A stretch of DNA of 64,000 nt. Origin: Streptomyces oceani (GTDB taxonomy: Bacteria; Actinomycetota; Actinomycetes; Streptomycetales; Streptomycetaceae). The stretch lies in assembly GCF_001751245.1 (NCBI RefSeq), contig NZ_LJGU01000113.1:272411-336410 (forward strand), given 5' to 3'. This document shows, in pieces, positions 1 through 64,000 of this stretch. The notes below the pieces were generated by a model. It saw only the letters and a list, made by a program, of their open reading frames with translations. It did no database searches and had not been told where the DNA came from. Every line of letters starts with the position of its first letter. Position 1 is the stretch's first letter. A program made the translations under genes and the position numbers.

Positions 1-2129
1 GCCGACAGCGGCTGGCCGACCTTGGAGTTCTCGACGTACACGGCGAGGGCCTTGGTGCCCAGCCGCCAACCCTGCAGGTAGATCTCCTGCACGTCCTCGA
101 CGGTGCTCGTGGACGGCATGTTCACCGTCTTCGAGATGGCGCCGGACAGGAAGGGCTGCGCGGCGGCCATCATTCGTACGTGGCCCATCGGCGAGATGGA
201 GCGCTCGCCCATGGCACAGTCGAACACCTCGTAGTGGGCCGGCCGCAGCCCGGGGGCGTCGAGCACGTTGCCGTGCTCGGAGATGTGCTCGACGATGGCC
301 TCGACCTGCTCCGGCTGGTAGCCGAGTCGCTTCAGCGCCTTGGGGACCGTGTTGTTCACGATCTGCATGGAGCCGCCACCGACCAGCTTCTTGAACTTGA
401 CCAGAGCCAGGTCCGGTTCAACGCCGGTGGTGTCGCAGTCCATCATCAGGCCGATGGTGCCGGTGGGCGCGAGCACCGAGGCCTGGGCGTTCCGGAAACC
501 GTGCTTCTTCCCCATCCGGACGACGTCCTGCCAGGCTTCCGTGGCCGCCGCCCAGACCGGCGTGTCCAGGTCGTCGACCCGCGGCGCCTCCGTGTTGGCG
601 TCGGCGTGCTGGGTCATCACCCGTTGGTGCGCGTCCGCGTTGCGGGCGTAGCCGTCGTACGGCCCCACCGCCGCCGCGAGTTCAGCGGAACGCTTGTAGG
701 AGGTGCCGGTCATCAACGACGTGACGGCGCCCGCCAGGGCACGACCGCCGTCACTGTCGTAGGCGTGGCCGGTGGCCATCAGCAGCGCACCGAGGTTGGC
801 GTAGCCGATGCCCAGCTGCCGGAAGGCACGGGTGGTGTCGCCGATCTTCTGGGTCGGGAAATCCGCGAAACAGATGGAGATGTCCATCGCGGTGATCACC
901 AGCTCGACCACCTTGGCGAAGCGCTCGGCGTCGAAGGACTGGTTTCCCTCGTCGTCGTCACGCAGGAACTTCATCAGGTTCAGCGAAGCCAGGTTGCACG
1001 AGGAGTTGTCCAGGTGCATGTACTCGCTGCACGGGTTGGAGGCAGTGATCCGGCCGGATTCCGGCGAGGTGTGCCAGCGGTTGATGATGTCGTCGTACTG
1101 GATTCCGGGATCGGCGCACGCGTGCGCGGCCTCGGCCATCTTGTGCAGCAGAGACCGGGCGTCCACCTCCTCGACGGTCTCCCCGGTCATCCGGCTGCGC
1201 AGCGGGAACTTCGCCCCGGCCTCGGCCGCCTTCATGAACTCGTCGGTAACCCGCACGGAGTTGTTGGCGTTCTGGTACTGGACGGAGGCGATGTCCTCTC
1301 CGCCCAGGTCCATGTCGAAACCGGCGTCCCGCAGGGCGCGGACCTTCTCCTCCTCCTTGACCTTGGTCTCGATGAAGGCCTCGACATCGGGGTGGTCGAC
1401 GTCCAGGACGACCATCTTCGCCGCCCTCCGGGTGGCGCCCCCCGACTTGATCGTCCCCGCCGAGGCGTCGGCCCCGCGCATGAAGGAAACCGGGCCCGAG
1501 GCGTTGCCACCGGAGGACAGCAACTCCTTGGAGGATCGGATTCGGGAGAGGTTCAGACCCGCACCGGATCCGCCCTTGAAGATCATCCCCTCTTCCTTGT
1601 ACCAGTCGAGGATCGACTCCATGGAGTCGTCCACAGACAGGATGAAGCACGCGCTCACCTGCTGCGGTTGTTGCGTCCCCACGTTGAACCACACCGGGGA
1701 GTTGAACGCGAAGATCTGGTGCAGCACGGCGTAGGCCAGTTCGTGCTCGAAGACCTCGGCATCCTCCTGGGAGGCGAAGTAACCATTCTGCTCACCCGCC
1801 GCGCGGTAGCTGCGCACGACGCGGTCGATGAGCTGCTTCAGGCTCTTCTCGCGCTGCGGGGTGCCCACCGCGCCACGGAAGTACTTGCTGGTAACGATAT
1901 TGACCGCGTTCACCGACCAGAAGTCGGGGAACTCGACGCCGCGCTGCTCGAAATTCACCGAGCCGTCACGCCAGTTGGTCATGACGACGTCCCGGCGCAC
2001 CCACGTCACCTCGTCGTACGGGTGCACGCCGGGGGTGGTGTGAACGCGCTCGATGCGCAGCCCCTTGCTCGCCTTACCGCCGCCCTTCGCGCGGGAGCCG
2101 CGTGCCGGGCCGCTCGTCGTCTCTGTCAT
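1..2129 (-). CDS. nrdJ: Vitamin B12-dependent ribonucleoside-diphosphate reductase (class II), 3' part missing
   Basis: Adenosylcobalamin-dependent reductase making deoxyribonucleotides from ribonucleotides in the cytoplasm, independent of oxygen. The reading frame opens with ATG at 2129 (MTETTSGPARGS) and runs off the left edge after about 709 codons; class II enzymes of this type are roughly 950 residues, so the C-terminal quarter is outside. Visible family signatures are FNSPVWFNVG, the phosphate-binding stretch ASGPVSFMRGADASAG, and the catalytic-region NPCSEYMHLDNSSCNLASLN. It lies 114 bp downstream of nrdR on the same strand, the arrangement expected for an nrdRJ operon controlled by NrdR from the sites upstream of nrdR. 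No cobalamin riboswitch is evident in front of it. Identity is very secure. Confidence 0.96.
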   Translation of the reverse strand, partial: MTETTSGPARGSRAKGGGKASKGLRIERVHTTPGVHPYDEVTWVRRDVVMTNWRDGSVNFEQRGVEFPDFWSVNAVNIVTSKYFRGAVGTPQREKSLKQLIDRVVRSYRAAGEQNGYFASQEDAEVFEHELAYAVLHQIFAFNSPVWFNVGTQQPQQVSACFILSVDDSMESILDWYKEEGMIFKGGSGAGLNLSRIRSSKELLSSGGNASGPVSFMRGADASAGTIKSGGATRRAAKMVVLDVDHPDVEAFIETKVKEEEKVRALRDAGFDMDLGGEDIASVQYQNANNSVRVTDEFMKAAEAGAKFPLRSRMTGETVEEVDARSLLHKMAEAAHACADPGIQYDDIINRWHTSPESGRITASNPCSEYMHLDNSSCNLASLNLMKFLRDDDEGNQSFDAERFAKVVELVITAMDISICFADFPTQKIGDTTRAFRQLGIGYANLGALLMATGHAYDSDGGRALAGAVTSLMTGTSYKRSAELAAAVGPYDGYARNADAHQRVMTQHADANTEAPRVDDLDTPVWAAATEAWQDVVRMGKKHGFRNAQASVLAPTGTIGLMMDCDTTGVEPDLALVKFKKLVGGGSMQIVNNTVPKALKRLGYQPEQVEAIVEHISEHGNVLDAPGLRPAHYEVFDCAMGERSISPMGHVRMMAAAQPFLSGAISKTVNMPSTSTVEDVQEIYLQGWRLGTKALAVYVENSKVGQPLS

Positions 2130-2243
2130 TCCGCCTCCTGTACGGGCATAACGCCCCGATGTGCCCCGAATCTTCCACGGAGCACGGTGTCTATCTCCTG
2201 TTCGGGACACCGAAGTGGCCCGCGTCACTCTCCAGCGAGCCGC

Positions 2244-2771
2244 TCAGTCGCTGGCCGGTTGTGACCCCGGGACCTGCGTCTCGGCCGCCTCCTCGACGGT
2301 GTTCGCCCCGTCCACACGGGCGGGCGGCCCCGCGGCACGAAGTTCCGCTATCGCCTCCTCGAAGTCGCCCAGCGACTCGAAGGCCCGGTACACGGACGCG
2401 AATCGCAAGAAGGCGACCAGATCGAGGTCCTGCAACGGACCGAGTATCGCGAGCCCGACATCGTGTGTGGACAACTCGGCACTGCCGGTAGCCCGGACAG
2501 CTTCCTCGACCCGCTGACCGAGTTGCGCCAGGGCGTCCTCCGTGACCGGGCGCCCCTGACAGGCCTTGCGCACTCCGGCGATCACCTTGTCCCGACTGAA
2601 GGGCTCGGTGACGCCACTGCGCTTGATCACTGTCAGCGACGCGCTCTCCACCGTGGTGAACCGACGGGAACAGTCGGGGCACTGACGGCGGCGGCGAATC
2701 GCGGTCCCGTCATCGGTCGTGCGACTGTCGACGACGCGACTGTCGGAGTGCCGACAGAAGGGACAGTGCAT
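2244..2771 (-). CDS. nrdR: Transcriptional repressor NrdR
   Basis: 175-residue ATP/dATP-sensing repressor of ribonucleotide reductase genes. The N-terminus has the zinc ribbon [10 protein letters not shown]...[13 protein letters not shown] with its two CxxC pairs, followed by the ATP-cone domain starting near [17 protein letters not shown] chose the ATG at 2771 because the protein family begins exactly at MxCPFC; a longer frame opening at 2861 has no family support. It is the first gene of a minus-strand pair with nrdJ and divergent from lexA across 460 bp that contain a matched pair of dyad sites fitting NrdR boxes, so autoregulation is likely. Confidence 0.96.
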
Positions 2772-2892
2772 GGCGCCCTCCATCCCGTTTCGCGCTTTCG
2801 CGTACACGACTGACCACGCCTCGGGGCCGCGGAAACGGCCCTCGCAGGCACCCACCAGCATAGCCGCAATCCTGCCGCCGATCGCAGCCGGA

Positions 2893-2939
2893 CCACAACT
2901 TGTGGGTGGGCGGGATCCATCTAACCACTAGATCTGGTG
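2893..2939. promoter_or_regulatory. nrdR: Putative paired NrdR boxes
   Basis: Two dyads: CCACAA-C-TTGTGG at 2893-2905 and CACTAGATCTGGTG at 2926-2939 (one mismatched pair). Their centres are about 33 bp apart, close to three helical turns. NrdR family operators are typically two imperfect 16-bp palindromes on the same helix face spaced by whole turns upstream of the regulated reductase gene. The sites are 120-170 bp upstream of the nrdR ATG. The assignment is inferred from position, spacing and symmetry. Confidence 0.55.
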
Positions 2940-3153
2940 TTGACCCTACGGGGGGTGGCAACACTGCGTGTCGCTGTCGACAGCCGCATCGAGGCTACGT
3001 GAGCGGCATCCGGGCCAGCACGCCCCGGCGTGGTCCGCGACACCGCCAGCCCTCGAACAGGACGGGCGGGCGAACGGCAGGACGGGCCGACGAGTGCCAT
3101 CAGCTCCTACACCATGCACGCCCAGGCAAGGCAGCGGAATCCGGAATTTTCAC

Positions 3154-3195
3154 TCGAACGTGTGTTTGGCGCAACCTTTCGAAACCAACTACCGT
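3154..3195 (+). promoter_or_regulatory. lexA: lexA promoter with SOS (LexA) box
   Basis: TCGAAC-GTGT-GTTTGG at 3154-3169 matches the actinobacterial/Gram-positive SOS operator (TCGAAC N4 GTTYGR). A -35-like TTGGCG (3166-3171) overlaps it and a -10-like TACCGT (3190-3195) follows after 18 bp, placing LexA on its own promoter. The lexA GTG is 36 bp further on. Confidence 0.8.
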
Positions 3196-3231
3196 TGTCT
3201 AACCAGGGACAACCGCTTGAAAGGGGCTGAC

Positions 3232-4026
3232 GTGACCACCAGCGCAGACAGCGTCACCATCGCCACCCAGGACCGCTCCGCGCCCGCGCTGAGCGAAGCA
3301 CAGGCCCTGGTGGACGAGACCGCGGACACCGCTGAGGACGGACCACCGGCGGTGCGGACGCTGCCCGGGCGCCCTCCCGGCATCCGCGCGGACAGCTCCG
3401 GGCTGACCGACCGACAGCGTCGCGTCATCGAAGTCATCCGGGACTCCGTGCAGCGCCGTGGATACCCGCCGTCCATGCGGGAGATCGGTCAGGCCGTGGG
3501 GCTCTCCAGCACCTCCTCCGTGGCGCACCAACTGATGGCCCTGGAGCGGAAGGGTTTCCTGCGCCGTGACCCGCACCGACCGCGCGCATACGAGGTGCGG
3601 GGTTCCGACACCCCCAGCACGCCCGCCACCACGGACACCGCCGGGAAGCCCTCGGCTTCGTACGTGCCGCTGGTCGGTCAAATCGCGGCCGGCGGGCCGA
3701 TCCTGGCTGAGGAGTCGGTGGAGGACGTCTTCCCCCTCCCCCGGCAACTGGTCGGTGACGGCGAACTCTTCGTGCTCAAGGTCGTCGGTGACTCCATGAT
3801 CAACGCAGCGATCTGCGACGGTGACTGGGTCACGGTGCGGCGCCAACCGGTCGCGGAGAACGGCGACATCGTGGCGGCGATGCTGGACGGTGAAGCCACC
3901 GTCAAGCGCTTCAAACGGGAGGACGGACACGTGTGGCTGCTGCCGCACAACACCACGTATCAGCCCATCCCTGGGGACGACGCGACGATTCTCGGCAAGG
4001 TGGTGGCCGTCCTGCGCCGTGTGTGA
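3232..4026 (+). CDS. lexA: SOS repressor LexA
   Basis: 264-residue repressor-protease of the DNA damage response. The winged helix region is [38 protein letters not shown]. The self-cleavage site is the Ala-Gly in [10 protein letters not shown], and the Ser/Lys dyad is visible as VGDSMI and [10 protein letters not shown]. Start: GTG at 3232 preceded by GAAAGGGG at good distance; the frame is open farther upstream (to 2968) but that part overlaps the promoter and SOS box. About 45 residues precede the HTH, an N-terminal extension usual in Streptomyces. Autoregulation is implied by the SOS box just upstream. RecA, its co-protease, is encoded in the same window. Confidence 0.97.
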
Positions 4027-4070
4027 CCGCGAGGGCCAGCACACCGACGGGGTGTTGCCGGGAGGGTATG

Positions 4071-4099
4071 GCCCTGGGACAGCGGGACTGTTCCAGGGC
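4071..4099. terminator. Bidirectional terminator between lexA and the dinG-like gene
   Basis: GCCCTGGGA and TTCCAGGGC form a 9-bp stem (one G-T pair) with an 11-nt loop, lying between two convergent genes. There is no T-run, as is common for Streptomyces terminators. Confidence 0.55.
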
Positions 4100-4164
4100 C
4101 TGGCTGCACGCGGGCACCCAGGAAAGAGCCGCCGGCGCGAAACGGCCGCTGGAAGGGTTCAGAA

Positions 4165-6162
4165 TCACGCGCCGGCCTCCTCGGCCTGCACCGCTGCGGC
4201 GTTGATCGAAGCCAGGGAGCGACGCACCTGAGAAGCGTTCGACGTGTACCAGAAGTCCGGCATCGAGGCACGTAGGAAGCCGCCGTACCGCGCCCGTTCA
4301 AGTCGGGGGTCGAGCACGGCCACCACGCCACGGTCTCCGGCCGCACGCACCAGTCGACCCGCTCCCTGCGCCATCAACAGCGCGGCGTGCGAGGCGGCCA
4401 CGGCCATGAAGCCGTTCCCACCCCCCTCCTCCACGGCCTTCTGGCGGGCGCTCATCAGGGGGTCGTCGGGGCGAGGGAAGGGAATCCGGTCCATCACCAC
4501 CAACTGGCAGCTGCTACCAGGCACGTCCACTCCCTGCCAGAGGGACAAGGTCCCGAAGAGGCATGTGCGCGGGTCCTCCGCGAACCGGCCGATCAGCTCG
4601 CCCAGGGTCTCCTCCCCCTGCAGCAGAATCGGCACGTCCAATCGCTCGCGCAGCTCGTCCGCGGCGGTCTGCGCGGCACGCATGGAGGAGAAGAGCCCCA
4701 GCGTGCGCCCGCCAGCGGCTTCGACCAACTCGGCGAGCTCCGTCAGCATGTCCGTACGAGCCATGTCCCGGCCTGGTGGCGAGAGATGCTTGGCGACGTA
4801 CAGAATCGCCTGCTTGCGGTAGTCGAACGGGGAGCCGGCGTCCAGGCTGCTCCACTCCGGCCAGTCCACCGCGTCCGATGTGTCCGCGGTGTCCCGGCTC
4901 TCCGGCCCGAGGCCGAGCGAGGCACCGACGGCGTTGAAATCCCCACCGAGCTTCAGCGTCGCCGAGGTCAACACGACGGATCTGTCCGCGAAGAGCTTCT
5001 CCCGCAACAGTCCCGCGACCGACAACGGTGCGATCCGCAGGGAGGCGCCGAAACGGTCATGACGCTCGTACCAGACCACGTCGTATTCCGAGCCCTGCAC
5101 GACACGCTCGGCCACCTCCAGGACGTTCTCCATGCCGCCCACGGCCTGCTTCCGGACCGCGTCCTCGTCCTCCACGGACTTGTCCCGGGTGCCGGACAGC
5201 GCCGCCAGGCACGCGCGGGCGGCGTCGCGAAGAGCCATGAGGGCGTACCCGAGATCCTCGGGTAGCGCTTCCAGCCGCCCGGGCTGTGCCAGCTCCATCA
5301 GCCGTTCGAAGGTCTCCGCGGCGGTGTGCAGTTGATCAACCGTCTTCTCGTCGACCAGCTTCGCCACTCTGCGCACCACCCGCTGCACACCACCGGGCGT
5401 CAGCTCCCCCGTGGCCATGCCGGTGACCCGGGACACCAGCTCGTGTGCCTCGTCCACGATCAGGGCGTCATGTGCCGGCAGCACCGGCGCACCCTCGATG
5501 GCGTCGATGGCGAGCAGGGCGTGGTTGGTCACCACGACATCCGCCAGCTTGGCACGCTCCCGAGCCCCCTCGGCGAAGCACTCGGCGCCGTACGCACAGC
5601 GGGACGCCCCCAGGCACTCCCGCGCGGACACCGAGACCTGGGACCAGGCCCGGTCGGAGACGCCGGGACGCAGGTCGTCCCGATCCCCGGTCTCCGTCTC
5701 ATCGGACCAGTCACGCAACCGCAGCAGGTCCTTGCCCAGCTTGCTGGTGGGTGCCGCGGCCTCGAAGGGGTCGAAGAGGCCGTCCTCTTCCTCCTGCGGC
5801 ACGCCCTCGTGCAGCCGGTGCAGGCAGAGATAGTTGGATCTCCCCTTCAGCATGGCGAACTGCGCGGCCCGCCCCAGCTGCGGACGCAGCGCCTCGACCA
5901 TACGCGGCAGGTCACGCTCCACCAACTGGCGCTGCAGCGCGAGCGTGGCCGTCGCGACGACCGCCCGCTCACCGTGTGCCAGCACGGGCACGAGGTATCC
6001 GAGCGACTTCCCGGTGCCGGTGCCGGCCTGGATGAGCAGATGGGTGCCGTCCTCGACGGCCTGGGCAACGGCTTCCGCCATGGCCACCTGGCCAGGGCGT
6101 TCCACACCGCCGACCGCGGTGACGGCGGCGTGCAGGAGGTCAGTGAGGTCAGGCTTGGTCAT
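4165..6162 (-). CDS. DinG/XPD-type ATP-dependent DNA helicase
   Basis: 665-residue superfamily 2 helicase of the DinG/YoaA iron-sulfur group, expected to unwind 5'-overhang or R-loop structures during repair. Walker A is AGTGTGKS, the DEAH box is IVDEAHE, and between them are four cysteines (YLCLHRL; ECLGASRC; AYGAEC) in the spacing of the XPD-family 4Fe-4S domain. The C-terminal helicase motifs include LFGTLSLWQGVDVPG and QGAGRLVR. I prefer ATG 6162 (MTKPDLTDLLHAA); a GTG at 6171 is possible and adds three residues. It converges on lexA and, despite the DinG name, no SOS box is visible in front of it. Confidence 0.9.
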   Translation of the reverse strand: MTKPDLTDLLHAAVTAVGGVERPGQVAMAEAVAQAVEDGTHLLIQAGTGTGKSLGYLVPVLAHGERAVVATATLALQRQLVERDLPRMVEALRPQLGRAAQFAMLKGRSNYLCLHRLHEGVPQEEEDGLFDPFEAAAPTSKLGKDLLRLRDWSDETETGDRDDLRPGVSDRAWSQVSVSARECLGASRCAYGAECFAEGARERAKLADVVVTNHALLAIDAIEGAPVLPAHDALIVDEAHELVSRVTGMATGELTPGGVQRVVRRVAKLVDEKTVDQLHTAAETFERLMELAQPGRLEALPEDLGYALMALRDAARACLAALSGTRDKSVEDEDAVRKQAVGGMENVLEVAERVVQGSEYDVVWYERHDRFGASLRIAPLSVAGLLREKLFADRSVVLTSATLKLGGDFNAVGASLGLGPESRDTADTSDAVDWPEWSSLDAGSPFDYRKQAILYVAKHLSPPGRDMARTDMLTELAELVEAAGGRTLGLFSSMRAAQTAADELRERLDVPILLQGEETLGELIGRFAEDPRTCLFGTLSLWQGVDVPGSSCQLVVMDRIPFPRPDDPLMSARQKAVEEGGGNGFMAVAASHAALLMAQGAGRLVRAAGDRGVVAVLDPRLERARYGGFLRASMPDFWYTSNASQVRRSLASINAAAVQAEEAGA

Positions 6163-6341
6163 AGCGTGCACAGCCTACGTGTCGGCACTGACATCGGCTC
6201 CCGGGTTCCGGTCCGTGACCTCTCCACTCCAGTCCGCGACCCGCCCGGCCACTCGTGAGACTCGGTCCCCGTCGACAGGTTGGCGCGAGGGCCGGGCGAT
6301 CGAAGCACCTCCCACGTACGGCCGGCGCGTCGGGAGCTCGT

Positions 6342-8123
6342 TCAGTCGGCCGCCAGCGGGTTGGCCACGGTGCCGTGCACGGCGGCGTGCGGACGCTGCG
6401 AGCGGTCCCGATAGCCGTCCAGATACAACCGGTTACGGTTGAGACAGAGACGCTCAATACGCGGCGTGTGCATGTCGAACAGAGCGAACCGTTCCTTCAG
6501 CTCCGGGAACCTCTCGTGGTACCGCAGGACCTCCGCACGTACCAACCTCCAGAAATCCGCCTCCGGGACACCGAGTTGACTCTCACACAGGGGTGCCAGA
6601 TACCGGAAGACCCCGACGAGGAGTCCAGAGTGGATGAACTGCGGGAGGAAGTCGGGCTCCTCGGTGAGCAACACGGCACGCACCAGATCAGGCATGGCGT
6701 CATGCTCGGGCAGCGGCTGCGCGCTGACGTTGACGTCGTCCACGAAGTCCTTGACGGCCAGCCGTACCGGTACGTCGTCCTGGTCGAAGACGAGGATGGC
6801 GTTCTCACCGTGCGGTGAGAAGACCGTGCCGTACTGGTAGAGGAAGTGCAGCAACGGCGGCAGCAACGCGTTGAACAGCCGACGCAGCCAGACGGTGGCA
6901 CGCAGCCCGCTGCGACGCACCAGCTCCGCGGTGAACGAACGCCCCGCCCCGTCCGTCTGCAGCAGCGCGGCGAGGGTGCGGGCCCGCTCGTCCTGGTCCA
7001 GCCGGGTACTCAGGGGCTCACGCCAGATGCACCCGAGCAGTTCGCGATACTGGTACGGCACGTCGGGCAGCACGTCGTACGCCGGGTGTGCCACGGCCAC
7101 CGAGGCCACCTCGCCGAGCAGGATCACCCGGCACTCGTCCCGCAGGAAGGCGTCCCCGTCCCGCAGCCCCTGCACCCAGGAGGTCACCGCCGGCGCGGCG
7201 ACGGTCCGTTCGGTGGGAAGCCCGCGCCAGACGAGAGTGTTGAGGATCGACAACGGAAGCTTGACGGTGTGTCGGTCGGGACGGCTGACGTTGAGGAACG
7301 TACGGACGGACTGCTGTGCCCGTCGCAGATCCTCGTCCTCCCCCAGCGGTACGATCCGGCCGGCGGCGATCTCCCGCGCGAACAACGGGACGATCGTCTC
7401 CTCCCACTGCCAGGGATGGACGGGCAGCAGCAGATACCGCTCCGCCGCGAGACCACGCTCCCGTAGTAAGGAGTCGAACCGCTGGCGGAGGTCGACCGAC
7501 AGCTCCCCGGCGTACAACTGCTCCGGCTCGGCCAGCGGGCCAGCGCCACGGTACGTCGCCAGATCACGGTGCACGGCGATCCAGGGCAGCGGGTGGCTCT
7601 CCCGGGCCTCGGGCGACCAGCGGGCCACGTCGGCGTCGGAGAAGCCGAGTCGGCCCTTGTTCGCGACAAGCCACGGGTGGCCGGTCTGGTGGCCCTCCAG
7701 TTCGGCGTAGTCGAGGTCGGCGAGCGTGTACACGTCCGGGGTCGTGTGACTCATCCGGGCGTCAGCCGTCAACGTGGCGGTGACCTCCCGGATCAGGTGT
7801 CCCGTGGTGTCCCCGCTCAGACCCAGGAGAGCGGGCCCGGCGACGGTGAGGAAGTGGATCGGGTCGCTGTCCGGTGTCACGGATTCCGGTTCGACGCGCC
7901 AGTGGCCGTACGTGCCCCTGCGAGCCCGGAATCGAAGCGTCAGCTCGGGAGAGACCCGCAGTCGGTAGCCGTCCGGTTCCGCCGGCCCCACTGGGCGTGG
8001 CTGGATGATCTCCTCATAGGCGAACTCAGCGAGCATCTTGGCCAGTAGCCGTGCTGCGGCACGGTCCCAAGCTTCGCTGTCCAGTCCGGCGGGCGGCTGC
8101 GGAACCGTATGATGCTCGGGCAT
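6342..8123 (-). CDS. IucA/IucC family NIS siderophore synthetase (DesD-like, distal copy)
   Basis: 593-residue NRPS-independent siderophore synthetase, which adenylates a carboxylate (citrate, succinyl- or acyl-hydroxamate) and condenses it with an amine or hydroxylamine. Visible signatures are the GHP nucleotide-binding turn (EGHQTGHPWLVANKGRLG), LPVHPWQWEE, TVKLPLSILNTLVWRG, the SPHGENA loop, and the C-terminal LNRNRLYLDGYRD characteristic of FhuF-like tails. Length matches DesD-type enzymes. Start: ATG 8123 behind AGAAGGAG; a longer frame to 8240 is unsupported. It is the last gene of a three-gene minus-strand set with a GNAT and a second synthetase. It is probably not the DesD of desABCD itself, since no lysine decarboxylase or N-hydroxylase is adjacent. 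Confidence 0.9.
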   Translation of the reverse strand: MPEHHTVPQPPAGLDSEAWDRAAARLLAKMLAEFAYEEIIQPRPVGPAEPDGYRLRVSPELTLRFRARRGTYGHWRVEPESVTPDSDPIHFLTVAGPALLGLSGDTTGHLIREVTATLTADARMSHTTPDVYTLADLDYAELEGHQTGHPWLVANKGRLGFSDADVARWSPEARESHPLPWIAVHRDLATYRGAGPLAEPEQLYAGELSVDLRQRFDSLLRERGLAAERYLLLPVHPWQWEETIVPLFAREIAAGRIVPLGEDEDLRRAQQSVRTFLNVSRPDRHTVKLPLSILNTLVWRGLPTERTVAAPAVTSWVQGLRDGDAFLRDECRVILLGEVASVAVAHPAYDVLPDVPYQYRELLGCIWREPLSTRLDQDERARTLAALLQTDGAGRSFTAELVRRSGLRATVWLRRLFNALLPPLLHFLYQYGTVFSPHGENAILVFDQDDVPVRLAVKDFVDDVNVSAQPLPEHDAMPDLVRAVLLTEEPDFLPQFIHSGLLVGVFRYLAPLCESQLGVPEADFWRLVRAEVLRYHERFPELKERFALFDMHTPRIERLCLNRNRLYLDGYRDRSQRPHAAVHGTVANPLAAD

Positions 8124-8149
8124 GGATCTCCTTCTCGGGGTTGGGGCCG

Positions 8150-8189
8150 GGTCCGCGGTCACGGGCCCTTGGGGTGCCCGGTGCGGACC
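8150..8189. terminator. Hairpin between the GNAT and the distal siderophore synthetase
   Basis: GGTCCGC (8150-8156) pairs with GCGGACC (8183-8189), with an inner CGGGC/GCCCG stem. It lies in the 165-bp gap inside the minus-strand cluster, so it could attenuate the third gene or mark a transcript end with an internal promoter downstream. Confidence 0.45.
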
Positions 8190-8288
8190 GGACTCTCTCA
8201 GTTGCGAGGATGGTGTGCTGGACCGCGCGTGCCCGCTCACGGTCGTACGGCCGAATCCGCGGTCGGGATCCGCCGTCAGCGCCCGCCG

Positions 8289-9071
8289 TCACGGGTCGGA
8301 CGCCGCGCGCTCGCGCACGAGCAGCGCGGCACGTTTGTCCGGCAGCCACACCTCGGCGGAGAGGTGGAACCCGGCACGGAGGAACGCGCCGACGGACGGC
8401 GCGTTCCGCACGTCCGGTTCCGCCAGCACCCGCCGGCAGTCGGGGCGCTGGTCCAGGACGAGTGCGGTGACGGCGCCCAGCAGCGTGCTGCCGACTCCCC
8501 GCCCCCGGTCCGCGCTGTCCCCGAGAAGCAGGTGAATTCCGGTGTCATGCGGACGTGCCGGGTAGTAGCGGGCCAACGGGTCGAGATCCGCTCGATAGAT
8601 CTCCCAGTAGCTCATGGGCACGCCGTCCAGCACCCCGAGACAGGGCACGCTCCGTCCGTCTCCCTCGAGTTGGGCCCGCAGGTGTGCCTCCGTCGCCCCA
8701 GCCGGGCCGGACAGGTTCCAGAACTCGTCGACCGCCGGATCGTTCATCCAACGGCTGAGCAACGGCAGGTCGCGAGTGATTCGTACCGGGACGAGTTGCA
8801 GCATTCCCGCCGCGGTGTTCGTGGCGGGCCAGCGCGCGACTGAATCGAGCAGGTCCTCTCCGGTCGGGCGAGACGGCCTGGTCCCGACTGGTCCGCCCGG
8901 TCCGGCGAGTTCGGCCGGCAGCTCGACGGCCACCGTGTCCGCGCTCCCGGACGCGGCACCCCGCTGGGCCCGGGACCCGGTGCCGGATCCCTCCGATCGA
9001 CCCGCAACGGAGTCGCCCGGCGGCCCGGTTGGAGCGGCGGGCGGCGGATTCTGCGCCTTCCGAGGGTGCAT
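8289..9071 (-). CDS. GNAT N-acyltransferase of siderophore type (AlcB/IucB/RhbD-like)
   Basis: 260-residue acyltransferase predicted to acylate an N-hydroxyl-diamine before condensation by the neighbouring synthetases. The C-terminal 170 residues carry the family pattern: ARWMNDPAVDEFW-like opening (LSRWMNDPAVDEFWNLSG), GVPMSYWEIYRAD, HLLLGDSADRGRGVGSTLL (acetyl-CoA P-loop) and ERRVLAEPDVRN-type ending (CRRVLAEPDVRNAPSV). The first ~88 residues are Pro/Gly/Ser-rich low complexity and not part of the fold, longer than usual. Start ATG 9071 has AGGAAG upstream; an internal Met (MLQLVPVR) could also start the catalytic domain. Only 21 bp separate it from the upstream synthetase, so the two are likely cotranscribed. 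Confidence 0.85.
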   Translation of the reverse strand: MHPRKAQNPPPAAPTGPPGDSVAGRSEGSGTGSRAQRGAASGSADTVAVELPAELAGPGGPVGTRPSRPTGEDLLDSVARWPATNTAAGMLQLVPVRITRDLPLLSRWMNDPAVDEFWNLSGPAGATEAHLRAQLEGDGRSVPCLGVLDGVPMSYWEIYRADLDPLARYYPARPHDTGIHLLLGDSADRGRGVGSTLLGAVTALVLDQRPDCRRVLAEPDVRNAPSVGAFLRAGFHLSAEVWLPDKRAALLVRERAASDP

Positions 9072-9092
9072 GGCGAGGCTTCCTGTCCCCGC

Positions 9093-11180
9093 TCAGTCGC
9101 TGAGCGGATTGCTGACGGTGACGTACACCGACTGGGTGTCGACCGGCCCGATCAGTTCGTCCATCCCCTGCAACCGGGTCAGCAGGTTGGCCTTGCAGCG
9201 CAGCTCCGGTGCTTCCAGGAGCATCCGAGGCAGCGGGGACACCGGCTCGTCGGTCGTACCGTCGGCCGCCGTACGCAGGAACCGCCGGAACGCGGACAGC
9301 AGCTCCGCCTCCTCGGCCAGTCCGGCGTACCCGAACGCTCCGACGAGCCCGAACACGTTGTTGATCGCCAGGTAGTAGGCGAAGCGCTCGTTGACCACCT
9401 CGTCCGCCACGTACGAGTCGCTGGCGACACCCGCGGACGGCAGCCGCCCCTCGATGGCGGCACGGTGTGAGGCACGGAAGTAGTAGCCCTGGTTGTCCCG
9501 GTAGCGACCGCCGAGCGGCCACCCTTCCCCGTCGAGCAGCACCACGGTGTTCTGCTGATGGGCTTCCAGGGCGATGCCCGCGTACGCGTCCAGCCAGAGC
9601 ACCGGCCGCACCACCGCCTCCAGATAGCGGGCGAACCACTCCCCCGAGACCTGAGCGACCGGCTTTCGCGTATGGTCCGCGAGGCATCGCACGACCTGGG
9701 ACAGCCGGGAGCGCAGCCCCGGCTGTCGGCCCCCGGACCAGGGCCGCGGGGACGTGAGGGAAGCGACACAGACGGCGTCGTCACCGCAGGCGAAGGGGTT
9801 GTGCCGGATCACGGTGTCCAACCCGGGCAGAGGCGTGCCACCCCGGTCGTTCACCCCGATCCAGGCCGGGTCACGGACGATGTCGAAGTCGGGATGCGCG
9901 GCCTGCCAGGCAGCTTCCAGCCCGCCCCGCAACAGGCGGTGCACCTCAACACCGCGCAGCAGTTCCTTGCGGAGGTTCTCGCGCCGTGAGTTGGTGATCC
10001 GCAGCCCGAGCGAGAGCTTGAGCATGGCCGGCGCGCCGGGCTGGTACACCGTACGCACCGAGGAGGTCGGATACCACAAGTCGCCGCCGACGCCCAGGTC
10101 GTGCAGCAGCCCGGTGTCGAGCAGCTCCGCGACCGCTGGACGCTCGCGCACCTCACGGGCCTGCCATGGATGAAGCGGCAGCAACGCGCAACCAGCGGGC
10201 GCCCGCGCGGCGACAGCGGGCCCCGCGAGCTTGGCGGTGAGGTCACGGACGCGTACGGCATCGTCCGGAGCCTCCCCCGCGGGATGACCGGGCTTCTCGC
10301 ACCACGCCGAGTCACCCGCCAGCACGGCGGGGTCGACCGCCATCCAGTACAGGGGGAAGGCGCCACGCAGCTCGGGGGAGTACGTCCTGGCCTCGCTCTC
10401 GGAGAGCCCTTCGCGGCTCTTCGGAGCGGGATGCGTGGGGTGGCCGAGGAGGAGGCCCTGCTCAGCCTCCAGGAAACGGTCGCTCACTACCGGTTCCGGC
10501 GCGGCGGCCCGCTCAGCGAGGAACACGCCCGTGTGTCGTACGGAGTCAGCGACGCGACCGACGAGCGCTGTCACCTCGTCCGACGGGACCGCGGCCCCGG
10601 ACCGGTGGCCCGACTCTCTGCCGAGCAGCGCCGCGACGGTGACGGCGTCCAACGGCATGGCGTCCGCCGGCGCGTTCTCGAACTGCGGGGGGCCGAAGCG
10701 ATGCCAGCCCGTTGTGGACCAGTGGTGCACCCGTACGCACAGGGCCGTCGCGCTTGCGGGCAGCGGCACCCGGAGTGTCTCACCGGCGGGCGCGGCCAGC
10801 CCGGTCTCCCGTGCCCAGCAGCGCAGCAGGTTCTCCGTCCCCGAGACGTCCGCGACCGCGTGGGGGTCGGAGCGACCGAACGACGTGCCGTACGGCCGGT
10901 GGTCCGGCACCGTGGCCGTGCTCCGGGCGAAGCCGGCGTGCTCCCTCCACCGCTCGGCCTCGCCCGCTCGGAGGCCGTTTACGGGTCCCGGGACGTCGGG
11001 TGCCGAGTCAACGGCCGCCTTCCATGAGGGCCACGGCGCATCCGCCGTACGGTCGTTCGGAAGTGCCTCCGCGGCCGAGTGTTGCCGCGGTACGGCCGCT
11101 TCCGGGGCGCGGGGGGAGTCGTACGGCGTCCGGTGTCCGAGTCTGCCGCGGTGCTCCTCCGGTCCCGAGCGCGCGTTCAC
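9093..11180 (-). CDS. IucA/IucC family NIS siderophore synthetase (proximal copy)
   Basis: 695-residue siderophore synthetase, the promoter-proximal gene of the cluster. Motifs: LGHPTHPAPKSREGL, LPLHPWQAREV, MLKLSLGLRITNSRREN, ALEAHQQNTVVLL and RYRDNQGYYF, all typical of IucA/IucC-type adenylating condensing enzymes. Start is GTG 11180 with a near-perfect AGGAGG eight bases upstream. The first ~105 residues are poorly conserved and Arg/Pro-rich, making it ~100 residues longer than the distal copy. The sequences of the two synthetases differ strongly, consistent with two distinct condensations (one per carboxylate or substrate) rather than a recent duplication. I saw no DmdR/IdeR-type iron box in the 260 bp upstream. 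Confidence 0.9.
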   Translation of the reverse strand: MNARSGPEEHRGRLGHRTPYDSPRAPEAAVPRQHSAAEALPNDRTADAPWPSWKAAVDSAPDVPGPVNGLRAGEAERWREHAGFARSTATVPDHRPYGTSFGRSDPHAVADVSGTENLLRCWARETGLAAPAGETLRVPLPASATALCVRVHHWSTTGWHRFGPPQFENAPADAMPLDAVTVAALLGRESGHRSGAAVPSDEVTALVGRVADSVRHTGVFLAERAAAPEPVVSDRFLEAEQGLLLGHPTHPAPKSREGLSESEARTYSPELRGAFPLYWMAVDPAVLAGDSAWCEKPGHPAGEAPDDAVRVRDLTAKLAGPAVAARAPAGCALLPLHPWQAREVRERPAVAELLDTGLLHDLGVGGDLWYPTSSVRTVYQPGAPAMLKLSLGLRITNSRRENLRKELLRGVEVHRLLRGGLEAAWQAAHPDFDIVRDPAWIGVNDRGGTPLPGLDTVIRHNPFACGDDAVCVASLTSPRPWSGGRQPGLRSRLSQVVRCLADHTRKPVAQVSGEWFARYLEAVVRPVLWLDAYAGIALEAHQQNTVVLLDGEGWPLGGRYRDNQGYYFRASHRAAIEGRLPSAGVASDSYVADEVVNERFAYYLAINNVFGLVGAFGYAGLAEEAELLSAFRRFLRTAADGTTDEPVSPLPRMLLEAPELRCKANLLTRLQGMDELIGPVDTQSVYVTVSNPLSD

Positions 11181-11440
11181 TGCAACGGCCTCCTGTGCTG
11201 TCGACTCGGCTCGCCGAACAGCGGGCCGCGGTCCCCCGTACAGACCAACGAAGGAGGCGGCGCCTGATCACGGTTGGCTCCATGGTCGCCACCATCGGGT
11301 TACGACTTGCAGAGATTTCGTGGGAACCGGGCACCCGGCCGCGCCCGTCCCCCACCTCGCCGTGCATAGTGGGGGCGACTTCGCTCCGGCGGGTCCCGAC
11401 GGTTCCATCAAGAAGATCGACAACAGGGGGAGTTCCATAC

Positions 11441-12628
11441 ATGTCGCTCATAGGCACCACCGTGCGCGGCCGTCGTAGGAGAACGATGGCCATCGCCGCG
11501 GCCGTGGCCGCGCTGGCCGTGACGGCCAGCGCGTGCGGGCCGGAGGAGGACGGCGGGGACGCGAAGGCGAGCGAGGGCAGCGACTCGCAGCCGAGCGGCG
11601 ACCGCAAGCAGGAACTGGGACTGCCCGACGAGCTCCCCAAGGACATCTCCCTGGCGGACATCCAGAAGTGGCTCAACGGCGGCTGGAAGGACTGGGACAA
11701 GGACAAGTGGCTGCGTGAGGCCGAGGACTTCATCAACCCGATCATCGAGGACTTCTGGGACCGCGATCGGATGGGCGACGCGGAGGAGAACGACCGCGAG
11801 CGCGACGTCGACGACTCGGACATCGACCAGGGCGTGACCGATCCGGCCCCGGACGCCGTGAAGGCCGCCAAGGTCCCGACGCCCTACACCGAGAAGGCAC
11901 CGCCGGTGGGCAAGATCTTCATGGAGACCCCGAAGGGCTCCATGGTCTGTTCCGGAGCGGTCATCAAGGACCCGAAGAACCCCGGCAAGTCCAACCTCGT
12001 GGCCACCGCCGGACACTGCGTCCACGGCGGCAAGGGCAAGGGCTGGTTCCGCAACGTCGTGTTCGTGCCGCAGTTCAACAACAAGGGCCTGTCCTCCGAG
12101 CAGTTGCAGAACGCGCCGAAGAAGGACGTGGCGCCGAACGGCGTGTACTGGGCCGAGCGGGCACGTACCACCGACTTCTGGATCAACAACGGGTCCACGA
12201 GCGGTGGCAACGGCGCCCCGCAGGACTTCGCGGTGCTCAAGGTGCGTCCGGAGGAGAAGAGCAACACCCGGAGCCTTGAGGAGGCCGTCGGCGGCGCCGT
12301 CGAGGCGGACTTCGACACTCCCGGTGTGAAGAACATCCCGAGCCTGACCGCCCGTGGCTATCCCGCGGCTCCGCCGTACAGCGGCGAGACGATGTACGCC
12401 TGCAAGGACAAGCCGAGCCGACTCTCCCTGGACCCACAGCAGCCCACGATGTACCGCGTCGGCTGCACCATGACCGGTGGTTCCTCCGGTGGCCCGTGGC
12501 TGAGCGCGGACGGCGAGAAACTGCTGTCCGTCACCTCGATCGGCCCACTCGACCACACCTGGCTCGCGGGGCCCGCCCTGGACAAGAAGGCCAAGGCCGT
12601 CTTCGACGCCGTGAGCAACCAGGGCTGA
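11441..12628 (+). CDS. Secreted trypsin-like serine protease, lipoprotein-like signal (tandem copy 1)
   Basis: 395-residue exported protein. The N-terminus has a basic head, a hydrophobic core and VTASAC, a relaxed lipobox with Cys at about residue 32, so lipid anchoring is likely. A charged, Trp-rich segment (GGWKDWDKDKWLREA) precedes a chymotrypsin-fold domain with VATAGHCVHG (His), PQDFAVLKV (Asp) and TMTGGSSGGPWL (Ser). Start: ATG 11441 with GGGGGAG nine bases upstream; the frame is open far upstream but only as antisense to the siderophore gene. It is followed 16 bp later by a close paralogue. The substrate is unknown. Confidence 0.85.
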   Translation: MSLIGTTVRGRRRRTMAIAAAVAALAVTASACGPEEDGGDAKASEGSDSQPSGDRKQELGLPDELPKDISLADIQKWLNGGWKDWDKDKWLREAEDFINPIIEDFWDRDRMGDAEENDRERDVDDSDIDQGVTDPAPDAVKAAKVPTPYTEKAPPVGKIFMETPKGSMVCSGAVIKDPKNPGKSNLVATAGHCVHGGKGKGWFRNVVFVPQFNNKGLSSEQLQNAPKKDVAPNGVYWAERARTTDFWINNGSTSGGNGAPQDFAVLKVRPEEKSNTRSLEEAVGGAVEADFDTPGVKNIPSLTARGYPAAPPYSGETMYACKDKPSRLSLDPQQPTMYRVGCTMTGGSSGGPWLSADGEKLLSVTSIGPLDHTWLAGPALDKKAKAVFDAVSNQG

Positions 12629-12644
12629 ACGGGGCACACTGAGA

Positions 12645-13835
12645 ATGTCATTCACGACCAGGACGGGCCGCCAGCGCCCCGTACTCGCCGCGACGGCCCT
12701 CGTCGCCGCTCTCCTCGTCACCGCCACCGCCTGCACCGGAGGTGACGAGGAGAAGGACTCGGGCAAGTCCGACCCGAGCGCTTCCGAGCAGCCGGGCGCG
12801 AAGGAGGACTCCCTCGCGGAGCAGATCCCGGAAGAGCTGATCAAGGACCTCGACAAGTGGAAGCAGGGAGGCTGGAAGGACTGGGACAAGGACAAGTGGC
12901 TGCGTGAGGCCAAGGAGTTCGCCAACCCCTACCTTCCGGACCACTGGAAGTCGGACCGGATCGAGAAGGCGCAGGGCAACGACAACACGGTGCCGGCGAA
13001 CATCGAGACGACCGCCGACGCCACCGACAAGGCGCCGAGCAAGGTGTCGGCCGAGCCCGTCGACACTCCGTACTCCGAGAACGCGGCACCCGCCGGCAAG
13101 ATCTTCATGGAGACCCCGGACGGTCCCATGGTCTGTTCCGGAACCGTGGTGAAGGACCCGCGTAATCCGGGCAAGTCCAACCTGGTGGCCACCGCCGGAC
13201 ACTGCGTCCACGGCGGCAAGGGCAAGGGCTGGTTCCGCAACATCATGTTCGTGCCCGCCTACAACAACTCCGGGTTGTCCGCGGCGGACGTCAACGGTGC
13301 GGCACGGAGCGACGTCCATCCGTACAACGACTGGTGGGTGGAGTGGATTCAGACCACCAACTACTGGATGAACGAGGGCAGCGAGAACGGCGGTGGCGGC
13401 GCCCAGCAGGACTTCGCCGTGATGAAGGTCCGCTCGGACCCGAACACCGGCAAGTCCCTCGAGGAAACGGTGGGGACCGCCGTGAAGATCAACTTCAACG
13501 CCCCGTCCACCGACGGATTCGCCAGCATGAGTTCGTACGGCTACCCCGCTGAGTCGCCCTACAAGGGCGCACGGATGTTCCAGTGCGCCGACAAGCCGGG
13601 CCGCTTCACGCTGGACCCGTCGCAGCCCTCGATGTACCGCATCGGCTGCACGATGACCGGTGGCATGTCCGGGGGCGGCATGTTCGCCGCGGGACAGGAC
13701 GGCAAGGCACAGCTGATCTCGGTCAACTCCCTCATCGACCGTCCGGATGTGAGTTACGCCGCGGGCCCACGACTGGGGAAGGCGGCCAAGGGCGTCTTCG
13801 AGGCGATCAGCGAGAAGTACGCGAGCAGCAACTGA
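12645..13835 (+). CDS. Secreted trypsin-like serine protease, lipoprotein-like signal (tandem copy 2)
   Basis: 396-residue paralogue of the preceding gene. It has a signal peptide ending LLVTATAC (lipobox Cys near residue 30), the same GGWKDWDKDKWLREA segment, VATAGHCVHGGKGKGWF (His), AQQDFAVMKV (Asp) and TMTGGMSGGGMF (Ser). The residues after the nucleophile differ (GG-M instead of GP-W in copy 1), which could change oxyanion or S1 geometry. Two DNA stretches of 42 and 57 bp are identical between the copies. It is cotranscribed with copy 1 and followed by a strong terminator at 13873-13911. Confidence 0.85.
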   Translation: MSFTTRTGRQRPVLAATALVAALLVTATACTGGDEEKDSGKSDPSASEQPGAKEDSLAEQIPEELIKDLDKWKQGGWKDWDKDKWLREAKEFANPYLPDHWKSDRIEKAQGNDNTVPANIETTADATDKAPSKVSAEPVDTPYSENAAPAGKIFMETPDGPMVCSGTVVKDPRNPGKSNLVATAGHCVHGGKGKGWFRNIMFVPAYNNSGLSAADVNGAARSDVHPYNDWWVEWIQTTNYWMNEGSENGGGGAQQDFAVMKVRSDPNTGKSLEETVGTAVKINFNAPSTDGFASMSSYGYPAESPYKGARMFQCADKPGRFTLDPSQPSMYRIGCTMTGGMSGGGMFAAGQDGKAQLISVNSLIDRPDVSYAAGPRLGKAAKGVFEAISEKYASSN

Positions 13836-13872
13836 GCGTTGCGCACCGTCCGCGGTCTACGCACGCGGAGGA

Positions 13873-13911
13873 GGGGTCCGTACTGCCGGTGTCACCGGGA
13901 GTACGGACCCC
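13873..13911. terminator. Strong terminator hairpin after the protease pair
   Basis: GGGGTCCGTACT and AGTACGGACCCC form a perfect 12-bp stem around a 15-nt loop that can itself pair. It sits between the convergent protease and hflX genes, so it probably works in both directions. Confidence 0.8.
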
Positions 13912-13977
13912 GCTCGCTGTTCGGGTGTCCCGCGGGCCCGCACCCCTCGGGTCGGCGGGCCCGGGGTGCGGTGTGCA

Positions 13978-15474
13978 TCAGGGCTGTGCGGAGGGCGCGT
14001 ACGTGCCCAACTCGGCGGCCAACTCCTCGTGCACCCGCGCCTTGAGCAGGGTGCCCTCCGCGGTGTGCTCCTCGGACAGCACCTCGCCCTCGGTGTACAC
14101 ACGGGAAACCAGCGCGCCCTGGGTGTAGGGCAGCAGGACCTCCGTCTCCACCGAAGGGCGCGGCAACTCCTCGTCCAACAGCGCCCGCAGCTCGGCCACC
14201 CCCTGGCCCGTACGGGCGGAGACGACGAGCGCGTGCTTCTCCTGTCGCAGCAGCCGCTGCAGGACGAGTGGATCGGCCGCGTCGGCCTTGTTGACCACCA
14301 CGATCTCGGGCACCTCGGCGGCGCCCACGTCCCGGATCACCGCCCGCACCGAAGCCAGTTGCTCCTCGGGAGCCGGGTGTGATCCGTCCACCACGTGCAG
14401 GACCAGATCGGCGTCACCGACCTCCTCCATGGTCGAGCGGAACGCCTCGACGAGGTGGTGTGGGAGGTGGCGCACGAACCCCACCGTGTCCGCGAGCGTG
14501 TACGCCCGGCCACTCGGGGTCTCCGCCTTGCGCACCGTCGGGTCGAGGGTGGCGAACAGCGAGTTCTCCACCAGCACTCCAGCCCCGGTCAGCCGGTTGA
14601 GCAACGACGACTTGCCGGCGTTGGTGTAGCCGGCGATGGCTACCGACGGCACCTTGTGCCGTTTGCGGTCCTGTCGCTGGACATCGCGGCTGGTCTTCAT
14701 CTCCGCGATCTGCCGGCGCATCTTCGCCATCTTCTCGCGGATACGCCTACGGTCGGTCTCGATCTTCGTCTCACCGGGACCACGGGTGGCCATCCCGCCT
14801 CCCGCGGAGCCGGAACCACCACCGCCCATCTGTCGGGAGAGCGACTGGCCCCAACCACGCAGCCTCGGCAGCATGTACTGCATCTGTGCCAGCGCGACCT
14901 GGGCCTTGCCCTCACGCGACTTGGCGTGCTGCGCGAAGATGTCGAGGATCAGCGCGGTCCGGTCGACAACCTTCACCTTGACGACGTCCTCAAGGTGAAT
15001 CAGCTGGCCCGGGGTGAGTTCACCGTCGCAGACGACGGTGTCGGCACCGGCCTCCAGGACCAGGTCTCGGAGCTCCTCCGCCTTGCCGGAACCGATGTAC
15101 GTGGCCGGGTCCGGCTTGTCCCGGCGCTGCACGACGCCTTCGAGCACCTGGGCACCCGCCGTCTCCGCGAGCGCCGCCAGCTCCGCCAGGGAGTTGTCGG
15201 CGTCCTCGGCCGTGCCTGAGGTCCAGACCCCGACGAGCACCACGCGCTCCAGCCGGAGCTGGCGATACTCGACCTCGGTGACATCCTCCAGCTCGGTGGA
15301 CAGGCCGACCACCCGGCGAAGCGCCGCTCGGTCGGTGCGGTCGTGTTGTTCGCCGTCGCGCTGACCGTCGGTGTCGTCACCCCAAGCAACGTCCTCTTCC
15401 ATCAGGGCGTCAGCTCGGCGGGTCGACCCGGCGATGCGCTGGCCGGCATGCGGAAGGGAAGAAGAGAAGGTCAA
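13978..15474 (-). CDS. hflX: Ribosome-associated GTPase HflX
   Basis: 498-residue HflX-type TRAFAC GTPase that binds the 50S subunit and rescues or splits stalled ribosomes under stress. The N-terminal glycine-rich HflX domain contains PATYIGSGKAEEL and a GGGGSGSAGGGMATRGPGETKIE loop region. The G domain has GYTNAGKSS (G1), DTVGFVRHLP (G3) and VVNKAD (G4). Start: TTG 15474 behind AAGGAAG; the encoded N-terminus (MTFSSSLPHAGQR...ALMEEDVAW) resembles Streptomyces homologues, while ATG 15402 (MEEDVAW) is an alternative. It lies 222 bp downstream of rshA in the same direction. Confidence 0.94.
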   Translation of the reverse strand: MTFSSSLPHAGQRIAGSTRRADALMEEDVAWGDDTDGQRDGEQHDRTDRAALRRVVGLSTELEDVTEVEYRQLRLERVVLVGVWTSGTAEDADNSLAELAALAETAGAQVLEGVVQRRDKPDPATYIGSGKAEELRDLVLEAGADTVVCDGELTPGQLIHLEDVVKVKVVDRTALILDIFAQHAKSREGKAQVALAQMQYMLPRLRGWGQSLSRQMGGGGSGSAGGGMATRGPGETKIETDRRRIREKMAKMRRQIAEMKTSRDVQRQDRKRHKVPSVAIAGYTNAGKSSLLNRLTGAGVLVENSLFATLDPTVRKAETPSGRAYTLADTVGFVRHLPHHLVEAFRSTMEEVGDADLVLHVVDGSHPAPEEQLASVRAVIRDVGAAEVPEIVVVNKADAADPLVLQRLLRQEKHALVVSARTGQGVAELRALLDEELPRPSVETEVLLPYTQGALVSRVYTEGEVLSEEHTAEGTLLKARVHEELAAELGTYAPSAQP

Positions 15475-15590
15475 TGGCTTCCTTACGTAGCGGGAGCGGG
15501 TGCGAGACCCCTATGCCAGCCGAAACGCTCACGGCACCCGGATGATTCCCCACGAAGGGCGGCAGCAGACGGGCCCGGCTTGCCCAAATC

Positions 15591-15602
15591 GTGACACGTC
15601 AC
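15591..15602. promoter_or_regulatory. Palindrome GTGAC-AC-GTCAC upstream of hflX
   Basis: An inverted repeat of 5-bp arms with a 2-bp centre, followed a few bases later by a second CACGTCAC. It is in the 222-bp gap before hflX, about 117 bp upstream of its start, where a promoter would lie. The binding protein is unknown. Confidence 0.35.
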
Positions 15603-15696
15603 ATGCCGCACGTCACCGCATTTACGCCCCTGGCAGCGCCCGGCCATCTGCCAGGCCGCTGGGCCGCCCAGCCGTCCCCGGCGGCCGAGCGGCGGC

Positions 15697-18039
15697 TCAG
15701 CCACCCGCCGGAAGACGTCGACCGGCGCGGCTGACGTCGTACACCCCGGGCACCCGCCGCATCGCGCGCATCAGCGCGGGAAGCCGGGTCGCGTCCGGCA
15801 GCCGCAGGGTGTAGGTGTGGCGCACCCGCTGCTCGCGTGGCGGCTCCACGTCCGCCGACACGACCGCGGCGCCCTGCACCGCGATAGTCTCGGTGAGATC
15901 GGCGAGCAGTTGGGGGCGCCCGAACGCCTCCGCGAGCAGCGTGACCTGGCAGCCCGTGGCGTGCCGCAGCCAGCGCACGGACACGGTGGAACCGCCCGCG
16001 GCGGCCATGCTGCCGGCGGTGTGGCAACTGTCCCGGTGCACCGTGACCGTGCCGCCGTGCACCTCGAAGCCGGTGACCGCGTCGGGCGGCACGGGCGTGC
16101 AGCAGTTGGCCAACCGTACGGCCGTGTCCGGACTCCCGACGACCTCGGAGACTGCGGCGTCGGCCTCTGTGCCGGCCGGCTCGCCGGAGGGCTCGCCCGG
16201 CGCGGTGCTGTCCGCACCGAGAGCGGCTGGCTGTGCGCTAACCGTGACCAACTCCTCCGAGGCGTCCGGAGGATTCGGTGGACCCGTATCCTCCGGTGCG
16301 CCCGTACGGTCCGCCGCGCTGTCGGGGGCTCGTACCACGGCGGCCGCGGACCCGGGCCGGGCACCGGATGGAACGTCGGCGGCCCGGGTCTCCGGGTCGG
16401 ACAGCGCGGTGGCCGCCACCGGCTCGGCATCGGAGGGCCCCGGGTGGGCGGCCAGCCACTGGCGGATCGCCAGCCGGGCCGCGGGCGTACGCGCGTGGTC
16501 AAGCCACTCCGGCGCTGGCGCGTACGTGGCGGCGGCGCTCGCCGGAGCCAAAAACAGCTGGACCGCGTCGGCGTCCCGCAACACGGTGTTCAGCGCCGTC
16601 AATCGTCCATTGACACGGACACCGATGCACCGGTGCGCGGCCGTACCGTGCCGGGCGTAGGCGGCGTCGACGCAGCTGGCCCCAGCCGGCAGCGACAGGA
16701 CGCCGCTGGACTCCCGAGCGGCGTCCTCACCGCCGTCCGGGCAGTAGACGGTGATCTCCCGATCCTCCGCGAGTTCCTCCCGCAGCTCGCTCCAGAACGT
16801 GTCCGGGTCGGAGGCGTGGCTCTGCCACTCCAGCAATCGGGACAGCCAGCCCGGACGCGTGGAGTCCGCGACCGGCTCGTCGGTCCGTTCGCCCGTGCCG
16901 ACACCCACGGCAGACCCGTCACCCGGCGGTCGCGGGGTCGCCGCGGGCTGGGTGGCGTCCGGGTCACCGAGGGCGATCACGCCTGCCTCGGCGATCCGGT
17001 GCATGCGTCCGGTACGGATCAGCACCTCGGCGACCTGGCCCGACGCGTCCGCGAAGGCGGTGTGCAGCGACTGGTACAGGTTGAACTTGGGAGCCGCCAC
17101 GAAGTCCTTGAACTCCGACATCACCGGCACGAAGCAGGTGTGCAGCTCCCCCAGCGCCGCGTAACAGTCGGCGTCCTCGGAAACCAGGATCATCAGGCGG
17201 CCGTAGTCACACGGACCCAGCTCGCCCCGCTTGCGCAGAAGCCGGTGCACGGAGAGCACATGGCGCGGGCGGATGAGCACTTGGGCGTCGATCTGGGCCT
17301 CGCGCAGTATGGACCGCACGTGCGCTGCGACCTGGGTGAGCGGGTCCGCGCCCTGCCGGTGGGTGTCGACAAGCTCCTGGGCCCGTGCGTGCTCGGACGG
17401 CAACAGGATGCCGAAGACGAGGTCCTCCAGCTCCCGCTTCAGGGCCTGCACCCCGAGCCGTTCCGCGAGCGGGATGAGGACGTCGCTCGTCACCTTCGCG
17501 ATCCGGACCTGTTTCTCCGGGCGCATCACGGAGAGAGTACGCATGTTGTGCAGTCGGTCCGCCAGCTTGATCGCCATGACCCGGACGTCGCTGCCGGTGG
17601 CCAGGAGCATCTTGCGAAAGGTCTCCGACTCGGCGGCCTCACCGTAGTCCACCTTCTCCAACTTCGTGACGCCGTCCACCAGGTGCGCCACCTCGGCCCC
17701 GAACTCCTCGCGCACCTGGGCCAACGTCACCTCGGTGTCCTCGACGGTGTCGTGCAACAGGGAAGCGGTGAGGGTGGTTTGCTCCGCGCCCAGTTGGGCC
17801 AGGATCAGGGTGACCGCCAGCGGATGCGTGATGTAGGGCTCGCCACTCTTGCGCCGTTGCCCACGGTGCGAGGACTCGGCGAGGAGGTATCCCCTGCGCA
17901 GCGCGTCCACGTCCGCTCCCGGATGATGGGCACGGTGCGCCTGTACGACATGCTCGATGGCGTCGGGGACCCCACTCCGTGGCGCGGGTCCGAGCAGAGC
18001 AACGCGACTGAGCCTGCGAAGGCTTCGCACCGCACCCAT
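15697..18039 (-). CDS. rshA: Second RelA/SpoT homologue (RshA type)
   Basis: 780-residue RSH-family protein. The hydrolase HD domain looks intact (HRGQRRKSGEPYITHPL, LLHDTVEDT, ADRLHNMRTL). The synthetase region keeps PKFNLYQSLHT, an Asp in CDYGRLMILVSEDADCY and the Glu of AEVLIRTGRMH, but it has L where QIRT is usual and lacks the GIAAHWxYK element, so its activity is uncertain. A TGS-like segment (EITVYCPDGG) and a C-terminal ACT-like domain follow, separated by a long Ala/Pro-rich insert with CC (LANCCTPVPPDAVTGF). Start: ATG 18039 preceded by GGGAGG; a TTG at 18054 is also possible. S. coelicolor has two such proteins, RelA and RshA; this context fits the second. Confidence 0.88.
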   Translation of the reverse strand: MGAVRSLRRLSRVALLGPAPRSGVPDAIEHVVQAHRAHHPGADVDALRRGYLLAESSHRGQRRKSGEPYITHPLAVTLILAQLGAEQTTLTASLLHDTVEDTEVTLAQVREEFGAEVAHLVDGVTKLEKVDYGEAAESETFRKMLLATGSDVRVMAIKLADRLHNMRTLSVMRPEKQVRIAKVTSDVLIPLAERLGVQALKRELEDLVFGILLPSEHARAQELVDTHRQGADPLTQVAAHVRSILREAQIDAQVLIRPRHVLSVHRLLRKRGELGPCDYGRLMILVSEDADCYAALGELHTCFVPVMSEFKDFVAAPKFNLYQSLHTAFADASGQVAEVLIRTGRMHRIAEAGVIALGDPDATQPAATPRPPGDGSAVGVGTGERTDEPVADSTRPGWLSRLLEWQSHASDPDTFWSELREELAEDREITVYCPDGGEDAARESSGVLSLPAGASCVDAAYARHGTAAHRCIGVRVNGRLTALNTVLRDADAVQLFLAPASAAATYAPAPEWLDHARTPAARLAIRQWLAAHPGPSDAEPVAATALSDPETRAADVPSGARPGSAAAVVRAPDSAADRTGAPEDTGPPNPPDASEELVTVSAQPAALGADSTAPGEPSGEPAGTEADAAVSEVVGSPDTAVRLANCCTPVPPDAVTGFEVHGGTVTVHRDSCHTAGSMAAAGGSTVSVRWLRHATGCQVTLLAEAFGRPQLLADLTETIAVQGAAVVSADVEPPREQRVRHTYTLRLPDATRLPALMRAMRRVPGVYDVSRAGRRLPAGG

Positions 18040-18223
18040 TGGCACCTCCCGCAACTGGACACCCCGGGGCCCGGATGCCGTTCCCGAGTCCGTGAATGCT
18101 ACACAGCCCCGTATCGACTGCTCAGCCTGTGGCAGCCGAGGAGCGTCGGATCACCCAATCGAGCGACGCGGTAATCCGCCATCGCCGTCCGAAAGGCTGG
18201 CACCCGGCGCTTCCCGCCTGTCC

Positions 18224-19120
18224 TCAGAATCCGAACTGGCCTGCGTTCAGGCTACCTTCGGCCACGATGACGGCGGGACCCGTCATCACGATACGACCGT
18301 CCGCCTCCTCAGCGATAACCAGCCGGCCACCCGGCACATCGACCGTGTACGTGACTCCCGAACCATCCAGGGCTGGGTCAGCGCCGTCCCTACGAGCCGC
18401 GGCGACCATCGCCGCACAGGCCCCCGTGCCGCACGAACGCGTCTCTCCGGCACCCCGCTCGTGCACCCGCAGGGCGATGTGCCGTTCGCCCCGCCTGACG
18501 ACGAACTCGACGTTCACGCCGTCAGGGAAGGTGGTGACCGGAGCGACCGCCGGGGCGGTACGCAGCGCGCCGGCGTCCGCGAGTTCGTCGACGAAGACGA
18601 CGGCGTGCGGGTTCCCCAGGTCCAGCGCGTACGCCGGCCAGGAGCGATCCCCGACGGTGACCGTGACGGCACCGTCCAGCTGCTTCGCCCGCCCCATGTC
18701 CACCGTCACCGCGCCATCCGCCGCCCGCCCCGCGGCGTCGCCGCCGGACGCGCTGGCGCGCACGTGCCGCACTCCGGCCCGGGTCGCGACGGCGAGGTCA
18801 CCGGCGGGGACGAGTCCGGAGCGGACCAGGTGGTACGCGAAGACCCGTAGGCCGTTCCCGCACATCTCGGCGAGACTGCCGTCGCCGTTGCGGTAGTCCA
18901 TGAACCACTCGGCCTCGGACGCCATCTCCCGTGCCTCCGGATGGGCGGCGGAGCGTACGACGCGCAGCAGACCGTCACCCCCGACACCCGCCCGCCGATC
19001 GCAGAGCCGGGCCACCGTCTCCGTGGAGAGGCGGAGCTCGCCAGCGGGATCCGGGAGGATCACGAAGTCGTTCTCGGTGCCGTGTCCCTTGAGGAAGGCC
19101 ACGGGATGCGTGCTGACCAC
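18224..19120 (-). CDS. dapF: Diaminopimelate epimerase
   Basis: 298-residue cofactor-independent epimerase converting LL- to meso-diaminopimelate for lysine and for peptidoglycan precursors. Both catalytic cysteine motifs are present: EMCGNGLRVF and RSCGTGACA. Other family signatures are FLKGHGTENDFVI near the N-terminus and DLGNPHAVVF. Start GTG 19120 has no clear Shine-Dalgarno, but the encoded N-terminus aligns with the family. It is the third gene of a same-strand series miaA, membrane protein, dapF, rshA, hflX. Confidence 0.95.
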   Translation of the reverse strand: MVSTHPVAFLKGHGTENDFVILPDPAGELRLSTETVARLCDRRAGVGGDGLLRVVRSAAHPEAREMASEAEWFMDYRNGDGSLAEMCGNGLRVFAYHLVRSGLVPAGDLAVATRAGVRHVRASASGGDAAGRAADGAVTVDMGRAKQLDGAVTVTVGDRSWPAYALDLGNPHAVVFVDELADAGALRTAPAVAPVTTFPDGVNVEFVVRRGERHIALRVHERGAGETRSCGTGACAAMVAAARRDGADPALDGSGVTYTVDVPGGRLVIAEEADGRIVMTGPAVIVAEGSLNAGQFGF

Positions 19121-19228
19121 GCCGTCGATCGTACGACAGTCCTGGTACGTCCGTGCCCGTCACCCGCGTCGCACCGCGGACCGCGAGCCACCCCGCGGGA
19201 GGCGGCCGCGGGTCGCACACGTCTCGGC

Positions 19229-19753
19229 TCAGTTGAGCCGCGCGACCCGCCACACCGCGAGCGCGGCGGTCGTACCGACGACGAGCGCGTAGAGCAGAGC
19301 GACCCGCCAGTCCGCTCGCTGTCCGGAGCCTGGCTCCGGCAGCCCGGGCCAGGTGTGCCCCACCCGCCGGGCGGCCATGACGCCCCAGCCGGCGGCGCAG
19401 CAGGAGATCAACAGTCCGAGCATCGCCACGACCGCGCCCGACCTACCGCCTGGCTCGAAGGCCAACGGAAAGGCGAACATCAGCGAGCCCAGCGCTCCCA
19501 GCGCGACGATCGGCGCCAGCTGCCACAGCCGCATCCGACGCTGCGGTCGGAGTTCCTGCGGTTCCTCGGCGGGCGGCTCCGCGACGGACTCGTCGCCGTC
19601 CTCCGCTCCTCGGCCGCCGCCGCGCGTCCCGGAGTCACCCGCGGACACCACGGCCTCGGACGGACCGCGCCCGTCACCATAAGCATCGGCACGCCTACTC
19701 TCCGGTACGGAGTCCACTCTGGACTCCTCGCTGTCACGAGGGCCGGCCTCCAT
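19229..19753 (-). CDS. Hypothetical three-helix membrane protein
   Basis: 174-residue protein I cannot assign. The first ~75 residues are acidic, Gly/Ser/Glu-rich and probably disordered. Then come three predicted membrane spans, around LAPIVALGALGSLMFAFPLAF, VVAMLGLLISCCAAGWGVM and VALLYALVVGTTAALAVW, ending VARLN. I chose ATG 19753 because GGGAGGG lies ten bases upstream; a GTG at 19810 would add 19 residues. It sits between miaA and dapF, a position where Streptomyces commonly has a small hypothetical membrane protein. Confidence 0.75.
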   Translation of the reverse strand: MEAGPRDSEESRVDSVPESRRADAYGDGRGPSEAVVSAGDSGTRGGGRGAEDGDESVAEPPAEEPQELRPQRRMRLWQLAPIVALGALGSLMFAFPLAFEPGGRSGAVVAMLGLLISCCAAGWGVMAARRVGHTWPGLPEPGSGQRADWRVALLYALVVGTTAALAVWRVARLN

Positions 19754-19860
19754 CGCCACACGCCCTCCCAACTCCGGCTGCTTGGCTCGAACGATGGTTG
19801 ATGATGGCACGTCCGAACTGCCCGGGCGGCCGCTCGGGGCGTCCCGATGCCATCACGTGA

Positions 19861-20808
19861 TCAGGCTGTAACCGGTCGTTCGAGCAACGACAGCGCGCGG
19901 TCGGTGAGTTCCGTTCGGTCATCGGCCGACCCTGCGAGCCAGTGCACCCGCGGATCGCGCCGAAACCAGGAATCCTGCCGGCGCGCGAACCTCTTGGTGG
20001 CGCGAACGGTCTCCTGCCGCGCTTCCGCTTCGGTGCACTCGCCGGCGAGCGCCGCGAGTATCTGCTGGTACCCCAGGGCCCGGGACGCCGTACGGCCCTC
20101 ACGCAGGCCCTCCGCCTCCAACTGCCGCACCTCGTGAACGAGCCCTTCCCGCCACATCCGGTCGACCCGCGCGGCGATCCTCTCGTCCAACTCCGGTCGC
20201 GCCACGTCAAGACCGATCTGCACCGTGTCGTAGACCGACTCGTGCCCGGGGAGGTTAGCGGTGAAGGGCCGCCCGGTGATCTCGATCACCTCCAGGGCCC
20301 GTACGATGCGGCGGCCGTTGCTGCGGAGGATCGCGCGCGCGGCCTCCGGGTCGGCCTCGGCCAGCCGAGCGTGCAGTGCGTCGGACCCCTGCTCCAGCAA
20401 CTCCTGGTCCAGCCGCTCGCGTACGGCCGGATCGGTACCGGGAAAGTCCAGGGCGTCGACGGCACCGCGCAGGTACAGCCCCGAACCACCGACCAGCACA
20501 GGGACACGCCCCCGTGCCAACAGTCGGTCGATATGGGCCCTGGCCAGGCGCTGGTACTCGGCGACACTGGCGGTGACCGTCACGTCCCAGATGTCCAGCA
20601 GCTGATGTGGCACGCCTTGACGCTCCCGAGGCGTCAGCTTTGCCGTGCCGATGTCCATACCCCGGTAGAGCTGCATGGAGTCGGCGTTGATGACCTCGCC
20701 GCCGAGCCGCCGAGCGAGCTCGACGCCCAAGTCCGACTTGCCGGACGCGGTGGGGCCGACGACGGCGATGACGGGAGCGGCAGAGTCGAGGGAAGTCGGA
20801 CTTTTCAC
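19861..20808 (-). CDS. miaA: tRNA dimethylallyltransferase
   Basis: 315-residue enzyme adding an isopentenyl group to N6 of A37 in tRNAs reading UNN codons; its product is the substrate of MiaB, encoded 1.6 kb away. Walker A is VVGPTASGKSDLG; INADSMQLYRGMDIGTAK and LVGGSGLYLRG are classic. The start is uncertain: GTG 20808 gives VKSPTSLDSAAPVIAVVG, which fits the family, but has no obvious Shine-Dalgarno, while the frame remains open to 20931. Confidence 0.94.
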   Translation of the reverse strand: MKSPTSLDSAAPVIAVVGPTASGKSDLGVELARRLGGEVINADSMQLYRGMDIGTAKLTPRERQGVPHQLLDIWDVTVTASVAEYQRLARAHIDRLLARGRVPVLVGGSGLYLRGAVDALDFPGTDPAVRERLDQELLEQGSDALHARLAEADPEAARAILRSNGRRIVRALEVIEITGRPFTANLPGHESVYDTVQIGLDVARPELDERIAARVDRMWREGLVHEVRQLEAEGLREGRTASRALGYQQILAALAGECTEAEARQETVRATKRFARRQDSWFRRDPRVHWLAGSADDRTELTDRALSLLERPVTA

Positions 20809-21169
20809 GGAGACGATTCTCGCAAATACCGACCGCCCCAAGGGCGGCCGGTCAACGAACCGATTCGCCCCGCCACCCCGGGTGAGCCGGCCCTCGACCG
20901 CTCCGCACTGCGCATAATGCGCCCCACTCACGTATGGTTTGAAGGTGTACAGGCGTTTCCGCCATATATGACCTAATCGTCAGTTTCATCGGGATTTCCG
21001 CGGAGGCGCGGGAGACCACCTGGCGAACGGCGGCGGAGTCGGCCGAGGAGATGGTCCAGGTTCGGCGAGCCAGCCGAGCGGCCGGACCCCGAGCCCGCAC
21101 CGAGAGCTGAGCCTCGGCACCGGCGGGCCGGGGGCGCCCCCACAGACGCCACAACGGAAGGTCACCGCC
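20809..21169. other. Intergenic region between miaA and the antitoxin-like gene
   Basis: 361 bp between divergent genes. An AT-rich patch around 20965-20985 (CCATATATGACC) may hold a promoter. A protein-like frame ending at TGA 21108-21110 (residues like AEARETTWRTAAESAEEMVQ) has no ATG, GTG or TTG start and is not called. Confidence 0.5.
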
Positions 21170-21427
21170 ATGGGTTTCATGGACAAGGTCAAGGGCATGC
21201 TCGGCCAGCACAGCGAGAAGGTCGGCCAGGGCGTGGACAAGGGCGCAGAGACGCTCGACCGCAAGACCGGCGGCAAGTACTCGGACAAGATCCAGTCCGG
21301 CACCGACAAAACCAAGGACAAGGTGGACCGGATGGGCGACCAGAACCGTGGCGACCAGAACCGTGGCGGCGAAAGCCGCGGCGGCGAAGGTACCGGCGGC
21401 GAAAGCCGTGGCGGCGACGCAGCCTGA
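21170..21427 (+). CDS. MT0933-type antitoxin-like small protein
   Basis: 85 residues beginning MGFMDKVKGMLGQHSEKVGQGVDKGAETLDRKTGGKYSDKI, the pattern of the MT0933/Rv0909 antitoxin family, an amphipathic Lys-rich helix of about 50 residues. The rest is a low-complexity tail (GDQNRGGESRGGEGTGGESRGGDAA) encoded by short near-repeats. GGAAGG stands ten bases before ATG 21170. In M. tuberculosis the relative is paired with a toxin gene (Rv0910); no such partner is next to it here, the neighbours being miaA and a LigB-fold gene. Confidence 0.8.
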   Translation: MGFMDKVKGMLGQHSEKVGQGVDKGAETLDRKTGGKYSDKIQSGTDKTKDKVDRMGDQNRGDQNRGGESRGGEGTGGESRGGDAA

Positions 21428-21483
21428 GGTGCTGCGCCCCGCCGCTCCCCGTCCCGTCGGCCGTGGCCGCGGACCTGGCGGTT

Positions 21484-21500
21484 CGCCGGCCCGGCCGGCG
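21484..21500. terminator. Hairpin between convergent genes
   Basis: CGCCGGC-CCG-GCCGGCG, a 17-base perfect dyad between the antitoxin-like gene and the convergent LigB-fold gene, suitable as a shared terminator. Confidence 0.55.
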
Positions 21501-21556
21501 ACCTCACCGTACGCAGCGAGTGAGCCCGGGTCAGGATCGCGGCCCGGTGACGGGTG

Positions 21557-22294
21557 TCAGGACCAGCTGGCGACCAGGTAACCGACGCCGTACGGCGCGT
21601 CCTCGTAGAGCATCCTGCCGGTGAGCCCGGCCCCCTCCGCCGCCCCCGCGAGCACCTGCCAGCTGGAGCGGCCGGCCGCGTGCAGGTCGTACGCCAACTC
21701 CTCGTCCAGTTCTCCGAGGAGGGCCGGGTCCGCGCTGCCCAATGCGCGGGCTGCCGCCGTGTCGAAGGCCAGCGCGCGTTCGTCGAAGTACCCGGGGGCC
21801 TTCAACGTACGACAGGCGCTGCCGTCCCCCAGGACGAGCAGGGCCACCCTGGAGGCGGACCCGGCGAGTTCACGCCCCGCCTCCAGGCAACGATCGCGAC
21901 ACAGCGCCTCGCCGACCCCCAGCCCCTCGACGGGGGCCGCTGTCCAGGCCGTACGCTCCAGCAACCAGCCACCCACCGCGAGAGCGGGTGGCAGCGGGCG
22001 CGCGCTGCCCAGGGTCTCGTCCGCGAGGCCCAGGGTCGCGTACGCCGGACCCAGTGTCACGTCCAGATCCACGCCGTACGGCCGGAAGGAACCGGGGGCT
22101 CCCTGCGGATGCCGGCCACGCTCCGCTTGGTCGGCCGGCCCGACGAGCACCAGCCGGTCGGGGCGCGCCGCCGCCAGCACGGCGATCGCGTCGTAGCAGG
22201 CGGTTCGCGCGTCGTCCATCTCCCCGGCCGCCCCCGCAGCGACCTGCGGTACGAGCAGAGGCGGGCACGGGCAGACAGCTGCGGCGACAAGCAT
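21557..22294 (-). CDS. LigB-fold (class III extradiol dioxygenase superfamily) protein of unknown function
   Basis: 245-residue protein with the opening MLVAAAVCPCPPLLVPQVA and internal LVLVGPADQAE and VALLVLGDGSACRTLKAPGYFDERA. These match the conserved hypothetical LigB-like family found beside miaB in actinobacteria. True class III dioxygenases bind iron with two His and a Glu. Here the usual first-strand HxP becomes CPCPP, with no His in the first 60 residues, so dioxygenase activity is doubtful. It is 102 bp downstream of miaB in the same direction. The function is unknown. Confidence 0.7.
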   Translation of the reverse strand: MLVAAAVCPCPPLLVPQVAAGAAGEMDDARTACYDAIAVLAAARPDRLVLVGPADQAERGRHPQGAPGSFRPYGVDLDVTLGPAYATLGLADETLGSARPLPPALAVGGWLLERTAWTAAPVEGLGVGEALCRDRCLEAGRELAGSASRVALLVLGDGSACRTLKAPGYFDERALAFDTAAARALGSADPALLGELDEELAYDLHAAGRSSWQVLAGAAEGAGLTGRMLYEDAPYGVGYLVASWS

Positions 22295-22396
22295 GGCGCG
22301 CAGCTTAGCGCCGGAGACCGGCCCGGCCCACGGCCACCCCGCACGCCGCGCGGGAAGGCGTCATCCGCCGGCCGAAGCCGCCCGAACCCGACGTGC

Positions 22397-23959
22397 TCAG
22401 CAGGTTCCGCAACCTCCGCTCGCGGCGGGCTGCGGTTCCGGCGCGCCGATGGTCGGCAGCCCCAACAACACTCCGCCACCAGCGGATTCCGCCGTCGGCG
22501 CGGCGTTCCGCAACTCCCAGGCGTCCCCGGCGCGGGTGCGCCGCACCGAGTGGGCTGGCCCCTCCGCCAGCAGGTGGTGCGGAGCCGCGTAGGTGATCTC
22601 CACCGTGACCAGGTCCCCGGGGCGTACGGGGCGCTCCGTGGGCAGGCTCCGCGCCCCTTCGCTCTCCTCCCGCACGCTCGGCACGAAGTGCACCAGCCGG
22701 TTGTCCGGAGCTCGCCCGGACAGGCGCCCCGTGGAGCTGTCCTTACGCCCCTCCCCCTCAGCGACCATGACTTCCAGGACCCGCCCGGTCTGCTTCTGGT
22801 TCTCTTCCCAGGAGATCCGCTCCTGGAGCGCCACCAGCCGTTCGTACCGCTCCTGCACGACCGCCTTCGGAAGCTGTCCCGCCATCTCGGCCGCGGGGGT
22901 CCCGGGCCGCTTGCTGTACTGGAAGGTGAAGGCCTGCGCGAACCGGGCCTCCCGCACCACGTGCAGGGTCTCCTCGAAGTCCGCCTCGGTCTCACCGGGA
23001 AAGCCCACGATGATGTCGGTCGAGATCGCCGCGTCCGGCATCGCCGCCCGCACCTTCTCGATGATGCCGAGGTAGCGCTCCTGCCGGTACGAGCGGCGCA
23101 TCGCCTTCAACACCCGTGAAGATCCCGACTGCAGGGGCATGTGGAGTTGCGGCATGACGTTCGGCGTCTCGGCCATCGCGGCGATCACGTCGTCGGTGAA
23201 GTCCCGCGGGTGGGGCGAGGTGAAGCGAACCCGCTCAAGCCCCTCGATCCGCCCGCAGGCACGCAGCAGCTTGCTGAACGCCTCCCGGTCGCCGATCTCG
23301 CTGCCGTAGGCGTTGACGTTCTGCCCGAGCAGGGTGATCTCGCTGACACCCTCGTCGACCAACGCCTCCACCTCGGCGAGGATGTCACCGGGGCGACGGT
23401 CCTTCTCCTTGCCGCGCAGCTGCGGGACGATGCAGAAGGTGCAGGTGTTGTTGCAGCCGACCGATACGGACACCCAGGCGGCGTACGGACTGTCCCGCCG
23501 TGCCGGCAGTGTGGAGGGGAACGCCTCCAGCGACTCGGCGATCTCGACCTGAGCCTCCCGCTCCACTCGCGCGCGCTCCAGCAGCACCGGCAGCTTGCCG
23601 ACGTTGTGCGTGCCGAACACCACATCCACCCAGGGCGCCTTGCGCACGATGGTGTCGCGGTCCTTCTGGGCCAGGCAGCCGCCCACCGCGATCTGCATCC
23701 CGGGGTCGGCGGCCTTCCGTGGGGCGAGTTGGCCGAGGTTGCCGTACAACCGGTTGTCGGCGTTCTCCCGGACCGCGCAGGTGTTGAACACCACGACGTC
23801 GGCCGGCTCCGCGTCCTCCTCGGCCGCCCGCACGTAGCCCGCGTCCTCGAGCAGGCCGGCCATGCGTTCGCTGTCGTGCACGTTCATCTGGCAGCCGAAC
23901 GTACGGATTTCGTAGCGTCGGCCGCGGTCGTCTCGATCAAGGGTGTCCCGCGCGGTCAT
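22397..23959 (-). CDS. miaB: tRNA-2-methylthio-N6-dimethylallyladenosine synthase
   Basis: 520-residue radical-SAM methylthiotransferase acting on the i6A37 made by MiaA. The N-terminal UPF0004 domain has its three cluster cysteines at about 23 ([13 protein letters not shown]), 61 (NTCAVREN) and 95 (GGCLAQ). The SAM cluster is CNNTCTFC at 169-176. A C-terminal TRAM domain ([15 protein letters not shown]...) binds RNA. I use ATG 23959 ([11 protein letters not shown]); an upstream extension to 24013 is unsupported. The last ~40 residues are a nonconserved Ala/Gly/Pro tail. Confidence 0.95.
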
Positions 23960-24363
23960 GGCACCAGGGTAGAGGGTTCGCCGCCCTGCCCGCGGAAGTC
24001 GGCATCCTCCCACAACTCGTCACCGCGCGGCTGCCGGTGTCTGGTCTGCACCGGGAACGGCTTACCCGTTCCCGGTCACCGCTCGCCAAAGGTGCAGCTA
24101 CACTCCCGCAGCATGCGTAACGCCACCCCCACAAGCAATGCGCAGAAATTGCACATTCGACGACCGGACACCGACGCGCGCGTCCCCCACGGAATATCGA
24201 CGCGCTATGCGGCGGTTCTCGCTGATTCCCCGGAACTCGTCCTTGGCAATCGCCCTGCGACCGTCAACCGGCATCTCGTACGCCCGGTCGCCGGCCCGAC
24301 GCGGTCCCCCCTCAGCAGCAGAGCTCCAGCGCCGATCCCGGGTCACTCGACCGCGGCGCCGAG
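23960..24363. other. Divergent miaB / NodB-GT2 intergenic region
   Basis: 404 bp without a convincing gene. It contains a perfect inverted repeat (24051-24075) and a lower-GC stretch near 24120-24200. A frame from ATG 24113 to TGA 24367 exists and would overlap the next start as GTGA, but it has no ribosome site and weak third-position GC, so I do not call it. Confidence 0.55.
24051..24075. promoter_or_regulatory. Perfect 10-bp inverted repeat upstream of miaB
   Basis: CCGGGAACGG-CTTAC-CCGTTCCCGG. It lies between two divergent starts, about 92 bp before miaB and 290 bp before the NodB-GT2 gene, so it is not a read-through terminator for a known upstream gene. It could be an operator or a leader hairpin of miaB. 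Confidence 0.5.
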
Positions 24364-26580
24364 GTGAGCGGGCGCCCGGCAAAGGGCCGTCACCGGCTGT
24401 CACGGAATCCGCGGGGACACTGGCTCCTGCTGGCCGTCGTCGTCCCCGTGATGTTCGCGGCGCTGCTCTTCGAGGGCTGGACCAAGCACGAGGTGGACGC
24501 CGCGACGAGTCCGCCGGACTGCACGGCTCCGGCCCCTCGGGAGGTACGGGACGGCGGCCCGGTGCTGCGTGACGACGGCGGAGGACTGACCACCGCCTCG
24601 ATGCCGAAACGCACCGTCGCGCTCACCTACGACGGCGGCCCCGACCCCGAGTGGACCCCACGCCTGCTCGACCTGTTGGACCGGCACGACGCGCGAGCCA
24701 CCTTCTTCCTGTCCGGCGCCCAGGCGGCCCGGCACCCGGAGTTGGTCCAGCGGATACGCGCGGAGGGGCACGAGATCGGGTCCCACACCTACACCGGTGG
24801 CGACCTGGCCTCGGCCTCCGAAATGCGTTCCCGGCTCGAACTGTCCCTGACGCGAACCGCGCTGGCCGGCACCGTGGGCGTACACACCAAATTGTTGCGA
24901 ATGCCACAGACGACGACGCCCGACACGTTGTGCGGCGCCAAATGGAAAGCCGCACAACGTGTCCTCGATCAGGGCTATCTACTTGTCGCCGCCGACCCGC
25001 AGTCCCGGAAACCGGCGAAAGGCGCGATCCGGCAATACAGCCAGACGAGTCTCGCGTACAAGGAGACCAAACGGCTGTTGAACAACGAGAACATCAGCGA
25101 GTTCACCACTGTGACGGCGGGCATCGGCACGCCGTCCACCAACACCCCCACCTCGCACGTGGAACGCTGGAAGGGGACGGCCCTGCTGTGGGCCCAGAAG
25201 CTCGGTCACGCCTTCGCCGGAAGCATGATCTGGGTGCTGGCGCTCGCGGGCGCCCTGGGGCTGTCCCGACTGTTGTTCCTCGTGCTGTTCGCTCGCGCGC
25301 ACGTACGGCGGCTGGAGCGCTTCCGTCCCGGTGCGCCCTGGCTGCGGGAGGTCAACCAGCCGATCACCGTCCTGATACCGGCCTTCAACGAGGAGGCCGG
25401 TATCGAGTCCACCATCCGCTCCCTGCTCGGCTCCCAGCACGTACGCCTACAGATCATCGTGATCGACGACGGCTCCACGGACCGGACCAGCCAACTCGCG
25501 GCTGCCGTACGGGACCCCCGGGTGACGGTCGTACGGCAGCCGAACTCCGGCAAGGCGGCGGCCCTCAACACCGGGTTGGCGCACGCCCAGCACGACCTGG
25601 TGGTCATGGTGGACGCGGACACCGTCTTCGATCCGGAGGCGATGTACCGACTCATCCAGCCGCTCGCGCACCCCGCCGTAGGCGCGGTGTCTGGCAACAC
25701 GAAAGTCGGCAACCGCCGTCGGCTGCTGGGCAGGTGGCAGCACCTGGAGTACGTCTTCGGGTTCAACCTGGACCGGCGGATGTTCGAGGTCCTGGAGTGC
25801 ATGCCCACGGTCCCGGGGGCCATCGGCGCCTTCCGCAGGGACGCGCTCATGGGCATCGGCGGCGTCAGCGAGGACACCCTCGCGGAGGACACCGACCTCA
25901 CCATGGCGCTGTGGCGGGCGGGCTGGCGGGTGGTGTACGAGGAGTCCGCGATCGCCTGGACGGAGGTCCCTGGTTCGCTGCGGCAACTGTGGCGGCAACG
26001 CTACCGCTGGTGCTTCGGCACGCTCCAGGCGATGTGGAAACACCGGCGGGCCATGCTCGAGGTGGGGCCGGCCGGTCGCTTCGGCCGTCGCGGCCTCACG
26101 TATCTCGCGGTCTTCCAGGTGGCGCTGCCCCTGCTGGCCCCGATCATCGACCTGTTCGCCATCTACGGCACCCTCTTCCAGGACCCGATGCGCTCCCTGA
26201 CCGTCTGGTTGGCCTTCCTGGCCGCCCAACTGGTCTGCGCCGGATACGCGTTGCGTCTGGACGGGGAACGGCTCCGTTCCCTGTGGGTCATGCCCGCCCA
26301 GCTGATCGTCTATCGGCAGCTGATGTATCTGGTGGTGATCCAGTCGATCGTCACCGCGCTGCTCGGCACTCGGTTGCGCTGGCACCGGATGCACAGGTCC
26401 GGCACGGCGGCCCAGGAGATCGGTCAGCCCGTGCCTCTGGCGGAGCTCAGCGAGACGGCACCACCCCCACCACCACCCCCACAGCACACCAATGTCCCCC
26501 CACCACTGATCGGCGGTCGGAGTGAACGGCAACAACTGGCACCCTGGCCCGACGGGGCCAGGAGCCATACCGGGGCATGA
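24364..26580 (+). CDS. Membrane GT2 glycosyltransferase fused to a degenerate NodB deacetylase domain
   Basis: 738-residue membrane protein. One N-terminal membrane span (about 19-37) leads to a NodB-like domain (80-260) outside the cell, a second span (285-310), then a processive GT2 domain (LIPAFNEE, IDDGSTDRT, VDADT, AEDTD, QRYRW) and three or four C-terminal spans. The catalytic domain resembles poly-N-acetylglucosamine or hyaluronan-type synthases. In the NodB part the metal and catalytic motifs are broken: YDGGP (90-93) for FDDGP, HTYTG (141-145) for HTxxH, RMPQ for RPPY, and no LLHDG motif. The start GTG 24364 is weakly supported. It overlaps the next gene by 59 bp. Confidence 0.88.
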   Translation: MSGRPAKGRHRLSRNPRGHWLLLAVVVPVMFAALLFEGWTKHEVDAATSPPDCTAPAPREVRDGGPVLRDDGGGLTTASMPKRTVALTYDGGPDPEWTPRLLDLLDRHDARATFFLSGAQAARHPELVQRIRAEGHEIGSHTYTGGDLASASEMRSRLELSLTRTALAGTVGVHTKLLRMPQTTTPDTLCGAKWKAAQRVLDQGYLLVAADPQSRKPAKGAIRQYSQTSLAYKETKRLLNNENISEFTTVTAGIGTPSTNTPTSHVERWKGTALLWAQKLGHAFAGSMIWVLALAGALGLSRLLFLVLFARAHVRRLERFRPGAPWLREVNQPITVLIPAFNEEAGIESTIRSLLGSQHVRLQIIVIDDGSTDRTSQLAAAVRDPRVTVVRQPNSGKAAALNTGLAHAQHDLVVMVDADTVFDPEAMYRLIQPLAHPAVGAVSGNTKVGNRRRLLGRWQHLEYVFGFNLDRRMFEVLECMPTVPGAIGAFRRDALMGIGGVSEDTLAEDTDLTMALWRAGWRVVYEESAIAWTEVPGSLRQLWRQRYRWCFGTLQAMWKHRRAMLEVGPAGRFGRRGLTYLAVFQVALPLLAPIIDLFAIYGTLFQDPMRSLTVWLAFLAAQLVCAGYALRLDGERLRSLWVMPAQLIVYRQLMYLVVIQSIVTALLGTRLRWHRMHRSGTAAQEIGQPVPLAELSETAPPPPPPPQHTNVPPPLIGGRSERQQLAPWPDGARSHTGA

Positions 26581-28432
26581 CGGGCAGTACGGGTACCCGC
26601 CGGGCCCGGATTCCGGTTGGGCGCCGTACGGGCCCGGTTCGGAGCCGTACGGACCCGGCGGGGCGGCGTACCACCCCGAGCCCACGCCGTACGGACCCGG
26701 CGGGACGCCGTACCACCCCGAGCCCACGCCGTACGGACCCGGCGGGACGCCGTACCACCCCGAGCCCACGCCGTACGGACCCGGCGGGACGCCGTACCAC
26801 CCCGAGCCCACGCCGTACGGACCCGGCGGGACGCCGTACCACCCCGAGCCCACGCCGTACGGACCCGGCGGGACGCCGTACCACCCCGAGCCCACGCCGT
26901 ACGGACCCGGCGGGACGCCGTACCACCCCGAGCCCACGCCGTACGGACCCGGCGGGACGCCGTACCACCCCGAGCCCACGCCGTACGGACCCGGCGGGAC
27001 GCCGTACCACCCCGAGCCCACGCCGTACGGACCCGGCGGGACGCCGTACCACCCCGAGCCCACGCCGTACGGACCCGGCGGGACGCCGTACCACCCCGAG
27101 CCCACGCCGTACGGACCCGGCGGGACGCCGTACCACCCCGAGCCCACGCCGTACGGACCCGGCGGGACGCCGTACCACCCCGAGCCCACGCCGTACGGAC
27201 CCGGCGGGACGCCGTACCACCCCGAGCCCACGCCGTACGGACCCGCTGGGACGCCGTACCACCCCGAGCCCACGCCGTACGGACCCGGCGGGACGCCGTA
27301 CCACCCCGAGCCCACTCCGTACGGACCCCCTCAGCCAGACCCCGTCGTCCCCACGGAGGCACGGCCCGTACCGAGGCAGGAACGCCTGCCGTCACGCGAC
27401 GGCGACGGCGGTTACCGGCCGGCCGGCCGGCCGTTGCGGCCTCGGCCCAGCCGTCGCCGGCGGATCGCGCGCTGGCTGGCGTTCCTGACCTGTCTGCTGC
27501 TGCTCACTCCGGCCGGCACGTACGTCTGGGCGGACACCGAACTCGACCGGTCCGTCGATCTCGGTGGCCTCCCGGACCGCCCGCCACGCGGCGAGGGGCG
27601 CAACTTCCTCATCGTGGGCTCGGACAGCCGCACCGGGCTCTCCGAGGAGGAACAGGAGAACCTGCACACCGGCGGGGGCGAGGGCGGCCGGACGGACTCG
27701 ATGATCCTGCTGCACACCGGAGCCAACGGTACGACGATGACGAGCCTGCCCCGGGACTCATGGGTGACCCTGCCCGAGTTCACCCGTCCGGAGACCGGCA
27801 GGCATCATCCGGCCGCGAAGAACAAGCTCAACGTGTCGTACTCCTGGGGTGGCCCGGAGATGCTGGTGCGCACCGTCGAACTCAACACCGGCCTCCGGAT
27901 CGACAACTACGCGGAGATAGGCTTCGGCGGCTTCGTGGACGTCGTCAACTCCGTCGGCGGCGTGGAGATGTGCCTGAAACGGGACGTGCGGGACAGGAAG
28001 TCGGGCCTCGATCTCCCGAAGGGCTGCAGCCAACTGGACGGGGCCGAGGCTCTCGCGTTCGTCCGGCAGCGGCATCAGGAGGCCAACGGCGACCTCGGGC
28101 GGACGAGGAACCAGCAGAAGTTCCTCGCGGCCCTCGCCGAGAGGGCGGCCACTCCCGACGTCGCGCTCAACCCGCTCAAGGCGTATCCGACCGTGAACGC
28201 GGCGCTGGACACGCTTGTCGTGGACGAGGACATGAGTCTGGTGGACCTGACGGCGCTCTTCCGAGCCGTGCAGAGCGTCGCCTCGGGCGACGGGAAGCAG
28301 ATCAACGTCCCCGTCTCGGACCCGTACCACCACACGCCCAAGGGCAGTACGGTGAAATGGGACCGGCGCAAGGCCCAGAAGTTGTTCACCCAGCTGCGCA
28401 ACGACGAAAAGGTGACCTTCTCCGGAAACTGA
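26522..28432 (+). CDS. LytR-CpsA-Psr family protein with a 16-copy repeat tail
   Basis: 636-residue LCP protein, a family that transfers lipid-linked glycopolymers onto peptidoglycan. The cytoplasmic N-terminus (50-273) is a tandem array of YHPEPTPYGPGGTP. A basic stretch and one membrane span (about 316-338) follow, then the extracellular LCP domain with IVGSDSR, GRTDSMILLH, SLPRDSWV, KLNVSYSWGGP and FVRQRHQEANGDLGRTRNQQ, keeping the arginine and aspartate residues expected to bind pyrophosphate and metal. Start: GTG 26522, overlapping the GT2 gene by 59 bp, which implies coupled translation. The catalytic part is normal; the repeat tail is what is unusual. Confidence 0.93.
   Translation: MNGNNWHPGPTGPGAIPGHDGQYGYPPGPDSGWAPYGPGSEPYGPGGAAYHPEPTPYGPGGTPYHPEPTPYGPGGTPYHPEPTPYGPGGTPYHPEPTPYGPGGTPYHPEPTPYGPGGTPYHPEPTPYGPGGTPYHPEPTPYGPGGTPYHPEPTPYGPGGTPYHPEPTPYGPGGTPYHPEPTPYGPGGTPYHPEPTPYGPGGTPYHPEPTPYGPGGTPYHPEPTPYGPGGTPYHPEPTPYGPAGTPYHPEPTPYGPGGTPYHPEPTPYGPPQPDPVVPTEARPVPRQERLPSRDGDGGYRPAGRPLRPRPSRRRRIARWLAFLTCLLLLTPAGTYVWADTELDRSVDLGGLPDRPPRGEGRNFLIVGSDSRTGLSEEEQENLHTGGGEGGRTDSMILLHTGANGTTMTSLPRDSWVTLPEFTRPETGRHHPAAKNKLNVSYSWGGPEMLVRTVELNTGLRIDNYAEIGFGGFVDVVNSVGGVEMCLKRDVRDRKSGLDLPKGCSQLDGAEALAFVRQRHQEANGDLGRTRNQQKFLAALAERAATPDVALNPLKAYPTVNAALDTLVVDEDMSLVDLTALFRAVQSVASGDGKQINVPVSDPYHHTPKGSTVKWDRRKAQKLFTQLRNDEKVTFSGN
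26669..27340 (+). repeat. 42-bp tandem repeat, 16 units, in the LCP coding sequence
   Basis: Sixteen head-to-tail 42-bp units encode YHPEPTPYGPGGTP. By eye, units 1-13 and 15 are identical. Unit 14 has GCT for GGC (Ala for Gly) and unit 16 diverges at its end (ACT, CCTCAGCCAGAC). A degenerate half unit precedes the array (26642-26668). Because 42 is a multiple of three, copy changes keep the frame. Confidence 0.97.
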
Positions 28433-28541
28433 CCCACTGGCCGCTGACTCACTGACCCGCCGATACCGGTGGCCCCGATACCGGTGACCGGCCCGAGCCG
28501 TCCGACGAGCGGGTCGACCACACAGCTGACAGGATCGCACC

Positions 28542-29555
28542 GTGCTCCGCCCCGCGAAACCACGCCGGCTACCCGAGCTGCCGCGCAGACAGCTCCTGCG
28601 CGCTGCCGGGGTGGGCGGCGGTCTCGCGGTCGGGCTACCGCTGTACTGGCTGTGGCAGCGGGACAGTCCGACGCCCAGCGGTGACCTCACCTTCGCCACC
28701 GGGGTGACCAGCGGGGTGTACGCCCGGTACGGCACCCTGCTCCGTAGGCGGCTCGCCAGGGACGCACCGGAACTGGACATGCGGCTGGCCCCCAGTCAGG
28801 GCTCGGTGCACAACATCGACCTGCTGACGTCCGGTGACGCCGACTTCACCCTCGCGCAGTCGGACGCGGCGGCGGCGTACCTGAACGCCGACGGCCCGCA
28901 CGCCGACCGGCTCTCGGCCTGTGCACGGCTCTACGACGACTACCTCCAACTGGTAGTCCCCGCCGACTCGTCCGTCCGCCGCCTGACGGACCTGGCCGGT
29001 CTGCGGGTGGGGATCGGCGAGCGGCGTTCCGGGGTGAGCCTCGTGGCGGGACGGTTGTTCAAGGCCGCCGGCATGGACCGGGATCGGGACATCCGGGCGC
29101 GGGACGTCGGCATCGATCGGATGCCGGACCAGCTGGCCCATGGCGAACTGGACGCGTTCCTGTGGGCCGGTGGGCTGCCCACCACCGCCATCGAACAACT
29201 CGCCACCCGCACCCCCATCCGGCTCGTCCAACTCGGCGACCTCGTGCCGGAGCTGCGGAAGATGCAGCCGGAGACCCGCCACTACCGGGCGGCGGTGATG
29301 CCCGCGGACGCGTACCCGGCCATCCAACAGGGCGAGCCGGTCAACACGCTCGCGGTGGCGAACCTGCTGGTCACCACGGATCGTACGGACCCGATGACGG
29401 CGGAGGCACTGACCCGCTCGCTGATCAACAGCCGGGACGAGATCGGGAACCAGGTGCACGCCGCGCAGAAGGTGGACCTGCGTACGGCCATCTACACCGA
29501 TCCACTTCCCCTGCACGAGGGAGCTCGCCGCTACTACCGCGAGGTAAAGCCCTGA
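28542..29555 (+). CDS. TAXI-type TRAP solute-binding protein, Tat-like signal
   Basis: 337 residues of the TAXI branch of TRAP transporter binding proteins. Typical elements are LTFATGVTSGVYARYGTLL, SQGSVHNIDLLTSGDADFTLAQSD, LTDLAGLRVGIGERRSG and the late AVMPADAYPAIQ. The N-terminus PRRQLLRAAGVGGGLAVGLPLYWLW is twin-arginine-like with a hydrophobic run, so Tat export or a membrane anchor is expected. GTG 28542 has AGGA eight bases upstream. It follows the LCP gene by 109 bp. No TRAP permease (fused 4TM-12TM) is in the window, so the binding protein is an orphan or the permease lies elsewhere. Confidence 0.82.
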   Translation: MLRPAKPRRLPELPRRQLLRAAGVGGGLAVGLPLYWLWQRDSPTPSGDLTFATGVTSGVYARYGTLLRRRLARDAPELDMRLAPSQGSVHNIDLLTSGDADFTLAQSDAAAAYLNADGPHADRLSACARLYDDYLQLVVPADSSVRRLTDLAGLRVGIGERRSGVSLVAGRLFKAAGMDRDRDIRARDVGIDRMPDQLAHGELDAFLWAGGLPTTAIEQLATRTPIRLVQLGDLVPELRKMQPETRHYRAAVMPADAYPAIQQGEPVNTLAVANLLVTTDRTDPMTAEALTRSLINSRDEIGNQVHAAQKVDLRTAIYTDPLPLHEGARRYYREVKP

Positions 29556-29665
29556 GCGTCCCCGCTCACGCTCCGGCTCTCCTGGCGGTTCCGGCCCCCG
29601 CCTGCGCTCCGGCCCCGCACCGAAGCCCAGGCGGCTACGTTCGTGGGGAAGACGCTCGGTCGACC

Positions 29666-29685
29666 CTGGTGATACGGATAACCAG
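29666..29685. promoter_or_regulatory. Operator-like palindrome before the mannosidase
   Basis: CTGGTGATACGGATAACCAG, with 8 of 10 positions paired in dyad symmetry, 35 bp before the mannosidase ATG. Size and position suit a LacI-, GntR- or ROK-type repressor. No such regulator gene is adjacent. Confidence 0.45.
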
Positions 29686-29719
29686 TGAGGTTCACCGCCC
29701 CACCGAAGGAGCCGTCGAG

Positions 29720-32700
29720 ATGCACGACGACCACCGCATCATCGAGGACCGGTTGCGCCGCGTGCTGGAGGAGCGGGTACGCCCCGCGGTCCACACCACG
29801 CCCGTCCCGCTGACCGTGGAACGCTGGGACGCGCCCGGGGAACCGGTGCCCGTCGCCGAGGGCCTCGAGGCTCCGTACGAACCGGCCTCCGGGAACGACG
29901 AGTGGGGGCCGGCCTGGCGGACGACGTGGTTCCGGGTCTCCGGCACCGTCCCCGCGGAATGGTCCGGTCGCACCGTGGAGGCGGTCCTCGACCTGGGCTT
30001 CGACCGCGACATGCCCGGCTTCCAGTGCGAGGGGCTGGTCTACCGGCGCGGTGGCACGGCGGTGAAGGCCCTCAACCCCCGCAACGACTGGATACGGGTG
30101 ACCGACACCGCGTCCGGCGGCGAAGTGGTGGAGTTGTACGTCGAGGCCGCCGCCAACCCGATCGTCAACACTCCGCAGACCCCGACCTACGAGGGGGACG
30201 TGGTCACCGCCAGCGACCGTCCGCTCTACCGGCTGCGCCGGATGGACCTGGCCGTCTTCGAGACCCAGGTGTGGGAGCTGGTGCAGGACCTTGAGGTCGC
30301 GGACGGGCTGATGCGGGAACTCCCGTTGTCCGACGCCCGACGCTGGGAGCTGCTGCGCGCGATCGAACGGGCCCTGGACGCGCTCGACCTCGCGGACGTC
30401 CCCGGTACGGCCCAACACGCACGCGGCGCCCTGGCCGGCGTGCTCGCGGTGCCCGCCCGCCCCTCCGCGCACCGGATCAGTGCCGTGGGACACGCCCACA
30501 TCGACTCCGCCTGGCTGTGGCCACTGCGCGAGACGGTGCGGAAGGTGGCGCGTACGACGGCCAACATGCTGGCGCTGATGGCGGAGCACCCGGAGTTCGT
30601 GTTCGCCATGTCGCAGGCACAGCAGCTCGCCTGGCTCAAGGACTACCACCCGGAACTCTGGGAGGGCGTGAAGAAGAAGGTCGCCGAGGGGCAGTTCGTG
30701 CCGGTCGGTGGCATGTGGGTGGAGTCGGACACGAACATGGTCGGTGGCGAGGCCATGGCCCGGCAGTTCCTGTACGGCAAGAAGTTCTTCCTGGACGAGT
30801 TCGGAATCGACACCAAGGAGGTGTGGCTGCCGGACTCGTTCGGCTACACCGCGGCCATGCCGCAGATCGTCGACCTGGCCGGGGCCGACTGGTTCCTGAC
30901 CCAGAAGATCTCCTGGAGCCAGACCAACAAATTCCCGCACCACACCTTCTGGTGGGAGGGCATCGACGGCACGCGGGTCTTCACGCACTTCCCGCCCGTC
31001 GACACCTACAACTCCGAACTCAGCGGCGCGGAGATGGCCCACGCGGCCCGCAACTACCAGGAGAAGGGCGCCGCCTCCCGCTCCCTCGCGCCGTTCGGAC
31101 ACGGGGACGGTGGTGGTGGCGCCACCCGCGAGATGCTCGCCCGGGCGGCGCGGCTGAAGGACCTGGAGGGGTCACCCCGGGTCGCCGTCGAGAAGCCCGA
31201 GGCCTTCTTCGAGAAGGCGCACCGGGAGTACCCGCACGCCCCCGTATGGGCGGGAGAGCTGTATCTGGAACTGCACCGCGGCACCTACACCTCGCAGGCC
31301 AAGACGAAGCAGGGCAACCGGCACAGCGAGTCGCTGCTGCGGGAGGCGGAGCTGTGGGCGGCCACCGCGACGCTGCGAGGGACCGGCCAGCCGTATCCGT
31401 ACGAGCGGTTGGAGGCGCTGTGGAAGACGGTACTGCTGCACCAGTTCCACGACATCCTGCCCGGCTCCTCCATCGCGTGGGTGCACCGGGAGGCCCGGGA
31501 CACCTACGAGCGGGTACGCGCCGAACTGACCGGGATCATCGAACGATCCCAGCGTGCGCTGGCCGGCGAGGGGACGACCGAGGTCGTCTTCAACGGCGCG
31601 CCGCACGCCCGCGACGGCGTCCCGGCTGGGGGCGCGGCCGAGCGTACGGACGCGGGCACACCCGTGACCGTACGTGCACGTGACGGCGGTGGCTGGGTGC
31701 TGGACAACGGCCTGGTCGGCGTGGAGATCGACGGGCGCGGCCTGGTGGTCGCGGCCCGGGACGCCGACGGCCGGGACGCGGTGGCGCCGGGCCAGCCGGC
31801 GAACCTCCTACAGGTGCACCCCGACTTCCCCAACCACTGGGACGCCTGGGACGTCGACGCGTTCTACCGGAACAGCGTGACCGACCTGACGGAGGCGGAC
31901 GACGTACGGCTCGAGGCCGCCGACCCGGGTGCGGTCACCGTGCGCGCCGCTCGGACCTTCGGCGCGTCGACGGTCGTCCAGTCGCTCACACTGCGCGCCG
32001 GCGCCCGCTGCCTGGAGCTCGAGACCGAGGTGGACTGGCGGGAGACGGAGAAGTTCCTCAAGGCGGCGTTCCCGCTGGACGTGAAGACGGACCGGTCCGC
32101 GGCGGAGACCCAGTTCGGGCACGTCTTCCGGCCCACCCACACCAACACCTCGTGGGACGCGGCGAAGTTCGAGATCTGCGCGCACCGCTGGCTGCACGTG
32201 GGCGAGCCGGACTGGGGCGTGGCCGTGGTCAACGACTCGACGTACGGCCACGACGTCACCCGTGACATCCGCGCGGAAGACGGCGGCCAGACCACCACGG
32301 TGCGGCTCTCCCTGCTGCGTGCTCCACGTTACCCGGACCCGGAAACCGACCAGGGTGCCCACCGTCTGCGGTACGCGCTGGTGCCGGGGGCCACCGTCGG
32401 TGACGCCGTACGCGCCGGCCACTGGATCAACCTGCCCGCGCGCGTCGTGCGGGGCAGCGGGGCACCGGTGGCGCCCCTGGTGACCACCGGCGGCGACCAG
32501 GTCGTGGTGGAGGCGGTCAAGCTGGCCGAGGACCGTGGCGGAGACCTGGTGGTGCGGCTGTACGAGTCGCACGGCAGCCGGGCGCGTACGACGGTGACGG
32601 CGGGGTTCCCGTTGTCCACGGCGGTGGTCACGGACCTTCTGGAGCGCCCCCTGGAACGGCCGGAGCGGTCGGCCGCGGTGCTGACGGGGCCGAGCGCGGA

Positions 32701-32785
32701 GGGCGTGCTGGAGGTGGCGCTGCGGCCGTTCCAGATCCTGACGCTGCGCCTCACGCCGACGGACGCCGGCGCCCGAGGGGACTGA
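29720..32785 (+). CDS. Alpha-mannosidase, GH38 family
   Basis: 1021-residue retaining glycosidase hydrolysing alpha-mannosides; no signal peptide, so cytoplasmic. The catalytic domain has the zinc-binding GHAHIDSAWLWPLRE, the nucleophile Asp in EVWLPDSFGYTAAMPQ and HQFHDILPGSSI. An N-terminal beta domain and a C-terminal beta-sandwich complete the standard ~1000-residue architecture. ATG 29720 has GAAGGAG nine bases upstream; the open frame before it is antisense noise from the TAXI gene. It appears monocistronic, with an operator-like palindrome in front and a strong terminator behind. Confidence 0.95.
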   Translation: MHDDHRIIEDRLRRVLEERVRPAVHTTPVPLTVERWDAPGEPVPVAEGLEAPYEPASGNDEWGPAWRTTWFRVSGTVPAEWSGRTVEAVLDLGFDRDMPGFQCEGLVYRRGGTAVKALNPRNDWIRVTDTASGGEVVELYVEAAANPIVNTPQTPTYEGDVVTASDRPLYRLRRMDLAVFETQVWELVQDLEVADGLMRELPLSDARRWELLRAIERALDALDLADVPGTAQHARGALAGVLAVPARPSAHRISAVGHAHIDSAWLWPLRETVRKVARTTANMLALMAEHPEFVFAMSQAQQLAWLKDYHPELWEGVKKKVAEGQFVPVGGMWVESDTNMVGGEAMARQFLYGKKFFLDEFGIDTKEVWLPDSFGYTAAMPQIVDLAGADWFLTQKISWSQTNKFPHHTFWWEGIDGTRVFTHFPPVDTYNSELSGAEMAHAARNYQEKGAASRSLAPFGHGDGGGGATREMLARAARLKDLEGSPRVAVEKPEAFFEKAHREYPHAPVWAGELYLELHRGTYTSQAKTKQGNRHSESLLREAELWAATATLRGTGQPYPYERLEALWKTVLLHQFHDILPGSSIAWVHREARDTYERVRAELTGIIERSQRALAGEGTTEVVFNGAPHARDGVPAGGAAERTDAGTPVTVRARDGGGWVLDNGLVGVEIDGRGLVVAARDADGRDAVAPGQPANLLQVHPDFPNHWDAWDVDAFYRNSVTDLTEADDVRLEAADPGAVTVRAARTFGASTVVQSLTLRAGARCLELETEVDWRETEKFLKAAFPLDVKTDRSAAETQFGHVFRPTHTNTSWDAAKFEICAHRWLHVGEPDWGVAVVNDSTYGHDVTRDIRAEDGGQTTTVRLSLLRAPRYPDPETDQGAHRLRYALVPGATVGDAVRAGHWINLPARVVRGSGAPVAPLVTTGGDQVVVEAVKLAEDRGGDLVVRLYESHGSRARTTVTAGFPLSTAVVTDLLERPLERPERSAAVLTGPSAEGVLEVALRPFQILTLRLTPTDAGARGD

Positions 32786-32794
32786 GCCCACGCG

Positions 32795-32851
32795 GTGTGC
32801 CGCACGCAGGCTGCGGGAAGCGCCCCGCCCGCGCGGAGGCGTGCGGCACAC
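32795..32851. terminator. Terminator between the mannosidase and the convergent kinase gene
   Basis: GTGTGCCGCACGC (32795-32807) pairs perfectly over 13 bp with GCGTGCGGCACAC (32839-32851), with a 31-nt GC-rich loop, between convergent genes. Confidence 0.72.
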
Positions 32852-32910
32852 TGACGAACGACCGATTACCGTTCCGTTGCCCGGCGCTGGGGCGCTGAGC
32901 GCTCGGGCGC

Positions 32911-34326
32911 TCAGTGGTCGTCACGGGAGGCCGGCAGGTCCGACTCGTCCCGGGGCAGCGTGATCAGCACGCGCAGCCCGCCGTCCGGCTCGTTGGGCGC
33001 GAAGTCCAGTGTCGCGTCACCCGCCGCGAGGAGCGCACGGGTGATGGACAGGCCGAGCCCGGAACCGGAGACGTTCTGGTGTCGGCTGCTGCGCCAGAAG
33101 CGGTCACCGACCCGGGCCAGTTCTTCCTGGTCCACGCCCGGCCCGTTGTCCGTGACCTCGAGCACCACGTGGCGACCGTGCACGCTGGCGGAGAGGGTGA
33201 CGACCTTTCCCGAGGGGGAGAACTTGACCGCGTTGTCGACCACCGCGTCCAGCGCGCTCGACAGAGCCACGGGATCCGCCCAGCCGGTCACGGCCTTGGG
33301 GCCGGTGAGCACCAGCTCGACCCCGTCCCGACGGGCGACGGGATGCCAGGCCGCCACCCGCTCGGCGGCGAGTTCGGCGACATCGGTCAGCTGCGGGTCG
33401 GCCGGACTGTGCTCGGCGAGCGCGAGGGCCAGCAGGTCGTCCAGCACGCGTGCCAGGCGCTTGCCCTCCGCCCGTACCGACTCGAACTCCGCGTGCTCCT
33501 CCGGCAGCTCCAGACCCAGCAACTCGATCCGCAACAGCAGAGCGGAGAGTGGGTTGCGCAGCTGGTGCGAGGCGTCCGCGAGGAACGCGCGCTGCTGTTC
33601 CAGCACCTGCTCGACGTGGCCGGCCATGTGATTGAAGGAGGCGGCCAGGTGCCGGAGTTCCGGTGGCCCGCCCGAGGCCGCAACCCGGGAGGTGAACTCG
33701 CCGGTGGCGATCTCGTGCGCCGCCCGGTCCAGCGTGCCCACGGGCCGCAGCACCCAGCGGGTGAGCAGGTACGCCGCCCCCACCGCGACCAGCAGCGCCG
33801 CGGCCTCTCCCCCGACGATCGGCAGCCAGCCGTGCAGGACGCGGGAACGCAGCTGGCCGGTGGGCGAGTCGGTGTAGACCACGGCCGCCACGTCGCCGTC
33901 CCTGATCACGGGCGAGGCGACGGCGATCCGCCGTCGCTGCCAGGGCCACACCTGCTCCGGATCGTGGCTACGCCGCCCGGCCAGCGCCTCCTGGAACGCC
34001 GCCTTGCCCGCTCCCGTCTCCGGCACCCGCCATCCCTTCGGCGCGGTGGCCATGGCCTGGCCGTCCCGGTAGAACACCCCGGCGCGAATCCCGTACAGGT
34101 CGTGGTACCGGCGCAGCTCCCGGCGCAGCGTGGTCAATCGGTCACCCGGCTCGGCGCGCGCGGCCACGAACTGTGCCAGCGAGGCGAACCGGGCCGTGTC
34201 GTCGATCCGGTCCACCACGACGTCCTGCTGCTTGGCGGCAGCCTGGCTGGCCGCCAGCGGGAGCCCCAGCGCCACCAGCACCCCGGCGAAGAGCAGGATC
34301 AGCAGCGGCAGCAGACGAGCGCGCAC
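32911..34326 (-). CDS. Two-component sensor histidine kinase
   Basis: 471-residue membrane kinase. TM1 is at about 5-27, an extracytoplasmic sensor of ~135 residues follows, TM2 at about 168-190, then a HAMP linker (RPVGTLDRAAHEIATGEF). The dimerisation box is FLADASHQLRNPLSALLLR with the phospho-His, followed by ATPase boxes DNAVKFSP (N), VTDNGPGV (G1), RFWRSS (F) and GSGLGLSIT (G2). GTG 34326 is 18 bp after the response regulator stop, so the pair is one operon. It is divergent from gluABCD. The signal is unknown; control of glutamate uptake is a guess from position. Confidence 0.92.
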   Translation of the reverse strand: MRARLLPLLILLFAGVLVALGLPLAASQAAAKQQDVVVDRIDDTARFASLAQFVAARAEPGDRLTTLRRELRRYHDLYGIRAGVFYRDGQAMATAPKGWRVPETGAGKAAFQEALAGRRSHDPEQVWPWQRRRIAVASPVIRDGDVAAVVYTDSPTGQLRSRVLHGWLPIVGGEAAALLVAVGAAYLLTRWVLRPVGTLDRAAHEIATGEFTSRVAASGGPPELRHLAASFNHMAGHVEQVLEQQRAFLADASHQLRNPLSALLLRIELLGLELPEEHAEFESVRAEGKRLARVLDDLLALALAEHSPADPQLTDVAELAAERVAAWHPVARRDGVELVLTGPKAVTGWADPVALSSALDAVVDNAVKFSPSGKVVTLSASVHGRHVVLEVTDNGPGVDQEELARVGDRFWRSSRHQNVSGSGLGLSITRALLAAGDATLDFAPNEPDGGLRVLITLPRDESDLPASRDDH

Positions 34327-34344
34327 GAGTACGTCCCGGCCGAA

Positions 34345-35055
34345 TCACTCGGCGGGCACGACGAGCCGGTAGCCGACTCCCCGCACGGTCTCGATCAGGG
34401 CGGGTATGCCGAGCTTCGAGCGCAGCGAGGCGACATGCACCTCGAGCGTACGACCGGTGCCCGTCCAACTCGTGCGCCACACCTCGCTGATGATCTGCTC
34501 CCGGCGGAAGACCACACCGGGCCGCTGAGCGAGCATGGCGAGCAGATCGAACTCCTTACGCGTGAGGGCCACCTCCGTGCCGGCCACGGAGACCCGACGA
34601 GTGGGCAGCTCGATCCGTGCGGTGCCCAACCGCAGCACCGTACCGGAATCGGTGTCGCCGCCCGGCGCCGCGGTGTCCTCGGGCACGGTACGGCGGCTCA
34701 CCGCGTGGATGCGAGCCAGCAGCTCCCCGGTGTCGTACGGCTTCACGACGTAGTCGTCCGCGCCCAGGTTCAGACCGTGGATGCGGGAGCGTACGTCGGC
34801 ACGGGCGGTGACCATGATCACGGGAGTGCTGGTCAGCCCGCGGATCCGCCCGCATATCTCGAAGCCGTCCTGCCCCGGCAGGCCGAGGTCGAGCAGCACC
34901 ACGCCGAACGCCGGGCAGTCACCCTCAGCGGGCAACAGCTGCCGTAGCGCGGCCTCGCCGTCGCGTACGTGCACGGTGTCGAAGCCGTGCCGACCCAGCA
35001 CGGCGGAGAGTGCGGCGGCGACCCGCTCGTCGTCCTCGACCAGCAACAGTCTCAC
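34345..35055 (-). CDS. OmpR/PhoB-family response regulator
   Basis: 236-residue partner of the kinase. The receiver domain begins VRLLLVEDDERVA, with the phospho-Asp in VVLLDLGLPGQDG, Thr/Lys switch residues in MVTARAD and DDYVVKPYD, then a winged-helix DNA-binding domain (LTRKEFDLLAMLAQRPG, GTGRTLEVHVASLRSKLG, IETVRGVGYRL). GTG 35055 fits the family's first residues; a longer frame to 35202 lies in repeat-containing leader. It starts 365 bp from gluA in the opposite direction. Confidence 0.94.
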   Translation of the reverse strand: MRLLLVEDDERVAAALSAVLGRHGFDTVHVRDGEAALRQLLPAEGDCPAFGVVLLDLGLPGQDGFEICGRIRGLTSTPVIMVTARADVRSRIHGLNLGADDYVVKPYDTGELLARIHAVSRRTVPEDTAAPGGDTDSGTVLRLGTARIELPTRRVSVAGTEVALTRKEFDLLAMLAQRPGVVFRREQIISEVWRTSWTGTGRTLEVHVASLRSKLGIPALIETVRGVGYRLVVPAE

Positions 35056-35144
35056 TCGCCCACACCTCCGGCTCTTCCTCAGCACTCGCACGTGTCCGTC
35101 TGTGCCCACTCCCCGTGACGTACCACTCGGTACGCCGATACGCC

Positions 35145-35177
35145 TGTCCGGCCGTCCGGCTGTCCGGCTGTCCCGGC
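35145..35177. repeat. Short tandem repeat upstream of the response regulator
   Basis: TGTCCGGC, CGTCCGGC, TGTCCGGC, TGTCCCGGC in a row: about four 8-bp units 90-120 bp before the response-regulator start. Confidence 0.7.
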
Positions 35178-35360
35178 GGCACTCGACAACGCTGAGCTGC
35201 ATCCACCCGGATTCGCGCAGGTGGCGTCAAGGCTCCTCAGCCATCCTGCGGCTTCCGTTATTGAGCCGGTACGCCGCTGTGGCGCGGGGCGTGCGTGGAG
35301 CTACGTACCGTGCCGGACAGCGACCGTATCGTTATGCTCAATTTCCGCTCAGATGTAATG

Positions 35361-35381
35361 ACGCTCACGGTGAACGCTCAC
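35361..35381. promoter_or_regulatory. Spaced direct repeat ACGCTCAC before gluA
   Basis: Two identical ACGCTCAC octamers separated by GGTGA (13-bp period), 40-60 bp before the gluA ATG. Direct repeats with a roughly one-turn or longer period are typical of OmpR-type regulator sites, and such a regulator is divergently encoded. No binding data. Confidence 0.4.
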
Positions 35382-35385
35382 TAAG

Positions 35386-35406
35386 GTCCTCGCAACCGAC
35401 GAGGAC
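35386..35406 (+). promoter_or_regulatory. Leader hairpin before gluA
   Basis: GTCCTCG (35386-35392) and CGAGGAC (35400-35406) form a 7-bp stem with a 7-nt loop directly ahead of the GGAG ribosome site of gluA, so it may affect message stability or translation. Confidence 0.45.
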
Positions 35407-35420
35407 GGAGCTACAGGCCG

Positions 35421-36206
35421 ATGAGCAATGTATCGGTGACCAAGGACGCCGGAGGCCCCGAATCGGCACCGAGTGATCTGGTCGTCCTGAACAACGTCAA
35501 CAAGCACTTCGGTGCGCTGCACGTGCTCCAGGACATCGACCTGACCATCGCGAGCGGCGAGGTGGTCGTGGTCATCGGGCCCTCCGGGTCCGGGAAGTCG
35601 ACGCTGTGCCGCACCATCAACCGGCTGGAGACCATCGACTCCGGTCACATCGCGATCGACGAGAAGCCGTTGCCCGAGGAGGGCAAGGAGTTGGCGCAGC
35701 TGCGCGCGGACGTCGGCATGGTGTTCCAGTCCTTCAACCTCTTCGCGCACAAGACGGTTCTCGAGAACGTGATGCTGGGCCAGTTGAAGGTACGCCGCAC
35801 CCCGAAGCAGGAGGCACAGGACAAGGCACAGGCACTACTGGATCGGGTCGGGGTCGCCAACCAGGCGCACAAGTACCCGGCGCAACTCTCCGGTGGCCAG
35901 CAGCAGCGCGTCGCCATCGCACGGGCGCTGGCGATGGACCCCAAGGTGATGCTGTTCGACGAGCCCACCTCCGCGCTGGACCCCGAGATGATCAACGAGG
36001 TGCTCGAGGTCATGCAGCAACTGGCGCGCGACGGGATGACGATGGTCGTCGTCACCCACGAGATGGGCTTCGCGCGCTCCGCTGCCAACCGGGTGGTCTT
36101 CATGTCCGACGGCCGGATCGTCGAGGAGGCCGCCCCGGAGCAGTTCTTCAACAACCCGCGCAGCGACCGCGCCAAGGACTTCCTCTCGAAGATCCTCCAG
36201 CACTGA
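35421..36206 (+). CDS. gluA: Glutamate ABC transporter ATP-binding protein
   Basis: 261-residue ATPase of the polar amino acid uptake family. Walker [11 protein letters not shown]-loop [10 protein letters not shown], signature LSGGQQQR, Walker [15 protein letters not shown] and the switch His in VVTHEMGF are all present. ATG 35421 is ten bases after GGAG. First of four genes gluABCD, the high-affinity glutamate importer known from Corynebacterium and Streptomyces. The preceding ~20 residues ([15 protein letters not shown]) are a nonconserved extension. Confidence 0.95.
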
Positions 36207-36250
36207 GTCACACAGCGGTCTCCAGTTCACCGATCGTAGGGATACTCCTC

Positions 36251-37072
36251 ATGAACAAGCGTCAGGCCGGTATCGCGGCCACCGCCCTCGCTCTCGCGCT
36301 GACCGCCACCGCGTGTGGCGGTGGCTCCGGAGACAGCGACGAACTGACCATCGGCATCAAGTTCGACCAGCCCGGCCTGGGACTCAAGACGCCGGACGGG
36401 AAGTACAAGGGCTTCGATGTCGACGTCGCCAAGTACGTCGCCAAGGAGTTGGGCTACAAGAACAAGGACATCACCTTCAAGGAAGCCCCGAGCGCCGACC
36501 GGGAGAACCTTCTGGTGAACGGCGACGTGGACTTCATCGCCGCCACGTACTCCATCACGCCGGAGCGTAAGGAGAAGGTCGACTTTGCGGGCCCGTACCT
36601 GATGGCGCATCAGGACCTGCTGGTGCGGAAGGGCGACAACTCCATCGACAGCGAGAAGGACCTGAACAAGAGCAGCCTGAAGCTCTGCTCGGTCACCGGA
36701 TCGACGTCCGCGCAGAATGTCAAGAAGAAGTTCGCGTCGAAGGCGGACCTGCAGGAGTACGGCGGCTACTCGGAGTGCCTGACGGGCCTCCAGAACAAGG
36801 CCGTGGACGCCTTGACCACGGACGACTCGATCCTGGCCGGATTCGCCTCGCAGGAGGAGCACCAGGGCAAGTTCAAGCTCACCGGTCTCAACCTCAGTGA
36901 CGAGCCGTACGGCATCGGCATCAAGAAGGGTGACACCGAACTCCAGGGAAAGATCAACAAGGCGCTGAAGAAGATGGTCAAGGACGGCTCCTGGGAGAAG
37001 TTCGCCGAGAAGCACTTCGGACCGTCCGGTTACGAGTACGGCGAGGCGCCGAAGATCACGGAAACCAGCTGA
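36251..37072 (+). CDS. gluB: Glutamate-binding lipoprotein of the ABC transporter
   Basis: 273-residue extracellular binding protein. The signal peptide MNKRQAGIAATALALALTATAC ends in a lipobox with Cys 22, anchoring it to the membrane. The mature part is a type II periplasmic-binding fold (ELTIGIKFDQPGLG, YKGFDVDVAKYVAKELG, DFIAATYSITPERKEKVDFAGPY). ATG 36251 is 44 bp after gluA. A perfect hairpin follows it before gluC, which would favour more binding protein than permease. Confidence 0.95.
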   Translation: MNKRQAGIAATALALALTATACGGGSGDSDELTIGIKFDQPGLGLKTPDGKYKGFDVDVAKYVAKELGYKNKDITFKEAPSADRENLLVNGDVDFIAATYSITPERKEKVDFAGPYLMAHQDLLVRKGDNSIDSEKDLNKSSLKLCSVTGSTSAQNVKKKFASKADLQEYGGYSECLTGLQNKAVDALTTDDSILAGFASQEEHQGKFKLTGLNLSDEPYGIGIKKGDTELQGKINKALKKMVKDGSWEKFAEKHFGPSGYEYGEAPKITETS

Positions 37073-37086
37073 CAGCTGACGGCCGG

Positions 37087-37118
37087 GTGGTGTGCCGTCG
37101 GAAATGACGGCACACCAC
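37087..37118 (+). terminator. Intercistronic hairpin between gluB and gluC
   Basis: GTGGTGTGCCGTC (37087-37099) and GACGGCACACCAC (37106-37118) make a perfect 13-bp stem with a 6-nt loop. Inside the operon it probably acts as a partial terminator or as a 3' stabiliser of the gluAB message. Confidence 0.8.
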
Positions 37119-37149
37119 GCCATCCAACGAAGCGAGAGCGCGGGAGAAC

Positions 37150-37818
37150 GTGTTCGACTTTCTTGAAGACTACGACGTGTGGGAAGCGTTCTGGGTGACG
37201 ATCCAGCTCACCCTCTATTCGGCGATAGGCTCCCTCATATGGGGCACCGTCCTGGCCGCGATGCGGGTCAGTCCGGTGCCGGTGATGCGCGCTTTCGGCA
37301 CCCTCTACATCAACACCGTGCGGAACACTCCGCTCACGGTCATCATCGTGGCCACCTCGCTGGGCCTCTACCAGACGATGGGCATCGAACTAGGCGGCGG
37401 AGACTCCAAGGAGATCGGATTCCGGCTGGCAGTACTCGGACTCATCGCGTACCACGCCAGCTTCGTATGCGAGTCACTCCGCTCCGGAATCAACACCGTC
37501 CCGGTCGGCCAGGCCGAGGCCGCCCGAGCACTGGGCCTCAACTTCCTCCAAGTACTGACTCTCATCGTCCTGCCGCAGGCGTTTCGTTCGGTGGTCGCTC
37601 CACTCGCCAACGTACTGATCGCCCTCACCAAGAACACCACCGTGGCCTCGGCCATCGGGGTATCCGAGGCGGCACTTCTGATGAAGGAGATGATCGAGAT
37701 CGAAAGTGACGTCATCTTCCTGGTGTTCGCCATCTTCGCCCTCGGGTTCGTTCTCCTCACTCTCCCCGTCGGCATGCTGCTCGGCTGGGTCAGCAAGCGC
37801 GTGGCGGTGAAACGATGA
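37150..37818 (+). CDS. gluC: Glutamate ABC transporter permease
   Basis: 222-residue integral membrane subunit of the His/Glu/Gln/Arg/opine permease family. About five membrane spans, with the EAA loop visible as GQAEAARALGLNFLQVLTLIVLPQAF, which contacts the ATPase. Start GTG 37150 follows GGGAG closely. Its stop overlaps the gluD start (ATGA), so the two permeases are translated together. Confidence 0.93.
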   Translation: MFDFLEDYDVWEAFWVTIQLTLYSAIGSLIWGTVLAAMRVSPVPVMRAFGTLYINTVRNTPLTVIIVATSLGLYQTMGIELGGGDSKEIGFRLAVLGLIAYHASFVCESLRSGINTVPVGQAEAARALGLNFLQVLTLIVLPQAFRSVVAPLANVLIALTKNTTVASAIGVSEAALLMKEMIEIESDVIFLVFAIFALGFVLLTLPVGMLLGWVSKRVAVKR

Positions 37819-38711
37819 GTGACCTGACCGTTCTTTACGACGTCCCGGGGCCACGCGCGAGGATACGCAACTGGTTCTACACCGCACTGTTCCTCGCGCT
37901 GCTGCTCCTGCTCGGCTGGTGGGTGCTTTCCGCCATGGCCGAGAAGAACCAGCTCACCGAGGACAAATGGAGTCCGTTCATCACGGACTCCCGGGTGTGG
38001 ACCACCTATCTCCTGCCCGGACTGCTCAACACCCTCAAGGCGGCTGGCCTTTCCATCGGCATCGCTCTGCCACTCGGCGCGGTACTGGGTATCGCCCGGC
38101 TCTCCGAGCACCGGTGGGTCAGCATTCCGGCCGGCACGGTGGTGGAGTTCTTCCGCGCCATTCCGGTGCTGCTGATGATGGTGTTCGCCAACACCCTGTA
38201 CGCGCAGTTCACCACCATCGAGTCGGAGGTCCGGCCGCTGTACGCGGTGGTGACAGGCCTGGTGCTGTACAACAGCAGCGTTATCGCCGAGATCGTCCGC
38301 TCCGGCATCCTGTCCCTGCCCCTGGGCCAGACGGACGCGGCCAAGGCGATCGGCATGCGCAAGTGGCAGACGATGGTGTTCGTGCTGCTGCCGCAAGCCG
38401 TCACCGCCATGCTTCCCGCCCTGGTCAGCCAGCTCGTGGTGATCGTCAAAGACACCGCGCTCGGTGGTGCCATGCTCGGCTTCGGCGAACTCCTCAGTCA
38501 GGTCCGGGAGATCACGGCCAACTACGGTGCGAACACCATCGCCACCTTCACCGTGGTGGCGTTGCTCTTCGTCCTGCTGAACTTCGTGCTCACCAGTTTC
38601 GCCAACTGGTTGGAGGCACGCGTCCGGCGTGGCAAGAAGGCCACCGGAGCGGTGGTGCACGCGGGAGTGACCGACACCGTCGAAATCGAGGAAACTCCCA
38701 GCAAGAACTGA
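37815..38711 (+). CDS. gluD: Glutamate ABC transporter permease
   Basis: 298-residue second permease subunit. A hydrophobic segment at about 24-45, further spans, and the EAA loop GQTDAAKAIGMRKWQTMVFVLLPQAV are visible; the C-terminal ~30 residues are charged and cytoplasmic. ATG 37815 overlaps gluC by four bases. Last gene of the operon; a hairpin at 38732-38769 follows. Confidence 0.93.
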   Translation: MSDLTVLYDVPGPRARIRNWFYTALFLALLLLLGWWVLSAMAEKNQLTEDKWSPFITDSRVWTTYLLPGLLNTLKAAGLSIGIALPLGAVLGIARLSEHRWVSIPAGTVVEFFRAIPVLLMMVFANTLYAQFTTIESEVRPLYAVVTGLVLYNSSVIAEIVRSGILSLPLGQTDAAKAIGMRKWQTMVFVLLPQAVTAMLPALVSQLVVIVKDTALGGAMLGFGELLSQVREITANYGANTIATFTVVALLFVLLNFVLTSFANWLEARVRRGKKATGAVVHAGVTDTVEIEETPSKN

Positions 38712-38731
38712 CCGTTATTCGCTGGTATGCC

Positions 38732-38769
38732 CTGCCTGTCCTCCCGTCGCTTGACGAGGGGGCAGGCAG
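38732..38769 (+). terminator. Terminator-like hairpin after gluD
   Basis: CTGCCTG (38732-38738) pairs with CAGGCAG (38763-38769), extended inside by a CCTC/GAGG pairing, 20 bp past the gluD stop. Confidence 0.55.
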
Positions 38770-38863
38770 TGGGTTGCATACAAGCTGTGATCGTGCATCG
38801 GGCTCATTCCGCGCTACCCGCCAACTCTCCAGTGGACACAGCGAAGTGCGAGGTCCGCACGCC

Positions 38864-40516
38864 GTGGACCCGGTGATCGTGATCGGGGCGGGCCCGGTGG
38901 GCCTCGCCCTGGCGCTTGCCCTGGCCCGGTACGCCGTGCCGTCCGTGGTACTCGACTCCTCGGACGGTACGGTGCACCGACGGGCCGCCCGTACCTGCCT
39001 CCTGCGCCCGGACACGGCGGCGCTGTTGCCCCGACTCGGCGGTTCTTCCCTCCGCGGGTGGCGTACCGAGCGGCGGAGCCAGTGCGTGCGACGCGTTGAG
39101 CTGGCCGACGAGGCCGCCCCACTGCACGTCACGCAACACGACCTGATGGACGCGCTGCACGCGGCCCTGGACGCCGAGGGCCTGACCCGGGTAGTGCCGC
39201 ACAGTCGGCTGCGGAGCCTGGAGCAGGACGCGGAGGGCGTCACGGCGCACCTGCGATACGCCGAGCCTTCTGGGCCCACTGGGGCCGCCGAGCCCCCTGG
39301 TACTGCGCCTCCTCCGGTCGCCGAGTGGCGTGGCAGCTACCTGGTGGGCTGTGACGGCGCCCGCTCCATGGTCCGCAAGTGTCTGGGCATACGTTTCACT
39401 GGCCGAACGTCCGTGGAGCGACATGCGGTGGCGACCGTACGCACACGCCTGCCCTGGTCCGAAGAGGCGCTCCTGCATCGCGAGCCGGGGGGCGTGACCG
39501 GTGAGGTGCGGGCGCTGCCCTTGCCCGGCCAGCGGTGGCGGCTGGACTGGCTGCTCCCGCCCCGAGGCGAACTCGTCACTCCGGAACGCCTGGTGAGCCT
39601 CACCCAGGAGACACTCTCGGCCTGGTGGCAAGGGGACGAATCCGCAACGCCACCCGCCTACGAGTTGCTGGATACGGGCGTGCACACCGCACATCAGCGG
39701 CTCGCCAGGCGCTGGCGGCACAAGCGGGCGTTTCTGGCCGGGGACGCGGCACACCTGGTGGGCGCGCTGGGCGTGCAGGGAACCGACGAGGGGCTGCGGG
39801 ACGCCACCAACCTGGCGTGGAAGTTGGCCCTCGCCTGGCACCACCAGCACACCGAGAGCGCGGACACGCTGCTTGACAGCTACGAGTCGGAGCGACGCGC
39901 GGCGGTCGGCGCCCGCCTGCGGGCCGTGGACCAGACGCTGCCCCTCGTGCGCCGTGGGGACGGCGTCAGGTCCCTGCTGCCAGGCAAAGGAGCACGTACT
40001 CAACTCGGGCTCCTCCTGGACAGTCACCTGGGCCGTGGGCTGCTCGGCGCACCTCCGGGCTACGGCCGTTCCCCGCTGACCCCTCAACGCGCCATGCGCA
40101 GCGTCGTGCCGGTGGAGACTCCGCAGGGCGGTGTGGTCCAGGATGTCCCGGTAACCAACCTGCGAGGGGAAGGGTGTCGGCTGTGGCAGCACCTGGGGCG
40201 GCAGCGTGGCGCCCTTACCGCATTGCTCGTGGCTCCTGGCACCGGAGTCTGGGAGAGTCGCCACTGGCTCTCGGCCGGCTTGATGCCCGCTCTCGCGAGA
40301 GCCGTCAGCACCCTGCCGCTGCGCACCGAACTACTGGTCACGGAGAACTATCCCGGAGCCGCCGCGCACACCGTGTTGTTGATCCGCCCCGACGGCCATC
40401 TGGTGACTGCTCTCCCCGGGACCCAGGAGGCGGATCTACAGGCTTGCGTTGAGTTTCTGTGGCGTGGCGCCTCGGATCAGGGCCAAGACGCTTCGGAAGC
40501 ACGTTCCCTTCCCTGA
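38864..40516 (+). CDS. FAD-dependent aromatic-ring hydroxylase family monooxygenase
   Basis: 550-residue flavoprotein of the PheA/UbiH/TetX-like group A hydroxylases. The N-terminal Rossmann motif is VIVIGAGPVGLALALALAR, the DG motif is LVGCDGARSMVRK, and the FAD-ribityl GD motif is FLAGDAAHLVGALGVQGTDEG followed by LRDATNLAWKLA. The C-terminus is a thioredoxin-like domain, as in phenol hydroxylases. The start is uncertain: GTG 38864 (VDPVIVIG) gives the expected beginning; GTG 38846 would add six residues. It stands alone between gluD and recX with no pathway genes nearby; the substrate is unknown. Confidence 0.85.
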   Translation: MDPVIVIGAGPVGLALALALARYAVPSVVLDSSDGTVHRRAARTCLLRPDTAALLPRLGGSSLRGWRTERRSQCVRRVELADEAAPLHVTQHDLMDALHAALDAEGLTRVVPHSRLRSLEQDAEGVTAHLRYAEPSGPTGAAEPPGTAPPPVAEWRGSYLVGCDGARSMVRKCLGIRFTGRTSVERHAVATVRTRLPWSEEALLHREPGGVTGEVRALPLPGQRWRLDWLLPPRGELVTPERLVSLTQETLSAWWQGDESATPPAYELLDTGVHTAHQRLARRWRHKRAFLAGDAAHLVGALGVQGTDEGLRDATNLAWKLALAWHHQHTESADTLLDSYESERRAAVGARLRAVDQTLPLVRRGDGVRSLLPGKGARTQLGLLLDSHLGRGLLGAPPGYGRSPLTPQRAMRSVVPVETPQGGVVQDVPVTNLRGEGCRLWQHLGRQRGALTALLVAPGTGVWESRHWLSAGLMPALARAVSTLPLRTELLVTENYPGAAAHTVLLIRPDGHLVTALPGTQEADLQACVEFLWRGASDQGQDASEARSLP

Positions 40517-40559
40517 CCCGTCACCACGGTCTGCGTCGCGAGGGCTTGGACTCGTCCGC

Positions 40560-40582
40560 CGGACTGCTTGGGAAGCAGTCCG
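40560..40582. terminator. Bidirectional terminator between the hydroxylase and recX
   Basis: CGGACTGCTT-GGG-AAGCAGTCCG: perfect 10-bp stem with a 3-nt loop, placed between convergent genes. Confidence 0.82.
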
Positions 40583-40598
40583 CTTTCGCTACCTCAAG

Positions 40599-41222
40599 TC
40601 AGACGCCGTTCTCCGGCAGATGCCGCTCCAGCGCTTCGAGGTCATCCCCCTCCGCGGCCAACGCCTCCCGCACCACTCGCAAAGCGAGTCCTTCCGAGTA
40701 ACCCTTGCGAGCGAGCGTCGCAACGAGTCGGCGTATCCGCTTGCTGCTCTCGACTCCGCGAGTGCCAGGCAACTTCCGCTCCACGAGAGTCCGGGCGGTG
40801 GACTCCTCCTGGTCGGAGTCCACCTGCTCGATAGCCCCTTCGATCAGCGTGCTGTCCACTCCACGACTTCGCAGCTCACGGCTCAGGGCAGGGCGAGCGA
40901 GCCCACGACTGTGATGCCGGGACTCGACCCAGGCGTATGCGAACGCCGCGTCGTCGATCAGTCCTGCCTCTTCGCACTCGCCCAGCACCTCCTCCGTCAC
41001 CTCGTCCGGGATATCCCGCTTGCGCAGGGTTTCCGCAAGCTGACTGCGGGTGCGTGGAGCGCTGGTCAGAAGCCGCAGACAGAGCGCCCGTGCCCGCTCC
41101 ACGGGATCTCGTGGCTGGCGCGGTGGCTCCGCCCCGGCCCTCGACGTGACGGAGCCACCGCTGTCTGCAAGGCCGTCTTCGGCCCGTTCCGTTACCTCCG
41201 GCCAATCACTACGCCGCGTCAC
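40599..41222 (-). CDS. recX: RecA regulatory protein RecX
   Basis: 207-residue modulator that binds RecA filaments and limits recombinase activity. The helical repeats are recognisable (ARALCLRLLTSAPRTRSQLAETLRKR; DEVTEEVLGECEEAGLIDDAAFAYAWVESR; GLARPALSRELRSRGV). GTG 41222 begins three bases after the recA stop, so the gene is translated with recA. About 45 N-terminal residues are unconserved. Confidence 0.94.
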   Translation of the reverse strand: MTRRSDWPEVTERAEDGLADSGGSVTSRAGAEPPRQPRDPVERARALCLRLLTSAPRTRSQLAETLRKRDIPDEVTEEVLGECEEAGLIDDAAFAYAWVESRHHSRGLARPALSRELRSRGVDSTLIEGAIEQVDSDQEESTARTLVERKLPGTRGVESSKRIRRLVATLARKGYSEGLALRVVREALAAEGDDLEALERHLPENGV

Positions 41223-41225
41223 GCG

Positions 41226-42368
41226 TCAGCTCTTGCTGGCAGCGGACTTGGTCGTCTTGGCCTTCGCCGCTGGCGTGGCAGGAGCAGCCTTGTCGTTGGG
41301 CGAAGCGGCCTCTTCAGGGCCGTTCGTAGCCGCCTTTTCCGCGCCGGACTGTCGCGCTGTGGAGTCCTCCTGGGCCGCTCCGATCCCCAGCTTCTCCTTG
41401 ATCTTCTTCTCGATCTCATTGGCCAGGTCAGGGTTGTCCCGCAGGAAGTTTCGGGAGTTCTCCTTTCCTTGGCCCAGCTGATCGCCTCCGTAGGTGTACC
41501 AAGCACCGGACTTGCGGATGAAGCCGTGCTCCACGCCCATGTCGATGAGGCCACCCTCCCGGCTGATGCCCTGGCCATAGAGAATGTCGAACTCGGCCTG
41601 CTTGAAGGGCGGAGCGACCTTGTTTTTCACCACCTTCACCCTTGTTCGGTTGCCGACCGCCTCCGTGCCGTCCTTGAGCGTTTCGATACGGCGAATGTCC
41701 AAACGCACCGAGGAGTAGAACTTCAGTGCCTTCCCGCCGGTCGTGGTCTCCGGCGAGCCGAACATCACGCCGACCTTCTCGCGGAGCTGGTTGATGAAGA
41801 TCGCGGTGGTCTTGGAGTGACTGAGCGCCCCGGTGATCTTCCGTAGTGCCTGGCTCATCAGTCGTGCCTGCAGGCCAACATGGGAGTCACCCATCTCGCC
41901 CTCGATCTCCGCGCGCGGCACAAGAGCGGCGACGGAGTCCACGACGATCACGTCTAGGGCCCCTGACCGGATCAACATGTCGGTGATCTCGAGCGCCTGC
42001 TCGCCGTTGTCCGGCTGGGAGAGAATCAGCGAGTCGACATCCACCCCGAGCTTCTTGGCGTACTCCGGGTCCAGTGCGTGCTCGGCGTCCACGAACGCCA
42101 CCGTGCCGCCCTTCTTCTGCGCGTTCGCCACGGCGTGCAGTGTCAGCGTCGTCTTGCCGGAGGATTCCGGGCCGAACACCTCCACGACCCTGCCCCGCGG
42201 CAATCCGCCCACACCGAGTGCCACATCCAGCGCCGTCGAACCTGTGGACACCACCTCGATCGCTTCGTTCGGCCGCTCTCCCAGGCGCATGACCGCGCCC
42301 TTGCCGAATTGCCGTTCAATCTGTGCGAGCGCGGCGTCCAGCGCCTTCTCACGGTCGGTTCCTGCCAT
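41226..42368 (-). CDS. recA: Recombinase RecA
   Basis: 380-residue recombinase and LexA co-protease. Walker [25 protein letters not shown], the L1/L2 regions ([40 protein letters not shown]) and a C-terminal Ala/Lys-rich tail are all present. ATG 42368 is chosen from family alignment ([14 protein letters not shown]); the open frame upstream to 42437 lies in the leader. Transcribed with recX from a promoter carrying an SOS box (42476-42504). Confidence 0.98.
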
Positions 42369-42475
42369 GGGTGCCACCCGGTTGCTTGCTTGAGTCGATC
42401 GCTTCACGTCCATGACGCTAGCGCCTGCCACTGACAATCAGCCCGAGCATGCTCTCCGTACGCCCGGCACCACCA

Positions 42476-42504
42476 TATGAATGGATGTTCGATTTTTGTG
42501 TCAA
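42476..42504 (-). promoter_or_regulatory. recA: recA promoter with SOS box
   Basis: On the minus strand: TTGACA (42504-42499), 17 bp, then TTCATA (42481-42476). The SOS box TCGAACATCCATTC (42492-42479) fills the spacer, the classic position for LexA repression. The core GAACATCCATTC is what I recall for Streptomyces recA. Confidence 0.82.
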
Positions 42505-42544
42505 GCGACCACCAGGGCCTGTGGATAACTGAGAAAACATCTGC

Positions 42545-43726
42545 TCACGCTGGGGGTCGGCGTTCTCGAAGCCACCCGCGCCGCTGGGATCGGGCTCCGG
42601 ACGCCCTGGGGTCCGTCACCTCGTAGCGCTTCACGTACACCCCGAGGAAGCCCTGCAGCGTGGCCGTCGCGGGCACCGCGATGAGCGCGCCCACCGCGCC
42701 CATCAGGGCGATGCCAGCCACCACCGATCCGAAGGCGACAGCCGGGTGGATGTCGACGGTGACCGCGGTGATCCTCGGTTGCAGCAGATAGTTCTCGAAC
42801 TGCTGGTAAAGCAGCACGAAAACGGTCAACCAGCACGCCGCCCACGGGTCCACCGTGCACGCGAGCAGTACGGGCAGCGCTCCCGCCAGGTACGTACCCA
42901 CGGTGGGCACGAACTGCGACACCACCCCCACCCAGAGTGCGAGCACCGGAGCGTAGGGAACTCGGAGGAGTTCCAGGGCGACGTAGTGACACAGCCCGGA
43001 GACCAGCGCCATCAGACCGCGGGAGTACAGGTAACCGCCCGTCTTGGCCACCGCGATCTCCCAGGCTCGCAGTACCTCGGCCTGACGTGCGGGCGGCAGG
43101 ACGGAGCAGAGCGCACGGCGCAGCCGCGGGCCGTCCGCGACGAAATAGAAGGCGAACAGCAGGACGGACAACAGCTGGAAGACGCCGCCCAGCAGGGCGA
43201 CGGACATCCCCAGAACATTCCCCGCGGTGTCCTGTGCGTACTCCCGCAACCATTCCGAGCGGAGCATCTCCCGCTGTACGCCGGAAGCGCTCAGATCGGT
43301 GTGAAAGGTGGTGTTGGTCCAGCCCACGAGATCGTTAACGTAGGACGGCAACCGTCCCGCCAGGGTGGTGAGTTCGCCCGCCAGTACGGAACCGAGCGCG
43401 GCGACGAACCCGGCGAAGCCCGCCAGCGCTCCGAGGAAGACCAGGCCGGTGGCCAGTCCACGCCGCAGGCCACAACCCACCAGCCGGTCCACCGCAGGCT
43501 CCATGGCAAGCGCAAGGAAGAACGCGATCAGCACGCTCAGCGCCAGGCCCACGAGCCGGTCGAAGGCCCATCCGGCAAGCTGGAAACAGCCCAGCAGCGC
43601 CAAGGTCGTGACGACGGCCCTGGGCAGCCAGGAGGGCATTCCGCTGGCCTGGCCCGCGGGCCCTGCCAACGGCGGTGTGGAGTCCAGGGCCTCGTCCGTG
43701 AGGGCCCTGTTCGAGGCGGCTGACAC
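42545..43726 (-). CDS. AI-2E (PerM) family transporter
   Basis: 393-residue membrane protein of the AI-2 exporter/PerM family, with about seven hydrophobic spans and the family motifs LLFAFYFVADGP, SQFVPTVGTYLAGALPVLLA, LLYQQFENYLLQPRI and HPAVAFGSVVAGIALMGAVGALIAVPATA. The start is uncertain: GTG 43726 (VSAASNRAL) has GGGA upstream and avoids overlapping the neighbouring small gene; an open frame reaches 43804. Family members export varied small molecules or act as Na+/H+ antiporters, so the substrate cannot be named. Confidence 0.85.
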   Translation of the reverse strand: MSAASNRALTDEALDSTPPLAGPAGQASGMPSWLPRAVVTTLALLGCFQLAGWAFDRLVGLALSVLIAFFLALAMEPAVDRLVGCGLRRGLATGLVFLGALAGFAGFVAALGSVLAGELTTLAGRLPSYVNDLVGWTNTTFHTDLSASGVQREMLRSEWLREYAQDTAGNVLGMSVALLGGVFQLLSVLLFAFYFVADGPRLRRALCSVLPPARQAEVLRAWEIAVAKTGGYLYSRGLMALVSGLCHYVALELLRVPYAPVLALWVGVVSQFVPTVGTYLAGALPVLLACTVDPWAACWLTVFVLLYQQFENYLLQPRITAVTVDIHPAVAFGSVVAGIALMGAVGALIAVPATATLQGFLGVYVKRYEVTDPRASGARSQRRGWLRERRPPA

Positions 43727-43769
43727 GGACAGAGTGTCCCTTATATGAGCATAAGAGCCCAGGAGCGGC

Positions 43770-43964
43770 TCACCGCTTCTCCGCCGGAACCTCCATCGCC
43801 TCACACACCACGCGCCACACCTCCTTGGCCGACCAGCCCGCCGCGAGCGCCTCGTGCACCGTACGACCGCCGAGCGCCGACATCACGTGGTCCCTGGCGA
43901 ACGAATCCGCGTACGCCTCGCCGAAGTGCCCTGCCATCCGTTGCCAGAAAACCGTCAACCGCAT
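43770..43964 (-). CDS. DUF3046 small protein
   Basis: 64 residues, MRLTVFWQRMAGHFGEAYADSFARDHVMSALGG...VWRVVCEAMEVPAEKR, the complete pattern of DUF3046, found near recA across actinobacteria. Function unknown. ATG 43964 is fixed by the family start; the longer open frame upstream is Arg/Trp-rich noise antisense to nothing real. Confidence 0.85.
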   Translation of the reverse strand: MRLTVFWQRMAGHFGEAYADSFARDHVMSALGGRTVHEALAAGWSAKEVWRVVCEAMEVPAEKR

Positions 43965-44013
43965 GCGTCTCAGTATCCCGCGCGCACCAGGTCGTCCGGA
44001 CCAGGGTCCCAGG

Positions 44014-44328
44014 TCACAGCAAGGCCCGCGCACCCGCCGTCGCCAGCACGGCCACCGCCACCACCACCAGGAACGGCGCCCGCAGAAGCAAGGCGACCGC
44101 CGCCGCGGCGAGGCCCGCCGCACGCGCGTCCAGCACGATCCGGGTGCCCTCGCTGAGGGTCTGTTGCGCGGTGAGAGCCGCCAGCAGCGCGACCGGCAAC
44201 AGCGCGGACAGCCGCCTCACCATCGGCCGCTCCAAGACCCCGGAGGGTACGGACAGCCCGAGCAGCTTGATCAGGTAGCACCCGACCGCGGTAGCCCCGA
44301 TCGCTATCCACAGAGCCGTCGAACTCAC
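44014..44328 (-). CDS. azlD: AzlD-family small membrane subunit
   Basis: 104-residue partner of AzlC, together exporting branched-chain amino acids or related compounds (BrnFE-like). Three or four membrane spans fill almost the whole length (ALWIAIGATAVGCYLIKLLG; SALLPVALLAALTA; GLAAAAVALLLRAPFLVVVAVAVLA). GTG 44328 overlaps the azlC stop as GTGA, indicating coupled translation. Confidence 0.88.
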   Translation of the reverse strand: MSSTALWIAIGATAVGCYLIKLLGLSVPSGVLERPMVRRLSALLPVALLAALTAQQTLSEGTRIVLDARAAGLAAAAVALLLRAPFLVVVAVAVLATAGARALL

Positions 44329-45200
44329 CGCTCCTCCTCCCTCCCGCACGCCGCCCGGTCGGCCGCGTCGGCCGCGTCGGGTTCGACCGTCCACGGCCGG
44401 ACGGCTGCCCCGTTGGCGCCCGACCCGGCCACCGGTGCCCCTCCGGTTCGGGCACGCTGGCACAGCAGCACCACCGGTGCCGCCAGCGCGGCGATCAGCA
44501 CCGGGACGCCGCCCGGTAGCACCGGCACGAGTACGAGGCCCAACAGCACCGCGAGCACGGCCGTGGCACGCTCCTGCCCAGTCCGCAGCATCGGTGCCAG
44601 CAAGGCCAGGAACACGGCGGGGCCGGCCGCGTCGAGGCCCCACGCCGCCGTGTCACCCAGCGCGGACGCGCCCGCCACGCCGAGCAGCGTGCTGAGGTTC
44701 CACAGCACGTACAACGTGGCCCCGGTGACGAAGAAGCCGATCCGCGCCCTTCGCCGATCCCGCTGGGCGAACGTGACCACACTCGTCTCGTCGATCACCC
44801 ACTGGGCGGCGAGCGGTCGCAGCGGGGCCGGCAGTTGCAGGAGCGACGACAGCCGCAGGCCGTAGAAGGCGTTTCGCACGCCGAGGAAGAGGGCCCCCGC
44901 GGCAGCGGCGAGCGGGGTGCCGCCCGCGGCCACCGCCCCAACCAACGCGAACTGCGACGCTCCCGTGAACACCAGCAGGCTCAGTGCGCAGCTCTGTAGC
45001 ATGCTGAGCCCGGCACCGGCGGCGGTCACCCCGAAGGCGAAGCCGGACAGCCCGACCGCGACGCCCACCCCGAGAGCGTCACGTACGACCGCTCGGTCCG
45101 CTCTACGACGCTCCGTCACCGTCTCCTCCGGCCGGCCGGAAGGCAGCGGCACAGCCATATGCGCGGCCTCGCCGCCGCCGGCGAGGTTCGTATCTGCCAT
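44325..45200 (-). CDS. azlC: AzlC-family branched-chain amino acid exporter subunit
   Basis: 291-residue membrane protein. The AzlC signature appears as GFAFGVTAAGAG, SLLVFTGASQFALVGA and LGVRNAFYGLRLS. The ~25 C-terminal residues are charged. ATG 45200 (MADTNLAGG) is preferred to an upstream in-frame GTG at 45224. It lies 42 bp downstream of an AraC-type regulator on the same strand, a recurrent arrangement for AzlCD. Confidence 0.9.
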   Translation of the reverse strand: MADTNLAGGGEAAHMAVPLPSGRPEETVTERRRADRAVVRDALGVGVAVGLSGFAFGVTAAGAGLSMLQSCALSLLVFTGASQFALVGAVAAGGTPLAAAAGALFLGVRNAFYGLRLSSLLQLPAPLRPLAAQWVIDETSVVTFAQRDRRRARIGFFVTGATLYVLWNLSTLLGVAGASALGDTAAWGLDAAGPAVFLALLAPMLRTGQERATAVLAVLLGLVLVPVLPGGVPVLIAALAAPVVLLCQRARTGGAPVAGSGANGAAVRPWTVEPDAADAADRAACGREEER

Positions 45201-45242
45201 GCCGCCAAGACTACGAACGGCCACCCGTTCAGTTCTTGTACA

Positions 45243-46121
45243 TTATTGCGCCCCTGTGGTCACCCCGTCCTCCCGTCCCGCCCGACGGTCGTCCCCGCCC
45301 TGTAGAACCCGCTCCCGCTGGTACGCCCCGGGCGGGACGCCGACGATCCTGCGGAAGTGCCGGCTCAGATGGGACTGGTCGGTGAAGCCCAGCGCTGGCG
45401 CGACCTCGCCGGGCGGCGTACCGGATTCCAGCAACCTTCTCGCGCGACGTACCCGCGCATCCGTCAACCAAGCGTGCGGCGGCATGCCGTAGCGCTCCCG
45501 AAAGGCTCGCAGCAGCGAGAAGGAGCTGGTGCCGAGGTCCGCCGCGAGTCCCCGCAGGGTGGGCGGGTCCGCCATCCGCTCCTCCAGCGTCGCGCGCACG
45601 TGTTCCGCGTTGCGCGCCCCCGCCGTACGCACCACGCGCCGTGGGAGTGGTCCGCCGTGCCGCCACAGCAGCCGGGCGACGGCCACCCGCAGCAGGCTGT
45701 CGGCGGCCAGGGCGTTACCCTCTTCGGCCGCCCGGTGGACGCCCGCGATGAGCCGGGCCGACTCGACGTCGTCGACCAGCGTCTCGGTGAAGCCGACAGT
45801 GCCGCGCAGCCCCACGGACTCCGCGGCGATCTCGGACACGGTCTCCGCTTCGGGGTAGAGCGTGGCGTAGGCCCAGCCTTCGGGGGTGCCGGCACGAGCG
45901 GTGTGCGGCACCTCCGGGTTGATCATCACCACCTGTCCCGCGACGGTCCGTTCCGTGCCGTGGGGGAGTCCGACCTCCTCCACTCCCGCCGTGACCGCTC
46001 CGAAGACGTAGCCGCTGTGGGTGTGTCGGGGAAACGTCTGGCTGACGTAGCGCGCACGCAGCAGATCGAGCCCGGGCAAGGGCTCGTACCGCCAGTGACG
46101 TGCCCATTCATCCTCGGCCAT
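45243..46121 (-). CDS. AraC-family transcriptional regulator
   Basis: 292-residue regulator with an N-terminal cupin sensor domain (FPRHTHSGYVFGAVTAGVEEV, VVMINPEVPHTARAG) and two C-terminal HTH motifs (LRGLAADLGTSSFSLLRAFRERYGM; PGEVAPALGFTDQSHLSRHFRRIVGVPPG). It heads a likely operon with azlC and azlD and would sense their substrate. It is divergent from lhr, with only 46 bp between the two starts, so both promoters overlap or lie within coding DNA. Confidence 0.9.
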   Translation of the reverse strand: MAEDEWARHWRYEPLPGLDLLRARYVSQTFPRHTHSGYVFGAVTAGVEEVGLPHGTERTVAGQVVMINPEVPHTARAGTPEGWAYATLYPEAETVSEIAAESVGLRGTVGFTETLVDDVESARLIAGVHRAAEEGNALAADSLLRVAVARLLWRHGGPLPRRVVRTAGARNAEHVRATLEERMADPPTLRGLAADLGTSSFSLLRAFRERYGMPPHAWLTDARVRRARRLLESGTPPGEVAPALGFTDQSHLSRHFRRIVGVPPGAYQRERVLQGGDDRRAGREDGVTTGAQ

Positions 46122-46167
46122 GGCTCCATTGTGCGCCGTTGTCAGTGGCGGGGTGCACGATGGGCGC

Positions 46168-49100
46168 ATGTCCGAGAACCCCGGAGCCGGCACAGCGGTG
46201 CTGGATCTCTTCTCCCCCGCGACCCGCGGTTGGTTCACGGGTGCGTTCGCCGCGCCCACAGCCGCGCAGGAGGGCGCGTGGCGAGCCCTGGCCGAGGAAT
46301 CGGACGCGTTGGTCGTCGCTCCCACCGGCTCCGGGAAGACGCTCGCGGCGTTCCTCGCTTCGCTGGACCGGCTGGCCGCCGTTCCTCCGCCGGCCGACCC
46401 GCTCAAGCGCTGCCGGGTGTTGTACGTCTCCCCGCTCAAGGCGCTCGCCGTGGATATCGAGCGGAATCTGCGCAGCCCCCTCACCGGCATCCGGCAGGAG
46501 TCCGTACGGTTGGGTCTGCCGGAGCCGGACATCCGGGTCGGCATCCGCTCCGGGGACACCACGGCCACGGAGCGCCGAGCCATCGCGCGACGCCCACCGG
46601 ACATCCTGATCACCACCCCGGAATCGCTGTTCCTCATGCTGACCTCCGCCTCCCGGGAAGCGCTGTCCGGGGTCGAGACGGTGATCGTGGACGAGGTGCA
46701 CGCCGTGGCGGGCACCAAGCGGGGCGCGCATCTGGCCCTGTCGCTGGAGCGGTTGGACGCGCTCCTCGCCGGCCCGGCTCGGCGGATCGGACTGTCCGCG
46801 ACGGTCCGCCCGGTCGACGAGGTCGCCCGCTTCCTCTCCCCGCGACGCCAGGCGACCGTCGTGCAGCCACCCGCAGGCAAGGAGTTCGATCTCTCGGTGG
46901 TGGTGCCAGTGGAGGACATGGGCGAGTTGAGCGGCGCCCCCGCACCAGGCACGGACGCCGCCGGCGATCGCCCCTCCATCTGGCCGTCGGTGGAGGAGCG
47001 GATCACGGATCTCATCCAGGAGCACCGCTCCACGATCGTCTTCGCCAACTCCCGGCGACTGGCCGAACGGCTCTGCAACCGGCTGAACGAGATCGCCTAC
47101 GAGCGGGCGACCGGCGAGCCGTTGCCCGAGCACCACTCGCCCGCCGAGCTGATGGCCGAGGCCGGAGCGGCGGCCGGCGCGCCCCCCGTTCTAGCCCGGG
47201 CGCACCATGGCTCGGTTGCCAAGGAGCAGCGAGCACAGGTCGAGGAGGACCTCAAGGCCGGGCGGCTGCCCTCCGTCGTGGCGACCTCCAGTCTGGAGTT
47301 GGGCATCGACATGGGCGCGGTCGACCTGGTCATCCAGGTCGAGTCGCCGCCTTCGGTGGCTTCCGGCCTTCAGCGGGTCGGCAGGGCCGGTCACCAGGTC
47401 GGGGCGCTGTCCGCGGGCGTGGTCTTCCCGAAGTACCGAGGCGACCTGGTGCAGGCGGCCGTGGTCACGGAACGGATGCGGGAAGGCGCGATCGAGGCGC
47501 TCCGCGTTCCCTCCAACCCACTGGACGTCCTCGCCCAGCAGCTGGTCGCCATGACAGCCATGGACACCTGGGACGTGGACGAGCTGCTGGGGCTCGTGCG
47601 CCGGGCCGCGCCGTTCTCCGCGCTCCCGGACTCGGCGTACACCTCGGTGTTGGACATGCTCGCGGGCCGTTATCCCTCGGACGCCTTCGCCGAGTTGCGT
47701 CCGCGGGTGGTGTGGGACCGGGTGGCGCACACGGTCAGCGCCCGGCCCGGCGCCCAACGGCTCGCGGTCACCTCCGGCGGCACGATCCCCGACCGCGGAC
47801 TCTACGGCGTCTTCCTCGCCGGCGCCGATCCGCGGAAGGGCGGCGGGCGAGTCGGAGAGCTGGACGAGGAGATGGTGTACGAGTCCCGGGTCGGTGACGT
47901 GTTCACCCTGGGCACCACCTCCTGGCGGATCGAGGACATCACCAGGGACCGTGTCCTGGTGTCGCCCGCTCCCGGAGTGCCGGGCAAGCTGCCGTTCTGG
48001 AAGGGCGACCAACTGGGCCGACCCCTCGAGCTGGGCCGTGCGCTCGGCGGGTTCCTGCGCGAGATCGGCGGACTGGCGCCTGAGGAGGCGCAGGGCCGGC
48101 TCGCCGCCGCCGGCCTCGACGAGTCGGCCGCGCGTAACGTCCTGACCTACCTCGCGGAGCAGCGCGCGGCCTGCGGCCACGTTCCAGACGACCGCACGAT
48201 CGTGGTGGAGCGTTTCCGCGACGAACTGGGCGACTGGCGCGTCGTCGTCCACTCCCCCTTCGGCGCGCAGGTGCACGCGCCGTGGGCACTGGCCGTCGGC
48301 GCCCGGTTGACCGAGCGGTACGGCCTGGACGCACAGATCATGCACGCGGACGACGGCCTGGTGTTGCGTCTGCCGGACTCCGACCTGTTGGGGCTGGATC
48401 TGCCCGAGGAGAGACCCGGTGGCGATCGGTCGTACGACGCCGACCAGGCCCCGGTGGGCGTCGCGGACGTGCTGCTGGACAAGGGCGAGGTCGACCAGGT
48501 CGTCACCGACCAGGTCGGCGGTTCCGCGCTGTTCGCCGCGCGCTTCCGGGAGTGCGCCGCCCGAGCCCTGCTGCTGCCACGCCGCGATCCGGGAAAGCGC
48601 ACGCCGCTGTGGCAGCAGCGCCAGCGAGCCTCCCAGCTCCTGCAGGTGGCGAGCGAGTTCGGGTCGTTCCCGATCGTCCTGGAGGCCGTCCGGGAGTGTC
48701 TCCAGGACGTCTTCGACGTGCCAGGGCTGACCGAGCTGATGGCGGACGTCGAGGCCCGCCGGGTCCGCGTGCTCGAAGTGACCACGGCGGAGCCCTCCCC
48801 CTTCGCCCGGTCCCTGCTGTTCGGGTATGTGGCGCAGTATCTGTACGAGGGCGACTCGCCCCTCGCGGAACGCCGCGCCGCCGCGCTCTCCCTGGATTCC
48901 CGGCTGTTGGCCGAGCTCCTCGGGCAGGCGGAGTTGCGGGAGCTGCTGGACACGGACGTACTGACCTCCCTGGAGCGGGAGTTGCAGTGGCTCGGTAAGG
49001 AGCGCCGGATCAGAGGCGCCGAGGGCGTGGCGGACGTGCTGCGCCTGTTGGGACCACTGACGGACGAGGAGCTGACGGAGCGCGACGCCTCCCCGGAGTG

Positions 49101-50847
49101 GGCCGAGGAGCTGCGGAGGACGCGCCGTGCGATCCGGGTCCGGATCGCCGCTCGGGACCACTGGGCGGCGATCGAGGACGCCGGCCGGCTCCGGGACGCG
49201 CTGGGGGCCGCACTGCCGGTGGGGGTGCCGGAGGCCTTCACGGAACCGGTGCGGGACCCGCTCGGCGACCTGCTGGCTCGATTCGCCCGTACGCACGGCC
49301 CGTTCACCTCCGCGGAGGCCGCCGACCGCTTCGGTGTCGGCGAGGCGGTCGCGGACGGCGTCCTGCATCGGCTCGCCGCCGACGGCCACCTGGTGCAGGG
49401 GGAGTTCCACCCCGCTGGAGTCGGCCAGGAGTGGTGCGACGCCACCGTGCTGCGCCGTCTCCGACGTCGCTCGCTGGCCGCTCTCCGCGCCGAGCTGGAG
49501 CCGGCGCCACCGACCGCCTTGGCGGCCTTCCTGCCCTCCTGGCAGCACCTGGGCACGGGCAGTCTGCACGGCATCGACGGTCTGCTGCGCGCGATCGAGC
49601 AGCTCCAGGGAGCTCCCGTACCAGCCTCCGCGCTGGAGAAGCTCGTCCTGCCCGGGCGCGTGCGGGGGTACGCTCCCGCGCTCTTGGACGAGCTGACCGT
49701 GGCGGGCGAGGTCGTGTGGGCCGGAGCGGGCGCACTCTCCGGGAAGGACGGTTGGATCTCGCTGTATCCCGCCGACACGGCGCCCCTGCTGTTGCCGTCC
49801 CCTCTCCCGCTGGAGGTGTCTCCCCTGCACCAAGCGGTGCTGGACGCGCTGCACGGCGGGTACGGCCTGTTCTTCCGACAGATCGCCGACCAGGTTCGCG
49901 CGACTCACCCGGAGGTGACCGAAGCGCGACTCGTCGAGGTGATCTGGGAGTTGGCGTGGTCCGGCCAGCTCACGAACGACACGGTGGCGCCCCTGCGGGC
50001 GTTTCTTGGCTCCGGGCGCACCTCGGGCTCGACCGCGCATCGGGCCAAGCGTGCCGTGCCACGTGGCCGGTACGGCTCGCTGACGGGCAGCACCCGTCCC
50101 ACCACCGCGCGGAACGGTCCTCCCACCGTGGCCGGCCGGTGGTCGCTGCTTCCCGCGCCGGCGCAGGACCCCACGCACCGCGCGCACGCACTCGCACGGA
50201 CACTCCTGGACCGGCATGGTGTGGTCACCCGTGGCGCGGTGCAAGCCGAAGGAGTGGCGGGGGGATTCTCCGCGGCCTATCGGGTGTTGGCCGCGTTCGA
50301 GGAGAGTGGTCAGGCCCGACGGGGGTACGTCGTCGAGGGGCTCGGGGCCGCTCAGTTCGCCATGGACGGCGCCGTCGACAGGTTGCGTGCCACACGTCAG
50401 GCACGGGAGCGCGAGGCGTCGACCGTGCCCGGCCAGCACCATGACCCCTCCTCAGGCGTCCTGGTCATGGCTGCCGCTGATCCGGCGAACGCCTACGGTG
50501 CCGCGCTGCCCTGGCCCGAGCCACCCGTCGGCGCCGGGCACAAACCCGGGCGGAAGGCGGGTTCGTTGGTGGTCCTGCTGGACGGGCGGCTGGTGTTCTA
50601 CCTGGAGCGTGGTGGTCGTACGTTGCTCGCGTGGTCCGGCTCCGCGGAGCCGGGTCAGGAGCAGGATGACGAGCGAGGCTTCCGCGCGGCGGCCGAAGGG
50701 TTGGTCCGCGCGGCGCAGGCCGGGACCCTCGACACCCTCACCATCGAACGGATCAACGGTGAACCGGCGCTCACGGCGTCACTCGCCGTGTTCCTGGAGG
50801 CGGCGGGCTTCCACGCCACACCACGAGGTTGGCGTGTCCGCGCTTGA
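46168..50847 (+). CDS. lhr: Lhr-type DEAD/DEAH superfamily 2 helicase
   Basis: 1559-residue large helicase-related protein, a 3'-5' DNA helicase active on RNA:DNA hybrids, with a DNA-damage role in mycobacteria. Walker A APTGSGKT, DExH box IVDEVHAVAGTKRG, motif III LSATVRP, motif VI GLQRVGRAGHQ, then the Lhr core (winged helix and Lhr-specific domain) and a long C-terminal extension, typical of the actinobacterial long form. ATG 46168 fits the family. It is followed by an Nei-type glycosylase 146 bp downstream, consistent with a repair pair. Confidence 0.95.
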   Translation: MSENPGAGTAVLDLFSPATRGWFTGAFAAPTAAQEGAWRALAEESDALVVAPTGSGKTLAAFLASLDRLAAVPPPADPLKRCRVLYVSPLKALAVDIERNLRSPLTGIRQESVRLGLPEPDIRVGIRSGDTTATERRAIARRPPDILITTPESLFLMLTSASREALSGVETVIVDEVHAVAGTKRGAHLALSLERLDALLAGPARRIGLSATVRPVDEVARFLSPRRQATVVQPPAGKEFDLSVVVPVEDMGELSGAPAPGTDAAGDRPSIWPSVEERITDLIQEHRSTIVFANSRRLAERLCNRLNEIAYERATGEPLPEHHSPAELMAEAGAAAGAPPVLARAHHGSVAKEQRAQVEEDLKAGRLPSVVATSSLELGIDMGAVDLVIQVESPPSVASGLQRVGRAGHQVGALSAGVVFPKYRGDLVQAAVVTERMREGAIEALRVPSNPLDVLAQQLVAMTAMDTWDVDELLGLVRRAAPFSALPDSAYTSVLDMLAGRYPSDAFAELRPRVVWDRVAHTVSARPGAQRLAVTSGGTIPDRGLYGVFLAGADPRKGGGRVGELDEEMVYESRVGDVFTLGTTSWRIEDITRDRVLVSPAPGVPGKLPFWKGDQLGRPLELGRALGGFLREIGGLAPEEAQGRLAAAGLDESAARNVLTYLAEQRAACGHVPDDRTIVVERFRDELGDWRVVVHSPFGAQVHAPWALAVGARLTERYGLDAQIMHADDGLVLRLPDSDLLGLDLPEERPGGDRSYDADQAPVGVADVLLDKGEVDQVVTDQVGGSALFAARFRECAARALLLPRRDPGKRTPLWQQRQRASQLLQVASEFGSFPIVLEAVRECLQDVFDVPGLTELMADVEARRVRVLEVTTAEPSPFARSLLFGYVAQYLYEGDSPLAERRAAALSLDSRLLAELLGQAELRELLDTDVLTSLERELQWLGKERRIRGAEGVADVLRLLGPLTDEELTERDASPEWAEELRRTRRAIRVRIAARDHWAAIEDAGRLRDALGAALPVGVPEAFTEPVRDPLGDLLARFARTHGPFTSAEAADRFGVGEAVADGVLHRLAADGHLVQGEFHPAGVGQEWCDATVLRRLRRRSLAALRAELEPAPPTALAAFLPSWQHLGTGSLHGIDGLLRAIEQLQGAPVPASALEKLVLPGRVRGYAPALLDELTVAGEVVWAGAGALSGKDGWISLYPADTAPLLLPSPLPLEVSPLHQAVLDALHGGYGLFFRQIADQVRATHPEVTEARLVEVIWELAWSGQLTNDTVAPLRAFLGSGRTSGSTAHRAKRAVPRGRYGSLTGSTRPTTARNGPPTVAGRWSLLPAPAQDPTHRAHALARTLLDRHGVVTRGAVQAEGVAGGFSAAYRVLAAFEESGQARRGYVVEGLGAAQFAMDGAVDRLRATRQAREREASTVPGQHHDPSSGVLVMAAADPANAYGAALPWPEPPVGAGHKPGRKAGSLVVLLDGRLVFYLERGGRTLLAWSGSAEPGQEQDDERGFRAAAEGLVRAAQAGTLDTLTIERINGEPALTASLAVFLEAAGFHATPRGWRVRA

Positions 50848-50993
50848 CCCCGACAGCGTCAGCCGACGCGTCGGCCCGGCCCGCGTGCAAATACCACGTC
50901 GGCCAACACGGTTGGGCGATCGCACCGGCGCCCCGCCGGCGCCGGGTGCAGGAGCGCACCACGGTTCCGCGAGCGCTGCCGCACCATGGGCCC

Positions 50994-51782
50994 ATGCCTG
51001 AGGGAGACACTGTCTGGCGGACCGCACACGAACTCCACCGCGCGTTGTCCGGTGTAACACTCGTCCGCGCAGAACTGCGGGTGCCCGAGCTGGCCACCAC
51101 GGAACTGACCGGTTGCCTCGTGCGGGAGGTCGTGCCACGCGGCAAGCACCTGCTGGCCCGATTGGACAACGACCGCACCCTGCACTCTCATCTCGGCATG
51201 GACGGCGCCTGGCGCGTGCGTGCCGTGGGCCAGCGGCCGGCGGGCGGCCCCGCTCATGAGCTACGGGCGATCCTGGGGACCCGTACCCGGACCGCGTACG
51301 GTTACCGGCTGCGGCGACTCGAACTGCTCCCCACCGCATGGGAGGACCGAGCCGTGGGCCATCTCGGACCGGATCTGCTGAGCACCTGCTTCGACGCTCA
51401 TGAGGCCACCCGCCGGTTGTGCTCGGACCCCTCCAGAGCGCTCGGCGAGGCCCTCCTGGATCAGCGGAACGTAGCCGGTATCGGCAACGTGTACCGTTCG
51501 GAACTGTGCTTCCTCGCGCGCCTGCGGCCGGACGCCGCCGTCGGTGACCTCGCCGATCCGGCTTCGCTGCTCGCCCTCGCACGAAGGCTGTTGGCAAGCA
51601 ATCGGAACCAACTCGCACGGTCCACCACCGGCGAGCGTCAACGTGGGCGCATGCTCTGGGTGTACGGCCGTGCGCACCGGCCCTGCCTCCGCTGCGGGAC
51701 CCCCATCCAGACCGGCCAACTCGGCCCCGCGCCGGAGCGCCGTGTGGCCTACTGGTGCCCCCGATGCCAACCGAAGTCGTAA
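50994..51782 (+). CDS. Fpg/Nei family DNA glycosylase (Nei-like)
   Basis: 262-residue base-excision glycosylase/AP lyase. The catalytic Pro2-Glu3 start (MPEGDTVWRTAHELHRAL) is of the Nei type, which is why ATG 50994 is certain. RLRRLELLPT and the H2TH region (LLDQRNVAGIGNVYRSELCFLA) follow, and the C-terminal zinc finger is CLRCGTPI...YWCPRCQ. Lys 53-type residue is seen in RGKHLLARL. Downstream of lhr in the same direction. Confidence 0.93.
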   Translation: MPEGDTVWRTAHELHRALSGVTLVRAELRVPELATTELTGCLVREVVPRGKHLLARLDNDRTLHSHLGMDGAWRVRAVGQRPAGGPAHELRAILGTRTRTAYGYRLRRLELLPTAWEDRAVGHLGPDLLSTCFDAHEATRRLCSDPSRALGEALLDQRNVAGIGNVYRSELCFLARLRPDAAVGDLADPASLLALARRLLASNRNQLARSTTGERQRGRMLWVYGRAHRPCLRCGTPIQTGQLGPAPERRVAYWCPRCQPKS

Positions 51783-51818
51783 TCTTGGCTGACCGGGGGC
51801 GGAACCATGCGCCAGCGC

Positions 51819-52211
51819 TCAGGCTGCGACGACATCCACTGCCTCGGCCGGCGCCTTGATGGTGACTCTCTCCTCCGGGACGCCGGTGACCGAGGTCACG
51901 GAGGTCATGTGCTCGATGGGATTGAGCACCGATCGCATCGGCGCCGGCACGGTGTCGCTGGCCGCGGACTCCGCGAGCTCGGCGAGCGCGAGTTCGTCCC
52001 CCACCTCACGCATGACTTCCGACATACGGACGTCCAATGCCTCACAAATCGATGACAACAGCTCGGAGGAGGCTTCCTTCTGGCCTCTTTCCACCTCGGA
52101 CAGGTAACCAAGCGAAACCCGTGCGGACGAAGAGACTTCGCGTAGGGTCCGGCCCTGGCGTTGGCGCTGCCGACGCAGCACGTCACCCAACAGGCGACGG
52201 AGCAGAATCAT
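51819..52211 (-). CDS. clgR: Clp gene regulator ClgR
   Basis: 130-residue XRE-family activator of clpP1clpP2, clpC and lon genes in actinobacteria. The HTH region is [39 protein letters not shown]. It ends in DVVAA; the C-terminal Ala-Ala is the degron by which ClpP removes ClgR. ATG 52211 follows GGGAGGAG, an excellent ribosome site, so longer starts to 52274 are discarded. It converges with the Nei-type gene 36 bp away. Confidence 0.93.
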
Positions 52212-52301
52212 CGGTGCTCCTCCCTCTAGTACGCGCGACGTCATCTGCGTGCCCCGAACTGCGCGGCCCCACACTGACTGATCATGCGGCTCACCAAGGG
52301 G

Positions 52302-52313
52302 CTGGGCCTAGGC
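52302..52313. promoter_or_regulatory. 12-bp palindrome upstream of clgR
   Basis: GGGCCTAGGCCC, a perfect dyad ~91-102 bp before the clgR ATG in the cinA-clgR gap. It could bind a regulator of clgR; it does not match the ClgR box I know (GTTCGC N5 GCGAAC-like). Confidence 0.35.
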
Positions 52314-52342
52314 CCGTCATCCTTCATACCCCACCGTACCCT

Positions 52343-52366
52343 CTCCCGCGCAGGCAGCGCGGGGAG
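52343..52366 (-). terminator. Terminator-like hairpin after cinA
   Basis: CTCCCGCGC (52343-52351) pairs with GCGCGGGGAG (52357-52366) with one bulged G and a 5-nt loop, downstream of cinA on the minus strand. Confidence 0.5.
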
Positions 52367-52431
52367 CGATCTCGTGTTCACTCAGGGCTGCAAACATCCA
52401 TCCTCCCCTTGGTGTTCCCGATCCTCCCCGC

Positions 52432-52932
52432 TCAGTTGTCGACCAATTCGTGCCACAAGAGTCGAAGACCCGCCAGTACCGTGTCCGCCCTGATCCGCTC
52501 GCGGCTCCCGGTCAACCGCAGCTCGCCCAACCCCTCCGTACCCCACGGGGCGGCGACGGCCACGAAGACCGTGCCCACCGGCTGGCCGTCCTGTGGCTCC
52601 GGGCCGGCCACCCCGGTGGTCGAGAGGCCCCAGTCAGCGCTCAGCGCGCGGCGCACGCCCCGTGCCATGGCGTGTGCCACCTCGGCATCCACCGCGCCAC
52701 GCGCCTCCAGCAGGGTCTGCTCCACTCCCAGGACATCGTGCTTCAACTCGGTGGAGTAGGCCGTGACGGAGCCACGAAAGGCGCGGGACGCGCCTGGCAC
52801 CTCCGTCATACGAGCCGCCACCAGCCCGCCCGTCAGCGACTCCGCGACCGCCACGGTCTGTCCACGCTCGACCAGCCGCCCCAGAATCCGCCCGGCGAGG
52901 TCCGCGTCCGCGCCGGCGGGTTCATCGCTCAC
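52432..52932 (-). CDS. cinA: CinA-family nicotinamide-nucleotide amidohydrolase (PncC)
   Basis: 166-residue stand-alone CinA C-terminal domain, which hydrolyses NMN to nicotinate mononucleotide and recycles NAD breakdown products. Signature AESLTGGLVAARMTEVPGASRAFRGSVTAYS, with STTGVAGPEPQDGQPVGTVF following. GTG 52932 overlaps the pgsA stop by 11 bases, so cinA is cotranslated with pgsA and rimO. Confidence 0.92.
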   Translation of the reverse strand: MSDEPAGADADLAGRILGRLVERGQTVAVAESLTGGLVAARMTEVPGASRAFRGSVTAYSTELKHDVLGVEQTLLEARGAVDAEVAHAMARGVRRALSADWGLSTTGVAGPEPQDGQPVGTVFVAVAAPWGTEGLGELRLTGSRERIRADTVLAGLRLLWHELVDN

Positions 52933-53572
52933 GCGACTCCTCCAGAGCCGCTCGTCCGGATCGGCGCAGGGCGACCGCCTGACGTACGTAGTCCAGGCCG
53001 GTACCGACGGTCAGGAGCACCGCGAGCCCCATGACCCACCAGCGCAGGGAAGCCAGTGGCCCGGTCAGCGCGAGGACGTACATACCCACTGCCACGCCCT
53101 GCGCCAGGGTCTTGAGCTTCCCTCCCCGACTGGCCGGGATCACGCCGTGCTTGATCACCCAGAAGCGCATCGCCGTGATGCCCAACTCCCGCACCAGGAT
53201 GACGGCGGTCACCCACCACGGAAGGTCGCCGAGCACCGACAGGCAGATGAGCGCCGCGCTCATGATCGCTTTGTCCGCGATCGGGTCGGCGAGCTTCCCG
53301 AAGTCGGTCACGAGGTCATAGCGTCGCGCAAGCTCACCGTCGAACAGGTCCGTGATCATCGCCACGGTGAAGGCCGCCCAGGCGAACGCGCGCCACACCG
53401 GGTCGTGCCCGCCACCCGCGAGCATCAAGAAGACGAAGGCCGGAACCAGCAGCAGTCGCGCCATGGTGAGGAGGTTGGCGACGTTCCACAGGCTGACATG
53501 GCGTGCGGTGGACGCTGCGTTCGGCCTGGGCACCGAACCACCACCAGTTGTGGAGGCCGGCACTCCGGTCAT
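52922..53572 (-). CDS. pgsA: CDP-diacylglycerol-glycerol-3-phosphate 3-phosphatidyltransferase
   Basis: 216-residue membrane enzyme making phosphatidylglycerophosphate, the committed step to phosphatidylglycerol and cardiolipin. The CDP-alcohol phosphotransferase motif D-x2-DG-x2-AR-x8-G-x3-D-x3-D is intact in [20 protein letters not shown] and LADPIADK. Four to five membrane spans. ATG 53572 overlaps the rimO stop (ATGA). Confidence 0.93.
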
Positions 53573-55122
53573 CTGCCCGCCTCCTCACTCTCGCTCGGGA
53601 GCGCCCGCGCGATCAGGTCCACGCCGTCGGTAGCCACCACCTTCGCCTCGAGAATACGTCCGACCACCGACATCTCAGGCGTCGCACCGTCCAGCAGCAC
53701 CTGGCCGTCCGTCTCGGGCGCCTGGTGCACGGCACGGCCCGCGGGCAGGGCCGACTCGTCCGCTCCCCCAGGCTGTCCGTCGCCCGCCGACTCGACGAGG
53801 ACCCGCACACTGTCGCCGATCCGTTCCTCGGCCCGCTGCGCGGTCAGTTCCTCGGCCAGCCGGGAAACCCTCTCGAGACGCTCGGCGACTTCCTCGGGAG
53901 CGTTCTTGTCCTCGTAGCCGCAGGCCTCCGTGCCGTCCTCGTCGGAATACCCGAACACGCCGATGGCGTCCAATCGTGCGGCTCCGAGGAAGCGCTCCAG
54001 CTCGGCGACATCCGCCCGGCTCTCCCCCGGGAAGCCGACGATGAAATTCGAGCGCACGCCCGCCTGCGGTGCCTTCGCCCGGATGTCCGCCAGCAGTTGC
54101 AGGAAGCTGTCCGTATCCCCGAAACGCCGCATGGCACGCAGCACCCCCGGAGCGGAATGCTGGAACGAGAGATCGAAGTAGGGCGCGACCTTGTCCGTAC
54201 CGGTGAGCACGTCGATCAGGCCCGGGCGCAGCTCAGCCGGTTGAAGGTAACTGACCCGCACGCGTTCGATGCCCGTCACCGATGCCAGTTCCGGCAGCAG
54301 CGACTCCAGAAGTCGTACGTCTCCGAGGTCCTTGCCGTACGAGGTGTTGTTCTCGGAGACCAGCATGATCTCCCGGACCCCCTGATCGGCGAGCCACCGG
54401 GTCTCGTTCAGCACATCCGCCGGGCGGCGCGAGATGAACGAGCCGCGGAACGAGGGAATGGCGCAGAAGGAACACCGCCGGTCACAACCCGACGCGAGCT
54501 TCACCGACGCGACCGGACCGCCGTGGACACGCCGACGCAGGGGTGGCCGCGGCCCGGACGCGGGAGCAACGCCCACCGGCAGGTCGACCGGGCCAGCCGG
54601 CGCTTCGTACGCTTCGGCTCCCGTCCCGTTCGTGTCGCTCGCCATGTGCTCGCCGTGCCCGGGCAGCGCCACCGACGCGCCCGCGTCCTGTCGCGCGGCC
54701 GGGCTGAGCGGCAGAAGCCGGCGGCGATCACGTGGCGTGTGGGGCGCGTGTATCCCGCCCGAGACGATGGTCTGGAGACGGTCGGAGATCTGTGCGTAGT
54801 CGTCGAACCCCAGCACACCGTCGGCTTCCGGCAGCGCCTCGGCCAGCTCCTTGCCGTATCGTTCCGCCATGCAACCGACGGCGACGACCGCCTGAGTTCT
54901 CCCGTGATCCTTCAGGTCGTTGGCTTCCAGCAAGGCGTCGACGGAGTCCTTCTTGGCCGCTTCGACGAAGCCACACGTATTGACGACGGCGACGTCCGCG
55001 TCGGCGGCATCCTCGACAAGGTCCCAGCCGTCCGCCGACAAGCGGCCGGCGAGTTCTTCGGAGTCCACCTCGTTACGGGCACAGCCCAGCGTGACAAGGG
55101 CGACAGTGCGGGGTTCGGGCAT
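53569..55122 (-). CDS. rimO: Ribosomal protein uS12 methylthiotransferase
   Basis: 517-residue radical-SAM enzyme adding a methylthio group to Asp 88 of S12. N-terminal cluster cysteines are at 14 (TLGCARN), 50 (NTCGF) and 84 (VGCMAERYG). The SAM cluster CDRRCSFC is at 213-220, and a TRAM domain ends the protein. About 60 low-complexity residues (roughly 133-195) separate the two cluster domains, making it longer than the ~440-residue E. coli enzyme. First of a tightly overlapping set rimO-pgsA-cinA. Confidence 0.94.
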
Positions 55123-55190
55123 GCGCTCAGCCTACGCGTTCCCCCGACGCTCTCTCCTCATCAGGGTTTCTTCACATCCGGGTCTGGCTC

Positions 55191-56000
55191 TCAGCCCTGT
55201 TCCGGATCACCCCGGGTGTAGCTGACCCGCTCGACCTTGCCTTCCTCGCCGAGGCTGTCGACCTCCTTGCCGTTGACCCAGAGTTTCACCGCACCGGCGT
55301 TGCCCAGCACGAGATCCAGCCGTTTGTCATCGGTGAACGTCTTGGTGGCACCTTCCTTGAGCGGGCCCTCGAAAAGCACCTTGCCGCTGTGGTCCTCCGC
55401 CGAGACCCAGCTGTTCCCCTCCTCCGCCACCATGCGCACGGTGACCTTGTCACCCGGTACGCCGGCCACAGCGCTCTCGGACGGCTCGGGCTTGGGATCG
55501 GCCGGACGGCTCGGCTCCGGCTTGTCGGGCTTGTCGCGTCCGGGAGAGTCCGAGGTGGCGTCCCCGGCGACCGGGGTGTCCGAACCCTGGCCGCCATCAC
55601 TGACCAACGTGAACCCGACGAAGCCCACCACCACGACGATCGCGGCCACCATCGCCGCGGTCCAGTTCGGCCGACGCGGCTCCGGCGCGGTCCGCTCGGC
55701 CTCGAACAGAGCCGCCGCCGGGGTCGGCTCCGGGCGCCCGCCGTGCTCCTCGTCGAACTGCTTCACCAGTTCGTCGCCGTCCAGGCCAACGGCGCGCGCG
55801 AGCGTACGAAGATGTCCGCGGGCATAGACATCGCCGCCGCATCGGGAGAAGTCATCGTCCTCGATCCCGCGCACGATGGGTACGCGCACGCGGGTTGACG
55901 CACTGACCTCGTCGATGGTCAGTCGAGCATCGGTCCGGGCCTGCTTGAGGGCTCGACCGACCGAGGGCCGGTCCTCTTCGGGGGAGTTGCCGACGGGCAC
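55191..56000 (-). CDS. RodZ-like HTH membrane protein
   Basis: 269-residue bitopic protein. A cytoplasmic XRE/HTH_25 domain (RPSVGRALKQARTDARLTIDEVSASTRVRVPIVRGIEDDDFSRCGGDVYARGHLRTLAR) leads to one membrane span (AAMVAAIVVVVGFVGFTLV) and, after a Pro/Lys/Glu-rich linker, an extracellular DUF4115 domain (VRMVAEEGNSWVSAED...KLWVNGKEVDSLG). This is the RodZ layout, a cytoskeleton/morphogenesis adaptor. Start: GTG 56000 (VPVGNSPEEDRP) behind AAAGG fits homologues; GTG 56027 would add nine residues. Confidence 0.86.
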   Translation of the reverse strand: MPVGNSPEEDRPSVGRALKQARTDARLTIDEVSASTRVRVPIVRGIEDDDFSRCGGDVYARGHLRTLARAVGLDGDELVKQFDEEHGGRPEPTPAAALFEAERTAPEPRRPNWTAAMVAAIVVVVGFVGFTLVSDGGQGSDTPVAGDATSDSPGRDKPDKPEPSRPADPKPEPSESAVAGVPGDKVTVRMVAEEGNSWVSAEDHSGKVLFEGPLKEGATKTFTDDKRLDLVLGNAGAVKLWVNGKEVDSLGEEGKVERVSYTRGDPEQG

Positions 56001-56118
56001 GAGGTCGCCTTTCGAGCGTGTAGCCACCTGCTGGACATTCAGTCTAGGGGGGTTGCAGATCGGGAGGGCAAGCGGACGGACACGGCTTGTCCGCCATCAG
56101 GAGGCCGTACCGCCTGAC

Positions 56119-56143
56119 TGTGGGACACGCCAGTGTCGCCCCA
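56119..56143 (-). terminator. Possible terminator downstream of ftsK
   Basis: GTGGG-ACAC and GTGT-CGC-CCCAC form a 9-bp stem with a small bulge and a 4-nt loop in the 182-bp gap between ftsK and the RodZ-like gene. Confidence 0.4.
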
Positions 56144-56182
56144 CTTACGTTGACGCATCAGCGGCGGAAACGGTTGCCTGAC

Positions 56183-58858
56183 TCACTCTTTCGAATGAGT
56201 CTCCCCACGGATCACACCGAGTACGCCGTCCAGTTCATCAGGTTTGACCAGAACGTCCCGCGCCTTGGAGCCCTCACTGGGGCCGACTACGCCACGTGAC
56301 TCCATGAGGTCCATCAGCCGACCGGCTTTGGCGAAGCCAACCCGCAGCTTGCGTTGAAGCATGGAGGTGGAACCGAACTGCGTGGAGACCACCAGTTCCG
56401 CAGCCTGACAGAGCAGGTCGAGATCATCGCCGATTTCCTCGTCGATCTCCTTCTTACGGCCCTGTCCGACCGTCACGTCGTCGCGGAAGACGGGGGCCAT
56501 CTGTGCCTTGCAGTGCTCGACGACCGCGCCGATCTCCTCCTCGGTGACGAAGGCTCCCTGCATACGCACAGGCTTGTTCGCCCCCATCGGGAGGAACAGC
56601 CCGTCGCCCTTACCGATGAGCTTCTCCGCGCCCGGCTGGTCCAGGATGACCCGACTGTCGGCCAGCGAGGACGTGGCGAAGGCGAGCCGGGACGGCACGT
56701 TGGCCTTGATCAGCCCGGTCACGACGTCCACCGAGGGCCGCTGGGTGGCCAGCACCAGATGGATGCCGGCGGCCCGGGCCAACTGGGTGATCCGTACGAT
56801 CGCGTCCTCCACGTCGCGCGGCGCGACCATCATCAGGTCCGCCAGCTCGTCCACGATGACCAGGAGGTACGGGTACGGGCTTAGCTCTCGCTCGCTGCCC
56901 TCCGGCGCGGTGGCCTTGCCGCTGCGGACGGCTGCGTTGAAGTCGTCGATATGGCGGTACCCGTAGGCAGCGAGATCGTCGTATCGCAGATCCATCTCGC
57001 GCACGACCCACTGCAACGCCTCGGCGGCCTTCTTGGGGTTCGTGATGATGGGCGTGATCAGGTGTGGAATGCCCTCATAAGCGGTCAACTCGACCCGCTT
57101 GGGGTCCACGAGCACCAACCGTACGTCCTCCGGCGTGGCCCGAACCATCACCGAGGTGATCAAGCAGTTGATGCACGACGACTTGCCGGCCCCGGTGGCG
57201 CCGGCGACCAGGACGTGCGGCATCTTCGCGAGGTCGTGCGAGACGTAACCACCCTCGACGTCCTTGCCGAGCCCGACCAACAGCGGACGGGCGTCCTCGC
57301 TCGCCTCAGCGGAACGCAACACGTCGCCGAGGTTGACCATCTCGCGGTCGGTGTTCGGGATCTCGATGCCAACGGCCGACTTTCCGGGGATCGGGCTGAT
57401 GATGCGGATGTCGGGGCTGGCGACGGCGTAGGCGATGTTCTTCGCCAGAGCCGTGATCTTCTCCACCTTCACCGCGGGCCCCAACTCGACCTCGTAACGG
57501 GTCACAGTGGGCCCACGGGTGAAGCCGGTCACCGCGGCGTCGACCTTGAACTCACTGAAGACCTGCGTCAGGGACGCCACCACCTGGTCATTGACAGTGC
57601 TTCGGGCCTTGCCGGGCCCTCCCAGGGCGAGCACGTCGAGACCCGGAAGGGCGTACGTGATGTCGCCGGAGAGCTGCAACTGCTCCGCACGTGACGGTAG
57701 CGCCTCGGTGGCGGACGGCGCCGTCTGTTTGGTCAGGTCCGGCACGGCGCCGTCCCTGCCTTCCTCCCGGCGCGCCCCAGGCACGGCGGTACCTCCGCCG
57801 GACTGCGTGCCTGCACGCTGCCGGCGTTCGGTCGACAGGCCCGTACTCAGGTCAGCCACCAGCGGCGACGGCTGCACTCCGTGCAGCACGGCTCCGTCCA
57901 AAGCGGCCGCCGCGGCGGCCGCCACGTCCACGGCGTCCGAGGACGTGTCCGGCTGTTGCGAAGCGGACTCGACGGTAGCGGAACTGACACGGCGTTTGCG
58001 CTTCCGGCGTCTCTCCAGCGCCTCCCGCTCGGCCGTGGTCGAGTCCTCAGCCGGTGACCCGGCACGGCTCGTCGCCTCTTCCGCTACCTCGTCCGCATCC
58101 GCCTCGTCCTCCGCCGGCGCCAGCAAGCCGAGCCGCACACATCCCGCGCGCAGCCGCTGCGGGATGGAGTTGACCGGAGTCGCCGTGACGACCAACAGAC
58201 CGAACAGCGTGAGGAGTACGAGCAGGGGCACGGCGAGCATCGAGCCGACGGTGAAGACCAGCGGCGAGGCGACGCCCCAACCGATGAGCCCCCCGGCATC
58301 CCGTATGGGCCCCGCGCCGTCTCCGCGTGCCGGGGCACCACAGGCCATGTGGACCAGCCCCAGCACTCCTGCCACCAGGGCCGACAGTCCGATGACTATC
58401 CGGCCGTTCGCCTCGGGCTTCTCCGGATGGCGAATCAGACGGATGGTCATCCCCGCCAGGAGCACGGGAACCAGCAGGTCCAACCGCCCGAAGGCCCCAG
58501 TGACGAGCGTCTCCACCAACTCGCCTACCGGGCCCCGAAGATTGGACCAGGTGCCGGCCGCGACGATGAGGGCCAGCGCCAACAGCAGGAGCGCGATGCC
58601 GTCCTTGCGGTGCGCGGGATCAAGCCCGCGTGCGCCCTGCCCTATCCCCCGGAACATGGCGCCCAGGGCGTGCGCCACGCCGAGCCAGCATGCGCGTACC
58701 AGGCGATACACCCCGCCGGTGGGCGACGGGGCCGGTGCGGGAGCGGCCTTCTTCGCTGGCTTGGCAGCCGAAGTCGCCTTCTTCGCCGGGGCCTTTTTGG
58801 CCGCGGCCTTCTTGGCTGGCGCTTTCTTGGCGGCCTTGCCGGGCGTACGTGAGGCCAT
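56183..58858 (-). CDS. ftsK: DNA translocase FtsK
   Basis: 891-residue septal chromosome pump. The first 45 residues are a Lys/Ala/Pro tail (KKAPAKKAAAKKAPAKK) like histone H1. Four membrane spans follow (to ~260), then an acidic/Ala linker and the RecA-like motor with Walker A GATGAGKSS and Walker B LLVIVDELADLMM. The C-terminal gamma winged-helix domain (VVSTQFGSTSMLQRKLRVGFAKAGRLMDLME) reads KOPS polarity signals. ATG 58858 (MASRTPGKA) is preferred over an in-frame start at 58894. In Streptomyces it acts at sporulation septa. Confidence 0.95.
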   Translation of the reverse strand: MASRTPGKAAKKAPAKKAAAKKAPAKKATSAAKPAKKAAPAPAPSPTGGVYRLVRACWLGVAHALGAMFRGIGQGARGLDPAHRKDGIALLLLALALIVAAGTWSNLRGPVGELVETLVTGAFGRLDLLVPVLLAGMTIRLIRHPEKPEANGRIVIGLSALVAGVLGLVHMACGAPARGDGAGPIRDAGGLIGWGVASPLVFTVGSMLAVPLLVLLTLFGLLVVTATPVNSIPQRLRAGCVRLGLLAPAEDEADADEVAEEATSRAGSPAEDSTTAEREALERRRKRKRRVSSATVESASQQPDTSSDAVDVAAAAAAALDGAVLHGVQPSPLVADLSTGLSTERRQRAGTQSGGGTAVPGARREEGRDGAVPDLTKQTAPSATEALPSRAEQLQLSGDITYALPGLDVLALGGPGKARSTVNDQVVASLTQVFSEFKVDAAVTGFTRGPTVTRYEVELGPAVKVEKITALAKNIAYAVASPDIRIISPIPGKSAVGIEIPNTDREMVNLGDVLRSAEASEDARPLLVGLGKDVEGGYVSHDLAKMPHVLVAGATGAGKSSCINCLITSVMVRATPEDVRLVLVDPKRVELTAYEGIPHLITPIITNPKKAAEALQWVVREMDLRYDDLAAYGYRHIDDFNAAVRSGKATAPEGSERELSPYPYLLVIVDELADLMMVAPRDVEDAIVRITQLARAAGIHLVLATQRPSVDVVTGLIKANVPSRLAFATSSLADSRVILDQPGAEKLIGKGDGLFLPMGANKPVRMQGAFVTEEEIGAVVEHCKAQMAPVFRDDVTVGQGRKKEIDEEIGDDLDLLCQAAELVVSTQFGSTSMLQRKLRVGFAKAGRLMDLMESRGVVGPSEGSKARDVLVKPDELDGVLGVIRGETHSKE

Positions 58859-58971
58859 GGGGCTGAGGTTACCGAAGTTGCCGACAGGGAGCACGGACGA
58901 ACGAGGGGCTCACAGGACCCCGGGACGGTGGTGACGCCCCCTCAGGGAGCGCCATGTCCCGCCCGGCACCG

Positions 58972-59637
58972 CTACACCGTGCTGCCGGCGGAACCCGGCC
59001 CGAGAGCGTCCAGGGCCTTCCTGAGGCCAGTGAGCTTGCGCTCGAGATGGGCTGCGGTGGCGACGGCTGCCGCGTCCGAGGAGCCGCCCAACTGCTTCGA
59101 CAACGCCTCAGCCTGCTCCTCAACCGCCGCGAGACGGGCGGAGAGTTCGGCGAGCAATCCGGTCTGCTCCGGCTCCTCGGCGGTCTCCGCCTCTTCCGCG
59201 CTGCCCTCCAACTGGAGTCTCAGCAACGAGGCTTGCTCCCTGAGCTGGACGTTCTTCATGTAGAGCTCGACGAAGACGGAGACCTTGGCGCGCAGCACCC
59301 ACGGATCGAAGGGCTTGGAGATGTAATCGACGGCTCCCGCCGCATACCCACGGAAGGTGTGATGAGGTCCGTGGTTGATCGCGGTGAGGAAGATGATCGG
59401 GATGTCCCGGGTGCGTTCCCGGCGCTTGATGTGCGCCGCCGTCTCGAACCCGTCCATCCCGGGCATCTGAACGTCCAGCAGAATGACCGCGAAGTCGTCC
59501 GTCAACAGCGCCTTGAGCGCTTCCTCCCCGGACGATGCCCGCACCAGTGTCTGATCGAGCGCTGAGAGGATAGCCTCCAGCGCCAACAGATTCTCCGGCC
59601 GGTCATCGACCAGGAGGATCTTGGCCTTCTGCACCAT
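58972..59637 (-). CDS. osaB: Response regulator of the OsaB type
   Basis: 221 residues: receiver domain (KAKILLVDDRPENLLALEAIL; phospho-Asp in VILLDVQMPGMDG; Lys in DYISKPFDP) then a coiled-coil tail (LREQASLLRLQLEGSAEEAET...LERKLTGLRKAL) and no DNA-binding domain. ATG 59637 stands seven bases after GAGGAGG. It lies downstream of the hybrid kinase osaA; the pair corresponds to the S. coelicolor osmoadaptation regulators OsaA/OsaB. The coiled coil suggests action by protein contact. Confidence 0.87.
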   Translation of the reverse strand: MVQKAKILLVDDRPENLLALEAILSALDQTLVRASSGEEALKALLTDDFAVILLDVQMPGMDGFETAAHIKRRERTRDIPIIFLTAINHGPHHTFRGYAAGAVDYISKPFDPWVLRAKVSVFVELYMKNVQLREQASLLRLQLEGSAEEAETAEEPEQTGLLAELSARLAAVEEQAEALSKQLGGSSDAAAVATAAHLERKLTGLRKALDALGPGSAGSTV

Positions 59638-59815
59638 GGCCCGTCCTCCTCGCCCCGGCAGCCTTTCGGACGCCGCGCCTGGCAGCGACTCCGGTACACC
59701 GCCGCCCGTCCTTGTGCCGGTCATGGTAGCGGCATACAGCGCCCCGCCACACCCTGTCACCGTGTTGTCACTGTGCACGTCTCAGAAACGCACCGGAGGA
59801 ACGGAAGGTTCCCGG

Positions 59816-59838
59816 TTACCCACATTTCCAACGTTAAC
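59816..59838 (-). promoter_or_regulatory. osaB: SigB-like promoter candidate before osaB
   Basis: On the minus strand GTTA (59838-59835), 13 bp, GGGTAA (59821-59816). Streptomyces SigB-family promoters read GNNTN14-16GGGTAY/A, so the -10 matches well and the -35 and spacing are marginal. It lies 179 bp before the osaB ATG. Confidence 0.33.
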
Positions 59839-59881
59839 GACCACAGCGTGTCAACGACATGTGTCCCCTCACCGTGTCACA

Positions 59882-62800
59882 TCAACGCGACTCCATCCAC
59901 TGGCCCATGACAATCAGCAGGTGGTCCGTGTCCACCGGCTTCGTGACGTAGTCGGAGGCTCCGGACTCGATGCTCTTCTCCCGGTCACCCTGCATCGCCT
60001 TCGCGGTCAGCGCGATGATGGGCAACCCCTCGAACTGCGGCATCCTACGAATCGCGGCGGTCGTGGCATAGCCGTCCATTTCCGGCATCATGATGTCCAT
60101 CAACACCACCGCGGCATCGTCGTTCTGCTCCAGAACCTCGATGCCCTCCCGACCGTTCTCGGCATACAGCACCTGCAGACCACTCTGTTCCAGGACGCTG
60201 GTCAACGCGAAGACGTTGCGGATGTCGTCGTCGACGATCAGCACCTTCTCCCCGTTGAAACGCGCCGAAGGGCCTGGGCGCACCAAGTCCTGGCCATTCG
60301 TACGCCACGACTCCTCAGCCTTCGTCTCGCGTCCCGCGACATCCGTGGCCTCTCCGCCCCCGCGCTGTCCCTCAGCAGGCTCCGCACGATCCATCCCCGG
60401 CCTCGCCTGCCTCCTACGACGCTGGGCGAGGGAAGCCGCCGCCCGCTTGGCATCGCTCTCCGGTGCCGTGTCCGTCTCCCCCTGGGCGATGTCCCGCTGC
60501 TGGGCGGCGCCAGCCCCATCACCAGCGTCAGCGGCCCCAGCGGTCTCGTCGGCCATAGCAGCCCCAGCGGAGTCAGTGAACGAGCCCCCCGTCGTGTCCT
60601 CCGAGGCGTCGTCAACCGCGTGATGCTCCTCCCCCTGGGTCGTACGGGCCTCCGGCGGCGCCGCCGCGAGCGCCAGCGAACCGGTGCTGACCTGTGCGTA
60701 ACCCTGCGGAGGAAGCTCCACCGGCTGCAACGGTAGGTAGAGGGTGAACGTCGAGCCCCGGCCGGCCTCGCTGGCGGCGTCGATCTCACCGCCCAGGAGC
60801 CGGGCGATCTCCCGGCTGATGGACAACCCGAGCCCCGTGCCACCGTACTTCCGGCTGGTCGTACCGTCAGCCTGCTTGAACGCCTCGAAGATCACCAGCA
60901 TCTTGCTCGCCGCGATCCCGATACCGGTGTCCGTCACCGAGAACGCCACCAGGTCGGCGTCGGCGTCGCGGATGGAGCCGTGCTCGAGCATCAACTGCCT
61001 GATCCCGTCCGGCACCTCGTCAGCCGCCGCACGGATCACGAGTTCGACGGCTCCGGAATCGGTGAACTTGACGGCGTTCGAGAGCAAGTTACGCAGCACC
61101 TGCAGCAGCCGCTGTTCGTCCGTGTGCAGAGTGGCCGGCAGCTCTGGAGAGACCCGGACCGAGAAGTCCAGACCCTTCTCCGCGGTCAGGGGCCGGAAAG
61201 TCGCCTCGACGTAGTCCACGAGCTGGACGAGCGCGATACGGGTCGGGCTGACGTCCATCTTTCCCGCCTCGACCTTCGACAGGTCGAGGATGTCGTTGAT
61301 GAGCTGGAGCAGGTCGGAACCGGCTCCGTGGATGGTCTCGGAGAACTCCACCTGCTTCGGAGAGAGGTTGCCCTCCGCGTTGTCCGCGAGGAGCTTGGCC
61401 AGAATCAGCAAGGAGTTCAGCGGGGTGCGCAACTCGTGCGACATGTTCGCGAGGAACTCCGACTTGTAACGCATCGACACCGAGAGCTGTTCCGCACGCT
61501 CCTCGAGCACCTGTCGGGCTTCCTCGATCTCCCGGTTCTTGATCTCGATGTCGCTGTTGGTCTGGGCCAGTTGCTCGGCCTTCTCCTCCAGCTGCGCGTT
61601 CGACTCCTGCAGCGCCTTCTGCCGACTCTCCAGCTCCGCGGAGCGCTCCTGGAGCTGTTCGGTCAGCTCCTGGGACTGCGCCAAAAGCACCTCCGTCTTG
61701 GTGTTGACGCTGATGGTGTTGACACTGGTCGCGATGACCTCCGCGATCCGGTTCAGGAAGTCCTTCTGGATCTGCGTGAACGGCTGGAAGGAGGCCAGCT
61801 CGACGACACCGAGCACCACCCCTTCGAAGATCACCGGCAGCACGATGACATGAGCCGGTGGCGCCTCGCCGAGCCCGGAGGAGATCTTGAGATAACCGGG
61901 CGGAGCGTTCTCCACCAGGATGGTGCGCTTCTCGTCGGCAGCCGTCCCCACGAGGGCCTCGCCAGGGCCGAACGTGGTGGGCATGCTCCCGGTCTCGTAG
62001 CCGTAACTGCCCACCATCCGCAGCTCGTACGACACGTCCTCCTCCGCGCCGGAGGAGCCCGTGCCGATCTCCCCGGCACCGATGCCGTCCGTACCGCCGC
62101 CCACGGGAACCGCCACGAAGAAGGCACCGTGCTGCGCCGCCACCACCGGAGTCAACTCGCTCATGATCAGGCGGGCCACGTCCTTGAGATCGCGGTGCCC
62201 CTGCATGCGCGCGGAGATCCGGGCCAGATTGCCCTTCAGCCAGTCCTGCTCCTTGTTGGCCAGGGTGGTCTCGCGCAGGTTGGTGATCATCGTGTTGATG
62301 TAGCCCTGCAGCTTCAGGATCTCGCCGGACGCGTCCACATCGATGCGCACGTTGTGGTCCCCACGGGTCACCGCGGTGGCGACCTGGGAGATGTTGCGCA
62401 CCTGACGGGTGAGGTTACCCGCCATCTCGTTCACCGAGTCGGTCAGGTCCTGCCACGTCCCGGCCACGTCGCGTACCCGCGCCTGGCCGCCCAACTGGCC
62501 CTCCGTACCCACCTCCCGGGCCACCCGCGTCACCTGCTCAGCGAACGAGGACAACTGGTCGACCATCGTGTTGATCGTGGTCTTCAGTTCGAGGATCTCG
62601 CCGTTCGCCTCGATGTCGATCTTCTTCGTCAGGTCACCCTTGGCGATGGCGGTCGTCACCATGGCGATGTTGCGCACCTGACCGGTCAGGTTCGACGCCA
62701 TGGAGTTCACCGAGTCCGTCAGGTCCTTCCAGGTCCCAGCCACCCCCGAGACCCTGGCCTGGCCGCCCAGCTGGCCCTCCGTACCCACCTCGCGGGCGAC

Positions 62801-64000
62801 CCGCGTCACCTCCTCGGCGAACGCGGAGAGGGTTGTCACCATCGTGTTCACGGTGTCGGCCAGCTGCGCGACCTCGCCACTGGCCTCGACGGTGACCTTC
62901 TTCGTCAGATCGCCGTTGGCGACCGCGCCGGCGACCTGCGAGATGTTGCGCACCTGGCCGGTGAGGTTGTTGGCCATCAGATTGACGTTGTCCGTGAGGT
63001 CCTTCCAGATCCCGGACACGTCCCGTACGCGCGCCTGGCCGCCCAGCTGGCCCTCCGTACCCACCTCGCGGGCAACCCGCGTCACCTGCTCCGCGAACAG
63101 GGACAGCTGGTCCACCATGGTGTTGACGGTGGTCACCAGGGCCAGGATCTCGCCCTTGGCGTCGACGGTGATCTTCTTGGACAGGTCTCCCTGGGCGACG
63201 GCCGTGGTGACCTCCGCGATGTTCCGCACCTGAGACGTCAGGTTGTTCGCCATGAAGTTCACGGACTGGGTGAGGTCCTTCCAGGTACCGGAAACCCCCT
63301 TCACCTCGGCCTGGCCACCGAGGATGCCCTCCGTACCGACCTCCCGGGCCACCCGGGTCACCTGCTCGGCGAACGACGAGAGCTGACCCACCATCGTGTT
63401 GATCGTCGTCTTCAGCTCAAGGATCTCACCACGGGCGTCCACATCGATCTTCTGCGACAGATCACCCCGCGCCACCGCGGTGGCGACCTGGGAGATGTTG
63501 CGCACCTGGGCGGTGAGGTTGCCCGCCATGCCGTTCACCGAGTCGGTCAGATCCCGCCAGACCCCCGCCACACCGGGCACCTGCGCCTGACCGCCGAGCC
63601 GGCCCTCCGTACCGACCTCCCGGGCCACCCGGGTCACCTGGTCGGCGAAGGAGGAGAGCTGGTCCACCATCGTGTTGATCGTCGTCTTCAGCTCAAGGAT
63701 CTCACCACGGGCGTCGACCTCGATCTTCTGCGACAGGTCACCTCGCGCGACCGCCGTCGTCACCTGGGCGATCTGTCGTACCTGCGAGGTGAGGTTGCTG
63801 CCCATGGAGTTGACGGAGTCGGTGAGGTCCTTCCACGTCCCCGAGACCCCCTCCACCCGGGCTTGACCACCGAGCCTTCCCTCGGTGCCGACATCGCGCG
63901 CCATCCGGGTGACCTGTTCGGCGAACGCGGAGAGTTGGTCGACCATCGTGTTGACGGTGTTCTTCAACTGGAACATCTCGCCCGAGACATCCACGGTGAC
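59882..64000 (-). CDS. osaA: Poly-HAMP hybrid histidine kinase of the OsaA type, 5' part missing
   Basis: At least 1372 residues; the frame continues past the right edge. The visible order is six HAMP-like units of ~92 residues ([47 protein letters not shown]), a GAF domain, a coiled coil ([19 protein letters not shown]), the H-box [17 protein letters not shown], ATPase boxes [22 protein letters not shown] and [19 protein letters not shown], and a C-terminal receiver ([27 protein letters not shown]). No membrane span is visible. It is a cytoplasmic hybrid kinase, with osaB next downstream. Confidence 0.92.
62280..64000 (-). repeat. 276-bp tandem HAMP-coding repeats inside osaA
   Basis: Six ~276-bp units, each encoding one 92-residue HAMP module, with local DNA identity high enough that identical short stretches recur exactly 276 bp apart (for example from about 63396 and 63672). 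The array continues past the window edge. Confidence 0.85.

Follow-up and report, generated by a model that had tools for sequence, protein, structure and literature searches.

An in-frame minisatellite, likely of recent origin, was found to add 220 residues to the predicted cytoplasmic tail of an LCP (LytR-CpsA-Psr) family protein of Streptomyces oceani, the gene of which directly follows a glycosyltransferase (GT) gene. With a confidence just short of even, we read the enlarged tail as a disordered spacer of adjustable length. The function inferred for it runs as follows: the spacer would separate an N-terminal head from a basic patch close to the membrane; the head may dock onto a cytoplasmic partner, perhaps the neighbouring synthase or the growth-zone machinery; and the LCP domain outside the cell would attach the polymer of the neighbouring enzyme to peptidoglycan. 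Gain or loss of units would then alter the reach of the ligase from its docking point, with the reading frame always intact. The features of the locus within the window, namely the whole stretch of 64,000 nucleotides analyzed here, are as follows.

24364..26580, forward strand: polysaccharide deacetylase and family 2 glycosyltransferase fusion, PgaC/IcaA-like, 738 aa, overlapping the start of the LCP gene by 59 bp
26522..28432, forward strand: LCP (LytR-CpsA-Psr) family gene, 636 aa, predicted GTG start, PF03816 and TIGR00350
26522..26668, forward strand: N-terminal head, residues 1-49 (MNGNNW...), ending in degenerate 7-residue YGPG.. half-units
26669..27328, forward strand: 42-bp tandem array, 15 full units and 30 bp of a sixteenth, 14 of them identical, encoding YHPEPTPYGPGGTP
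27215..27256, forward strand: unit 14, the sole full unit that deviates (two adjacent bases, Gly to Ala)
27341..27451, forward strand: membrane-proximal basic segment, residues 274-310, Arg-rich
27452..27541, forward strand: predicted single transmembrane helix, residues 311-340 in the model
27689..28147, forward strand: LCP domain, Pfam match at residues 390-542

Structure of the 42-bp array

TRF called the array at 26644-27328 (period 42, 16.3 copies, 98% matches, no indels, score 1335), reporting a weak 21-bp period as well, and its head-to-tail in-frame units, being longer than the 10 bp required, make it a coding minisatellite. Unit-by-unit comparison from 26669 revealed that units 1-13 and 15 are identical over all 42 bases, which bore out the description in the earlier note of a near-perfect array in an LCP tail, homogenised at the DNA level, with 14 units identical including their third codon positions. 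Unit 14 reads GCT in place of GGC, and unit 16 follows the repeat for 30 bases, apart from a synonymous ACG to ACT exchange, before departing from it. The sixteen units extending to 27340 in the same note are thus to be corrected to 15 full units plus 30 bp, with the end at 27328 and a length of 220 codons, whereas the array as such is real. Synonymous drift between units, which had been named as contrary evidence, was absent except for the single base in the last, partial unit. The perfect 42-bp periodicity extends over 579 bp (26667-27245), with pure units at the 5′ end and the variant units at the 3′ end of the array. The whole array is in frame within the ORF 26522-28432, GC at third positions amounting to 91% over 26669-27340 in the LCP frame, and the unit length is, as had been pointed out, divisible by three, so that no frameshift arises from a change in unit number.

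The 14-residue unit consists of two halves, YHPEPTP and YGPGGTP, and the protein just upstream of the array reads YGPGSEP YGPGGAA, that is, two 7-residue half-units resembling those halves. Since these degenerate half-units directly precede it, the array looks to have grown from a 7-residue seed; this growth was likely recent and would have proceeded by slippage or unequal exchange. A special DNA structure was also considered and rejected, as on neither strand did two units show a folding advantage over shuffles (z 0.05 and 0.98). On the reverse strand, an antisense open frame of 622 aa (25447-27315) crosses the array with the repeat GSGWYGVPPGPYGV and is probably a by-product of high GC content.

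The LCP protein and its predicted tail

The encoded protein matched PF03816 with 147.1 bits (cut-off 24.6) and TIGR00350 with 133.8 bits (cut-off 62.3), and the GTG codon is the sole in-frame ATG/GTG/TTG upstream of the array within the open frame. In an AlphaFold model built with 28 sequences, residues 1-310 were without secondary structure (block pLDDT 29-56), followed by a helix at residues 311-340 and then by the LCP fold; the mean pLDDT of 59.9 and pTM of 0.48 are low because the tail pulls them down. A fold search with this model returned 33 PDB matches (E up to 0.001), headed by LCP enzymes, and the solved LCP enzymes TagV, TagT, and LcpA were matched in both sequence and fold. The predicted architecture, one N-terminal membrane helix and then the LCP fold, is therefore that of an LCP enzyme. 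Moreover, R390, D392, R411, D412, R515, R517, and R527 were invariant among 28 chosen proteins in blocks aligned to TagV, and we take them to be the LCP active-site Arg/Asp residues. A LytR_C domain was not found, PF03816 being the only domain matched in the whole protein (E up to 0.001).

Pro, Gly, Tyr, and Thr are abundant in the 314-residue tail, which is predicted from the model to be disordered over residues 1-310. Its location in the cytoplasm is predicted on the basis of the helix flank, which is Arg-rich and contains 13 Lys/Arg against 4 Asp/Glu over residues 274-318, together with the LCP topology given in the consulted part of the literature (PMC2632651). Frame, PF03816 match, and model are thus all in agreement with an in-frame coding minisatellite in a predicted cytoplasmic tail of an LCP protein, as had been proposed. 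Scans for promoters and terminators yielded nothing above shuffles.

The upstream glycosyltransferase gene

The fusion gene upstream carries the domains PF01522 and PF00535, and its best NCBIfam match was TIGR03937 (PgaC/IcaA) with 195.9 bits, which lies below the equivalog cut-off of 422.3. The same genome yielded no further fusion of this type, its other four matches being partial with 26-36% identity. Among the loci taken, a glycosyltransferase motif was located just upstream of the LCP gene for 59 distinct proteins, window included (hereafter GT-linked LCPs), and the pairing of the two genes suggests that the LCP protein may attach the polymer of its neighbour to peptidoglycan. The deacetylase/PgaC-like GT fusion followed by the LCP gene is a widespread and conserved pair (window 24364-28432; loci L010-L105), and several genomes, e.g., G022, G026, G348, and G390, hold two such pairs. 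To judge by eye, the oppositely oriented gene preceding the fusion resembles miaB.

The plan of a NodB-like deacetylase joined to a PgaC-like glycosyltransferase is shared by the window's upstream gene and MatB (SCO2962), the enzyme which in S. coelicolor and S. lividans makes poly-beta-1,6-N-acetylglucosamine together with MatA, according to the consulted parts of the mat literature (PMC4391728, PMC5972031). The two loci differ in their arrangement: MatA lies upstream and SCO2961 downstream of MatB, with no LCP gene named in those parts of the papers (PMC4391728, PMC5972031), whereas in the window the LCP gene follows and overlaps the fusion.

Conserved ends and recurrent repeats in the tails of relatives

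The comparison was based on 105 loci, of which 17 were without a parsed LCP ORF (4 of them left out on purpose); 15 of the 88 parsed loci were without a glycosyltransferase motif in the flank, and the 73 left represent the 59 distinct GT-linked proteins. In addition, a database set of 120 proteins was used, which was reduced to 115 by the removal of 5 without a parsed core, the neighbouring gene being known for the locus set alone. The homologues do not form a random set, since they come from a similarity-ranked sample of the genus. Seven named loci matched the LCP core, six from Streptomyces at 63-68% identity and the seventh (31%) from a Clostridiaceae bin; among the 120 database proteins listed, the organism names shown were Streptomyces. 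Start codons were chosen by rule, and some tail lengths are therefore overestimated (e.g., L021, 263 residues).

Both ends of the tail were found to be conserved. A Trp within residues 2-9 was present in 32 of the 59 tails (8.1 in shuffles) and 81 of the 115 database proteins (14.9 in shuffles), a GQxW-like motif in 13 (shuffles 1.4) and 54 (shuffles 3.1), respectively, and a basic cluster near the tail end in 50 and 97. The consensus of 28 chosen homologues starts MxDWLxG...TGQVW. The head of the window protein retains the Trp (MNGNNW) but reads GQYGY and so has no clear counterpart of GQ[VI]W; this makes its docking end uncertain, which weighs against the spacer reading in this protein. In the GT-linked LCP tails (L010-L105, P0001-P0120), the short head, approximately M-x-D-W ... 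T-G-Q-[VI]-[WY], is a candidate docking motif. LCP tails without a GT in the flank carry YNTGQVYG in 9 of 11 cases and a variant in the other 2, as judged by eye.

Between these ends, tandem repeats were frequent. With a minimum TRF score of 40, arrays were detected in 35 of the 59 tails vs. 4 of 59 LCP-domain and 1 of 59 glycosyltransferase segments; the corresponding counts were 22, 1, and 0 at a score of 60, and 15, 0, and 0 at scores of at least 80, the control segments being nearly matched in length (17,808 and 17,601 vs. 18,039 tail bases) and the window being among the 59. The best periods were divisible by 3 in 33 of the 35 tail arrays. At the protein level, the tandem signal of 25 of the 59 tails exceeded composition shuffles at p<0.05 (22 at p<=0.01), and that of the LCP-domain control segments in 0 of 59. 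The units found in relatives, such as GPYPYGSPDGAGL, YGGDA, QPPQMYP, HPGEYASQV, and TGQVV, among more, were all different from that of the window. Hence, the search of LCP orthologues for the same tail that had been proposed gave the window unit in none examined and different in-frame repeats in many. The tail of GT-linked LCPs is thus one that recurrently gains in-frame tandem repeats, with units differing between lineages, and because its ends are anchored and its middle is elastic, the spacer reading is the one we prefer.

When the 20 rows with the lowest shuffle p were labelled "repeat" on a tree built from the membrane-plus-LCP part, the label required 14 gains or losses, 11 of which were forced by well-supported branches. 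Shuffled labels required 16.8 changes on average and were as low as observed in 30 of 500 shuffles, so the trait is weakly clustered on the tree. The window row is placed with uncertainty on a long branch (0.42). Its tail was the longest of the 59 at 314 aa (median 90), the second, L021 at 263, being probably inflated.

Tail length in near-identical proteins

Pairs of proteins with cores at least 97% identical differed in tail length in 20 of 32 cases and in core length in 1 of 32; these pairs are not independent, since 10 of the 20 length-different ones fall among five S. platensis proteins, and the count excludes three loci whose start codons are doubtful. The N-terminal parts (tail plus membrane helix) of the S. 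platensis proteins P0053, P0060, P0084, P0111, and P0119 ranged from 165 to 195 residues. In the 11 pairs that were aligned, repeat stretches had been gained or lost in several; for instance, L086 and P0027 have cores 99.7% identical, and a 16-residue repeat piece is absent from one of them. These observations support a rapid change of tail length in the LCP family, the window array itself being seen in one genome. That the length probably changes quickly also follows from the many different repeat stretches which relatives carry in the same tail, and length variation is therefore plausible for the family as a whole.

The main rival to the spacer is a neutral expansion, in which the array would be a mutational by-product of a GC-rich, repeat-prone, disordered segment, where changes in length are tolerated for want of any fold, and its length would be without effect on the ligase; we judge this to be a considerable possibility, although below even. 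The identity of the units down to their third positions fits a recent expansion without selection on the sequence, the units differ between lineages, and their composition is generic, being Pro/Gly-rich. A disordered tail may carry repeats neutrally, and that the controls are almost free of arrays is no argument against neutrality, because a folded segment could hardly tolerate them. Furthermore, 11 of the 15 parsed loci lacking a GT motif in the flank were tested, and 3 of their tails passed p<0.05 with short GPG-type repeats; repeat-proneness is thus not unique to GT-linked LCPs, and a clear-cut specificity to them was rejected. On these two grounds, the intolerance of structured controls and the 3 of 11 other tails, the neutral reading remains strong, and both count against the spacer. 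Opposed to neutrality are the conserved ends of the tail and the requirement of the related LCP protein CglA for its own tail, be it for function or stability, in the consulted part of PMC11481543.

Rarity of the array and reliability of its length

In a pattern search tolerating up to 3 mismatches, the 30-base core taken from the unit occurred 16 times in its own genome and in 0 of 391 other genomes of the genus, and a reversed-pattern control gave zero matches; the array is therefore not a product of chance. TRF identified 205 distinct arrays in 1,264,000 bases of the same genome, sampled as 60 stretches of 20 kb plus the window, with approximately 7.6 kb counted twice. In this sample, the sole higher score belonged to a coding 276-bp repeat, 76% identical, in a kinase gene of the same window, and among units of at least 9 bp one array alone had more copies (9 bp x 26.8 at 83%). 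Shorter perfect arrays do occur in the genome, e.g., 7 bp x 11.0 at 100% over 77 bp. The kinase gene in question, a large hybrid sensor kinase gene (59882-64000, reverse strand), is cut by the window end, and its approximately six diverged 276-bp (92-aa) repeats (TRF 62382-63966, 5.7 copies, 76%) resemble by eye repeated HAMP-type segments, followed by kinase and receiver parts. The 9-bp array of about 27 copies (83%) lies at G000:C147:36886-37138 (L169:16886-17138) and has the consensus GGACGACCG.

The window unit was likewise absent from relatives at the protein level: a search with residues 1-285 gave no match at E 0.001 among the 7,995 candidates scored, to which its scope is confined and among which low-complexity correction may hide matches. 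The nearest near-full-length match to the core was 76% identical at the DNA level, one 413-bp partial match being 77% identical, and DNA, protein, and pattern searches for a second isolate in which the units could be counted found none. This confinement of the unit to one genome is a further point against the spacer reading.

The existence of the array is confirmed, and doubt is confined to its length. It appears rather unlikely that the unit count arose in assembly, with software closing an array that is in truth shorter or longer, and such a miscount would be compatible with any other reading given here. The source genome is a 6.31-Mb draft of 166 contigs, 97% complete, and a search of it for 16S rRNA gave zero matches, whereas 9 of 14 control genomes yielded one; this suggests that repeats are lost, and may be mis-sized, in the assembly. 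Nevertheless, the array is impure, with unit 14 and the end of unit 16 differing, and its flanks are continuous with the gene within a 342-kb contig. The assembly artefact raised as a possible objection in the earlier note therefore does not apply to the array itself, while the copy number of 16 is provisional in view of the 166-contig draft and its missing 16S match.

Tail composition and translation start

A further alternative, which we regard as improbable, is a multivalent sticker tail, in which Tyr and His within a Pro/Gly spacer would self-associate or bind a partner repeatedly and thereby cluster the ligase at the membrane, in line with the condensate idea of the earlier note. The array contains 32 Tyr, 16 His, 16 Glu, and zero Lys/Arg, and is then followed by the Arg-rich segment; likewise, the stronger arrays of 17 relatives are richer in Tyr (8.4 vs. 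3.3%) and poorer in Arg (7.2 vs. 13.2%) than the rest of the same tails. However, of the 18 stronger arrays, counting that of the window, no more than 11 contain Tyr, and aromatic residues are missing from units like TGQVV and RSRS, so the condensate idea gains little from the composition.

It is very improbable that the array lies outside the mature ligase, either because translation starts downstream at TTG 27434, which is in frame and could in principle give a product without the array, or because the array is expressed in the other frame from ATG 26577, which overlaps the upstream stop and opens a 303-aa ORF, since the array shows the GC pattern of the LCP frame by codon position (0.72/0.71/0.91) and homologues encode long tails with a conserved head in that frame. 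ATG 26577 forms ATGA with the upstream stop, and its 303-aa ORF is Arg/Thr/Pro-rich and crosses the array. With starts chosen by rule, 8 of the 59 homologues begin at such an ATGA overlap, raising the question of an old frame change.

Comparison with known systems

The papers compared here were consulted in part, and the likenesses and differences are limited accordingly. The window protein resembles CglA of S. venezuelae in having an LCP domain, a membrane helix, and a long intracellular portion predicted to be disordered (PMC11481543). The two differ in that CglA has a LytR_C domain, which the window protein lacks, so that membership in the CglA-type LCP-LytR_C proteins was rejected, and in the length of the intracellular part, approximately 100 aa in CglA vs. 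approximately 310 here; moreover, no repeat array is described for CglA in the consulted part of PMC11481543. The Streptomyces LCP proteins of cluster A3 (length 559-617 aa) share with it a long low-complexity segment near the N-terminus (PMC2632651). Those segments are Gly/Gln-rich, whereas the tail of the window protein holds 63 Gly but 3 Gln in 314 residues, and assignment to cluster A3 was thus rejected (PMC2632651).

The protein gave matches to TagT/TagU/TagV and LcpA in the sequence and fold of the extracytoplasmic domain. It is set apart by its tail of about 310 residues, since among the LCP sequences examined for structure, eight putative cytoplasmic tails have 6-19 residues and one has 121-123 (PMC2632651). 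The tandem repeats of Borgs are similar in being recent, in arising independently, and in creating disordered protein regions; they differ in belonging to archaeal extrachromosomal elements and many genes, as opposed to one chromosomal tail in one bacterial enzyme family here (PMC9879509). An analogy to spidroin-like GPGG repeats was considered, and nothing was built on it. Among open-licence papers, the literature search found none joining Streptomyces, LytR-CpsA-Psr, and tandem repeat.

Implications for the LCP family

Wall biogenesis in Streptomyces is described as little known (PMC11481543, consulted part). The length of an LCP tail is of interest because the tail tested in that study, the approximately 100-aa intracellular portion of CglA, predicted to be disordered, is needed to restore development in S. 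venezuelae, CglA without it failing to do so for reasons of function or stability (PMC11481543, consulted part). This precedent adds weight to the spacer reading. If the tail is indeed a spacer of drifting length, the five S. platensis proteins would constitute a natural graded length series in which its role can be tested. The pairing of synthase and LCP genes further raises the idea of a PNAG-like adhesive polymer covalently fixed to peptidoglycan. More broadly, and in our estimate doubtful at present, Streptomyces LCP ligases paired with PNAG-type synthases may carry an evolutionary length dial, that is, a disordered cytoplasmic leash held at its ends by a docking head and a basic membrane patch, with a middle repeatedly rebuilt by in-frame minisatellites, which would set reach and mycelial adhesion. 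Were this so, lineages, and even strains of one species, would set the reach of the enzyme from the synthase or the growth-zone scaffold.
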